Shown piece by piece: positions 1 through 44,276 of a stretch of 44,276 bases of DNA; within the stretch, counting starts at the first letter, position 1; every line of letters starts with the position of its first letter. The stretch is taken from assembly GCA_947311475.1 (NCBI GenBank), contig CAMZLK010000071.1:1-44276 (forward strand), written 5' to 3'. Position numbers and translations under genes: made by a program. This stretch comes from an uncultured Desulfocapsa sp. Its GTDB lineage: Bacteria > Desulfobacterota > Desulfobulbia > Desulfobulbales > Desulfocapsaceae. A model generated the notes under the pieces. It was not told where the DNA came from and did no database searches. It saw only the letters and a list, made by a program, of their open reading frames with translations.

Positions 1-264
1 CCCAAAACGTCTCGCTGGTTTGGTTATACTAGGCAACCTTATAAAAAATATGCGCCTCGCAGATTAAGCTTTTCAAAGTCTGCGCTATCTACTTAGCCAT
101 CTTTCAATTGACCTTTTTACGAGCTTGTCAAAATTGATAAACTCGTAAAAAGGTCAATTGAGAGATGGCTAAGTAGATAGCGCAGACTTTGAAAAGCTTA
201 ATCTGCGAGGCGCATATTTTTTATAAGGTTGCCTAGTATAACCAAACCAGCGAGACGTTTTGGG
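1..264. repeat. Family A: near-perfect long palindrome (about 132-bp arms, essentially no spacer)
   Basis: Bases i and 265-i pair almost throughout: cccaaaacgtctcgctggtttgg... at the left end, ...ccaaaccagcgagacgttttggg at the right end. Mismatches or wobbles seen only at 103/162, 124/141, 127/138 and the centre. May extend left of the window. Confidence 0.95.
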
Positions 265-281
265 TCTTTGTCGGACATATT

Positions 282-1823
282 ATGAGTACAATAAGAAAAG
301 GAAAAGTATACCTTGTTGGTGCAGGTCCCGGTGATCCGGGCCTTATTACAGTGAGGGGAAAGTATCTTTTGGAGCGTGCGCAGGTGGTGGTCTATGACTA
401 CCTTGCCAGCCCGAAGCTGTTAAAGCATGTACCGAACGATGCAGAGCTTATTTATGCCGGGAAGAAGGGTGGTGTCAAACATACCCATACCCAGGAAGAG
501 ATCAACCAGATGCTGGTTGATTGGGCGGAAGCCGGTAAAACTGTAGTCCGTTTAAAAGGTGGTGATCCTTTTATCTTTGGTCGAGGTGGAGAAGAAGTAG
601 AGGTGCTGTCAGAGTCTGGGGTGGATTTTGAAGTCGTTCCGGGCGTGACGTCTGCCACTGCTGCAGCAACTTATGCTGGAATTCCAATTACTCACCGTGA
701 ATATACCGCATCCGTTGTTTTTCTGACAGGTCATGAAGATCCCACAAAACCTGATTCCAATATCGATTGGGCAAAACTTGCAACCGGAGCCGGAACTCTT
801 GTTGTTTATATGGGAATCAAAAATCTTCCCATCATAGTTGATAATCTTGTGGCCCATGGCCGCGACCCTAAAACACCAGTGGCCGTCGTTCGCTGGGCAT
901 CAACTCCGGAGCAGCGATCTGTTGTCGGAACCCTTGAAACCATCACTGATATTGTACGAGAATCTGGAATAAAACCACCGGCTCTTATTATTGTTGGCGA
1001 AGTTGTCAATCTTCGCAAGAAAATTGACTGGTTTGAAAAACGTCCACTCTTCGGGAAACGTATTGTAGTCACCCGAACCCGCGAGCAGGCATCCGAACTC
1101 ATGGCCGGACTTGAGGAAAATGGTGGTAATTGCATAGAATATTCGACGATTAAAATCGAGCCAGTGGAATCCTATGAGGTTCTCGATGAGGAACTTGATC
1201 GTCTTGAGGAGTATCATTGGATCCTGTTCACATCACTAAATGGCGTCAAATATTTTTTCGATCGGCTCTATACAAGGGGAATGGATGCCAGAAGTATGAA
1301 AGGTCCTGGTATTGCAGCTGTTGGAAAAGCCACTGCTGACCTGTTGCTTGAGTATGGTGTTCGAGCTGATCTTCTTCCCTCTGTGTTTACAGGTGAAGGG
1401 CTTGCCGAGTCTTTGCTCGATCAGGGAGTTGAAGGCCGGAATGTTCTTATTCCAAGGGCTGAAAAAGCACGTGAAATTCTTCCTGAAACATTGCGTGGTG
1501 CAGGCGCTCAGGTGACAGTAGCTCCTGTGTATAAAAATGTTGCCCCTGAAGGAAAACGGGAGTTGCTCCGTGAGGATCTTGAGTCTGGAAAGGTAGATAT
1601 GGTCACTTTTACCAGCTCTTCGACGGTACGAAATTTTCTCTCAATGGTGGACGCGGAAAGTGCATCAGATTTAAAGCGGTTAATGCATGAAGTGACTATT
1701 GCTGCAATTGGTCCAATCACTGCAAAGACTGTGACTGATAACGGGTTGAAAGTGGATATTCAACCCGAATCATATACCATTCCCGATATGGTTCATGCGA
1801 TTGTGGACTATTATTCAAAATAG
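282..1823 (+). CDS. cobA-hemD: Fused uroporphyrinogen-III C-methyltransferase / uroporphyrinogen-III synthase
   Basis: N-terminal SUMT motifs (VYLVGAGPGDPGLITVRG, VVRLKGGDPFIFGRGGEE, VVPGVTSATAAATYAGIP, TGHE) followed by a HemD domain (RIVVTRTREQASEL, FTSSSTVRNF). Confidence 0.96.
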   Translation: MSTIRKGKVYLVGAGPGDPGLITVRGKYLLERAQVVVYDYLASPKLLKHVPNDAELIYAGKKGGVKHTHTQEEINQMLVDWAEAGKTVVRLKGGDPFIFGRGGEEVEVLSESGVDFEVVPGVTSATAAATYAGIPITHREYTASVVFLTGHEDPTKPDSNIDWAKLATGAGTLVVYMGIKNLPIIVDNLVAHGRDPKTPVAVVRWASTPEQRSVVGTLETITDIVRESGIKPPALIIVGEVVNLRKKIDWFEKRPLFGKRIVVTRTREQASELMAGLEENGGNCIEYSTIKIEPVESYEVLDEELDRLEEYHWILFTSLNGVKYFFDRLYTRGMDARSMKGPGIAAVGKATADLLLEYGVRADLLPSVFTGEGLAESLLDQGVEGRNVLIPRAEKAREILPETLRGAGAQVTVAPVYKNVAPEGKRELLREDLESGKVDMVTFTSSSTVRNFLSMVDAESASDLKRLMHEVTIAAIGPITAKTVTDNGLKVDIQPESYTIPDMVHAIVDYYSK

Positions 1824-1843
1824 AGTTCGAATCTATTTTGATC

Positions 1844-1959
1844 TTTAGTGCCTTGCTTCGTGATTTATGCAATAAAAACAAGAAGCTGAGGAGGGGGCAT
1901 TGCAATCATATTGTTACGTTATATCACCAAGGCACTTACTTGCAGTTCACCTGCGTTAA
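1844..1959. repeat. Family C intergenic repeat, copy 1
   Basis: AGTGCCTTG (1847-1855) pairs with CAAGGCACT (1928-1936). The right part (atcatattgttacgttat...aaggcac.tacttgcagttcacctg.gtta) recurs at 9016-9070. Confidence 0.85.
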
Positions 1960-2030
1960 TGCTAATCGGGAAATAGTTTTTTACAGCCTGCTCTCAAAAG
2001 AGTGGGCTCGTATCTATAGTTGTTCCTTAT

Positions 2031-5000
2031 TTATTTTCTTCGAATAAGATCCAGCAGATCTTCGCTGGTCATTTTGGCGCTCATATCTGATCCTTCCAGA
2101 AGACTTCCGGCAAGATCCCGTTTTTCTTGATGTAATTGCACGATTTTTTCTTCAATGGTATTCTTGCAGACCAGCCTGTAGATAGTTACCGGCCTGGTTT
2201 GTCCAATTCTGTGCGCACGATCAGAGGCCTGATCTTCAACAGCCGGGTTCCACCATGGATCCATATGGATAACATAATCCGCAGCAGTAAGATTCAGTCC
2301 AAGGCCACCAGCTTTAAGGCTGATAAGGAAAAGGTCTCCTTCACCTGACTGGAATCTATCCACTTCCTGTTTTCGCTTAGGACTGCTGGTTGCCCCATCA
2401 AGATAGCGGTAGTTAATACCTTTTTCGTCGAGATGCGCTCTTAATATCGAGAGATGGCCAATAAACTGGCTGAAGATCAGGGCCTTGTGTCCTCCCTCGA
2501 GCAAGTCATCGACCACTGAGGCAAAAACATTCAGCTTGCTGCTGCCAATACTTGTGTCGGGTGTGATAAGTTTTGGATTACAGCACGCCTGGCGGAGTTT
2601 CATGATCTCAGTGAGGATTTGAAGGTGACGAGATTTCTTCACCCTATTGTTTTCCAGTACTTCGAGGGCATTCTGCCTGAGTGCTTCGTAGAAGAGTTTT
2701 TCTTCATCACTCATCTCAACTTCAAGGGTGACCTCGGTTCGCGGTGGAAGCTCTTCCAGAACCTGCGATTTAATGCGGCGCAAAATAAATGGCCGAATCA
2801 GTTTTTTCAGTTTAAGTCTGGCGTCACGGTTATGGTAACGCTCAATAGGCACGGCAAAACGCTCATTAAAACGATTCAGTGTGCCAAGAAGTCCCGGGTT
2901 AATAAAATGAAACAGGTTCCATAGCTCACCAAGATGATTTTCAACGGGAGTCCCTGTGGTAATGAGTTTGAATTTTGCGTTCATGGCCATTGCTGCTTTG
3001 GATCTTTTGGTGGCAGCATTTTTTATGGCCTGGGCTTCATCAAGAATAATGGTCTGCCAATGCACAGCTGAGAGTAGTTCGTTTTCCTGTTGAAGCAAGG
3101 TGTATGTGGTGATTAACAAATCGAATTTTCCAAGTTCGGAAATGGTTTGTGCTCTGTTTTTACCAACAAGGGTTTTAATATTGAGTGTTGGGGTAAAACG
3201 ATTTGCTTCAGACATCCAGTTGTTGGATACTGAAGTCGGTGCCACTACAAGGGAAGGACCATCGTTTGCCGATGAGAGAATCGCAGCAAGTGCCTGGATG
3301 GTTTTTCCAAGGCCCATATCATCAGCAAGGCAGCCGCCAACCCCCCAGTGTGCCAGGCGGGAAAGCCAGTTGTAGCCTTCAATTTGATAATCACGTAGCT
3401 CAGCCCTTAGTGTTGAGGGAAGTTCAGGCTTAAAAGACTGACTTTCGTGGATCCGTTTGATCTGTTCAGTCCAGCCACTGTCAACTTGTGCTTTTGCCTC
3501 TTCAACGAGTTTTTCAAGTGGAATTGCGGCAAGGTGGTGGATGAGCAGTTCCCCATCTTCATTCCCTGTTCCTTCAGAAAAAAGGTTTATTTCTTCCAGC
3601 TTCTTTTTGAATTCCTGGGTGAGGGCAAGGAATTGGCCTTCACGAATCTGGATGAAGTTTCCATGGGCATGTTTCGTTTTGGCAAGGAGTTCACGCAGAT
3701 CAATAACTGTATCCTGGTCGAGCCTGAGCTCACCTGAGAGTGCAAACCAGTTCTGCTGATTGGTTCGAACCTTTAGATTCAGATTCTTGAGCGAGGCCTG
3801 GTGAGTGATGTTGAGTTTTTCACCCTCCGGCCATTCAATAACCACCTGATCCTGGATGGCCTGCAATTCTTGTAGTGCCTGAAGGCAATCGTCGGGATCC
3901 TGAAGGTGCCATTCCCGGTCATTTTCCTGTTCAAGATCAATGGCAAGATCAAGGATTGGGCACGACTCTTCAACGCCGCGAGCCATATGTTCTTCAAGGC
4001 TTAGATTTCGTTTGGTTTGCAATCTTTTGCCGCGTACTTCAGCAATAATATTTTCAACACCCTGGCCGGGTTTGAGGTAATGGCCGCCATTAAAGAAAGG
4101 TTTTACGAACATTTCGAGCCTGAAACCTGTTCCATAGGGGAGAAGATGCATATAAATTGTAGGATCTGCCTCCACCTGTTCAATGTTGCCGTGAGAATCT
4201 GGATGAATATCTGCGGCTATGGCAGAGTGCACAGTCATAAAGGAAGAGATATTACCAATTGCCGTGAGAACCTGCTCACTGGCATCAATGGGTACAACCA
4301 ATCCGTTTCTTCCGGTGATTTGTGCAATCCTGCGATGATTGTCATTGATTTCAATGATCTTGTATCTTGTTGGTGTTTCCTGGAAAATGGTAATGTTATC
4401 TTCTGTAACTTCCTGCGCAAAACGGATATGCAGTTGGGTTCCACGTTCTTCAACCAGCAACTCCGGTTCCCCACTGACAAATTCAACGGGTGTTCCTGGA
4501 TATTGGCTGAAGAAGAGCAGGGGGTGGTTCGTCATGGCAAGCAGGGTCTTGTCCATATCAAAATGGTAACTGATTCCATGGGTTTCAGGATTAATCTGCT
4601 TTTGGATGCAGGCTGCAATCTTTCTGTCTTGAACTGTGAGGTAAGTTAGTTTTCCGGAATAGAGGCGTGAGAGTGAAATGGGCCTTCCTTTACTCCAGTT
4701 ACCGGCCTGGTTCCGTTTTTGTTCTTTGGGACTTATATGCATTGTCCCATTTTTGTAATCAATCATCCAGATGAGTCTTTCTGACAACCTACCGTTTGAA
4801 TCCTGGGGGGATGCTGTGATCTGAATGAGTGCCTTGAGGTTTCGTTTCCACGGCTCTTCAGATTGAAGAATATTGATGAGTGGGTTAAGCCCTGTTTCTT
4901 CGCAAAGACGTTTCACAACTTCGTCATATTGCGCTTTATCGTGACCGGTACCTGCAAGGATGGCTGCAAGATTCAACGAGAAAAAATGGAAATCATTTTG

Positions 5001-6200
5001 CAGAGCCTTTTGATAAAGGGTTTCCACATGGACTTTGACTTCCGGCTTGAGGCTGGAATTGAGCCAATATTGAGAAAGTGCAGTGAAAAGGATGGTGAGG
5101 CTGTGAGGCTCATCATCCTTGTGAAAACTCATCTCTTCGCCAGGGAGAGCAGTGCTGTTTCTTATTTGGAGAAAGGTGGCAAATACCTGATAGGCTTTTT
5201 CCTCAACACTGTCTTTGAAGAGTGATTGAGTGATACTGATCTGGTGGGCTACTGTTTGATCCTGGTCAGTCTGATTGTTTTGCAGAGTTGCCAGTGCATG
5301 GAAGAGCCCTGTGGAACCAAAAAATGCGACTTTGTCGCTACCTGTCAGTTCGCGTAAAAAATTGAGATCAGCGTCAAAGAGCTCATCGGTACTGTTTGCC
5401 TGGCCTGTAAGAAATGCAAGTGTTCCTGCGGCTCCTGTTCCAACAAAACTTTCGCTGTTCTCTTCAAGAAGCTGTCGGGCCTTTTCCAGACTTCCTCTGA
5501 AGATATATTGGGTAAAAAGAATACGCAGAAAGGGGAGCCTTTCGTCCTGGCTGAGACCTTCCAGGCCTGTCCCGTCCGTTAAGTAGATAAGTATTTCCGG
5601 GTAACTGCTGAGGCTTGCAAGTTCATAGCGGAAGATGCTGTCGAGGAGGAAGAATTGAAATGAAGGCGCCAGGCTGCCAAACCATATGGGGTCAAAAGGT
5701 GAAGTCGTTACCTGTACAGTGGGTGGCAGGGGAGAGAGAATATCGCGGCACTGTCCTGAAAGGAATTCGAGGGCATCATCAATAAGATCGAAATCCTGGG
5801 TGTAAATGCCGATACGCATTTCGCGCATGGCACGCCAGCAACGAGTTGTCCATTTACCGTAATAATAAGAAACGGGAGCTTCTTTACGGATAACTTTTGC
5901 GTAGGTTGTGAAATTGTTTTCGGCGATTGCAATACGGCTTAGTTTCTCAACAAGGCCAGGCACACATTGTCGTTCTTCAGTGAGAAGGCCCATTTCCTGA
6001 AACTTTGAGAAGTAGTGATTCAGGTTAGCTGCAGTGGGACGATTCCCACGAGGACTTTTGATGTCGAGTTTCCGCAGACAGTTAACGATCTGTGTAGTGT
6101 GGGCCGGTTCGTAGACAATGGACTGAAATTGGAGAAGTGCCTGTTCAAAAGGGCTGAGTTTGTCGTACTGCTGGAGTAATTCGTGGATGGGGTCTGGCAT
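2031..6200 (-). CDS. SNF2/SWI2-family DEAD/DEAH-box helicase
   Basis: Helicase motifs in the C-terminal half: LADDMGLGKTIQALA, ILDEAQAIKN, TGTPVENHLGELWNLFHFINPG, LDGATSSPKRKQEVDRFQ, DPWWNPAVEDQASDRAHRIGQTRPV. Confidence 0.95.
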   Translation of the reverse strand: MPDPIHELLQQYDKLSPFEQALLQFQSIVYEPAHTTQIVNCLRKLDIKSPRGNRPTAANLNHYFSKFQEMGLLTEERQCVPGLVEKLSRIAIAENNFTTYAKVIRKEAPVSYYYGKWTTRCWRAMREMRIGIYTQDFDLIDDALEFLSGQCRDILSPLPPTVQVTTSPFDPIWFGSLAPSFQFFLLDSIFRYELASLSSYPEILIYLTDGTGLEGLSQDERLPFLRILFTQYIFRGSLEKARQLLEENSESFVGTGAAGTLAFLTGQANSTDELFDADLNFLRELTGSDKVAFFGSTGLFHALATLQNNQTDQDQTVAHQISITQSLFKDSVEEKAYQVFATFLQIRNSTALPGEEMSFHKDDEPHSLTILFTALSQYWLNSSLKPEVKVHVETLYQKALQNDFHFFSLNLAAILAGTGHDKAQYDEVVKRLCEETGLNPLINILQSEEPWKRNLKALIQITASPQDSNGRLSERLIWMIDYKNGTMHISPKEQKRNQAGNWSKGRPISLSRLYSGKLTYLTVQDRKIAACIQKQINPETHGISYHFDMDKTLLAMTNHPLLFFSQYPGTPVEFVSGEPELLVEERGTQLHIRFAQEVTEDNITIFQETPTRYKIIEINDNHRRIAQITGRNGLVVPIDASEQVLTAIGNISSFMTVHSAIAADIHPDSHGNIEQVEADPTIYMHLLPYGTGFRLEMFVKPFFNGGHYLKPGQGVENIIAEVRGKRLQTKRNLSLEEHMARGVEESCPILDLAIDLEQENDREWHLQDPDDCLQALQELQAIQDQVVIEWPEGEKLNITHQASLKNLNLKVRTNQQNWFALSGELRLDQDTVIDLRELLAKTKHAHGNFIQIREGQFLALTQEFKKKLEEINLFSEGTGNEDGELLIHHLAAIPLEKLVEEAKAQVDSGWTEQIKRIHESQSFKPELPSTLRAELRDYQIEGYNWLSRLAHWGVGGCLADDMGLGKTIQALAAILSSANDGPSLVVAPTSVSNNWMSEANRFTPTLNIKTLVGKNRAQTISELGKFDLLITTYTLLQQENELLSAVHWQTIILDEAQAIKNAATKRSKAAMAMNAKFKLITTGTPVENHLGELWNLFHFINPGLLGTLNRFNERFAVPIERYHNRDARLKLKKLIRPFILRRIKSQVLEELPPRTEVTLEVEMSDEEKLFYEALRQNALEVLENNRVKKSRHLQILTEIMKLRQACCNPKLITPDTSIGSSKLNVFASVVDDLLEGGHKALIFSQFIGHLSILRAHLDEKGINYRYLDGATSSPKRKQEVDRFQSGEGDLFLISLKAGGLGLNLTAADYVIHMDPWWNPAVEDQASDRAHRIGQTRPVTIYRLVCKNTIEEKIVQLHQEKRDLAGSLLEGSDMSAKMTSEDLLDLIRRK

Positions 6201-6433
6201 CTTATTTTTGGTGTAAAACAGTTTTATTTAGCCTAACCCTCAAGAGAGATAAACCATGGACCTGCGCTATAAGCAAGCTACAATAAACAATCTATCATAT
6301 CATGTATGGATGATAAACAAAAGAATATCCTGAGTTGAATTGTCCTTTTGGAGGTGTGGGCTGGTTTTATAAGGAAACAGGATAACTGTTCAGTGCTTAT
6401 AATGAGTTGAAAGACCTGTGAAAAACTTTATAT

Positions 6434-7915
6434 TTATTGGATATTTTTGTTGGTGAATATGTCAGCGTTTCGTTCCTGATGTCGTATCCACGCAACAAGA
6501 ATACGTTCCTGTTTGGCACGTATGATCTGAATTCTGTATTGCTCTTTTTCTTCGTTAGTCATATTTGCCGGATCGGGTAATGTTCTTTTTGTAAACTGAT
6601 ACAGATAAAAGTCGTCGCCCACTGTGGCTGGTTCTTCCGGTAGAGGTTTGGCCTCGCTCAATGAAAACACATTTATCATCAGGCTTGGTGGAAAACCGTT
6701 GGCCTCTTCGCCAGCGGAATTTCTTGAAAGATTTGCCTGCTTGATTTCAATGTTGTTTGCTTTTCCCAGATCAGTAAATACTGCATCTTCTTCAAGTAAG
6801 GCGAGCATCTCTTCACTTTTCTTTTTAGCAAGGATTTTAGACTGATCTATCTCGAAATCCTTTATGGCTTGTCCGCGGACAGCATCGAGCACAGGAACTT
6901 CAGGTGCCTGAACTGCCTGTGCAAACAGAATGGAGTATCCGTCAGGGGACTCGATCAGGGAACTTAGTTCACCCGATTTTAGAGAAAATGCCTTATCCAG
7001 TACAGATGATGATTTATCAAGGTTTTCTGGAGGTGTTTTGTGAGAAAAAAAATCAGTCTCAAGAATGACTGCATCAGGATGAAGTTTTGCATACTCTTGA
7101 AGACTTCCAGCAGAAATAATTCCTTCATAGGCATCGTTTGCTTTTTGAAAAACAAGAGAGCGAACATTACTTGCGTCCATATCTTTCGGGATTGTGTCAC
7201 CAGTGAATGGAAAAGAAAGAAACCTGAGCTGAACTTGTGGGTCAGTTTTGTAATTATTCTTATTCAGTTCAAACCAGGTCGCCAGTGCTTCTTCCTCGAC
7301 GGTTACAGCTTCGGTAAAATCTGCGGGACTGATTTTTGCAAAATCAAGACTGATTTTTTCTTTTGCCTGCTGGTATAGATCATTTATTTCGGCATCTGTA
7401 ACAGTTGTGGCAAAGTTTCCTATGGCCTTAACTCCCTTTGAAGAAAGCATCTCGATACGCCTTGCAGCTTCATATTTATGGGGGGTGAGCCGGTTGGAAG
7501 CAAGGAGTGATTTGTATTTTTGCAGATTGAAAGAGTTGTTTTCCTGAAACTGAACCATTTTCTGAATATCCTGTTGGACTTCAGGTGCTGAGACAAGCAG
7601 CCCCATATCAGCAGCCCCCTGGCGTAAAAGGGCTTGCTGAATGAGTTGGTTCTTTACCCTGGCAGATAATCCGAGACTGTCAAGGAGTGCGTCAGGGATT
7701 GAGCCGCCGAACTGCTGTCGATAACGGGAAAGAAGATCGTCGTATATACGCTGGTATTCCTGAAAGCTGATCTCTTCGCCGTTGACAACAAGTGCTGCTT
7801 CACGGGTATTCATCATATTGGTGCCGACTCCCCAAAATATAAATACAAGGGCAATGACCACAACAATGGCCTGGATAAACATGGATTGGGATTTGTCTCG
7901 AAAGATTTGCAGCAT
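6434..7915 (-). CDS. PpiD/SurA-type membrane-anchored peptidylprolyl isomerase or periplasmic folding chaperone
   Basis: N-terminal TM anchor (SMFIQAIVVVIALVFIFWGVGTNM) then SurA_N-like VVNGEEISFQEYQRIYDDLL; overall PpiD-like layout. Confidence 0.8.
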   Translation of the reverse strand: MLQIFRDKSQSMFIQAIVVVIALVFIFWGVGTNMMNTREAALVVNGEEISFQEYQRIYDDLLSRYRQQFGGSIPDALLDSLGLSARVKNQLIQQALLRQGAADMGLLVSAPEVQQDIQKMVQFQENNSFNLQKYKSLLASNRLTPHKYEAARRIEMLSSKGVKAIGNFATTVTDAEINDLYQQAKEKISLDFAKISPADFTEAVTVEEEALATWFELNKNNYKTDPQVQLRFLSFPFTGDTIPKDMDASNVRSLVFQKANDAYEGIISAGSLQEYAKLHPDAVILETDFFSHKTPPENLDKSSSVLDKAFSLKSGELSSLIESPDGYSILFAQAVQAPEVPVLDAVRGQAIKDFEIDQSKILAKKKSEEMLALLEEDAVFTDLGKANNIEIKQANLSRNSAGEEANGFPPSLMINVFSLSEAKPLPEEPATVGDDFYLYQFTKRTLPDPANMTNEEKEQYRIQIIRAKQERILVAWIRHQERNADIFTNKNIQ

Positions 7916-7978
7916 AGTAGTTCTCAGTGTGGGAGCGGAATTTAATTTGAATGACGATTCTTCGGTTAATCCTGCAGG

Positions 7979-8131
7979 ATGGACTCGTAAAAACTCTTCA
8001 TCTTCTTTGTTACTGCAAATTTCTTATCTTTTCAACGTACCCTGGTACGCCGAAAAGATAAGAAATTTCCGTGCCTCGAATATGAAGGTTCTTCCAAGTC
8101 CATCTTGTTTTTGACCTTTTCACGAGCTTGT
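7979..8131. repeat. Family A intergenic palindromic repeat
   Basis: Begins atggactcgtaaaaactcttcat and ends ...ttttcacgagcttgt. Contains the 17-bp perfect stem AAATTTCTTATCTTTTC (8017-8033)/GAAAAGATAAGAAATTT (8052-8068) plus GTACC/GGTAC at the tip. Confidence 0.88.
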
Positions 8132-8507
8132 TTCACAGGAAAAAAATACAGACATACATAATCTGAAAAATTTACCTTTTCTATGGTGGCTATGCAAGAA
8201 AAAAAGAAGATCATGGGGAGTTGTTGATGTTTTAATTTGATTCCGGTTTTTCCTTTTTTAAAAAGATCCTGAAAAGGATGAATATATGGGTAGAATTGTT
8301 TGGGTGACTAAATGTAATCATTTTATTAAGTAGCAAGGGGCTTAGAAAATAACAACAGTTTTATAGATATATATGGGCTGTTCCGGCAGGGTGGAAATGA
8401 TTATCCATTCACTTGACAAAGTAACAGGTCTATAGTAATTAGGCTGTCATTATGTTAGAAACAGAAACGGTGAAAGCCAAAAACAATATTTTTTATGGAG
8501 GATTAAT

Positions 8508-8828
8508 ATGCCCACAATAGAACACAATGGTAACAGCTATAACTGTGATGAAGATGGATTCCTGCTTAACGGTATGGATGATATGAATGACGATTGGATT
8601 GATTATGTGAAAGGTGTTGAAGGTATTTCTGAACTCACCGATGAGCATCACAAAGTAATTGACGCCCTTCGTGAGTACTACAAGAAAAATGGCATTGCTC
8701 CAATGGTGCGTATTCTTTCCAAGACCACTGGTTTTCCTCTTAAAAGAATCTATGAGTTGTTCCCATCAGGACCTGGTAAAGGTGCCTGTAAAATGGCTGG
8801 TCTTCCTAAACCTACCGGTTGTGTATAG
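8508..8828 (+). CDS. dsrC: DsrC/TusE-family sulfur carrier protein
   Basis: Characteristic C-terminal arm GACKMAGLPKPTGCV with two conserved Cys; RBS ggagg upstream. Confidence 0.97.
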   Translation: MPTIEHNGNSYNCDEDGFLLNGMDDMNDDWIDYVKGVEGISELTDEHHKVIDALREYYKKNGIAPMVRILSKTTGFPLKRIYELFPSGPGKGACKMAGLPKPTGCV

Positions 8829-8840
8829 TTTGTAACTGGC

Positions 8841-8874
8841 TAGGAGCTTGTCCGAGAATAGGCATTCTCGGACG
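8841..8874. repeat. Family B hairpin repeat copy
   Basis: taggagcttgtccgagaataggcattctcggac; GTCCGAGAAT/ATTCTCGGAC stem. Related sequence at 20487-20529 and 38270-38326. Confidence 0.8.
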
Positions 8875-8895
8875 ATTTAGCGTTATAGCGAGTTT

Positions 8896-8937
8896 AAAAA
8901 GGCGTTGTTCCATGATTGGATCAACGCCTTTTTTTTT
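8896..8937 (+). terminator. Rho-independent terminator downstream of dsrC
   Basis: aaaaaGGCGTTGttccatgattggatCAACGCCttttttttt: GC-rich stem followed by a T-tract. Confidence 0.88.
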
Positions 8938-8938
8938 A

Positions 8939-9070
8939 TTTAGTGCCTTACTTCATGATTCCTGCAATACAAAACAGGTAGCGTAGACTCCGAGAAACTG
9001 AGGAAGATTAATTGCTATCATATTGTTACGTTATGTTACTAAGGCACCTACTTGCAGTTCACCTGTGTTA
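8939..9070. repeat. Family C intergenic repeat, copy 2
   Basis: AGTGCCTTA (8942-8950) pairs with TAAGGCAC (9040-9047). G/C in copy 1 versus A/T in copy 2 at the same position is a compensatory change. Confidence 0.85.
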
Positions 9071-9126
9071 GTCATATGTTCTCCAGGTGAACCTGAGCTC
9101 ATATGGATAGATATTATAGTGTACAT

Positions 9127-9942
9127 TTACAGTATTTCCTGAAGTAACTTTTCCTCTACTGCTTTTACCTTCTTTTGATAGCTGGCAGGATCGATGACAG
9201 CTCCACGGATACCACCCCTCAAATTGATTTCCGCAAGATAGATTTTATTTTCTTCAGTGAGCATCAGATCCAGATGTCCGTAGGGAAATGATGCACGTGT
9301 CATGATCTTTTCACAGAGGTTGAGCTGATCTGTTTTCAGCTGGAATGGTCTGGCAGCCCCACCGCAGTGAAGGTTGTTGCGAAAATTATCGGGATTTCTC
9401 CGTTCGTATGCTTCGATATAGTCGCCAAGGATAATAACCCGTATGTCGCGACAGTCAGGAACAAAGGGCTGGACAACAAAGGGATAGGAGATGCTGTTGT
9501 TTGTTGCCTGGTTGTATATATCTTCAATGTTTCCATAGAGATTAATACCAAGCCCAGCATTCTTTCGATCGTGCTTCAGTACAACTTTCCCCACATCGTG
9601 ATGGCCATAGAGGGAAATTGTGTTGAGCAACCCATGGATGTCGTAAATGACGATGGAATAAGGGATCATGTAAGGGGCTAATAAACGGGTTTGAAAGGTT
9701 TTGGATCGGCTGGCAAGTTGCGAGGTGGCGGATGGTATTAAGTGTACGCCGCGCTCCATAAGATCAAGGAGCAGGTGTTCTTCGTTGTATTTCAGGCTGA
9801 GCCTGCAGGCTATGATATCTCCTGATGCGAGGGCGTGGTAACGTTCCGGAAGTTCGCTGTTTTTTCGTATTATGCTGATAGGGCTTGTCAAAAGAGCATT
9901 TCCGAAAATCGTTGATGGAACACTGTGAGGTCTTTCTGGCAC
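9127..9942 (-). CDS. ATP-grasp (RimK-like) family protein; true start may be downstream of the ORF-track start
   Basis: KVVLKHDRKNAGLGINLYGN, PFVVQPFVPDCRDIRVIILGDYIEAYERRNPDNFRNNLHCGGAARP and YLAEINLRGGIRGAVID resemble ATP-grasp motifs. ORF overlaps the next gene by 55 nt. Confidence 0.8.
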   Translation of the reverse strand: MPERPHSVPSTIFGNALLTSPISIIRKNSELPERYHALASGDIIACRLSLKYNEEHLLLDLMERGVHLIPSATSQLASRSKTFQTRLLAPYMIPYSIVIYDIHGLLNTISLYGHHDVGKVVLKHDRKNAGLGINLYGNIEDIYNQATNNSISYPFVVQPFVPDCRDIRVIILGDYIEAYERRNPDNFRNNLHCGGAARPFQLKTDQLNLCEKIMTRASFPYGHLDLMLTEENKIYLAEINLRGGIRGAVIDPASYQKKVKAVEEKLLQEIL

Positions 9943-10154
9943 TGTCCGCAGATAAGTTTTATGTTACCTAGTATCTGAGAAGTATCTTCTTCCGGTGTGA
10001 AGCTGCCGTCTTCGTTTTGTGTGTACAGGGTAGTAATGACGGCATTCTCTGCAATTTCATAGAATTCTTCATCGTTTCCGCATTCAGGGCAGACTATTCG
10101 ATTGGCGGGAGTTGGCAGGTCGCTTGGCTGCATGACTTCAGGTATTTCGCTCAA
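9888..10154 (-). CDS. Small zinc-ribbon-like protein (two CxxC pairs)
   Basis: IVCPECGNDEEFYEIAE...IKLICGQCQKDL; end-to-start overlap with the bactofilin gene. Confidence 0.65.
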   Translation of the reverse strand: MSEIPEVMQPSDLPTPANRIVCPECGNDEEFYEIAENAVITTLYTQNEDGSFTPEEDTSQILGNIKLICGQCQKDLTVFHQRFSEMLF

Positions 10155-10585
10155 CCGTTTGAGGTCTGGCTGTTTTTTTTGGTACCGTCGTCTTGCTTGC
10201 TTACGAGATGGAGATCTTTTGTTGCTACTTTTACTTCACCGCTGAGAGCTGCTCCGGGTTCAACGCTTAGGCTGTTGGTTTCGATAAGTCCGTGGATTCT
10301 ACAGGTCTTTCGGGCAGTGACTAAGTTGGATTTGATGTTTCCCTCAAGGCTACCATGGCAGACAAATGTTGCCACTTCAAGATCCCCGATTATTTTGCCT
10401 TCTTCACTCAGGATCAGGTGTTCCCCTTTGATGTTTCCTTCAACCGTACCGTCTATTCTGGCTTTTCCTTCAAAGACCAATTCACCCTTCATGACCATTC
10501 TTGTGTCAATGATCGAGGAAATTGCCTCTTTGTCCGCTTTTTCACTTTCCTGCTCAAAACTGTCTTTTTTGTTGAACATGGCCAT
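10151..10585 (-). CDS. Bactofilin (polymer-forming cytoskeletal protein)
   Basis: Beta-helical repeats: TRMVMKGELVFEGKARIDGTVEGNIKGEHLILSEEGKIIGDLEVATFVCHGSLEGNIKS. Confidence 0.93.
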   Translation of the reverse strand: MAMFNKKDSFEQESEKADKEAISSIIDTRMVMKGELVFEGKARIDGTVEGNIKGEHLILSEEGKIIGDLEVATFVCHGSLEGNIKSNLVTARKTCRIHGLIETNSLSVEPGAALSGEVKVATKDLHLVSKQDDGTKKNSQTSNG

Positions 10586-10586
10586 C

Positions 10587-11597
10587 TTAATTCTCCGAAA
10601 CAGCAGGGGGGGATATCTGGTTTTTAGCGATTATTGAGTGTTCTGTTCTCTTATTCTTTTTTGCGTGTAGACGCGGAACGACAGGCGTTTTGATCAGCTT
10701 ATCAACTCGCATAAATTTACTTGGGTTGATTGGTTTGTGATTAAGGCAGACTTCATAATGGAGGTGGGAACCAGTGGAACGCCCAGTGTTACCAACAGCG
10801 CCAATGGTCTGGCCACGCTTGACACGCTCTCCGCGTTTAACAAGACGTTTACTCAGGTGGGCAAATTTAGTGGTATAGCCGTTACCGTGCCGTATCTCAA
10901 TATATTGTCCATAGCTGCCATTCACAAAAGATTTAGTGACCTTGCCATCAGCTGTGGCAACAATCTTCTGGCCAATGCGACCTTTCAGGTCAACACCGGT
11001 ATGATAGCCTTTTCTGTGATTGACCGGATCAGTACGGTGACCAAAGCGGGATGTAACATGTCCTGGTACAGGCCGCCCCAATGGAAGAAAGCGTATTGCT
11101 TCTATGTATTGATCGGAGCGAAAAAGAAGATCCTTGCCTATGGTATCTATGGGGGCTATAAAAGGCCCACCTGAATTGCTGTTGGCTTTTGGGAAGTTTT
11201 GAGGGATATCTTTAACTTTAACTCCAATGTTGCACATAATTCGTTTGATTAATTCGCTACGTTCTTCCAACTCAGTAATTGTGTTGTTGAGAAGTTCGGT
11301 TTTTTCCTGTTGAAAATTTTGTGCCTGGCTGTTTTGTCCCTGAAACTCCTGAACCTGCAGAGCAAGCGTATCTTTAGCAATGCTTGTTTCCTGGAGTTGT
11401 CGGTTAAGCTCAGCCACCTGATTGTTTAATCGTTTGTTGGACAGAAAGAAGCTGGACGCATTGTAGCCGAGAATACTCAGACCGATAAAAGCTATGCCAA
11501 TTATCGAAATGTATATTTTTAGTTTGCGTTTGGAAAGAAGGAGGTTTCGTGTTTTGCCTTCATCTCTAGCGATTAGAATGTGTAGTCGGTCACTCAT
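10587..11597 (-). CDS. M23-family metallopeptidase with N-terminal TM and coiled coil
   Basis: SRFGHRTDPVNHRKGYHTGVDLKG, GNGYTTKFAHLSK, GNTGRSTGSHLHYEV. Confidence 0.95.
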   Translation of the reverse strand: MSDRLHILIARDEGKTRNLLLSKRKLKIYISIIGIAFIGLSILGYNASSFFLSNKRLNNQVAELNRQLQETSIAKDTLALQVQEFQGQNSQAQNFQQEKTELLNNTITELEERSELIKRIMCNIGVKVKDIPQNFPKANSNSGGPFIAPIDTIGKDLLFRSDQYIEAIRFLPLGRPVPGHVTSRFGHRTDPVNHRKGYHTGVDLKGRIGQKIVATADGKVTKSFVNGSYGQYIEIRHGNGYTTKFAHLSKRLVKRGERVKRGQTIGAVGNTGRSTGSHLHYEVCLNHKPINPSKFMRVDKLIKTPVVPRLHAKKNKRTEHSIIAKNQISPPAVSEN

Positions 11598-11749
11598 TGC
11601 GATTTGGGTGGTTTTAATGTATATGCAAGGTGGTTGGAGGAAAAAGGCCTTTGAAGTAGTCTTTTACGGCTTTGTTCCCAAATTCGACTTGTTGTACTCG
11701 AAAAATGTTAAAAATTCAACGTAAAATAGGCGCTTAACCTATTAATTAT

Positions 11750-11908
11750 GATAAACTCGTAAAAAGGTTAAAATCTCGATGGCTAAGTAAAAAGCTTCAT
11801 ATGCGAAGCGCACATTTTTTGTTTAATTTCGGTGTGCTAAGGTGCGTTGAAAGTAAACAGAAATGTAGCAACGAAGCAGATGAAGAGTTTTTACGACGCC
11901 ATCAATTA
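11750..11908. repeat. Family A intergenic repeat
   Basis: gataaactcgtaaaaaggtt...gatggctaagta...gatgaagagtttttacgacgccatc; shares the actcgtaaaaaggt and atggctaagta blocks with 1-264. Confidence 0.85.
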
Positions 11909-11946
11909 TGTCTGTTTCCAAAGTTCTTATTATCTGAGTATTTTTT

Positions 11947-13791
11947 ATGTCTCATCTTCTTACTTGTCAGGCCATTGGAAAATCTTTTGGCGCCCAGAGT
12001 CTGTTTCAGAATATTGATCTTGTGATTAATAAAGGTGACCGTATTGGGCTTATTGGACCCAATGGCTCCGGGAAGTCAACCCTCTTAAAAATACTCTGCG
12101 GTCGTGTGGATGCCGATGACGGACAGGTGTTGAGTCGTAAGCATGTAAAAACTGCGTATCTTGCCCAGGCGGATCATTTTTTAGAAAGTGCAACCGTTTC
12201 AGAAAATCTTGAGGCAGCTCTTAATACCCTGGATCTCGATGAGACTGAACGCTACAACAGGGTTCAGGCATTACTCTCCAGGGCTGAGTTTCCCGATACA
12301 TCCATTGCAGTGGAGTTGCTTTCAGGTGGTTGGCGTAAGCGCCTTGCCATTTGCCGCAGTTTTGTGGTGCAGCCGGATGTCCTGGTCATGGATGAACCTA
12401 CAAACCACCTTGATATTGAAGGAGTTATCTGGCTTGAGAAGATGCTCTCCGGTGCTCTACCCAAGAGTCCTGACGCTTTTCTGCTGGTTAGTCATGACCG
12501 GCGTTTCCTTGAGAATATTGCAAATCGAGTGGCGGAACTATCTTCAGTTTACCCTGACGGCTCTCTGCAGGTAAATGGTAATTACTCCGATTTTCTAAGA
12601 ACCAGAGTCGAATTTCTGGAGCAGCAGCAGAATCTGGAAGAGCGGCTTGCCAACAAGATGCGTCGTGAAACAGAATGGCTCAGTCGAGGTCCAAAGGCAC
12701 GGGCAACAAAAGCTCGTTATCGCATCAATGAGGCGCACAAATTAAAGGGACAACTGAGCGAAGTGAAAAGTAGAAATCGTTCAGTGAAACAGGTGCGGAT
12801 AGATTTTGATTCCACTGGCCGGAAAACAAAAAAATTACTTGAGGCCAAAGGACTCAGTAAAAGCTATGAAGGGAGAACTCTTTTTACCGGTCTTGATCTG
12901 GTTCTTTCGCCGGGTACTCGTCTTGGACTACTGGGCAGGAATGGTTGCGGAAAATCAACAATCATGCAAATCATTGCATCCAGTGGCAGGGATGCAGCTT
13001 TAGAACCAGACTCTGGAACAATACAAATTGCTCCCGATGTGAGAATTGTGAGCTTTGATCAGAAACGAGAATCCATTGATCCTGAAATAACCCTGCGCCG
13101 GGCATTGGCCCCGGATGGAGATTCCATTGTGTTCAGGGAGTCTTCCCTGCATGTGGTGTCCTGGGCGCAGCGTTTTCTTTTTCGACCAGATCAGTTGGAA
13201 ACCCCTGTCGGGCAATTATCAGGTGGGGAACAGGCGCGTATTCTCATTGCGGAACTGATGCGTCAGCCAGCTGATATCCTGTTGCTGGATGAACCTACCA
13301 ACGATCTGGATATTCCTTCACTTGATGTGCTTGAAGAGAGTTTGCTGGATTTTCCAGGTGCACTGGTTTTGGTTAGTCATGATCGTTTTCTGCTGGATTC
13401 TGTTTGTGACCAAGTAATTGGGTTTGATGGAGATGGTGGAGTCGCCTATTATGCTGATTATGAACAGTGGCTTGGTGACTTAAAAAGGCGTAAAAAAGAA
13501 GCTTCAGGTGCCCTCAAAACGGTACAGGAGAAGGCAGATCCAAAGAAGATAAAGGCGAAGAAGTCGGGTAAGCTTTCCTATATGGATCAACGTGAATATG
13601 ATCAGATTGAAGAAAAAATCATGGAAGGGGAAGAGGAGCAGGAACGTTTGCAAAGAGTGATGGATGCTCCCGAGACAGCAACCAACCCGCAATTACTGGA
13701 ATCAGTGTGGGCCGATTTGGAGAAGGCAAAGCAAGACGTAGGAAAATTGTATGAACGTTGGGATGAACTGGAAGAAAAGAAAAGCCAGTGA
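11947..13791 (+). CDS. ABC-F family ATP-binding protein (Uup-like)
   Basis: Two Walker A motifs (GPNGSGKST, GRNGCGKST), LSGGWRKRLAI and LSGGEQARILIAE signatures, DEPTNHLD/DEPTNDLD, no TM; C-terminal coiled coil. Confidence 0.95.
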   Translation: MSHLLTCQAIGKSFGAQSLFQNIDLVINKGDRIGLIGPNGSGKSTLLKILCGRVDADDGQVLSRKHVKTAYLAQADHFLESATVSENLEAALNTLDLDETERYNRVQALLSRAEFPDTSIAVELLSGGWRKRLAICRSFVVQPDVLVMDEPTNHLDIEGVIWLEKMLSGALPKSPDAFLLVSHDRRFLENIANRVAELSSVYPDGSLQVNGNYSDFLRTRVEFLEQQQNLEERLANKMRRETEWLSRGPKARATKARYRINEAHKLKGQLSEVKSRNRSVKQVRIDFDSTGRKTKKLLEAKGLSKSYEGRTLFTGLDLVLSPGTRLGLLGRNGCGKSTIMQIIASSGRDAALEPDSGTIQIAPDVRIVSFDQKRESIDPEITLRRALAPDGDSIVFRESSLHVVSWAQRFLFRPDQLETPVGQLSGGEQARILIAELMRQPADILLLDEPTNDLDIPSLDVLEESLLDFPGALVLVSHDRFLLDSVCDQVIGFDGDGGVAYYADYEQWLGDLKRRKKEASGALKTVQEKADPKKIKAKKSGKLSYMDQREYDQIEEKIMEGEEEQERLQRVMDAPETATNPQLLESVWADLEKAKQDVGKLYERWDELEEKKSQ

Positions 13792-14136
13792 TTAACCAGG
13801 AGGCCAGCTTAACGCTCTGCCGCCCAGCACATGCATATGGATGTGAAAGACGGTCTGGCCGGCTCCAGCCCCATTGTTGAACACCAGACGAAAGTCTGAA
13901 ACCCCGTTGTCTTTAGCTACTTTTGATCCTACTCGCATCATTTTACCAATGAGCGCTTCATCCCCAGTACCAACTCCTGCCGGATCCTGAATATGTTTCT
14001 TAGGGATAACCAGGAAATGGACAGGCGCTTGTGGTGCAATGTCTCGAAATGCCAGCACATCATCATCTTCATATAGTTTTTCGGCAGGGATTTCACCTGC
14101 TGCGATTTTACAAAAGAGACAATCGGCGGCGCTCAT
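13792..14136 (-). CDS. HIT-family nucleotide-binding protein (HinT-like)
   Basis: CLFCKIAAGEIPAEKLYEDDDVLAFRDIAPQAPVHFLVIPKKHI and HxHxH-type motif FHIHMHVLGGRALSWPPG. Confidence 0.96.
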   Translation of the reverse strand: MSAADCLFCKIAAGEIPAEKLYEDDDVLAFRDIAPQAPVHFLVIPKKHIQDPAGVGTGDEALIGKMMRVGSKVAKDNGVSDFRLVFNNGAGAGQTVFHIHMHVLGGRALSWPPG

Positions 14137-14735
14137 GCTGTTTTTTCCTTTGTTGCAACACAGGAATCGTCAAACAGCTTTTGAATGGCATCCCGGCCGG
14201 CATCATTTAAGTAACGCGTCCCGGAGCCAACAAAAGTATCATACTCGATAAGAGGGCTGTCTTCTTTCCATTCACTGTCTGTCCAGGTGAACCACTGTTT
14301 TTTAGGTTGATCAAAAACATGGAGAGGGCGATTGAAGAGTTTAGCCAGTTCAACTGCCCATCCGGTTCCGCCTTTAACTGAGTTGTCATCCATGATTGTT
14401 CCGATGACAAAGACCTGGTGACCATTGTTAACCATGTGAAAGATAGTTTGTAGAACTTTTCTGATTTTTTCTGTCTCGTAGTATGTTCTGTTGAGCATAC
14501 GAGACGCCAGTTCCATGGATATGTCGCCACGTTCCAGCTCTTCTTTGGTCAGGATCACAGAATTTTTATTGCGGTTCAGTTTGTGGCCTTCAAATGTATA
14601 AATAATTTCTTTGATTCCGTGTTGCTCTGCTGCTTCACCAAAGGTTGCTTCAGCACCTTTGAGGCCGCCACTGTATAGTGTACATTTCTTTTGATCCATC
14701 GTATGCTCCTTACAAATTAATAATCCCGGTAACAT
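14133..14735 (-). CDS. Conserved hypothetical with Rossmann/SLOG-like features; likely start at 14699
   Basis: YSGGLKGAEATFGEAAEQHGI...VIGTIMDDNSVKGGTGWAVELAKLF...PLHVFDQPKKQWFTW. A good RBS (AAGGAG) precedes the internal ATG at 14699 (MDQKKC). Confidence 0.6.
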   Translation of the reverse strand: MLPGLLICKEHTMDQKKCTLYSGGLKGAEATFGEAAEQHGIKEIIYTFEGHKLNRNKNSVILTKEELERGDISMELASRMLNRTYYETEKIRKVLQTIFHMVNNGHQVFVIGTIMDDNSVKGGTGWAVELAKLFNRPLHVFDQPKKQWFTWTDSEWKEDSPLIEYDTFVGSGTRYLNDAGRDAIQKLFDDSCVATKEKTA

Positions 14736-14795
14736 TATTTCAGCACAACTTTACCACACTTGTGACCAAAGGCAAGAAAAGCCGCCTGCGGATGT

Positions 14796-15755
14796 TTATT
14801 TTTTCCGTGCAATAAAAAATACCCGATCTGGTGACGGGTAGCCCTCGATGGTTTTGCTGGAGTCCACAGGATCCAGAAAGTCAGAGTAAGATTCAAACTG
14901 CATCCAGTCCGTACGGCGTTGCTCCACACTGGACATGGGATGTTGGCAGAAAAGTTCAATATCAACAAAGCCTGCACGAAGAAGCCAGTTTTTTAAGCAG
15001 TTCCCGGTTGGCACAAAGTAGGTTCCCGGAACTTTGGCGTAGGTTTTTTCAGGGAAGAGCGCTGTCTCACAGCTTCCTGGAATAGCCTGAGATTCAAGGA
15101 TAAGTGTTCCACCACTGTTTAAAGACAAGAGTACATCCCGCAAGGCATCCACCGGGGAACTACGATGATAAATGATGCCCATCAGAAAGAGTACATCAAA
15201 ACATTCCGGAAAGAGTGGTAGGTGTTCCACGCCCAAAAGATCTATATGAAGGCTTTCCTGCCGAGCCATGGCGTTGAGGCCTTTGAAGCAATAGTAATGT
15301 TGAACTGAAGGCTCAAAACCAACAACAAGTTTTGGTTGATGGGGTATCATACGAAACATGTAATAGCCGTTACTGCATCCGATGTCTGCTATGATTTTGT
15401 TCGTCAAATCAGGGAGTTTTGGAAGTAAGCGGTTCCATTTTCGCTGGCTTTGCCATTCGGTGTCAATATCAATCCCAAAAACAGAAAATGGTCCTTTGCG
15501 CCAGGGAATAAAACTTTGCAGTGCTGAATGAATTGTTTGCTTTTCAGTATCAGAAACTTCTTCTGCATCGCCTATCTTGACCATATCACCACTGCAATCA
15601 ATACTCACAGCAGGAAATTCGGCCAGGGCCTCGCAAGGGACACGATAACGAAGGAATCCTTTTTTATTCTGGCTTACCCACTTCTGTTTCTCTTTATGGA
15701 TAGTGATGATTTTATCACGTTTTATGGAATCGGGCAGCTGATCGATGTAACTCAT
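14796..15755 (-). CDS. cmoB: tRNA U34 carboxymethyltransferase CmoB
   Basis: WRKGPFSVFGIDIDTEWQSQRKWNRLLPKL...IADIGCSNGYYMFRM...MGIIYHRSSPVDALRDVLLSL; next to cmoA. Confidence 0.96.
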   Translation of the reverse strand: MSYIDQLPDSIKRDKIITIHKEKQKWVSQNKKGFLRYRVPCEALAEFPAVSIDCSGDMVKIGDAEEVSDTEKQTIHSALQSFIPWRKGPFSVFGIDIDTEWQSQRKWNRLLPKLPDLTNKIIADIGCSNGYYMFRMIPHQPKLVVGFEPSVQHYYCFKGLNAMARQESLHIDLLGVEHLPLFPECFDVLFLMGIIYHRSSPVDALRDVLLSLNSGGTLILESQAIPGSCETALFPEKTYAKVPGTYFVPTGNCLKNWLLRAGFVDIELFCQHPMSSVEQRRTDWMQFESYSDFLDPVDSSKTIEGYPSPDRVFFIARKK

Positions 15756-15767
15756 ATGGATTTATGG

Positions 15768-16514
15768 TTAGGATAGCGGTTTAACGGCAAGGAAAGAAAC
15801 AAAATTAAACCATTGAAAAAAAGGTTCAACCTCTACAAAACCGGCAGATTGCAGCATGGATCTGTTTTCTTCCAGAGAGCAGGGGATCAGAACGTTTTCC
15901 AGCGCTTCCCGTTTTTTAGCAATTTCAAGTTCGGAGTAGCCCCGTTCTTTTTTAAAGTTATGATACATATCTATAAAACTTCTGTTCAGTCCGGGATGAT
16001 GGGAAATAATCTTCTCACTGAGGATGCATATACCGCCGGGAACAAGGTTTGAATAGAGTTTTTTTAAAAAAGGCTCTCGATTTAAAGGCCGGATGAACTG
16101 CAGGGTGTAATTGAGGATAAAAGCGGAAGTGTCAGGTTGCTCCACCTCCATGATATCTCCCTGTAGGAAATGTAAGGAATCCTGTTTAGAAAAGAGCTCA
16201 GATTTAAGTCGTGCTTTGTCCAGCATGGCAGGCGAGTTGTCAATTCCAGTGAAATGAAATTGTTTTTCTTCCAGAAGAGTGCTCAGTTGCAGAAGAGTCG
16301 CTCCAGTTGCACAACCGAGATCGACTATCCTGCTGTTATCTTTCAGTGCAGCACCTAAAATGCGGGCAATGGAGTGAATGACTTCCCGGTAAAAGGGGAT
16401 AGAGCGGTCAAGCATGTCATCAAAGACCTGGGCGACTCGTTCGTTAAAGACAAAATCTTCACTGATCCGGTCCACATCAAATAAAGAATCTCTGTTGTCT
16501 TGTTTCTTTTGCAT
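15768..16514 (-). CDS. cmoA: Carboxy-S-adenosyl-L-methionine synthase CmoA
   Basis: FVFNERVAQVFDDMLDRSIPFYREVIHSI...VDLGCATGATLLQLS...LNYTLQFIRPLNREPFLKKLYSNLVPGGICILSEK. Confidence 0.96.
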   Translation of the reverse strand: MQKKQDNRDSLFDVDRISEDFVFNERVAQVFDDMLDRSIPFYREVIHSIARILGAALKDNSRIVDLGCATGATLLQLSTLLEEKQFHFTGIDNSPAMLDKARLKSELFSKQDSLHFLQGDIMEVEQPDTSAFILNYTLQFIRPLNREPFLKKLYSNLVPGGICILSEKIISHHPGLNRSFIDMYHNFKKERGYSELEIAKKREALENVLIPCSLEENRSMLQSAGFVEVEPFFQWFNFVSFLAVKPLS

Positions 16515-16812
16515 GGTTGTACAAGTCGTTGTGGTTGGCTACTAAATAGTAAAATAAGAGCCATATATACCATTGGCTGCCTGGCTGTCAAAGCTCAAAA
16601 TTACCATGGTTTGAATATGGCTGGTTTTATATCATGCCGGCAGTCCTACCTTGATTTTCTCCCAAAACATACAAAGGCTTTATTTTGATTACCTGCTGTT
16701 CTCGTTACGTGATTGAGCCATACACCCTGGATGGCTTTGTAAAATACGGAAAGATGTGGGTAGCTTCTGGTTGAACATTGGATGGGGGACGGTTGATGGT
16801 CGCGCAATGCGG

Positions 16813-18357
16813 TTATTCCTCCCACTCGCGACCATCCCGAGCCAACAGCGCCACAGAAGCAACAGGTCCGCCAGATCCTGCGGGATAGGAACGAGGTGGC
16901 TCGTTGCAACTCTTCCATGCATCCTGAATGGAATCAATCCATGCCCATGAGCGTTCAACTTCATCACGGCGGATAAACAGTGACTGATTGCCAAGCATGG
17001 TTTCCAGGATGAGCCGTTCATATGCGTTGGCAACATGGCCGGTTCGAAAGGCATCTGAGAAGGAGAGATCAAGCATGGTTTTTTGCAGTTTGATACCTTT
17101 ACCGATTCCCGGTACTTTGTTGAGCATCTCGATCTCCACACCTTCATCTGGCTGCAAGCGTATAACCAGCTTGTTCTGGGGAAGATCTCTGTAGCTGTCT
17201 TTAAAAATATTATGGGGCAGCTGTTTGAAATAGATTACAACTTCAGACCGTTTGGTGGTCATCCGTTTGCCAGTTCGAAGGTAAAAGGGGACTCCTGCCC
17301 AACGCCAATTATCAATGTCTACCCGGAGCGCAACGAAACTCTCTGTGGTTGATTTTGAGTCGCCACCCTCTTCTTCATTATATCCTGGAACCGGATTCCC
17401 TTTTATGAATCCTGCTGAATATTGGCCCCGTACTGTTTTTTCACTGGCATTCTCACTGGTGATTGGGCGCAGTGCTTTTAATACTTTTAATTTTTCGTTT
17501 CGTATTGAATCTCCATCCATGTTCACAGGGGGCTCCATGGCGACCAGCGTGAGGATCTGCATAAGATGATTTTGTACCATATCCCGCAACTGTCCGGATT
17601 TATCAAAATATCCCCAGCGTCCTTCGATGCCAACCTCTTCTGCAACAGTGATCTGCACATGGTCAATGGTATTGTGATCCCAGTTTGTGGTGAATATGGA
17701 GTTGGCAAAACGCAGGGCCAGCAGGTTCATAACGGTTTCTTTTCCAAGATAGTGATCAATCCGGTAGATCTGTTCTTCTGCGAAAACCCTTGAAACCACA
17801 TCGTTTATTTCCTGGGAAGAAGCAAGATCCCTGCCAATGGGTTTTTCAAGTACTACCCGAACCCGTTCACCGGTAAGCCCAACATGTTGCAGTCCTTTGC
17901 AGATATCATCAAACAGGAAAGGGGCAACAGAAAAATAGTTCACAAGTACCTGGTTCTCATCAGTTGAGATTTCAGCAAGTCTTGTGTAGTCCTCGGGGTT
18001 GTCTATGTTGATTAAGACATAATGAAGTCGTGCAAGCAGACGATCTTTGACTTCAGGAATTATGGCGTCCTTACAGAATGTACAGAGTGCATCATCCATC
18101 TGCGCAACAAATTCTTCATGGCTTATGTCATGGCGTGCCACACCCAGGATTCGTGTATCTTCGTGAATGTGGCCGGCTTTATCGAGTTCATAGAGTGAGG
18201 GCAGTAGTTTGCGTCTGGAAAGATCCCCAAGAACGCCAAAGATGGCAAAATCACATGGAGTATTGTCTTGGTCAGTCATGCGTGGTCTCCCTGGGTGCGA
18301 GTCAAATATAGTATACTCAGGATTTGTCGGATTGTGCCTGGATGGCAGTGATGGCAA
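16813..18357 (-). CDS. zwf: Glucose-6-phosphate 1-dehydrogenase; likely true start at 18279
   Basis: FGVLGDLSRRKLLPSLY, RVVLEKPIGRDLASSQEIN, RIDHYLGKETVMNLLALRFAN. First 26 codons overlap pta and lack homology-like content; MTDQDNTPCDFAIFG is the plausible start. Confidence 0.96.
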   Translation of the reverse strand: MPSLPSRHNPTNPEYTIFDSHPGRPRMTDQDNTPCDFAIFGVLGDLSRRKLLPSLYELDKAGHIHEDTRILGVARHDISHEEFVAQMDDALCTFCKDAIIPEVKDRLLARLHYVLINIDNPEDYTRLAEISTDENQVLVNYFSVAPFLFDDICKGLQHVGLTGERVRVVLEKPIGRDLASSQEINDVVSRVFAEEQIYRIDHYLGKETVMNLLALRFANSIFTTNWDHNTIDHVQITVAEEVGIEGRWGYFDKSGQLRDMVQNHLMQILTLVAMEPPVNMDGDSIRNEKLKVLKALRPITSENASEKTVRGQYSAGFIKGNPVPGYNEEEGGDSKSTTESFVALRVDIDNWRWAGVPFYLRTGKRMTTKRSEVVIYFKQLPHNIFKDSYRDLPQNKLVIRLQPDEGVEIEMLNKVPGIGKGIKLQKTMLDLSFSDAFRTGHVANAYERLILETMLGNQSLFIRRDEVERSWAWIDSIQDAWKSCNEPPRSYPAGSGGPVASVALLARDGREWEE

Positions 18358-20419
18358 CGGTATTAATAATATCCGTTACGAGACATCCTCGGCTGAGATC
18401 ATTTACCGGCTTCTTCAGGCCCTGTAAAACAGGTCCGATGGCCACAGCACCGGAGGAGCGCTGTACGGCTTTGTATGTGTTGTTACCTGTATTGAGATCT
18501 GGAAAGATAAAGACTGTGGCATGGCCAGCAACCAGGCTGTCAGGCATTTTTGTTTTGGCAACGGTTGGGTCAATTGCAGCATCGTACTGAATGGGGCCTT
18601 CAATGAGCAGGTCCGGCCGTTTTTCTCGTGCTATTGCTGTTGCCTCCCGTACTTTTTCAACATCAGCCCCTTTTCCGGAGACTCCAGTTGAATAGGAGAG
18701 CATGGCCACACGTGGTTCGATACCAAATGTTGCAGCAGTATCAGCTGAAGATATCCCAATTTCAGCGAGCTGTGCGGCGTTGGGATCAGGGTTTACAGCA
18801 CAGTCACCATACACAAGAACCCGTGTGTCCAGGCACATGAGAAAAACTGAAGAGACCACGGATATTCCGGGGCTTGTTTTGATAATTTGCAGGGCAGGGC
18901 GAATTGTATTGGCTGTTGTATGAATTGCACCCGATACCATGCCGTCCGCATTTCCTTCATAGACCATCATTGTCCCAAAATATGATGATGGGGTGCTCAT
19001 GGCATCACGTGCACCATCCAGTGTCATATTCTTATGTTTTCGTAATTCGTAAAAACTCTGGGAAAATTTTTCGGTGAGTTCAGAATTGGCCGGGTCAATA
19101 ATTGTGGCATTGCTGATATCAAGACCAAGTGACATGGCATGAGTTGTGATTTCTTCGGAATTTCCAAGCAGGGTGATATCCACCACATTTCGTCTGAGCA
19201 GGATTTCCGTTGCCCGCAGGATTCGTTCGTCACTGGATTCTGGAAGAACAATATGCTTTTTCACTGATCGGGCCCGCTCAAAGAGACCATACTCAAACAT
19301 TACAGGCGTGACGGTATCAGGTGTGCTGGTGAGTTCTGTGATATTCCTGATATGATTTTCATCAACATGCTTTTCAAAGAGACCAAGTGCCAGTGCAATT
19401 TTACGTTCATCGCCCGGATTGATGAGGGCAGGAACTGCAGCAACAGCACTGGTGGTTGTGTATGTGTCGTCTTTGACACTGAGCAGGGGAATGGTTTGCT
19501 CACGTCCTGCGAGAAGATGCATGGTGTTTTTACCTGGATAAAAGCCTCCAGAGAGCAGTATTCCCGCAACGTTTGGATAATTTGCTGAGAGCAGTGTGGA
19601 AAAAGATGCCAGAATTATATCATCCCGGTCACCCGGTACAATGATTAGATCACCATCTTCAACATGGGAGAGAAAATGTTCCATGGTCATGGCGGCAATC
19701 TTGAACTGTTTGACGATGCGATCCATGCCCTCATTGTGGCCGAGTATATTTTCACAGCCGAGTGCATCGCTGATATCGCCAAGGGACGGTTTGTCCAGTT
19801 CTTCATTTTCAGGTAGCAGAAAAACAGGTACTCCAGATGAATCCTCAGGATCATCAAGCTCCACCTCAAGTACTCCCAGCGTATCTTCGGCCATGCGATT
19901 CACAAAAGTGGCAGAATGTGCACAACCGGATTCTATGATGGCATCTTCTGTGATCTTGATCTCTTTTGCTATGTCGCGCGGGGTCTGATCCATACCATTG
20001 ATGACACCAATAAAGGGACAGCCGAGATTTTTGGCTATCTCCATATTGATATCCATATCAAAGGCAGAGAGAAATGAGGTGGAGTTAAGCCCCTGGCAGA
20101 GAACGAAATCGTATTTTTCTTTAAGGCCGGTGAGTTTTTTGAGGAGTTCTTCGAGGAAAAATTTAAAACGCCCCTCAGCCACAAAAGTTTTCACTTCGGT
20201 TGCCTCAAAGCCATAGCATTCATCATAGGCCATTGCAGGACAATATCGACTCCTGATGAGGTCAATGTCAGGATCAACGGCTTTTTCCGTATCAATAACT
20301 GGCCGGAAAAAAGCAACATTTCCAGTGGAGCGGGTAAGAAACTCCATAAAACCCATGGTTACGACCAGTTTGCCGGCCTCGGGTTCAAGGGAGGCGATGT
20401 AAAGAGTGTTTGATTGCAT
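18317..20419 (-). CDS. pta: Phosphate acetyltransferase (long form with N-terminal DRTGG/BioD-like region)
   Basis: N-terminal LYIASLEPEAGKLVVTMGFME; C-terminal PTA_PTB domain HIVLPESSDERILRATEILLRR...GMVSGAIHTTANTIRPALQIIKT...PDLNTGNNTYKAVQRSSGAVAIGPVLQGLKKPVNDLSRGC. Confidence 0.96.
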   Translation of the reverse strand: MQSNTLYIASLEPEAGKLVVTMGFMEFLTRSTGNVAFFRPVIDTEKAVDPDIDLIRSRYCPAMAYDECYGFEATEVKTFVAEGRFKFFLEELLKKLTGLKEKYDFVLCQGLNSTSFLSAFDMDINMEIAKNLGCPFIGVINGMDQTPRDIAKEIKITEDAIIESGCAHSATFVNRMAEDTLGVLEVELDDPEDSSGVPVFLLPENEELDKPSLGDISDALGCENILGHNEGMDRIVKQFKIAAMTMEHFLSHVEDGDLIIVPGDRDDIILASFSTLLSANYPNVAGILLSGGFYPGKNTMHLLAGREQTIPLLSVKDDTYTTTSAVAAVPALINPGDERKIALALGLFEKHVDENHIRNITELTSTPDTVTPVMFEYGLFERARSVKKHIVLPESSDERILRATEILLRRNVVDITLLGNSEEITTHAMSLGLDISNATIIDPANSELTEKFSQSFYELRKHKNMTLDGARDAMSTPSSYFGTMMVYEGNADGMVSGAIHTTANTIRPALQIIKTSPGISVVSSVFLMCLDTRVLVYGDCAVNPDPNAAQLAEIGISSADTAATFGIEPRVAMLSYSTGVSGKGADVEKVREATAIAREKRPDLLIEGPIQYDAAIDPTVAKTKMPDSLVAGHATVFIFPDLNTGNNTYKAVQRSSGAVAIGPVLQGLKKPVNDLSRGCLVTDIINTVAITAIQAQSDKS

Positions 20420-20486
20420 GGGTGGGTGAGCTGAAGGGGGGAAGACAGTTACGTTGTTTTACCATGAACCTTCTGCGTTTTAATTC

Positions 20487-20529
20487 TAGGAGCTTGTCCG
20501 AAAGACCATTCTCGTACAAGCTCTTAGGA
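20487..20529. repeat. Family B hairpin repeat downstream of pta
   Basis: taggagcttgtccgaaagaccattctcgtacaagctcttagg; AGGAGCTTGT pairs with ACAAGCTCTT. Confidence 0.8.
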
Positions 20530-20832
20530 CGGTTCAATGGTCGCTGGGCTTAGGAGAGACATCAAAAGCAATTTGGTTCATGTCAAGCACCTCATTTATG
20601 GTTCGGCTGGTAAAAATACCGGAAGATAAGAGTAGTTCTCTAACTCTATTATTTGTACACAATTGGTTAACGGAAAGCAACCTGGACATTTAACAGAAGC
20701 TTAAAGAAAGATAAAAATGCGGTGAGCAATCATTTTTTGGTGCAGACCCTTACGATTCTCCTGACTGTAGAGTTTTAACAATGCATTTTTCAAAAAGAAA
20801 GTGAAGTTTTTTTTATGTGGTAACTATTTTTC

Positions 20833-20863
20833 TTGACTTTCCTGGAATTGGGGGGGGTAGAGT
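20833..20863 (+). promoter_or_regulatory. Tentative sigma70-like promoter with a G8 tract in the spacer
   Basis: TTGACT (20833-20838), 19-nt spacer ending in G8 (20850-20857), then TAGAGT (20858-20863); ORF starts 46 nt downstream. Confidence 0.35.
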
Positions 20864-20908
20864 GCGTCTGTCGGTTAATTTCTGTAAAGGTTAAAAGGAT
20901 TATCGTAG

Positions 20909-21289
20909 ATGCAATCACGACTTACAAGACGTAGATTCATACAAAAAACCATTAGTGTTGGCAGCGCTGTCAGTGTGGCCGGGGTTTTTGTTATTCCCGA
21001 TCTCCGATCTTTTTATTCTGATAATGTTACTTGTAGTAATTGTGGTTTACAGGAACAACGATCTGGTTCTGCATTTTTGCAGAATCTATTACACAAACGT
21101 TTTTGCCCGCATTGTGGAATTAACACATATACCTCGTCCTTTCCATCAGATCAAAAATGTGCCTGCAGTGGCACGTTACAAAATACCGAAAAATTCAAAA
21201 ACCCAATGTGTTGTCAGGTGCCATTTCCTGCTCATGGGTTGGCGAACAGTAGTAAACCCGTATTACGTATGGCTGATCTTCAATTTTGA
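20909..21289 (+). CDS. Small Tat-signal, cysteine-rich exported protein (unknown)
   Basis: Tat motif TRRRFIQKTISVGSAVSVAGVFVIP, then CSNCG, CPHCG, CACSG and MCC motifs; purine-rich RBS-like sequence upstream. Confidence 0.72.
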   Translation: MQSRLTRRRFIQKTISVGSAVSVAGVFVIPDLRSFYSDNVTCSNCGLQEQRSGSAFLQNLLHKRFCPHCGINTYTSSFPSDQKCACSGTLQNTEKFKNPMCCQVPFPAHGLANSSKPVLRMADLQF

Positions 21290-21407
21290 TACCGGGGCGG
21301 ATTTTTTAGATATCAGTATGGTGCTACACCATACATGCCGAATCTTGCTTTGCACGCCGGATGGCTGGCCATCCGGCGCGATAACAGTATAAAATGCCCC
21401 GGTATCA
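21287..21407 (+). ncRNA. Candidate retron-type ncRNA (msr-msd-like) or structured leader of the RT gene
   Basis: Perfect 12-bp outer stem TGATACCGGGGC (21287-21298)/GCCCCGGTATCA (21396-21407), extendable by ATTTT/AAAAT past a 2-nt bulge. Encloses GTATGGTG-cta-CACCATAC (21316-21334) and CGCCGGATGG-ctgg-CCATCCGGCG (21355-21378). Confidence 0.6.
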
Positions 21408-22662
21408 TTTTCTTTGCGTTACAAAAAACGAAACGACCCTAAAAACAATGACCGGATGCACTGAACATTCCATTTTTCTCAAAAATCTTGTGGAGGTCAA
21501 TCAGCGAGCTGATATCGACCCCGAAGTTCTGGATCTTATAGAATCCTATGCCAGCCTGCGGTTGGCACATAATCGAGAAGTGGATTTTTACAATTCTGCC
21601 CGCCCTGTATCTGAAAAAGATACAGACCTACAGACATTCCTTAAGAAAAATAAAGATCTCGACAAGCGTACAAAAAATTTCCTTATCGCCTACTATCAGG
21701 AGGTGAGAGATCGTCGTTTTTGCTGCATATTCAGCTCTGACCATTTAGCACATTTGCTACAGACGCCCCTTCCGCATCTTCACGCCTTAACAAGGGGCAG
21801 CCGTAATTATCATGTCTTCACCATCAAAAAATCAAGTGGAGCAGATCGGAAAATTCAGGCACCACATAAACAGTTAAAAACAGTTCAACGGAAAATTCTC
21901 AATACAATCCTTCACCGTGTACCATTAAACAAATACGCGGAAGGCTTTCGAAAAAAACGTTCCATCCTCACTAATGCCATGCATCATGTGAATAAGAAAG
22001 TAATCGTTAAACTGGATATTAAAGACTTTTTCCCCGCCATTGATTCCAATCGTGTGTTTGGTATGTATCTTCAGTTGGGCTATCCCCGTCGGGTGGCACA
22101 ATTGTTGACTAATCTGTCAACGGTTCAAAAAAGGCTACCAACCGGAGCACCCACCAGCCCGGCTATAGCAAATATTATCAGCAGAAGACTTGATAAGCGT
22201 TTTGTTAATCTGGGGGTAAAAACTGATTTCACCTACTCCCGTTACGCAGACGATATCACCATCTCCTGTGATACCGATAATATCCTTAAAATGATTCCCT
22301 TTTTTAAGGAGATAATTCGGGATGAAGGGTTTGGGGTAAACGAAGGGAAGCTACGTATACTCCGAAGTGGCAATCGTCAATCTGTGACAGGGGTGGTTGT
22401 GAATGAGAAACCAAATGTTACACGGCGGGAAATAAAAAAATTAAGAGCCGTATTGCATAACAGTAAACATGGGAACTTGTATAAACAGGCCGGGATATGG
22501 GCCATGAGAGAAAAGGGTCTGAGAAGTTACAGCCCTTATTCAGTTGTGGATTTTTATCAATCCCTGCTGGCAAAGATTCATTTTGTCAGGATGATTAATG
22601 AAAAGGCGGGAAATACTTTGCTCTCTGACTTTTACAGAATTCCCTGGCCTGTTATTGCATGA
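21394..22662 (+). CDS. Retron-like reverse transcriptase (alternative start at 21448)
   Basis: Retron-type motifs: ILTNAMHHVNKK (NAxxH), VIVKLDIKDFFPAID, LPTGAPTSPAIANI, FTYSRYADDITIS (YADD), SVTGVVVNEKPNVTRREIKKLRA (VTG). About 110-aa N-terminal extension. Confidence 0.92.
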   Translation: MPRYHFLCVTKNETTLKTMTGCTEHSIFLKNLVEVNQRADIDPEVLDLIESYASLRLAHNREVDFYNSARPVSEKDTDLQTFLKKNKDLDKRTKNFLIAYYQEVRDRRFCCIFSSDHLAHLLQTPLPHLHALTRGSRNYHVFTIKKSSGADRKIQAPHKQLKTVQRKILNTILHRVPLNKYAEGFRKKRSILTNAMHHVNKKVIVKLDIKDFFPAIDSNRVFGMYLQLGYPRRVAQLLTNLSTVQKRLPTGAPTSPAIANIISRRLDKRFVNLGVKTDFTYSRYADDITISCDTDNILKMIPFFKEIIRDEGFGVNEGKLRILRSGNRQSVTGVVVNEKPNVTRREIKKLRAVLHNSKHGNLYKQAGIWAMREKGLRSYSPYSVVDFYQSLLAKIHFVRMINEKAGNTLLSDFYRIPWPVIA

Positions 22663-23465
22663 AGTGTTTTTTGTTTCGACGGTTTGTACCACTGCTGCTT
22701 GTTTCCGTACTTTTTCTGCTTACTGGTAAAGATGGGCAGGCCAAAACAGGTATTGTTACAGCATTGGACAGTACTCTGGAACAGCTCAAAAAGAAGACCG
22801 AAATTACCGGTTATTCAACCATAGGAGGGCGTGAATTCTACACAGGAAAATTGGGAGAGACAGAAATTATCCTGGTACGTTCTCCCATGGGCAAAGTAAA
22901 TAATGCCATTACCACGCAACTCCTTATTTCAACGTATGCACCTGCAAATGTGCTTTCCATATCTCCGGCCGGTGCCATCAGACAGAATTTAAGAAAGGGA
23001 GATGTCATTTTGGCAACAGAGGTATATCAACATGATTTTGGCACATGGAAACCATACGGATTTATATGGAGTAAAACGCCAGCATATATTCAATCCCTGT
23101 CCACAGATTACAATCGGTTTCCAAAGATTTCATTACAGCAGGTTACTGGACAGGATAAAACAGAAAAATCAAAAGATGTTAATACAGTAGTGAGGGGTGT
23201 TCTTGTCTCAGGAGATCAATTTATAGCTTCATCCAAAAAGCGTGACTGGCTTCATAAGAAATTTAACGCCACAGCAGTTGATATGGGTGGTGCCGCTATT
23301 GTTCAGACTTGCTACGTCAACAGAACTCCCGTCCACCTGATACGGGTGATAACCGATGAGGCAAATCTGGATGCCAGGACAGCATTCGCAGATTCTATGC
23401 CGTCTTACAACACGACAATCGATCTGACCGCATTTATTGTAAATATCCTCACCAAAAACTTATAA
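22659..23465 (+). CDS. Exported MTA/SAH nucleosidase-like (PNP_UDP family) protein
   Basis: Signal peptide MKCFLFRRFVPLLLVSVLFLLTGKDGQA; GIVTAL, EIILVRSPMGKVNNAITTQLLI, SISPAGAIRQNLRKGDVILATEVYQHD, GVLVSGDQFIAS, AVDMGGAAIVQTCYVNRTPVHLIRVITDEAN. ATGA overlap with the RT stop. Confidence 0.87.
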   Translation: MKCFLFRRFVPLLLVSVLFLLTGKDGQAKTGIVTALDSTLEQLKKKTEITGYSTIGGREFYTGKLGETEIILVRSPMGKVNNAITTQLLISTYAPANVLSISPAGAIRQNLRKGDVILATEVYQHDFGTWKPYGFIWSKTPAYIQSLSTDYNRFPKISLQQVTGQDKTEKSKDVNTVVRGVLVSGDQFIASSKKRDWLHKKFNATAVDMGGAAIVQTCYVNRTPVHLIRVITDEANLDARTAFADSMPSYNTTIDLTAFIVNILTKNL

Positions 23466-23483
23466 GGGAAATACAACTCGCAA

Positions 23484-26400
23484 ATGAAAAATGCCATCAT
23501 TTCAGTTTTATTGTCGTTGTGTCTTGCCATCTTCGCGGTTGGGAAGAGTATGGCGTATGATCAGTATTACCTGTTAAAACAGGGCCATGATGCCAGAAAC
23601 AGTGGTCATGCACAAGAGGCCATCCAGAATTATCAGGATTATATTAATTCCCATCCCTTTTCACAGAACCTGAAATCGTCAAAAGCTGCACTGCAGGGGG
23701 CACCCGGTACGCCAACAAACAGCAGCCAGTATTTATTGCGAAATTTGCTTATTGCATACAAAAACCTTTTGCGTGTGCTCCATGAAAATGGAAGGACGAA
23801 AGAAGTAAGAACCTGGTTAACAAACCTCAAATCCATTTATGACCCGGAAGGATTTGGCTCAAAGAATAGTTATAATCTTGCAGTAATTCTACAGGAAAAT
23901 AACTGCTTGGATGATTGTACTGCCTTATTGGAAAATATAATAACAAATCAAATTGAAGAGTATAGATCAGGCAACAACAAGGTCTTTCTGCGTGCAGCCA
24001 GTATGCTCATGAAGGTTTATGTTAAACATGGACAAATAGATCAGCAACGTATTCTTTGCAATAATCTGTTGCAGTGTCCAAGGTTGGAATTTGATAACAA
24101 TGATTCATACAGACTGGCAACTCTACTTCTTAAAGAGGCTCAGACCAGAGAAATAGGCAAACAGCTTTTAGGAGAAATTTCCAATCAGACAGGAGGTACG
24201 GCTACTGATGCTGCTTCAATTCTGAAGGCTAATATCTGTTTGATGAAATGTAAGTATGAGGAAAACGACAAAGAAGGTCTTGACTGTATTGCCAGTCAAT
24301 GCACATTGACCTTGAAAAATAACCTTTCCCCCAGTGCCCTCTATAAGCTGGGTGTTGCTTTTCTGAAATACGGAAAAAAGAATCAAGGAAAAGCGATTCT
24401 AGAAAGGATCAGTCAGGAATACACGAATAGCGTATGGTCCAGAAAAAGCCTGTTTCTACTTGGTCGAAATGCGTTAAGTGAAAAAGATTGGACCGCTGCG
24501 ATTGACCACTATTCAACGTACATCGATCGATATCCTGAACAGACATTTTTTTGTTTGAAGGCGTATTCCAACATTCTTGATGCTTACTGGTCCCGTGATG
24601 GTGACCTCGAACAGCAGCAACTGCAGATTGATAGTTTTGCCGATATTATAAACCAGACAGCAGACTATGAAACGCAACTGAATATGGCACGGGAATTGTC
24701 CTATAAGGGATTTGAAAAATTGGCTGATTCGACCTTTATCCTTGGCTACACCTTTGTACAAGGTGTAATCGCCAACAATAAAAACACCCTCCCTGCCATG
24801 CGGGCAAACTGGCAATTAACCAAATATGGGTTCGAGGTGGGAAGATTTGATATTGCCCGTGATAGTGGAGAAGATGTTCTTGATACCCATGGACAGATAT
24901 ACAATTTGTTAACAACTGCCAAAGAAAAAGAGAGAGCGGATCATTATCTCTCCCGCACTATTCTCTGGCTGGCAAAACTCTACGAAACCACGCGTGAAGA
25001 AGAAAAAGCAAAGAGAGTTCTCCAGCGCTTTGTCAGTGATTTCCCCCACGATACAGATAGCGATTATGCCACCTATCAACTTGGCCGACTTTATGAACAG
25101 GAAGGGCAGTTTCAAGATGCTGCTGAATCGTATAGACAAATAAAGAAAAAACAGTGGCGAAAAAAAGGCAGACAGGGCACTACAGAAGATGGATGCCATA
25201 TGAAAAGCTTATTATATTCTTTATTTTTCCTGATTGCCATCCTCTTTATTCCCGTAACTTCACCAGCGTGGGAGTGTGATGTTACTCTGGATGCACCTAA
25301 AACTATTAAAATTGATCAGGAAGTCATTTTGACAGCAGATGGAACTCCAACAGGTGGTTCTTATTCCTGGTCGCGAACAAAAAATCTCACTCCTGATGGA
25401 GCGACAGCAACGTTAATTGGTCATAAACCAAACTATTCCGAATACATTCAGGTTATTGCCTATTATAGAAGTCCGAAAGGAAAAAAGTGTAAAGATGTAA
25501 AATGGATATGGGTGTGCGCTTGTAATGTTACACGCCTTAACGGGCCTGCAACGGCTAAAGTAGGTCAAAAGGTAGCTCTGGCCGCTGAGGCTGAACCAAC
25601 AGGGGGAGCCTATACCTGGACAATAGTATCAGGTAGTGGTAGCCTGACACCCGACGACTCATCTGCAGAATTTATTGGTGATAAAGCCGGATCTGTTGAA
25701 ATAAAAGTTTCGTATGTACCACCGGATGGTGGAGAACCATGCACGAAAGATCATACAATTGAAGTTGAAGGTGAATGTGAGGTAACTTTAGATATAGCTG
25801 TGGCGTCACGACCAATATGCAGATCATTGGAGTTTCATGCAGAAGGAATACCCACTGGAGGCGATTTTTCATGGGAGGCCGGCAACGGAATTAGCGGATC
25901 AGGCAAGGTTGCCACGTACGACAGTACAACACCGGGAACTGATACCATAACGGTTAAATATACATCCCCGGATGGCACCACTTGTGACGCCAGTACCTCT
26001 ATTACTTCTTTTTCTTTGAACGATGATTTTGCTTCAAAAAAGAGTTGTTTTAATTCTGGCACTTCCTTACAATTGGCTGACTTTACGATTAGTACTACTC
26101 CTCCAGGATTTCACGATGAAGCGAGACTATCCCCATCACCAATTTCCACCAGTACTCCTACCGCTCAACAGGAAACTAGACAGGTCACGGCTTCCCTTTT
26201 GTGTCGACCGAGTACCAATGAAAAATATACTAACGTAGTGGTTGTAAACAAAGATGTGGAAATTGGTTCGAAAATAGAGATTGAAATACCCAATCTCCTT
26301 AAAGTGCCTCTGGAAAAGTTGGGATTGGCTGACAAGCTGGAGTTTAAACTACGGAATTCATACAAAAAAAATAAAGAATGTTGTGATGCTGGACCAGAAG

Positions 26401-26879
26401 ATGCGATAAGTGGTGAGACGTCAATAAAAGCTGAAGCAGCATTGAAAGACTTTACGCTTTATGGTGTTCCGTTACCCAAAGCAGTCAGGAAATATTTCAC
26501 CTTTAACGCCTTCCAGGCAGATTTAACCGGGAAAGGCAGTGTCTTGATTATAGGTGAGTCTGAAGCATGCAACAAAACTGATATGTGGAGTGGTGGAGGT
26601 AATGTTTCGGTGGAATTGGGGATAGGAAGTAAGGCCAAGGTAAAGGCACCATATTTTCTTGTTCAGGGGGAAGTGAAAGGTAAAACCGATGTTAAAGAAA
26701 GTTTGAGTGTAGACTCTTCTCAGATAACGGCTAATGGGCAGTGGGGCGGTGTGGTTGTTAAGGGTACTGTGAAAATCAGAGTGTACAAATTTATAATACA
26801 ACCATTTGGAATTAATCATCAGGTTATTGGAAGCGGCACGACACCTACGGTGACTATCGATCTGCCTGCTTTGCAATGA
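23484..26879 (+). CDS. ORF-track fusion: secreted TPR protein (to about 25203) plus secreted Ig-like repeat protein (from 25200); probably two genes joined by a 1-nt homopolymer shift
   Basis: N-terminal signal peptide and TPR-like repeats; a second signal peptide (MKSLLYSLFFLIAILFIPVTSPAW) at codon 573; then repeated TPTGGSYSW/EPTGGAYTW/IPTGGDFSW Ig-like units. Confidence 0.7.
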   Translation: MKNAIISVLLSLCLAIFAVGKSMAYDQYYLLKQGHDARNSGHAQEAIQNYQDYINSHPFSQNLKSSKAALQGAPGTPTNSSQYLLRNLLIAYKNLLRVLHENGRTKEVRTWLTNLKSIYDPEGFGSKNSYNLAVILQENNCLDDCTALLENIITNQIEEYRSGNNKVFLRAASMLMKVYVKHGQIDQQRILCNNLLQCPRLEFDNNDSYRLATLLLKEAQTREIGKQLLGEISNQTGGTATDAASILKANICLMKCKYEENDKEGLDCIASQCTLTLKNNLSPSALYKLGVAFLKYGKKNQGKAILERISQEYTNSVWSRKSLFLLGRNALSEKDWTAAIDHYSTYIDRYPEQTFFCLKAYSNILDAYWSRDGDLEQQQLQIDSFADIINQTADYETQLNMARELSYKGFEKLADSTFILGYTFVQGVIANNKNTLPAMRANWQLTKYGFEVGRFDIARDSGEDVLDTHGQIYNLLTTAKEKERADHYLSRTILWLAKLYETTREEEKAKRVLQRFVSDFPHDTDSDYATYQLGRLYEQEGQFQDAAESYRQIKKKQWRKKGRQGTTEDGCHMKSLLYSLFFLIAILFIPVTSPAWECDVTLDAPKTIKIDQEVILTADGTPTGGSYSWSRTKNLTPDGATATLIGHKPNYSEYIQVIAYYRSPKGKKCKDVKWIWVCACNVTRLNGPATAKVGQKVALAAEAEPTGGAYTWTIVSGSGSLTPDDSSAEFIGDKAGSVEIKVSYVPPDGGEPCTKDHTIEVEGECEVTLDIAVASRPICRSLEFHAEGIPTGGDFSWEAGNGISGSGKVATYDSTTPGTDTITVKYTSPDGTTCDASTSITSFSLNDDFASKKSCFNSGTSLQLADFTISTTPPGFHDEARLSPSPISTSTPTAQQETRQVTASLLCRPSTNEKYTNVVVVNKDVEIGSKIEIEIPNLLKVPLEKLGLADKLEFKLRNSYKKNKECCDAGPEDAISGETSIKAEAALKDFTLYGVPLPKAVRKYFTFNAFQADLTGKGSVLIIGESEACNKTDMWSGGGNVSVELGIGSKAKVKAPYFLVQGEVKGKTDVKESLSVDSSQITANGQWGGVVVKGTVKIRVYKFIIQPFGINHQVIGSGTTPTVTIDLPALQ

Positions 26880-26933
26880 ACTTTTTAACGACCCATAACT
26901 CATCCTGAATAAATAAGGAGTTGAAATAACATT

Positions 26934-28823
26934 ATGTACCAAAAGCAGCTGTCTTTCATGTTTTTCTTTCTCACCTTCAGTCTTGGTTTTATAGCTTCAG
27001 CTTACAGTGCAACAGTCTTCGGGGCCAATGATTTGACTGTAAACAAATGGCGTTATCACTTCTCCTATCATGCCTTTACTGTGGATGCAGTTGGAAAAGG
27101 AGAACTGATTGTTACCAAAAATACACCAGACAAGAAAGTCAGGGGCGGTTTTATAATTTATAACTCTCGAGTGATTCCGCTGAAAAAATTTCTCCGGGGA
27201 AGCCACGAAACACTGACCAGAAAAATCAAACTTCGTTCAAAAAACAGGGTTTTAGTTTTTCTCCGTGGTAAACCCGGTGCATCCATTTCGCTTGAAATCA
27301 CGGATAAAGGAGTACCTGATCTGCCGGAGGCACATTTATCTGTAGAACCAGAAAGTATACTACAAGGCGAATCCAGTAGCCTGACATGGTCAACATCCCA
27401 TGCGGATTCGGTTGTACTCGAACCTGAAATCGGCGCAGTAGATCCATCCGGCACCATCAGTGTCTCCCCCGATGAAACAACCATGTATATCCTGACAGCC
27501 AGGGGGGCAGGTGGTACTGTCACTGCACAGGCTGAGGTTAAAGTTACCCTGCCGGAGCCAACCGTCACTATCACGGCTGAGCCTGATACCATTGCTCCGG
27601 GCAACACGTCCACCCTTACCTGGGATTCGGAACATGCCGTTTCCTGTACCATTGAACCGGACATAGGTGCCGTGGCAGTTAGTGGTGCAGTCGATGTTGT
27701 TCCTGTTGAAACAACAACCTACACAATTACAGCGGTTGGCCCGGGCGGCGGTACTAGCCGCGCTCAGGTGTTGGTGCAATTATATCCAATTAAAATTCAG
27801 AGAATTGATAAGTCTCAAGCTCATTATACAACTCCAGAGAATACTATGGCTGCTTCAACTTCAGCTTTGCTGCAACATGATCTTGAATGGTTCCATGAAA
27901 CATTTACTGAAGAGGCTGTAGCCTTTGAAAAACAGCTTTATGCAGATGCCGGTATTGATCCAGCAAGTAGTTTCGATTTAACTGATGAAAACGATGAAGA
28001 ATATATCTTAGACAAAAAGCCATACAAAGACGGCTTACTTATTATTACAGAAAATAGATACAATGATATTGATGGTACTATTTTAACAGTTGCAGCCGTT
28101 CTTGTACTGGAAGACAATTTATGGAAGGCTACATTTAAATATGGTGGTGACGAAGAACTTAATCAATATATGGATATTCAATATACCGACTGCATTGCCA
28201 ACCACAATTTCACACCCAATTTCCTCGATGATTTTTGCTGGCACGACAACGACCTCACCAACTATAATGAAACAGCGGGTGTCCTTGATCAGCGTTACGA
28301 TGAAGATCTGACTGTTGCTGAACTTAATGGTATTAACAACGGTTTCAGCAGGGAACCTCTGAACGACATGCCACGAGAGCAGATTTCCATGGGCGGCTGG
28401 ATCAAGGCGGACAGCATGGATCATACTGCCCGGATTATGGAAATTGGCCGGGATCGCAGTGATTCGACCGCCATTGTCCTGGATTCCGGCAAGGGGTTGC
28501 GCTACTGGGTTCATGTCAACGGCAACCGGGTGGAAAGAACCGCTGCCATGGGTTATGATTTTCACGACAATCAATGGCATCATGTCTACCTGACCTACGA
28601 CGGCACCACTATGAAACTTTATGTGGACGCACAACTCAAGGATTCACACCCGCTATCCGGCGCCATTGACTCTGCCGCGGTTCTGAACATCGGTCAGCAC
28701 AATGGCGCCGTCTTTGGCGGCACATCAGACAGTTTTAAAGGAAGGCTGGACGATCTTCAGATTTACAACAAGCCCTTGACTGCCGAGGAGATTTTGATAA
28801 AATACGAGAATGGATCCAGCTGA
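26934..28823 (+). CDS. Secreted protein with two Ig-like repeats and a C-terminal LamG/concanavalin-like domain
   Basis: Signal peptide; repeats (HLSVEPESILQGESSSLTWSTSHADSVVLEPEIGAV; TVTITAEPDTIAPGNTSTLTWDSEHAVSCTIEPDIGAV); LamG-like ISMGGWIKADSMDHTARIMEIG...NQWHHVYLTYDGTTMKLYVDAQLKDSHPLSG...GRLDDLQIYNKPLTAEEI. Confidence 0.85.
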   Translation: MYQKQLSFMFFFLTFSLGFIASAYSATVFGANDLTVNKWRYHFSYHAFTVDAVGKGELIVTKNTPDKKVRGGFIIYNSRVIPLKKFLRGSHETLTRKIKLRSKNRVLVFLRGKPGASISLEITDKGVPDLPEAHLSVEPESILQGESSSLTWSTSHADSVVLEPEIGAVDPSGTISVSPDETTMYILTARGAGGTVTAQAEVKVTLPEPTVTITAEPDTIAPGNTSTLTWDSEHAVSCTIEPDIGAVAVSGAVDVVPVETTTYTITAVGPGGGTSRAQVLVQLYPIKIQRIDKSQAHYTTPENTMAASTSALLQHDLEWFHETFTEEAVAFEKQLYADAGIDPASSFDLTDENDEEYILDKKPYKDGLLIITENRYNDIDGTILTVAAVLVLEDNLWKATFKYGGDEELNQYMDIQYTDCIANHNFTPNFLDDFCWHDNDLTNYNETAGVLDQRYDEDLTVAELNGINNGFSREPLNDMPREQISMGGWIKADSMDHTARIMEIGRDRSDSTAIVLDSGKGLRYWVHVNGNRVERTAAMGYDFHDNQWHHVYLTYDGTTMKLYVDAQLKDSHPLSGAIDSAAVLNIGQHNGAVFGGTSDSFKGRLDDLQIYNKPLTAEEILIKYENGSS

Positions 28824-28841
28824 TTATTTTGAGGGGGTATT

Positions 28842-29004
28842 ATGAGCAATACGATATTTTTTTCTTTTGCCACTATATTCTTTTCTTTTCACAATACTTA
28901 CCGGCTGTGCACAAGTATCAACCGTCACTATCACGGCTGAGCCTGACGCAATTTCTCCGGGCAACAAGTTCACCAGTATTTTAAATTTTCATTATCCCAT
29001 ATGA
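28842..29004 (+). pseudogene. Frameshifted short lipoprotein with the start of an Ig-like repeat
   Basis: ATG at 28842 behind gaggggg. Removing one T from T7 (28857-28863) gives MSNTIFFLLPLYSFLFTILTGCAQVSTVTITAEPDAISPGNKFTSILNFHYPI*, a lipobox protein whose stop overlaps the next ATG (ATGA). Bases 28919-28974 repeat 27559-27614. Confidence 0.6.
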
Positions 29005-29996
29005 AAAAAATCACCAAGAGTGACCCCCAGCTGCAACAAGTCCAACACTTTAGTGGAACTTTCATTTTTGGCCCTCTCTTTCTATTTTGGAGTGGGTACT
29101 GCATCCTTGCAGGGCTCAATCTCCTGCCAATCACTACTGAAATGTTTTTATCTTTTAGATGGGACAACTTTATTAATCGATTACTTCCCAAATCTTTCAA
29201 CTGGGTAATTTTGCTACTCGGGTGTTTCCTTCTCCTCGTGAGCCTGATAATATTTATTAAAGGAATCCGTTCCTGGCTCAACAAACGCGAAAGGATTGCA
29301 TTGGCAAAACAGTACAGGCAACCATGGTTTCTAGATTACCCTTGGGACCCGAAAGGGATCCATGACAGAACTGGTAAAATCTGGATGCGCTCTTTATTTG
29401 CTGTCATCATTTTATCCATGATTATAACACCACTTAACTGGTATGCTTTTGCCCAGGGAACCATCCAGTTTGGACTACTTCTCATAGCTGCAATATTTTT
29501 TGATCTCATAATGTTGGTAGCTCTCTGGTCGCTCTGCTATTATATTTTGTATGCTGCCAAATATGGCAGTTCTTATATATCATTTTCCAAATTTCCATTT
29601 TTTCCCGGCGATAAAATGAAGGTTTCGTTTTCTCCAAATCGTTTTTCAGTTCTGGATTGCACAATGCGGTTTGTCAAAGAGGTTTTAGAAAAAGAATATC
29701 CTTCGGATGATGAAAAAACAATTATCTGCTATGAATTATATTGTGAACAGAGGCAGATCCAGACCTCGCCTAAATTCACAAAGGTACCAATTTCATTTGA
29801 TATTCCTGAAACCAGTCCAGTTTGGGACAATCAACTGAATGGAACAAAATCTATTTATTACTGGGAACTCGAAATCGAAGCTGAGCAACAAGGTGTTGAT
29901 TTTTCTACTTCATTCCTACTCCCAGTTTATCAAAAACCAGCGTCTCGGGCTGACAACGTCACGAGATCAAATCTTTACCCTGATATAGCTGAGTAG
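29001..29996 (+). CDS. Multi-pass membrane protein of unknown function
   Basis: 331-aa ORF with several hydrophobic segments (FIFGPLFLFWSGYCILAGL; VILLLGCFLLLVSLIIFI; SLFAVIILSMIITPLNWYAF; LLLIAAIFFDLIMLVALWSLCYYIL) and a soluble beta-rich C-terminus. Confidence 0.75.
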   Translation: MKKITKSDPQLQQVQHFSGTFIFGPLFLFWSGYCILAGLNLLPITTEMFLSFRWDNFINRLLPKSFNWVILLLGCFLLLVSLIIFIKGIRSWLNKRERIALAKQYRQPWFLDYPWDPKGIHDRTGKIWMRSLFAVIILSMIITPLNWYAFAQGTIQFGLLLIAAIFFDLIMLVALWSLCYYILYAAKYGSSYISFSKFPFFPGDKMKVSFSPNRFSVLDCTMRFVKEVLEKEYPSDDEKTIICYELYCEQRQIQTSPKFTKVPISFDIPETSPVWDNQLNGTKSIYYWELEIEAEQQGVDFSTSFLLPVYQKPASRADNVTRSNLYPDIAE

Positions 29997-30005
29997 CATA
30001 AGAAA

Positions 30006-30112
30006 GTAACTGCTCACAGCCAGCCCCTTTTTGCACGATCGCGCCTGCCCGCATAACGGGCTATAGCGAACAGGTGCGCTTGCACAAAGCTGGGACACCT
30101 GTGAGTAGTTAC
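30006..30112. repeat. Structured intergenic element bounded by 14-nt inverted repeats
   Basis: GTAACTGCTCACAG (30006-30019)/CTGTGAGTAGTTAC (30099-30112), 13/14 matching; inner CCAGC/GCTGG and GCCCG-cataa-CGGGC (30047-30061). Confidence 0.8.
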
Positions 30113-30248
30113 CATAGAAATTGTCATCGTATTGATTTTGCAATAAAAATCAAATTATATATTTTTTGATTGAACCCCTAAAAGCCGATCAAATATTATA
30201 AAAGTTCGGGAATGTTACAACGCAATCTTGATAAATCACAGGTGTATT

Positions 30249-30638
30249 TTACCAGATTCGCTTTACTTCATAACGGTCAAAAGCAGTATCGGCAGAAATG
30301 AAGACCATCTGTTCTGTCATGGCCTGTGCTACAAGCAGACGATCAAAGGGGTCCCGATGATGCAGGGGTAATATCTCTACTTTGCTGACGTGCCGAAAAG
30401 AGATCGGGAGTTGTTTGAAATTGTTGCTGGCCATATTTTGCGGGATGTATTTCTCAACAGGTAAAGAGAGCCGCATCTTGTTTATGGAACATTTGATGGC
30501 TATTTCCCAACTACTGACAAGGCTGAAATAACAGTCATTGTTCATGTCAGCGATGATTTCTTTTGCTCGTAAAGATAGCTTGGGAGAATCATCTACCCAC
30601 CAGATGAAGGTATGGGTGTCCAGTAGGAAAGTGTTCAC
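30249..30638 (-). CDS. PIN-domain toxin (VapC-like)
   Basis: LLDTHTFIWWVDDSPKLS...SSWEIAIK...LPLHHRDPFDRLLVAQAMTEQMVFISADTAFDRY. Confidence 0.92.
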   Translation of the reverse strand: MNTFLLDTHTFIWWVDDSPKLSLRAKEIIADMNNDCYFSLVSSWEIAIKCSINKMRLSLPVEKYIPQNMASNNFKQLPISFRHVSKVEILPLHHRDPFDRLLVAQAMTEQMVFISADTAFDRYEVKRIW

Positions 30639-30871
30639 ATATATTCCTTAAAATCATCTAAAGGAGCATCGAAATCGTCTGCCATTTCAAGGAGCTGGCC
30701 TTTCCCGGAGCCGGGGGATCGTTGTTTGGAAGAAGATGCCAGGGGAACAATCTTAACAACAGGTATATTTCCCTTTGAAATAATAACTTCTTCCCCAAGT
30801 AATGCTTTTTGAATAATTTCCGAAAAATGTGCTTTTGCTTCGGCTATATTGAGTTGAGCCACAGTGAACAC
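30635..30871 (-). CDS. Phd/YefM-type antitoxin; likely start at GTG 30862
   Basis: QLNIAEAKAHFSEIIQKALLGEEVIISKGNIPVVKIVPL; 4-nt overlap with toxin. AGGAGG overlaps the listed start, so GTG at 30862 (MAQLNIAEAK) fits better. Confidence 0.9.
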   Translation of the reverse strand: MFTVAQLNIAEAKAHFSEIIQKALLGEEVIISKGNIPVVKIVPLASSSKQRSPGSGKGQLLEMADDFDAPLDDFKEYM

Positions 30872-30878
30872 CTCCTAT

Positions 30879-30899
30879 ATGACCAACATAGTTGGTCAT
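30879..30899. promoter_or_regulatory. Palindromic operator upstream of the antitoxin gene
   Basis: ATGACCAAC-ata-GTTGGTCAT: perfect 9-bp arms just upstream of the TA operon. Confidence 0.7.
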
Positions 30900-30924
30900 G
30901 TGCAGATGTGCAAGGTTTTTAAGA

Positions 30925-31089
30925 GTTGATGGACTCGTAAAAACTCTTCATTTCTTTTGTTACTGCAAATTCCTGATATTTTCAACGTGCTTTAGTATGC
31001 CGAAATTATTCTCATAAGGTACTTATACCCCCTTGCGGGGTGTTAGGGATTTCCGTGCCTCGGATATGAACTTTTTACGAGCCCATCAA
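30925..31089. repeat. Family A intergenic repeat with an apparent internal insertion
   Basis: gttgatggactcgtaaaaactcttcattt...gatttccgtgcctcggatatgaactttttacgagcccatc; matches 7979-8131 but carries extra ctcataaggtacttatacccccttgcggggtgtta. Confidence 0.85.
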
Positions 31090-31112
31090 GAATTAACAAG
31101 TAGACGACAATC

Positions 31113-32663
31113 TTATTCCCATTCAATAGTAGCCGGAGGTTTTGAAGAAATGTCATAGACCACTCTGTTTACACCACGGACTTCGTTGATAATCCTGCTG
31201 GAAATAATACCAAGAAGATCGTAGGGGATTTTTGACCAGTCAGCAGTCATGGCATCTTTGGAATCGACAGAACGCAGGGCGATAACATTTTCATAGGTTC
31301 GGCCATCGCCCATGACCCCAACGGTCTGGATGGGAAGAAGAACTGCAAAAGACTGCCATACTTTACGGTACCAGCCGCTCTTTTTCATTTCTTCAAGTAC
31401 GATGACGTCTGCCTGACGAACAATGTTCAGTCGTTCTTTGCTTACTTCACCCATGATTCTGATTCCAAGGCCGGGGCCTGGAAATGGCTGGCGGTAGATG
31501 GCTTCTTCAGGCAATCCAAGTTCAAGTCCAAGTTCTCGAACCTCATCTTTAAAGAGTTCCCGGAGTGGTTCAATCAGATCAAGTTTCATTATTTCCGGCA
31601 GGCCCCCCACATTATGGTGGGACTTAATGGGAGCCTCACCCATAAATGACACCGATTCGATCACATCCGGATACAGGGTTCCCTGGGCAAGGTAGTTGAC
31701 TTCACCAAGTTTTGTCGCTTCCTCTTCAAATATCTTGATAAATCCAAGGCCGATTCGCTTTCTTTTTATTTCAGGGTCAAGGACTCCATCGAGCTCACTC
31801 AAAAAGAAATCGACAGCATCCACTGCAATGACTTGGAGATGGCTCTTTTCACGGAAAAATCTGAGGATGGATTCGCTCTCTCCGATACGCATCAGGCCAT
31901 TGTCCACATAAATACAGGTGAGTTGATCGCCAATCGCCTTGTGGACCAGGGCAGCAGTGACTGAAGAGTCAACACCGCCTGAGAGTGCGCAGATGACTTT
32001 ATTGGAACCCACTTTCTCCTGAATTCCCTTAACGGTGGACTCGATAAAGGAGGCCATGGTCCAGTTGGGACTGCATTTACATATCCCAAAGATGAAGTTG
32101 CGCAGAATGTCTGTGCCGATAAGAGTGTGTACAACTTCGGGGTGGAACTGTACTGCCACAAGAGGTTTTGAAGTGTGTCTAAGGGCAGCACACGGAGAAT
32201 GATCGCTCACTGCTGTGGTTTCAAATCCATCGGGGAGCATCTCGATTCGATCACCATGGCTCATCCATACCTGATGTTGGGGGACTTCCGGTTCAAGTCC
32301 TGCAAAAAGTCCTTCGGTGAAACGGACAGTGAGGTTTGCTTTACCAAATTCGTGTTTGTCCGCATTTTCAACTTTGCCACCAAGCTGCTGTGTCATGAGT
32401 TGTGCACCGTAGCAGATTCCAAGGACGGGTAGATCAAGATCAAAAATGGCTGGATCAGAAAGAGGGGAATCATCATCATAGACAGATCGTGGTCCACCTG
32501 ACATGATAATACCCGTGGGATTCATTTTTCTGATGGTTTCAAGGGGCGTTGAGAATGGATGGATCTCGCAATAGACTTTTTGCTCACGGATACGCCTTGC
32601 AATGAGTTGAGTGGTCTGGGAGCCAAAATCAAGAATGAGGATTTTTTCGTCATGTAAGTTCAT
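31113..32663 (-). CDS. guaA: GMP synthase (glutamine-hydrolysing)
   Basis: ILDFGSQTTQLIARRIREQKVYCEIHP, GICYGAQLM, ALSGGVDSSVTAALVHKAIG, C-terminal RVVYDISSKPPATIEWE. Confidence 0.98.
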   Translation of the reverse strand: MNLHDEKILILDFGSQTTQLIARRIREQKVYCEIHPFSTPLETIRKMNPTGIIMSGGPRSVYDDDSPLSDPAIFDLDLPVLGICYGAQLMTQQLGGKVENADKHEFGKANLTVRFTEGLFAGLEPEVPQHQVWMSHGDRIEMLPDGFETTAVSDHSPCAALRHTSKPLVAVQFHPEVVHTLIGTDILRNFIFGICKCSPNWTMASFIESTVKGIQEKVGSNKVICALSGGVDSSVTAALVHKAIGDQLTCIYVDNGLMRIGESESILRFFREKSHLQVIAVDAVDFFLSELDGVLDPEIKRKRIGLGFIKIFEEEATKLGEVNYLAQGTLYPDVIESVSFMGEAPIKSHHNVGGLPEIMKLDLIEPLRELFKDEVRELGLELGLPEEAIYRQPFPGPGLGIRIMGEVSKERLNIVRQADVIVLEEMKKSGWYRKVWQSFAVLLPIQTVGVMGDGRTYENVIALRSVDSKDAMTADWSKIPYDLLGIISSRIINEVRGVNRVVYDISSKPPATIEWE

Positions 32664-32675
32664 AGTATATCGTCT

Positions 32676-34139
32676 TTATGCTGTTCGGTAGTTGGGTGCT
32701 TCTTTTGTAATAATGACATCATGGACATGGGATTCACGCAGGCCGGAAGCTGAAATTTTAACAAAGCTTGCCTTTTCTCGTAATTCTTCAATGGTTGCTG
32801 CTCCAACATAGCCCATACCTGATCGTAATCCACCAAGGAGCTGGTAGATTACATTGGCAATGGGGCCGCGATAGGGAACCTTGCCTTCAATGCCCTCCGG
32901 GACAAGTTTGGATTGGCTGGAAACTTCGGATTGGAAATATCGATCCGAAGATCCTTGGCGCATGGCACCTAAAGATCCCATGCCACGATATCCTTTGTAG
33001 GTTCGTCCCTGGTAGAGAAATGTTTCTCCTGGTGTTTCATCGGTTCCTGCAAAGAGTGAACCTATCATAATGGCATGTGCTCCGCCACCAATGGCTTTGG
33101 CGAGCTCGCCCGAATGCTTGATGCCACCATCAGAGATAACTGGGACGCCGTATTTTGAGGCAACGCTCACGGCTTTCTGAATAGCTGTCATCTGCGGCAC
33201 ACCAACACCTGCAACAATACGTGTGGTACAGATAGAACCTGGACCAACACCAACTTTTACACAGCTGGCACCAGCTTTTATCAATGCTTCAGTTCCTTCT
33301 GCTGTGGCAACGTTTCCGGCTATTATTTGGAGGTCAGGAAATGTATTTCTGATTGTAGCAACTGCCTGCAGTACGCCCTGAGAGTGACCGTGTGCCGAAT
33401 CAACCACCACCACATCCACCCCGGCATCTACGAGAATCTTGGCATTAGCTTCAATATCTTTTCCAACACCGAGGGCTGCTCCCACGATAAGTCTGCCCAT
33501 ATCATCTTTGGCAGCAAGAGGGTATTTTTTGATTTTTTCAAGATCTTTAAAGGTGATCAGGCCGCTTAAGTTCCCTTCGTCGTCAACAACAAGAAGTTTT
33601 TCAATGCGATGTTCGTGGAGCAGGGCTTTGGAATGTTTCAAATCTATACCGACATGTGCTGTCACAAGATTTTTGCTGGTCATGACATCCCCTACGCGTA
33701 GATCGTTATCGGATACAAAACGAAGGTCACGATTGGTGACAATTCCAACAAGCTTGCCTTCTCGAAGCACTGGCAGCCCGGAGATTTTGTATCGTGCCAT
33801 GATCTTTTCCACGTCACCTACAGAATGGTCCTCTTTTACGGTGATCGGATCAACGATCATTCCGGATTCTGATTTTTTAACCCGTTCAACTTCTCTGGCC
33901 TGGAGCTCAATGGACATATTTTTGTGGATTATGCCAAGGCCTCCTTCACGTGCCATGGCGATAGCTGTGCGATGTTCAGTCACGGAATCCATGGCCGCAC
34001 TGATCAGAGGAGAATTCAGTTTGATGGTCTGAGTGAGTTTCGTGGCAAGGGATACTTCATTTGGAAGAATCTGTGAGGCTGCAGGGCAGAGGAGAAGATC
34101 GTCAAAGGTGAGGGCGACTTCTAAATTATCGGACAGCAT
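32676..34139 (-). CDS. guaB: Inosine-5'-monophosphate dehydrogenase
   Basis: [17 protein letters not shown] pair, [53 protein letters not shown]. Confidence 0.98.
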
Positions 34140-34192
34140 GGGAGCTCCTTGAGTAAGAATTCAAAAAAAGTAGGGGAAACAGAATGAAATAT

Positions 34193-34353
34193 TGATGGAC
34201 TTGTAAAAACTCTTCATTTGTTTCGTTGTTATATTTTTGTTTGATTTCAACGTACCTTGGTACGTCGATATTAAAAAAAATATGCACCTCGCATATGAAT
34301 CTTTTTACTTAGCCATCGGGATTTTACCCTTCTTACGAGTTTGTCAAATATTG
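34193..34353. repeat. Family A intergenic repeat
   Basis: tgatggacttgtaaaaactcttcattt...caacgtaccttggtacgtcga...atatgcacctcgcatatga...acttagccatcggg...cttacgagtttgtcaaatattg; the 3' half resembles the left arm of 1-264. Confidence 0.85.
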
Positions 34354-34508
34354 ATTTTCAATCCAGTATCATCCGATACAGTTTTGTGGAGCAGGTACAA
34401 CTTCTTAGCTATTTTAGCACTGAACCGGGAAAGGTCAAAACATTATTACGTTTTGCCTTCTTGGGCCAAGTGTGCTCTATTGAAGCCCAATTTAAAAGGA
34501 GAATATCG

Positions 34509-35120
34509 ATGTTACTCGCAATAAATCCACATAATCCTCAACAGAGACTGATTCAACAGGTTGTAGATCGTTTGCAGCGCGGGGCCGTAATGTGCTATCC
34601 GACAGATACAGGTTATGGGATTGGTTGCGATTTTTCCAGCCGGAAGGCTGTGAAAAGAATTGCTCAGATTAAGCACAGGCCAAAGGGGAAGCCTTTTTCT
34701 TTTATGTGCTCAGATCTAAAGCATATCAGCAAGTTTGCCCATGTCTCCAATATCGCATATCGACTTCTGAAAAAGAATCTTCCAGGGCCATATACCTTCG
34801 TTCTGCCTGGTACTAAACTGGTTCCAAAGGCCATGTTTACCAAACAGAAAACGGTGGGTATCAGGGTTCCGGAAAACCCGATCTGTCAAATGCTCCTTCA
34901 AACATTGGGTAATCCTATTATCACCACATCATTACCTGGTGAAGAGGGGGAAGTTGTCGCTTCTGATCCTTATGATATCGACTGTCTGTATGGGAAGCTG
35001 GTGGATCTGATAATCGATGGTGGTGATATCTTCTCAGATCCTTCATCCCTTGTTGACCTTACAGGAGATTATCCAGTGGTTCTCCGCGAAGGTAAAGGGG
35101 ACGTAACTCCTTTTTTGTAA
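34509..35120 (+). CDS. YciO/Sua5/YrdC-family protein (ORF-track start 34341 is too far upstream)
   Basis: AVMCYPTDTGYGIGCDFSSRKAVKRIAQIKHRPKGKPFSFMCSDL; RBS aaaggagaat before ATG at 34509. Confidence 0.92.
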   Translation: MLLAINPHNPQQRLIQQVVDRLQRGAVMCYPTDTGYGIGCDFSSRKAVKRIAQIKHRPKGKPFSFMCSDLKHISKFAHVSNIAYRLLKKNLPGPYTFVLPGTKLVPKAMFTKQKTVGIRVPENPICQMLLQTLGNPIITTSLPGEEGEVVASDPYDIDCLYGKLVDLIIDGGDIFSDPSSLVDLTGDYPVVLREGKGDVTPFL

Positions 35121-35148
35121 TACTTAGAGTCTCCATCCCCACTGTAAT

Positions 35149-35241
35149 GATGAACTCGTAAAAAAATGAAAAATGGGATGAAATTGCAGCAACGAAGGAG
35201 ATGAAGAGTTTTCGAAGTCTGCGTTTATCTACGAGTTCATC
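35149..35241. repeat. Short family A element with perfect 12-bp terminal inverted repeats
   Basis: GATGAACTCGTA (35149-35160)/TACGAGTTCATC (35230-35241); interior shares gcaacgaaggagatgaagagttt with 11750-11908. Confidence 0.85.
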
Positions 35242-35277
35242 GGAAATGCCGAAACATATATTGTGTATTACACTTCT

Positions 35278-35556
35278 TCACTCCTGTATAAGTGCTTCTT
35301 TCAATGATTTACTCATGGTGAAGTGAATGGTTTTTCGCTCTGGAATGTTCATGATTGTTCCAGTTTTGGGATTCTTGGTACAGCGTGCCTTTCTTTTTCT
35401 CACAGCAAAACTTCCAAAGCCTCTAAGCTCGATACGGCGGTCAGCTTTGAGGGCATCTTCCATGGTTTTAAGCATGATGTCGAGCGCTATGCTCACATCA
35501 TTCTTGTGGAGGGAAAGGTCACTGCTTACTTCATTAACAAGTTCTTTTTTTAACAT
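35278..35556 (-). CDS. HU/IHF-family DNA-binding protein
   Basis: KKELVNEVSSDLSLHKNDVSIALDIMLKTMEDAL...RIELRGFGSFAVRKRKARCTKNPKTGTIMNIPERKTIHFTMSKSLKEAL; next to rpsA. Confidence 0.95.
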   Translation of the reverse strand: MLKKELVNEVSSDLSLHKNDVSIALDIMLKTMEDALKADRRIELRGFGSFAVRKRKARCTKNPKTGTIMNIPERKTIHFTMSKSLKEALIQE

Positions 35557-35578
35557 GGCTATTACAAATCTCAGGTAT

Positions 35579-35625
35579 AAAAAAAAGTTGTTTTACCGAA
35601 AATATTTCTATCCCGGTAAAACAAC
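35579..35625 (-). terminator. Rho-independent terminator of rpsA
   Basis: GTTGTTTTACCG (35588-35599)/CGGTAAAACAAC (35614-35625), followed on the minus strand by a T-tract. Confidence 0.88.
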
Positions 35626-35653
35626 CTGTTGATTCTAGATCACGGCTGGTATT

Positions 35654-37393
35654 TTACTTCTCTTCAGTGGGAGCCTCGTCTTTATCGTCACTGGCGGCTG
35701 CTTTGAGTAGATCACCAAAAGTGGAAGGAGCTGCGGCGGCTGCCTCTTCCTTCTTCTTGGCATAATTCTCAGCCGCTCCCTCTTCACCGTCTTCTTCAAG
35801 AGTTTTGATGGAGAGTCCGATTTTTCTGTCCTTGGCAGACACATTGATAATAATGGCTTTCAGCGTATCACCTACTTCATACATTCCAATGGGGGTCTTA
35901 ATTTTATCCTTGGAGATTTCAGAAACATGAACTAGTCCTTCAATACCTTCTTGTAGTTGTACAAATACACCAAAGTCGGTGACATTGGTAATTTTTCCTT
36001 CAATGATGGTACCTGAAGGGAAGTTGTTGTATGCCGCCTGCCATGGATCCGGCTCAAGCTGTTTAATACCAAGTGAGAATCGCTCGTGCTCTTTATCAAT
36101 CTTTAATACAACAGCCTGGATGGTCTCGCCCTTGGCATATTTCTCGGAAGGATGCTTGATGCGCTCGGTCCATGAAAGATCAGATACATGGATAAGTCCG
36201 TCAATGCCTTCTTCGATTCCGATAAAGATGCCGAAGTCAGTGATATTTTTAACTTTACCCTCAATAACAGACCCAACAGGGTAGTTGTCGGTAACCAGAT
36301 CCCAGGGGTTGGGAAGAAGTTGTTTCATACCAAGTGAGATACGCTTGGTCTCAGGCTCAATATTGAGTACCATGATCTCAAGCTCGTCACCAACGGTAAC
36401 CATCTTGGATGGATGGCGAGGTTTTTTGGACCATGTCATTTCAGATACGTGAATCAGACCTTCAACACCTTCTTCAAGCTCTACAAAGACACCATAATCG
36501 GTAATGGAGACAACTTTTCCCACGGTTTTCTCGCCAACGGGGAAGCGCTCTGCAACGGTTGCCCATGGATCAGCTTTAAGCTGTTTAACACCCAAAGAGA
36601 CTCTGTCATGTTCTTTGTCATATTTGAGAACTTTAACTTCCAGTTCCTGGCCAACTTTGTATAATTTGGCAGGATGGGAAACGCGTCCCCAGGAAAGGTC
36701 TGTGATATGGCAGAGACCGTCCATGCCACCCATGTCAATGAAGAGACCGTAATCGGTAATATTGGTAATTGCTCCCTTGATGATCTGTCCTTCTTCAAGG
36801 ACTGAACGCATTTTCTCGCGAAGTTTGGCACGTGCCTCTTCGAGAATTGCACGACGGGAAATAACCACATTGTTCCGCTTGCGGTTAAATTTAAGAATTT
36901 TGAAATCAAAAGCCTCTCCGATGAGAGCATCGAGGTCTTTAACAGGTCGCAGGTCGATCTGAGAATAGGGGAGGAAAGCAGGAACGCCGATATTAACGGA
37001 CATACCGCCTTTAACGCGATTCTCGATTTTTCCTTCAATGGTTTCATCTGCTTCCTGGATCTTGGCAATATCTTCCCACACTTTAATAGCTATGGCTTTG
37101 TCCCGTGACAGAAGGAGACCACCTTCATCTTTGCGGCGTTCTACAAAAACTTCAAATGTGTCGCCAACATTAAATTCAATGCCTTCGTCCAGTTGGAATT
37201 CGGATTTGGCAATATAGCTCTCTGCTTTGTCTCCGACATCTACAAGGACATAATCGTCCACAGTACCGATGATGGTACCGATGGCAACGTCACCGACGTT
37301 AATCACTGTATTGTTTTCTTCCATTTCGAAGAGTTCTGCAAAACTCATCTCTTCTTCGTTGTCCTGGCTTGCTTGGTTAAGTTCCTCTGTCAT
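35654..37393 (-). CDS. rpsA: 30S ribosomal protein S1
   Basis: Tandem S1 domains (ITDYGLFIDMGGMDGLCHITDLSWGRVSHP; ITDYGVFVELEEGVEGLIHVSEMTWSKKPRHPSK; ITDFGIFIGIEEGIDGLIHVSDLSW). Confidence 0.97.
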   Translation of the reverse strand: MTEELNQASQDNEEEMSFAELFEMEENNTVINVGDVAIGTIIGTVDDYVLVDVGDKAESYIAKSEFQLDEGIEFNVGDTFEVFVERRKDEGGLLLSRDKAIAIKVWEDIAKIQEADETIEGKIENRVKGGMSVNIGVPAFLPYSQIDLRPVKDLDALIGEAFDFKILKFNRKRNNVVISRRAILEEARAKLREKMRSVLEEGQIIKGAITNITDYGLFIDMGGMDGLCHITDLSWGRVSHPAKLYKVGQELEVKVLKYDKEHDRVSLGVKQLKADPWATVAERFPVGEKTVGKVVSITDYGVFVELEEGVEGLIHVSEMTWSKKPRHPSKMVTVGDELEIMVLNIEPETKRISLGMKQLLPNPWDLVTDNYPVGSVIEGKVKNITDFGIFIGIEEGIDGLIHVSDLSWTERIKHPSEKYAKGETIQAVVLKIDKEHERFSLGIKQLEPDPWQAAYNNFPSGTIIEGKITNVTDFGVFVQLQEGIEGLVHVSEISKDKIKTPIGMYEVGDTLKAIIINVSAKDRKIGLSIKTLEEDGEEGAAENYAKKKEEAAAAAPSTFGDLLKAAASDDKDEAPTEEK

Positions 37394-37476
37394 GGTTTCT
37401 ACTCTTCTTGCGGCCTAATGATTACGACCAGGTGTTAAGGTTATTGTTGAGCGATGCATATCATCAACTCTAAAAA

Positions 37477-37514
37477 GAAGAAAGGTTACAGCTTGAAAAC
37501 CGTAACCATTCTTC
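37477..37514. promoter_or_regulatory. Hairpin in the rpsA upstream region
   Basis: GAAGAAAGGTTAC (37477-37489)/GTAACCATTCTTC (37502-37514), 12/13 complementary, about 85-120 nt upstream of rpsA. Confidence 0.5.
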
Positions 37515-37673
37515 AGTGAAACATCCTTTTATAGCAAAAGAGAAATGGAAAGACAAGAACTTCTTGAGTGGAAATGAAAAAAATATATGTGTTTATGGAC
37601 GAAGACAAGGGGAGTTAGGTGTACTCTGCAATGTCTTCGAGACAGGTGCTTTTTACGACGCCATCAAAGCATA

Positions 37674-38123
37674 TCAGTTGATCAGCGTTTTTATAATATC
37701 CTTCTTTCCGATGATACCAACAAGTTTCCCCTCTTCCAGCACAGGGAGTGTGTGGATGTTTTCTTCTGCCATGATGGTTGCGATTTCATCAAGCTGGGTG
37801 TCAGATGATACTGTTTTGGGTGATCCACTGCATATCTCGGATACTTTTGATCCAGCAATCTTTTTCATTTCAGCTTCCATTTTATCCGGATTTTCCAGAT
37901 AGAAAACAGAGTCAAGAATGGTTACAACTGTGGGGATGTGGAGTTTTTTGGATTGATCAATAAGATCACTTTCGGTTACCACAGCAATGACTTTGTCATC
38001 ATCATTAAGAACCGGGGCTCCACTGATATTGTTGCTGGTGAGTAGTTTTGCCAGTTCGGAAACCGGGGTAGTCCCACGAACGGAAATGATGTCTGTGGTC
38101 ATAATATCTTTGGCTTTAAGCAT
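37674..38123 (-). CDS. Tandem CBS-domain protein
   Basis: MLKAKDIMTTDIISVRGTTPVSELAKLLTSNNISGAPVLNDDDKVIAVVTESDLI...IMAEENIHTLPVLEEGKLVGIIGKKDIIKTL. Confidence 0.95.
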   Translation of the reverse strand: MLKAKDIMTTDIISVRGTTPVSELAKLLTSNNISGAPVLNDDDKVIAVVTESDLIDQSKKLHIPTVVTILDSVFYLENPDKMEAEMKKIAGSKVSEICSGSPKTVSSDTQLDEIATIMAEENIHTLPVLEEGKLVGIIGKKDIIKTLIN

Positions 38124-38269
38124 TAGTTTCTCCTGATTGTGTATTTATTTGCAGAACCTTTTACGGGTTTATAATTCTTCAGGATCTGTGAGGCAATTAT
38201 ACCATTTTCCATGCAGGATCACAGAAATAAACATGATGTTGCCGGAGAGAAAGGTGGAGTGTTTGCCTG

Positions 38270-38326
38270 GGAGCTTGTCCGAGAATGCCCTTTTTCCCAA
38301 AATGCCTATTCTCAGACAAGCTTTTA
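38270..38326. repeat. Family B hairpin repeat at the 3' end of the aldolase/SDR gene
   Basis: ggagcttgtccgagaatgccctttttcccaaaatgcctattctcagacaagcttttagc; GAGCTTGTCCGAGAAT pairs with ATTCTCAGACAAGCTT. Confidence 0.82.
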
Positions 38327-40423
38327 GCGGGGAAAGGCAGCAGCTACTCCACCGTCCACAGGCAGGGTTGCTCCGGTGGTGGGAGTGAGGGAAGAGGCAA
38401 AAAAGACCACCGCATTCCCCACATGGTCAGCCAGAACTTCTGTTTTGAGGAGGTTTCTTTCCCGATAATATTCTTTTAGGCCTTCGGGATCAAGATTTCT
38501 TGAACGCATTCTGTCAGGTCCTACAACATCCCAGAGGCCAGATGTTATCCCATGGTCATCAAAAATAGCATCGGCATTAATCATATTAACCCGAACGTTA
38601 AAGGGAGCAAGCTCCATGGCCGCAATCTTACCGAGTTGATGTGCGCCGGCTTTGGAAGAAGAGTACGCTCCAAAGGCAGCGCCCGGTGAAAAGACATTTT
38701 TAGAACTGTTTATGATGATGTGAGCAGTGGCTTTGCCAAGAAGAGCCTGGCGTTTAAAAATTGGTATGGCAGCCTGGATCACCTGGAATACGCCCATGGT
38801 GTTGATCTCTGTTACTTTTCTGAACATCTGTTCGTCAAGCTCTTCAATGGTTGCAACGTGGGCAAGACCTGCATTGGGTACCAGGATATCAAGGCCACCG
38901 CATTCTTTGATGATGGCCTGCATACCGGAGGTGACTGCCTTTTTGTCTGTTACGTCCATAAGCAGTGCACCGATACGTTTTGCAGGGAATTCTTTTTTCA
39001 GCAAGTCACAGACGTTGTCCAGGCGTTTCTGGTTTAGATCTGACAAATATACATGGGCTCCTGCTGCAAGCAGCATTCTGCCGATTCCGCAGGCAATTGC
39101 ACCTCCTCCACCAGTAACAAGAGCTATTTGTCCGGCGAGTGGGAGTGTTGAGCCCTTGCCAAGTTTTACCTGTTCAAGGCTCCAGTATTCCATATCAAAA
39201 ATATGGGCCTCTTCCAGCTCTCTGTAGGGTGCGATGAAGTGCCCTTTTTGTTTGGCAAGGAGAGTATGAACAGCAATGTCACAACATATTTGTGCTGCTT
39301 TTTCAGTGCGACCAGTTGTGATGAGGCCAAGTCCTGGTACCAGAATTACTCTGGGTTTTTTGTCCAATATTATGCGATTAAGCTTTTTCTTATCGACCTG
39401 CCTGTTGAAATAAGCGAGATAGCTTGCGGCGTACTCATTGAGGCCTGTATCAATGGTGGCAGTTAGTTCTTCTTCTGTTTTGTTCTCTAAATCCAGCCAT
39501 AGTGGATGATTTTTGGTGCGGATCACGTGATCAGGGGTTAGGACTCCTGATGTGTAACGTGTTTTTGCGCCATTTTCTGTCAAGCAGGCAAGAATTTCAG
39601 GATCCTGGTTCAGCAACAGATAAAAGGGGCGTGAAGTGGAATCGTCTGTGATGGTGAGAGCGCCTCGTACTATTGGAAGGATGGTTTCGATGGAGAGTTG
39701 TGACGATTTGAAAGAAGATGCCGCTGTTTGTTTTGGCTGACAGGAATCTATATATTCCTCGGCCAGCGTGACGTAATGAATCATCTGGCTATATGCCTCT
39801 TCTCCGGTTTCTGCAAAGGTGAAAATACCGTGATTGAGTAGAATAATAGCTTTGATATCTGCCTGTTTTTCATAGAGCTCGACCACTTTCTTAGAGAGTG
39901 GAAAACCGGGCATGATCCAGGGGAGAATACCAATCTTATCTCCAAGGACATCTTTTAGTCTTTCTTCCGGCTGATCCATATTGGTCAGGGTAACAATGGC
40001 GTCAGCATGGGTATGATCAATAAATTTGTGAGGCAGAAAGGCATGCACCAGTGTTTCGATGGATGGATTGGGAGCAGTGGAATCCAGCATATGGGATCTA
40101 AACTGATTCACCATCTCCTCATCCGTTAATTTCTGTAGAATCCGGAGGCGCTGCAGATACTTTAAATCAAGTGCCGGAAAGCCCTGTGGCTCGATCGTCC
40201 CAAGATTCCAGCCGCTTCCTTTAATAAAGAGGACATCACAGGAGTCACCGAGAAGAGTAGTGATCTGAGATTTAACAGAGGTGTTGCCACCGCCATGGAG
40301 AACAAGATCATCCTCCTGGCCGATAAGTCTTGACGTATAGGTTCGCATTGCAAGGTCGGCATTACAATCAGTGAGGGACTTTGCATAAGATGCGATATTT
40401 TTTGCTGAGTATCTATTTTTCAT
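38324..40423 (-). CDS. Bifunctional class II aldolase / short-chain dehydrogenase
   Basis: N-terminal aldolase (GQEDDLVLHGGGNTSVKS, HTHADAIVTLTN, LLNHGIFTFAETGEEAY) fused to SDR (ALVTGGGGAIACGIGRMLLAAGAHVYLSDL, YSSSKAGAHQLGKIAAMELAPFNVRVNMINAD). Confidence 0.94.
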   Translation of the reverse strand: MKNRYSAKNIASYAKSLTDCNADLAMRTYTSRLIGQEDDLVLHGGGNTSVKSQITTLLGDSCDVLFIKGSGWNLGTIEPQGFPALDLKYLQRLRILQKLTDEEMVNQFRSHMLDSTAPNPSIETLVHAFLPHKFIDHTHADAIVTLTNMDQPEERLKDVLGDKIGILPWIMPGFPLSKKVVELYEKQADIKAIILLNHGIFTFAETGEEAYSQMIHYVTLAEEYIDSCQPKQTAASSFKSSQLSIETILPIVRGALTITDDSTSRPFYLLLNQDPEILACLTENGAKTRYTSGVLTPDHVIRTKNHPLWLDLENKTEEELTATIDTGLNEYAASYLAYFNRQVDKKKLNRIILDKKPRVILVPGLGLITTGRTEKAAQICCDIAVHTLLAKQKGHFIAPYRELEEAHIFDMEYWSLEQVKLGKGSTLPLAGQIALVTGGGGAIACGIGRMLLAAGAHVYLSDLNQKRLDNVCDLLKKEFPAKRIGALLMDVTDKKAVTSGMQAIIKECGGLDILVPNAGLAHVATIEELDEQMFRKVTEINTMGVFQVIQAAIPIFKRQALLGKATAHIIINSSKNVFSPGAAFGAYSSSKAGAHQLGKIAAMELAPFNVRVNMINADAIFDDHGITSGLWDVVGPDRMRSRNLDPEGLKEYYRERNLLKTEVLADHVGNAVVFFASSLTPTTGATLPVDGGVAAAFPR

Positions 40424-40460
40424 CGATTGTTTGTTACGTAATTATTTTATAATGCCAATA

Positions 40461-41156
40461 TCAGCCGCTATATGCATTGATCTCTGCCATCAAAGAACCA
40501 AAAAGTTCTTCATAACGTGGGATAGCTTTTCGAAGGATGGTTAACAGTGCCGGAATTTCCCGGTCATTAACAACAAGGTTTGCAGAATTGGCCAGCGCTT
40601 CAAGATCATAAAGAGTCGAAAATCCAGATCCGATAAGAATATAGAAAATGAAGCGGCGTTTCAGCATGGACATCTCACGCATAAATTGATGAAAGGATGA
40701 ATGTTCCAGCCCTCCTTCTTCAAAGTCGGAGTGAAGGATAACGCTTGCGTAATTTACAAATTGCATTTTCTCCATGGCCTCTTCACCCGATGCAACAAAA
40801 CTTGCCTGATAGCCAATACTCTCAACAGATTTTGCGATGCTGTTTCGTTTGGGGCCTGGTTTTATCAGGATCAATGTTTGTGGAATGTCTTCAACAATCT
40901 CTTCTTCTTCAAAAGTGCCCTCTTTCAACCACGTAATATCAGGGGGCGAGGGAGGTTTGACAGAAGATGTCGGCAGGTTGGTCTCAGACCCTATGTGATC
41001 GTGGCCTAACACCAGTGCTTCCTTGCAATGGGGGCAGGGGGGGCGCAATGTCCGTCCCGGGGCGAGCCGTTCGATACCCTTTATGATTTTGTCGCTGAGT
41101 TTTAGCTTTTTGTTACAGTTCTGACAAGTTATGGTCATTTCGGTCCTCTTTACCAA
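40461..41156 (-). CDS. Zinc-ribbon plus response-regulator-like protein (possible start 41138)
   Basis: N-terminal CQNCNKKLKLSD...RPPCPHCKEAL; TLILIKPGPKRNSIAKSVESIGYQASFVASGEEAMEKMQFVNYASVILHSDF resembles a receiver fold. Confidence 0.6.
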   Translation of the reverse strand: MVKRTEMTITCQNCNKKLKLSDKIIKGIERLAPGRTLRPPCPHCKEALVLGHDHIGSETNLPTSSVKPPSPPDITWLKEGTFEEEEIVEDIPQTLILIKPGPKRNSIAKSVESIGYQASFVASGEEAMEKMQFVNYASVILHSDFEEGGLEHSSFHQFMREMSMLKRRFIFYILIGSGFSTLYDLEALANSANLVVNDREIPALLTILRKAIPRYEELFGSLMAEINAYSG

Positions 41157-42316
41157 CGGGTTTGTTCCTCTTCTTCCATGGCAAGCCCGGAAAGTGAAGA
41201 TGTGGCTTGGCCACGTGAAGACTTTATAACGTCAAGGCCTCGGCCGACTTCATTTTTGTAGGAACAGTAGCGAAGGGCAGTTTCTTCAGTGATAAGTTCA
41301 GATTCATAGAGTTCAAGAATATGTTGATCAAATGTTCGCATATCAATGGCTGAGCCTTGGTGAATAACTTTATAGAATGTCTTTTCATCATCTTCACCAT
41401 TCAGTATCAGATCTTTTACTCGCAGACTGGTACAGAGCACCTCCAGGGCAGCAATCCTGCCTCCGTCAACTTTGGGAAGGAGACGCTGGCCAACAACCCA
41501 GCGGATGGTATCTGCCAATCTGTTTCTGATTTGTGGTTGCTCCTCCTGCTCAAACATACCAAGGATACGGTTGATGGTCTGCCCGGCATCAATAGTATGC
41601 AAGGTGGAAAGCACAAGATGACCAGTCTCTGCCGCTGTGAGGCCTATTTCCATGGTCTCACGATCGCGCATCTCACCAACCAGAATAACCTTTGGTGCCT
41701 GGCGGAGTGCTGCGCGCATACCAGAAGCAAAGGAACTGAAATCATTGCCTAGTTCCCGTTGGTTAACAGTTGCTTTTATATGGGGGTGAACGTACTCAAT
41801 GGGATCTTCCAGGGTTACAATATGGAATGCACGATCCGTATTGATTTTATGAAGGAGTGCGGCAAGTGAAGTGGTTTTTCCAGTGCCCGTGGCTCCCGTG
41901 AAAAGCACCAGACCGTTTAACTCTGCTGCCATTTTATTGAAGGATGACGGAAAATTCATCCCCTCAATGGTGGGGATTGTTGTTTCCAGCTTTCGAAGAA
42001 CGGTGGTGAAATAACCTTTTTGAGTAAAAATATTAACTCTGAAGCGAGTGTTCTCGCCAAGGGTGTATGAGAGATCGCAGGAGCCTTTTTCCACAAGATC
42101 TCGCAATAAGCGTTTATTGTTGCTGATCAGATTTAGAGCAAAGACTTCAGATTGAAAGGGGGTGATCTCTTTTACAGGAGGAGTAAGATTTACAGGCATT
42201 AAAATACCAGAAGATTCAACCTGTAGAGTTTTTCCTACAGTAATGTTTAAATCGGAAACATTATCGTAGGATTCAAGCATCGAAGTAATCCAATAATCAA
42301 TTTCTGTTTGTTTCAT
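41150..42316 (-). CDS. PilT/PilU-type twitching ATPase
   Basis: GLVLFTGATGTGKTTSLAALLHKIN, IVTLEDPIEYVHPHIKATVNQRELGNDFSSFASGMRAALRQAPKVILVGEMRDRETMEIGLTAAETGHLVLSTLHT. Confidence 0.95.
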   Translation of the reverse strand: MKQTEIDYWITSMLESYDNVSDLNITVGKTLQVESSGILMPVNLTPPVKEITPFQSEVFALNLISNNKRLLRDLVEKGSCDLSYTLGENTRFRVNIFTQKGYFTTVLRKLETTIPTIEGMNFPSSFNKMAAELNGLVLFTGATGTGKTTSLAALLHKINTDRAFHIVTLEDPIEYVHPHIKATVNQRELGNDFSSFASGMRAALRQAPKVILVGEMRDRETMEIGLTAAETGHLVLSTLHTIDAGQTINRILGMFEQEEQPQIRNRLADTIRWVVGQRLLPKVDGGRIAALEVLCTSLRVKDLILNGEDDEKTFYKVIHQGSAIDMRTFDQHILELYESELITEETALRYCSYKNEVGRGLDVIKSSRGQATSSLSGLAMEEEEQTRW

Positions 42317-42440
42317 TTATCCCCTCCAGAATTTTTTATACACACCTGCTATTTTCATAGTATATTGCCATGAAAGAAACAAGAAATTCAAATTATTTTA
42401 TTTATTAAAGAATGATAGGTGATCTCTGAGGTATAATTCT

Positions 42441-44276
42441 ATGTCCATCCCTTTACGCAGTAACACAACAACTCAAGGAAGAAAAATGGCTGGCGCACGT
42501 AGTCTTTGGCGCGCTAACGGAGTAACGGAAGAGCAGTTTGGAAAGCCGATTATTGCCATTGTAAACTCTTTTACTCAATTTGTGCCAGGCCATGTGCATC
42601 TGCATGAAATTGGTCAGCATTTGAAGGAACGTATTGCAGAGCTTGGTTGCTTTGCTGCAGAATTTAACACCATTGCCATAGATGATGGCATTGCCATGGG
42701 GCATTCCGGCATGCTCTATTCGTTGCCGTCACGGGAACTTATTGCTGATAGTGTGGAATATATGTGCAATGCGCACACAGTTGATGCCATGATCTGCATC
42801 AGTAATTGTGATAAGATTACTCCAGGAATGCTGATGGCAAGTATGCGTTTGAATATCCCGACTATTTTTGTATCCGGCGGCCCGATGGAAGCCGGTGTTG
42901 ATGGCGAAAAACGTTATGATCTGGTCGATGCCATGGTAATGGGTGCCGACAGGGAGGTGAGTGATGATACGGTTGATGTTGTCGAGCGTTGTGCCTGCCC
43001 AACCTGTGGCTCCTGTTCTGGAATGTTTACTGCTAACTCTATGAATTCACTGAATGAAGCCTTGGGTATGGCCCTGCCTGGTAATGGAACCATTGTTGCG
43101 ACCCACGCAAATCGGATGAATCTTTTTGAACGTGCCGCAGAGCGAATCGTAGAGATGACCGAAGCCTGGTATGGTCAGGAAGACAGCTCTGTGCTACCTC
43201 GCAGCATTGCTTCCCGGGCAGCATTCCTCAATTCCATGACACTTGATATTGCCATGGGTGGTTCGACCAACACAGTTTTACATCTTCTGGCCATTGCCAA
43301 TGAGGCGAAGGTTGATTTCAGCATGGCTGACATAGACGAATTGTCCCGTAACGTCCCAAATCTTTGTAAGGTGGCCCCTTCTTCACATTTTCATATGGAA
43401 GATGTGAACCGGGCGGGCGGTATTATGGCCATCCTTGCAGAGCTTGATCGCGCAGGGATGATTGACAGCAGTGTCAGCCGGGTGGAGGGAAAAACCCTTA
43501 AAGCAATTCTGGCAAGCTGGGATGTTGCAAGGGATTCCTGTGATGATGAAGCTCGTAATTTATATCTTAGTGCACCTGCACAGAGTGGGCGTAATCTGGT
43601 AATGGGTTCACAGGAGAGCATGTATGACAGTCCTGATCTTGACCGGGCAAAAGGATGTATACGTGACCTTGAGCATGCTTATAGTAAAGATGGTGGGCTG
43701 GCCGTGCTTTACGGGAATATTGCCCTTGATGGTTGTATTGTGAAAACAGCTGGCGTTGATCCTTCCATTTTTGATTTTCAGGGAACAGCAAAGGTGTATT
43801 CTTCCCAGGAAACTGCCTGTGAAGCCATTCTTGATGGAAGTGTGAAGGCGGGCGATGTTGTGATAATTCGTTATGAAGGCCCAAAAGGAGGGCCGGGGAT
43901 GCAGGAAATGCTCTATCCCACTTCCTATTTAAAATCTGTACACCTCGGAAAAGAATGTGCCCTTATTACTGACGGTCGTTTTTCCGGTGGTACTTCAGGA
44001 CTTTCCATAGGCCATGTCTCGCCAGAAGCGGCTGCCGGTGGTGCAATTGGTCTTGTGGAAAATGGAGATACCATCGAAATTAATATACCTGAACGGAAGA
44101 TGAATGTTTTGATAGCAGATGAGGAACTTGAAGCTCGGCGTAAAAAAGAGAATGCAAAAGGACGTGAGGCTTTTCGCCCAATTGATCGCGAGCGTCATGT
44201 CTCACAAGCACTAAAGGCTTACGCAATGTTGGCAGCATCCGCTGATAAGGGTGCTGTTCGGGTGCTTCCAGAGTAA
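42441..44276 (+). CDS. ilvD: Dihydroxy-acid dehydratase
   Basis: [99 protein letters not shown]. Confidence 0.98.

What the first reader, a model, noticed from the sequence alone, without database searches (positions are those of the whole stretch)
21287..21407. 121-nt candidate msr-msd RNA whose 3' stem strand is the start of the RT reading frame
TGATACCGGGGC (starting on the stop codon of the upstream ORF) pairs perfectly with GCCCCGGTATCA (RT codons 1-5), enclosing an 8-bp and a 10-bp hairpin. This resembles the a1/a2 layout of a retron ncRNA directly before its RT, though it is shorter than the roughly 150-200 nt I would expect. Its fit between the two ORFs to the base is notable.
Basis: partly seen in the sequence, partly recalled or inferred. 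Interest (0 to 1): 0.88.

Follow-up and report, generated by a model that had tools for sequence, protein, structure and literature searches.

The report
New retron type with exported partners
This is very probably a genuine retron (an RNA that its neighbouring reverse transcriptase copies into a small DNA hairpin), found in the same gene cluster at 16 places in related bacteria; it is unusual because its partner proteins all look exported and because the stem of the DNA hairpin changes sequence far faster than anything around it.

Summary
Window 21287-21407 folds as described (13-bp outer stem, 8-bp and 10-bp hairpins; z = -6.3, 0/200 shuffles). It is the msr-msd-like RNA of a retron. Fifteen further loci carry the same RNA in front of a homologous RT. 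All three helices covary (94.9% of cells paired; 17 of 28 pairs changed on both sides; covariation score 0.466, at most 0.111 when slid). All 16 keep UUAG at the inner end of the a1 side and GUA on the a2 side, the signature of Retron-Eco1. One claim fails: a2 is probably not RT codons 1-5; homologues place the RT start at ATG 21448. The exact fit against the upstream stop codon has a precedent: in Retron-Eco1 the effector's stop codon lies in a1. New here: (1) a conserved operon, Tat-signal Cys-rich protein / ncRNA / RT / exported MTAN-like nucleosidase / exported TPR / exported Ig-like protein, matching no retron type in PADLOC, NCBIfam or Rfam; (2) a hypervariable msd stem (5-14 of 23 nt differ while the rest of the RNA differs at 0-2 of ~105 and the RT by 2-5%), always still palindromic. 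msDNA production and function are untested.

The parts
20909..21289 (+). Small Cys-rich protein with Tat-type signal (LTRRRFIQK...; 126 aa), accessory ORF; its stop codon TGA is the first triplet of a1
   Evidence: Homologue directly upstream of the ncRNA in every locus whose upstream DNA is held, except L039 (only the last codons remain); invariant R7 R8 F10 C42 C45 C66 C69 C101
21287..21407 (+). Retron ncRNA (msr-msd), 121 nt
   Evidence: Fold z -6.3; 16 homologous loci, covariation
21287..21298 (+). a1 strand
   Evidence: 12 Watson-Crick pairs with 21396-21407; 7 of 12 pairs show double changes across 16 loci
21306..21309 (+). UUAG motif; predicted branching (priming) G = 21309
   Evidence: UUAG in 16/16 loci at the inner end of the a1 side; same position as UUAGC of Retron-Eco1 (PMC11754653). 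Branch point itself inferred
21316..21334 (+). msr hairpin GTATGGTG-CTA-CACCATAC
   Evidence: 99.2% of cells paired, 3 pairs with double changes
21335..21354 (+). Conserved single-stranded linker ending CTTGCTTTGCA
   Evidence: CTTGCTWCGCA-type block conserved; probable msDNA 3' end lies here (inferred)
21355..21378 (+). msd hairpin, hypervariable stem, conserved CT in the loop
   Evidence: 7 of 8 counted pairs with double changes; 5-14/23 differences between near-identical loci
21387..21395 (+). GUAUAAAAU, pairs with the U-run before UUAG; cDNA predicted to start opposite 21386
   Evidence: GUA in 16/16, GUAA in 15/16; same register as GAC|GUAAGGG of Retron-Eco1; start site inferred
21396..21407 (+). 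a2 strand
21448..22662 (+). Retron reverse transcriptase, 404 aa (start ATG 21448 by homology; the longest ORF starts at 21394)
   Evidence: RVT_1 6e-22; PADLOC RT_XIII 4e-94, RT_III-A 5e-92; PDB Ec86 RT 1.8e-41; NAMHH, YADD, VTG
22659..23465 (+). Exported MTA/SAH-nucleosidase-like protein (268 aa), start overlaps the RT stop by 4 nt
   Evidence: PNP_UDP_1 2.3e-37; N-terminal signal-like segment in all homologues checked; present in exactly the 4/261 class genomes that have the close RT
23484..26879 (+). Exported TPR protein and exported Ig/PKD-like protein, one ORF here, two ORFs in homologues
   Evidence: TPR_6 1.1e-18; separate ORFs in L033, L034, L041, L077, L080
26934..28823 (+). Exported protein with a segment like 'QAxYxTPENT' shared by the family and a C-terminal laminin-G-like domain
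   Evidence: Laminin_G_3 7.6e-26; shorter homologues in the same place in L033, L034, L041, L075, L077, L078, L080

Best explanation
The element is the msr-msd RNA of a retron of a type not described in the libraries searched. Shown by comparison: a 121-133 nt RNA made of an a1/a2 stem, an msr hairpin and an msd hairpin, lying between a small Tat-signal Cys-rich gene and a retron-class RT, followed by genes for an exported nucleosidase-like protein, an exported TPR protein, an exported Ig-like protein and one more exported protein. Inferred: the RT binds the folded RNA, primes from the 2'-OH of G21309, copies from about 21386 back through the 21355-21378 hairpin, and yields a short (about 40-52 nt) msDNA with one DNA hairpin. 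Inferred with less certainty: the RT-msDNA complex controls the partner proteins, in the way retrons hold and release an effector on phage attack, with the nucleosidase-like protein or the envelope assembly as the effector arm.
For: Covariation in three helices over 16 loci. Covariance-model hits at 1e-14 to 1e-32, found only beside this RT: 3/261 class genomes have the RNA, all three with the RT, and all 7 later RT homologues carried it. UUAG/GUA priming layout as in Retron-Eco1. RT nearest to Ec86 RT among solved structures, with NAxxH, YADD and VTG. Nucleosidase-like gene present in exactly the RT-bearing 4/261 genomes. Patchy distribution and unrelated flanks around nearly identical modules, as for horizontally moved defence systems. 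Accessory ORF stop codon inside a1, as in Retron-Eco1.
Against: No msDNA has been seen. One family member (L041/G191) has RT, nucleosidase, TPR and Ig genes but no recognisable ncRNA or small ORF. A cytoplasmic msDNA controlling exported proteins has no precedent in the papers searched. The nucleosidase-like protein lacks two Glu residues of MTAN, so its activity is uncertain. No defence function has been tested.
Confidence: 0.87

Rival explanations
1. The structure is a leader regulator (attenuator or long-loop terminator) of the RT operon and not an RT template: the GC-rich a1/a2 helix is followed by a U-run in many loci and could end transcription.
For: a2 is directly followed by 5 or more T in several loci (L032-34, L039, L049, L077). 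The stop codon of the upstream ORF lies in a1, so translation could affect folding.
Against: The UUAG and GUA register of Eco1-type priming is kept in all 16, the two inner hairpins and the CTTGCT linker are conserved although a terminator would not need them, and the RNA is found only with a retron-class RT. The terminator scan did not call it. The two roles are not exclusive.
Confidence: 0.07
2. The locus is a retron, but not for phage defence: the RT-DNA serves an envelope function (for example regulation, assembly or export of the exported TPR/Ig proteins).
For: The partner genes checked carry a signal-like N-terminus, the upstream protein has a Tat-type signal, and no known defence effector is present at strong score.
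Against: Rare, patchy, horizontally moved module, typical of defence. N-glycosidase chemistry is a known effector chemistry (NDT-like retron effectors are listed in PMC12548924).
Confidence: 0.35
3. The variable hairpin is neutral: only pairing is needed, so the stem drifts, helped by palindrome-driven template switching.
For: The msd (P4) stem of Retron-Eco1 tolerates substitutions (PMC11754653). Compensated step-wise changes are seen between L034 and L075.
Against: Stem divergence of about 50% against 3-6% at fourfold sites of the RT exceeds neutral drift; at 5% per site, 11 or more of 23 has a binomial tail of 4e-9 (this treats the two arms as independent, which they are not). L048/L049 keep the hairpin unchanged at 18.6% RT divergence. 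Two Retron-Eco1 alleles show no such excess (ncRNA 44/160 against RT 318/868).
Confidence: 0.25

Closest known systems
Retron-Eco1 (Ec86)
   Same: Order accessory ORF - msr-msd - RT; stop codon of the accessory ORF inside a1 (Eco1: TAG of the effector is the UAG that holds the priming G); a1 side ends UUA|G, a2 side starts GUAA; closest solved RT
   Different: a1/a2 pairing is 12-13 bp plus an A/U-rich extension; RNA is 121-133 nt against 169; one msr hairpin; msd is a single short hairpin with a hypervariable stem; partner genes differ (no NDT-like effector)
PADLOC retron type XIII RT / type III-A RT
   Same: Highest-scoring RT profiles; all ten members scanned match (best 4.5e-105 and 3.1e-105)
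   Different: Partner genes that define type III (PRTase and DNA-binding protein, PMC12548924) are absent. What type XIII partners are could not be read up here, but no PADLOC retron accessory model matched the neighbours
5'-methylthioadenosine/SAH nucleosidase (MTAN)
   Same: Fold family and pocket segments; conserved Asp aligned to the general-acid position
   Different: Signal-like N-terminus in members checked; Glu aligned to positions 12 and 174 replaced (T, and G/A/S); companion of an RT
Diversity-generating retroelements
   Same: RT next to a locus with one fast-changing segment
   Different: RT is retron-class, no template/variable repeat pair was noticed (none was scanned for), changes are not limited to adenines, and the changing segment is the RNA's own palindrome

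Membership tests
Retron | Retron-class RT with YADD, NAxxH (region X) and VTG (region Y) | tested here: met
   NAMHH, YADD, VTG in the window; NAxxH kept in the members read except L041 (NSRRH); best PDB match Ec86 RT 1.8e-41
Retron | Structured ncRNA next to the RT, enclosed by a1/a2 inverted repeats | tested here: met
   16 loci, covariation score 0.466 vs <=0.111 slid, 0/500 shuffles
Retron | Guanosine right after the a1 helix in a conserved UAG(C) context | tested here: met
   UUAG in 16/16 with GUA opposite; next base is not always C. Use of this G as primer not shown
Retron | RT-dependent msDNA with 2'-5' link | not testable with these tools
   needs expression and sequencing
Retron | Associated effector gene, phage defence | tested here: inconclusive
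   nucleosidase-like partner co-occurs with the RT in 4/4 genomes of 261; activity and defence untested
Retron type III (RT_III-A) | PRTase and DNA-binding (winged-helix/HTH) partner genes | tested here: not met
   neighbours are Tat-Cys protein, nucleosidase-like, TPR, Ig-like
Retron type XIII | Type XIII accessory proteins as modelled in PADLOC | tested here: not met
   no PADLOC retron accessory model among neighbours, although the RT profile scores best
Known Rfam RNA family (incl. msr) | Match to a curated covariance model | tested here: not met
   no match up to E = 5
Diversity-generating retroelement | DGR RT with adenine-specific change transferred from TR to VR | tested here: not met
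   RT scores as retron; hairpin changes include all bases; a dedicated TR/VR scan was not run

The most novel reading that the evidence does not exclude
The msDNA hairpin is a switchable recognition element: its stem is diversified far faster than the rest of the locus (by RT-templated rewriting, allele exchange or strong diversifying selection) while pairing, length and loop are kept, and it acts together with a set of exported proteins, one of which (the Ig-like protein's C-terminus) also differs sharply between otherwise near-identical modules.
Probability: 0.25. Interest if true: 0.88.

Novelty: new variant of a known kind. Interest (0 to 1): 0.72.

Why it matters
It adds a retron type supported by covariation rather than by resemblance, with a compact RNA and a predicted single-hairpin msDNA. 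It raises two questions that can be tested directly: how an intracellular RT-DNA could work with proteins that all carry export signals, and why the msd stem changes sequence so fast while staying palindromic. If the stem is a recognition element, retrons would have an adaptable part, which I found reported for no retron in the papers searched. A short msd with a naturally tolerant stem would also be of practical interest for making ssDNA in cells.

Tried and rejected
Rfam search of the leader: nothing up to E = 5. RT search of IMG/VR: no relatives. A pattern scan of IMG/VR for the linker plus loop gave 38 hits; the covariance model found nothing significant in them, best E 0.41. Exact hairpin sequences of the window and L034 are absent from IMG/VR, and the window's hairpin has no second copy in its own genome at up to 3 mismatches, so there is no support for capture from a phage or from elsewhere in the genome. 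Plasmid search: only distant retron RTs below 40% identity. AlphaFold of the Cys-rich protein was uninformative (pLDDT 46); the RT model had not finished. Searching L041 for the RNA failed; an inverted repeat of about 15 bp upstream of its RT lacks UUAG/GUA and was not accepted. Literature on type XIII partners and on exported retron effectors: nothing found in the held library; the classification paper of 2020 is not held.

Full report
What is there. The outer stem pairs 21287-21299 with 21395-21407, and inside are hairpins 21316-21334 (8 bp, loop CTA) and 21355-21378 (10 bp, loop CTGG). The fold is far better than shuffles (z -6.3, 0/200). No Rfam family matches and it is single-copy in its genome.

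The RT. The ORF after it is a retron-class RT. Best PADLOC profiles are RT_XIII and RT_III-A, the best solved structure is the Ec86 RT at 1.8e-41, and NAMHH, YADD and VTG are present. Homologues at 43-53% identity align from ATG 21448. None of those read has an ATG in a2, and the frame before the start is short or closed in most. So ATG 21394, and with it 'a2 is RT codons 1-5', is most likely a chance extension of the frame.

Relatives. RT homologues were found in genomes of the window's class, elsewhere in the phylum, and in the class groups of G618 and G683. Sixteen loci, two of them in one genome (G792), carry the RNA immediately before the RT; in L042 about 300 nt separate RNA and RT. One RT locus, L041 (G191), lacks both the RNA and the small upstream ORF. 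In the 261 genomes of the class the RNA occurs in three, all with the RT.

Covariation. On the 16-sequence alignment 94.9% of cells pair, 17 of 28 pairs have changes on both sides, and the covariation score is 0.466 against at most 0.111 with the partner slid by 1-3 columns and 0/500 shuffles. That alignment was fitted to the model, which favours the structure, but the same result is seen on eight sequences put in register by hand: 95/96, 64/64 and 69/69 cells paired.

Retron signature. In all 16 RNAs the a1 side ends in UUAG, and GUA (GUAA in 15) stands opposite on the a2 side (the extension between these motifs and the main stem has small mismatches). Retron-Eco1, read from E. coli B REL606, has CCCUUAG and GUAAGGG in the same places, and the stop codon TAG of its effector gene is that same UAG. 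The priming G of Eco1 lies in UAGC directly after a1 (PMC11754653). I therefore predict G21309 as branch point and 21386 as the first templating base. The remarkable fit of the RNA to the upstream stop codon is thus a layout already present in Retron-Eco1.

The operon. The order is small Tat-signal Cys-rich protein, ncRNA, RT, MTAN-like protein, TPR protein, Ig/PKD-like protein and a further protein with a common 'PENT' segment; the Tat-signal gene is decayed in L039. Each downstream protein checked begins with positive charge and a hydrophobic stretch typical of signal peptides (a simple hydropathy check, not a trained predictor). The MTAN-like gene occurs in exactly the four of 261 genomes that have the close RT. 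Aligned to MTAN, it keeps the Asp of the general-acid position but has T, and G/A/S, where MTAN has two Glu residues (the role of these residues is from general knowledge). Substrate and activity are open.

Hypervariable msd stem. Among L032, L033, L034, L075 and L076 the RT differs by 27-63 of 1206 nt and the RNA outside the hairpin by 0-2 of about 105, yet the 23-nt hairpin differs by 5-14. At fourfold sites of the RT the divergence for L032-34 is 3-6%. All stems still pair (L032 has one internal mismatch), the length is constant and CT in the loop is kept. The two copies in G792 differ by 11/23 in the hairpin, 2/102 in the frame and 11% in the RT. The contrary case is L048/L049: identical hairpins with 18.6% RT divergence. 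Two Retron-Eco1 alleles show no excess in the RNA. Between L033 and L034 the Ig-like protein is 81-95% identical over most of its length but 53% over its last 73 aligned residues, so a second part of the module may also switch. Near-identical modules sit in unrelated flanks.

Mechanism. Best supported: a retron that makes a short one-hairpin msDNA. Its biological role is inferred. The rare, patchy, mobile distribution and the N-glycosidase-type partner favour defence; the export signals favour an envelope-directed effector arm or a non-defence role. I put the retron identity at about 0.9 and defence at about 0.5-0.6.

Limits. Most loci are from metagenome-assembled or draft genomes, so single bases may be wrong, but five different stems that all stay palindromic are not assembly noise. 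No expression data exist. Known retron types were judged through PADLOC 2023, NCBIfam 2026 and the open papers held; the 2020 classification paper could not be read.

Noticed in passing
window 23484-26879: TPR and Ig-like genes, separate in homologues, are one ORF here, with an internal signal-like peptide (MKSLLYSLFFLIAILFIPVTSPAW, near 25200).
   Followed up: partly
L033 6200-7200 vs L034: C-terminus of the Ig-like protein and start of the next gene are strongly divergent between two modules that are otherwise about 97% identical; possible second switching segment.
   Followed up: partly
L079 and L081 (both genome G792): Two copies of the module in one genome with different msd hairpins; the RT of the L081 copy appears frameshifted near its N-terminus.
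   Followed up: partly
L041 (G191) 7000-8495: RT with nucleosidase, TPR and Ig genes but no recognisable ncRNA or Cys-rich ORF; NAxxH reads NSRRH; a different inverted repeat of about 15 bp lies upstream.
   Followed up: partly
window 21408-21416 and homologues: A U-run follows a2 directly in many loci, so the a1/a2 helix could also act as a terminator that sets the RNA's 3' end.
   Followed up: no
L042 (oriented) 5933-6234: About 300 nt separate ncRNA and RT, with a partial repeat (ACCGACCGCGTCGC) of the msd stem sequence near 5996.
   Followed up: no
L120 vs L121: In Retron-Eco1 the effector's stop codon TAG coincides with the UAG that holds the priming G; the motif is kept between two divergent alleles.
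   Followed up: yes
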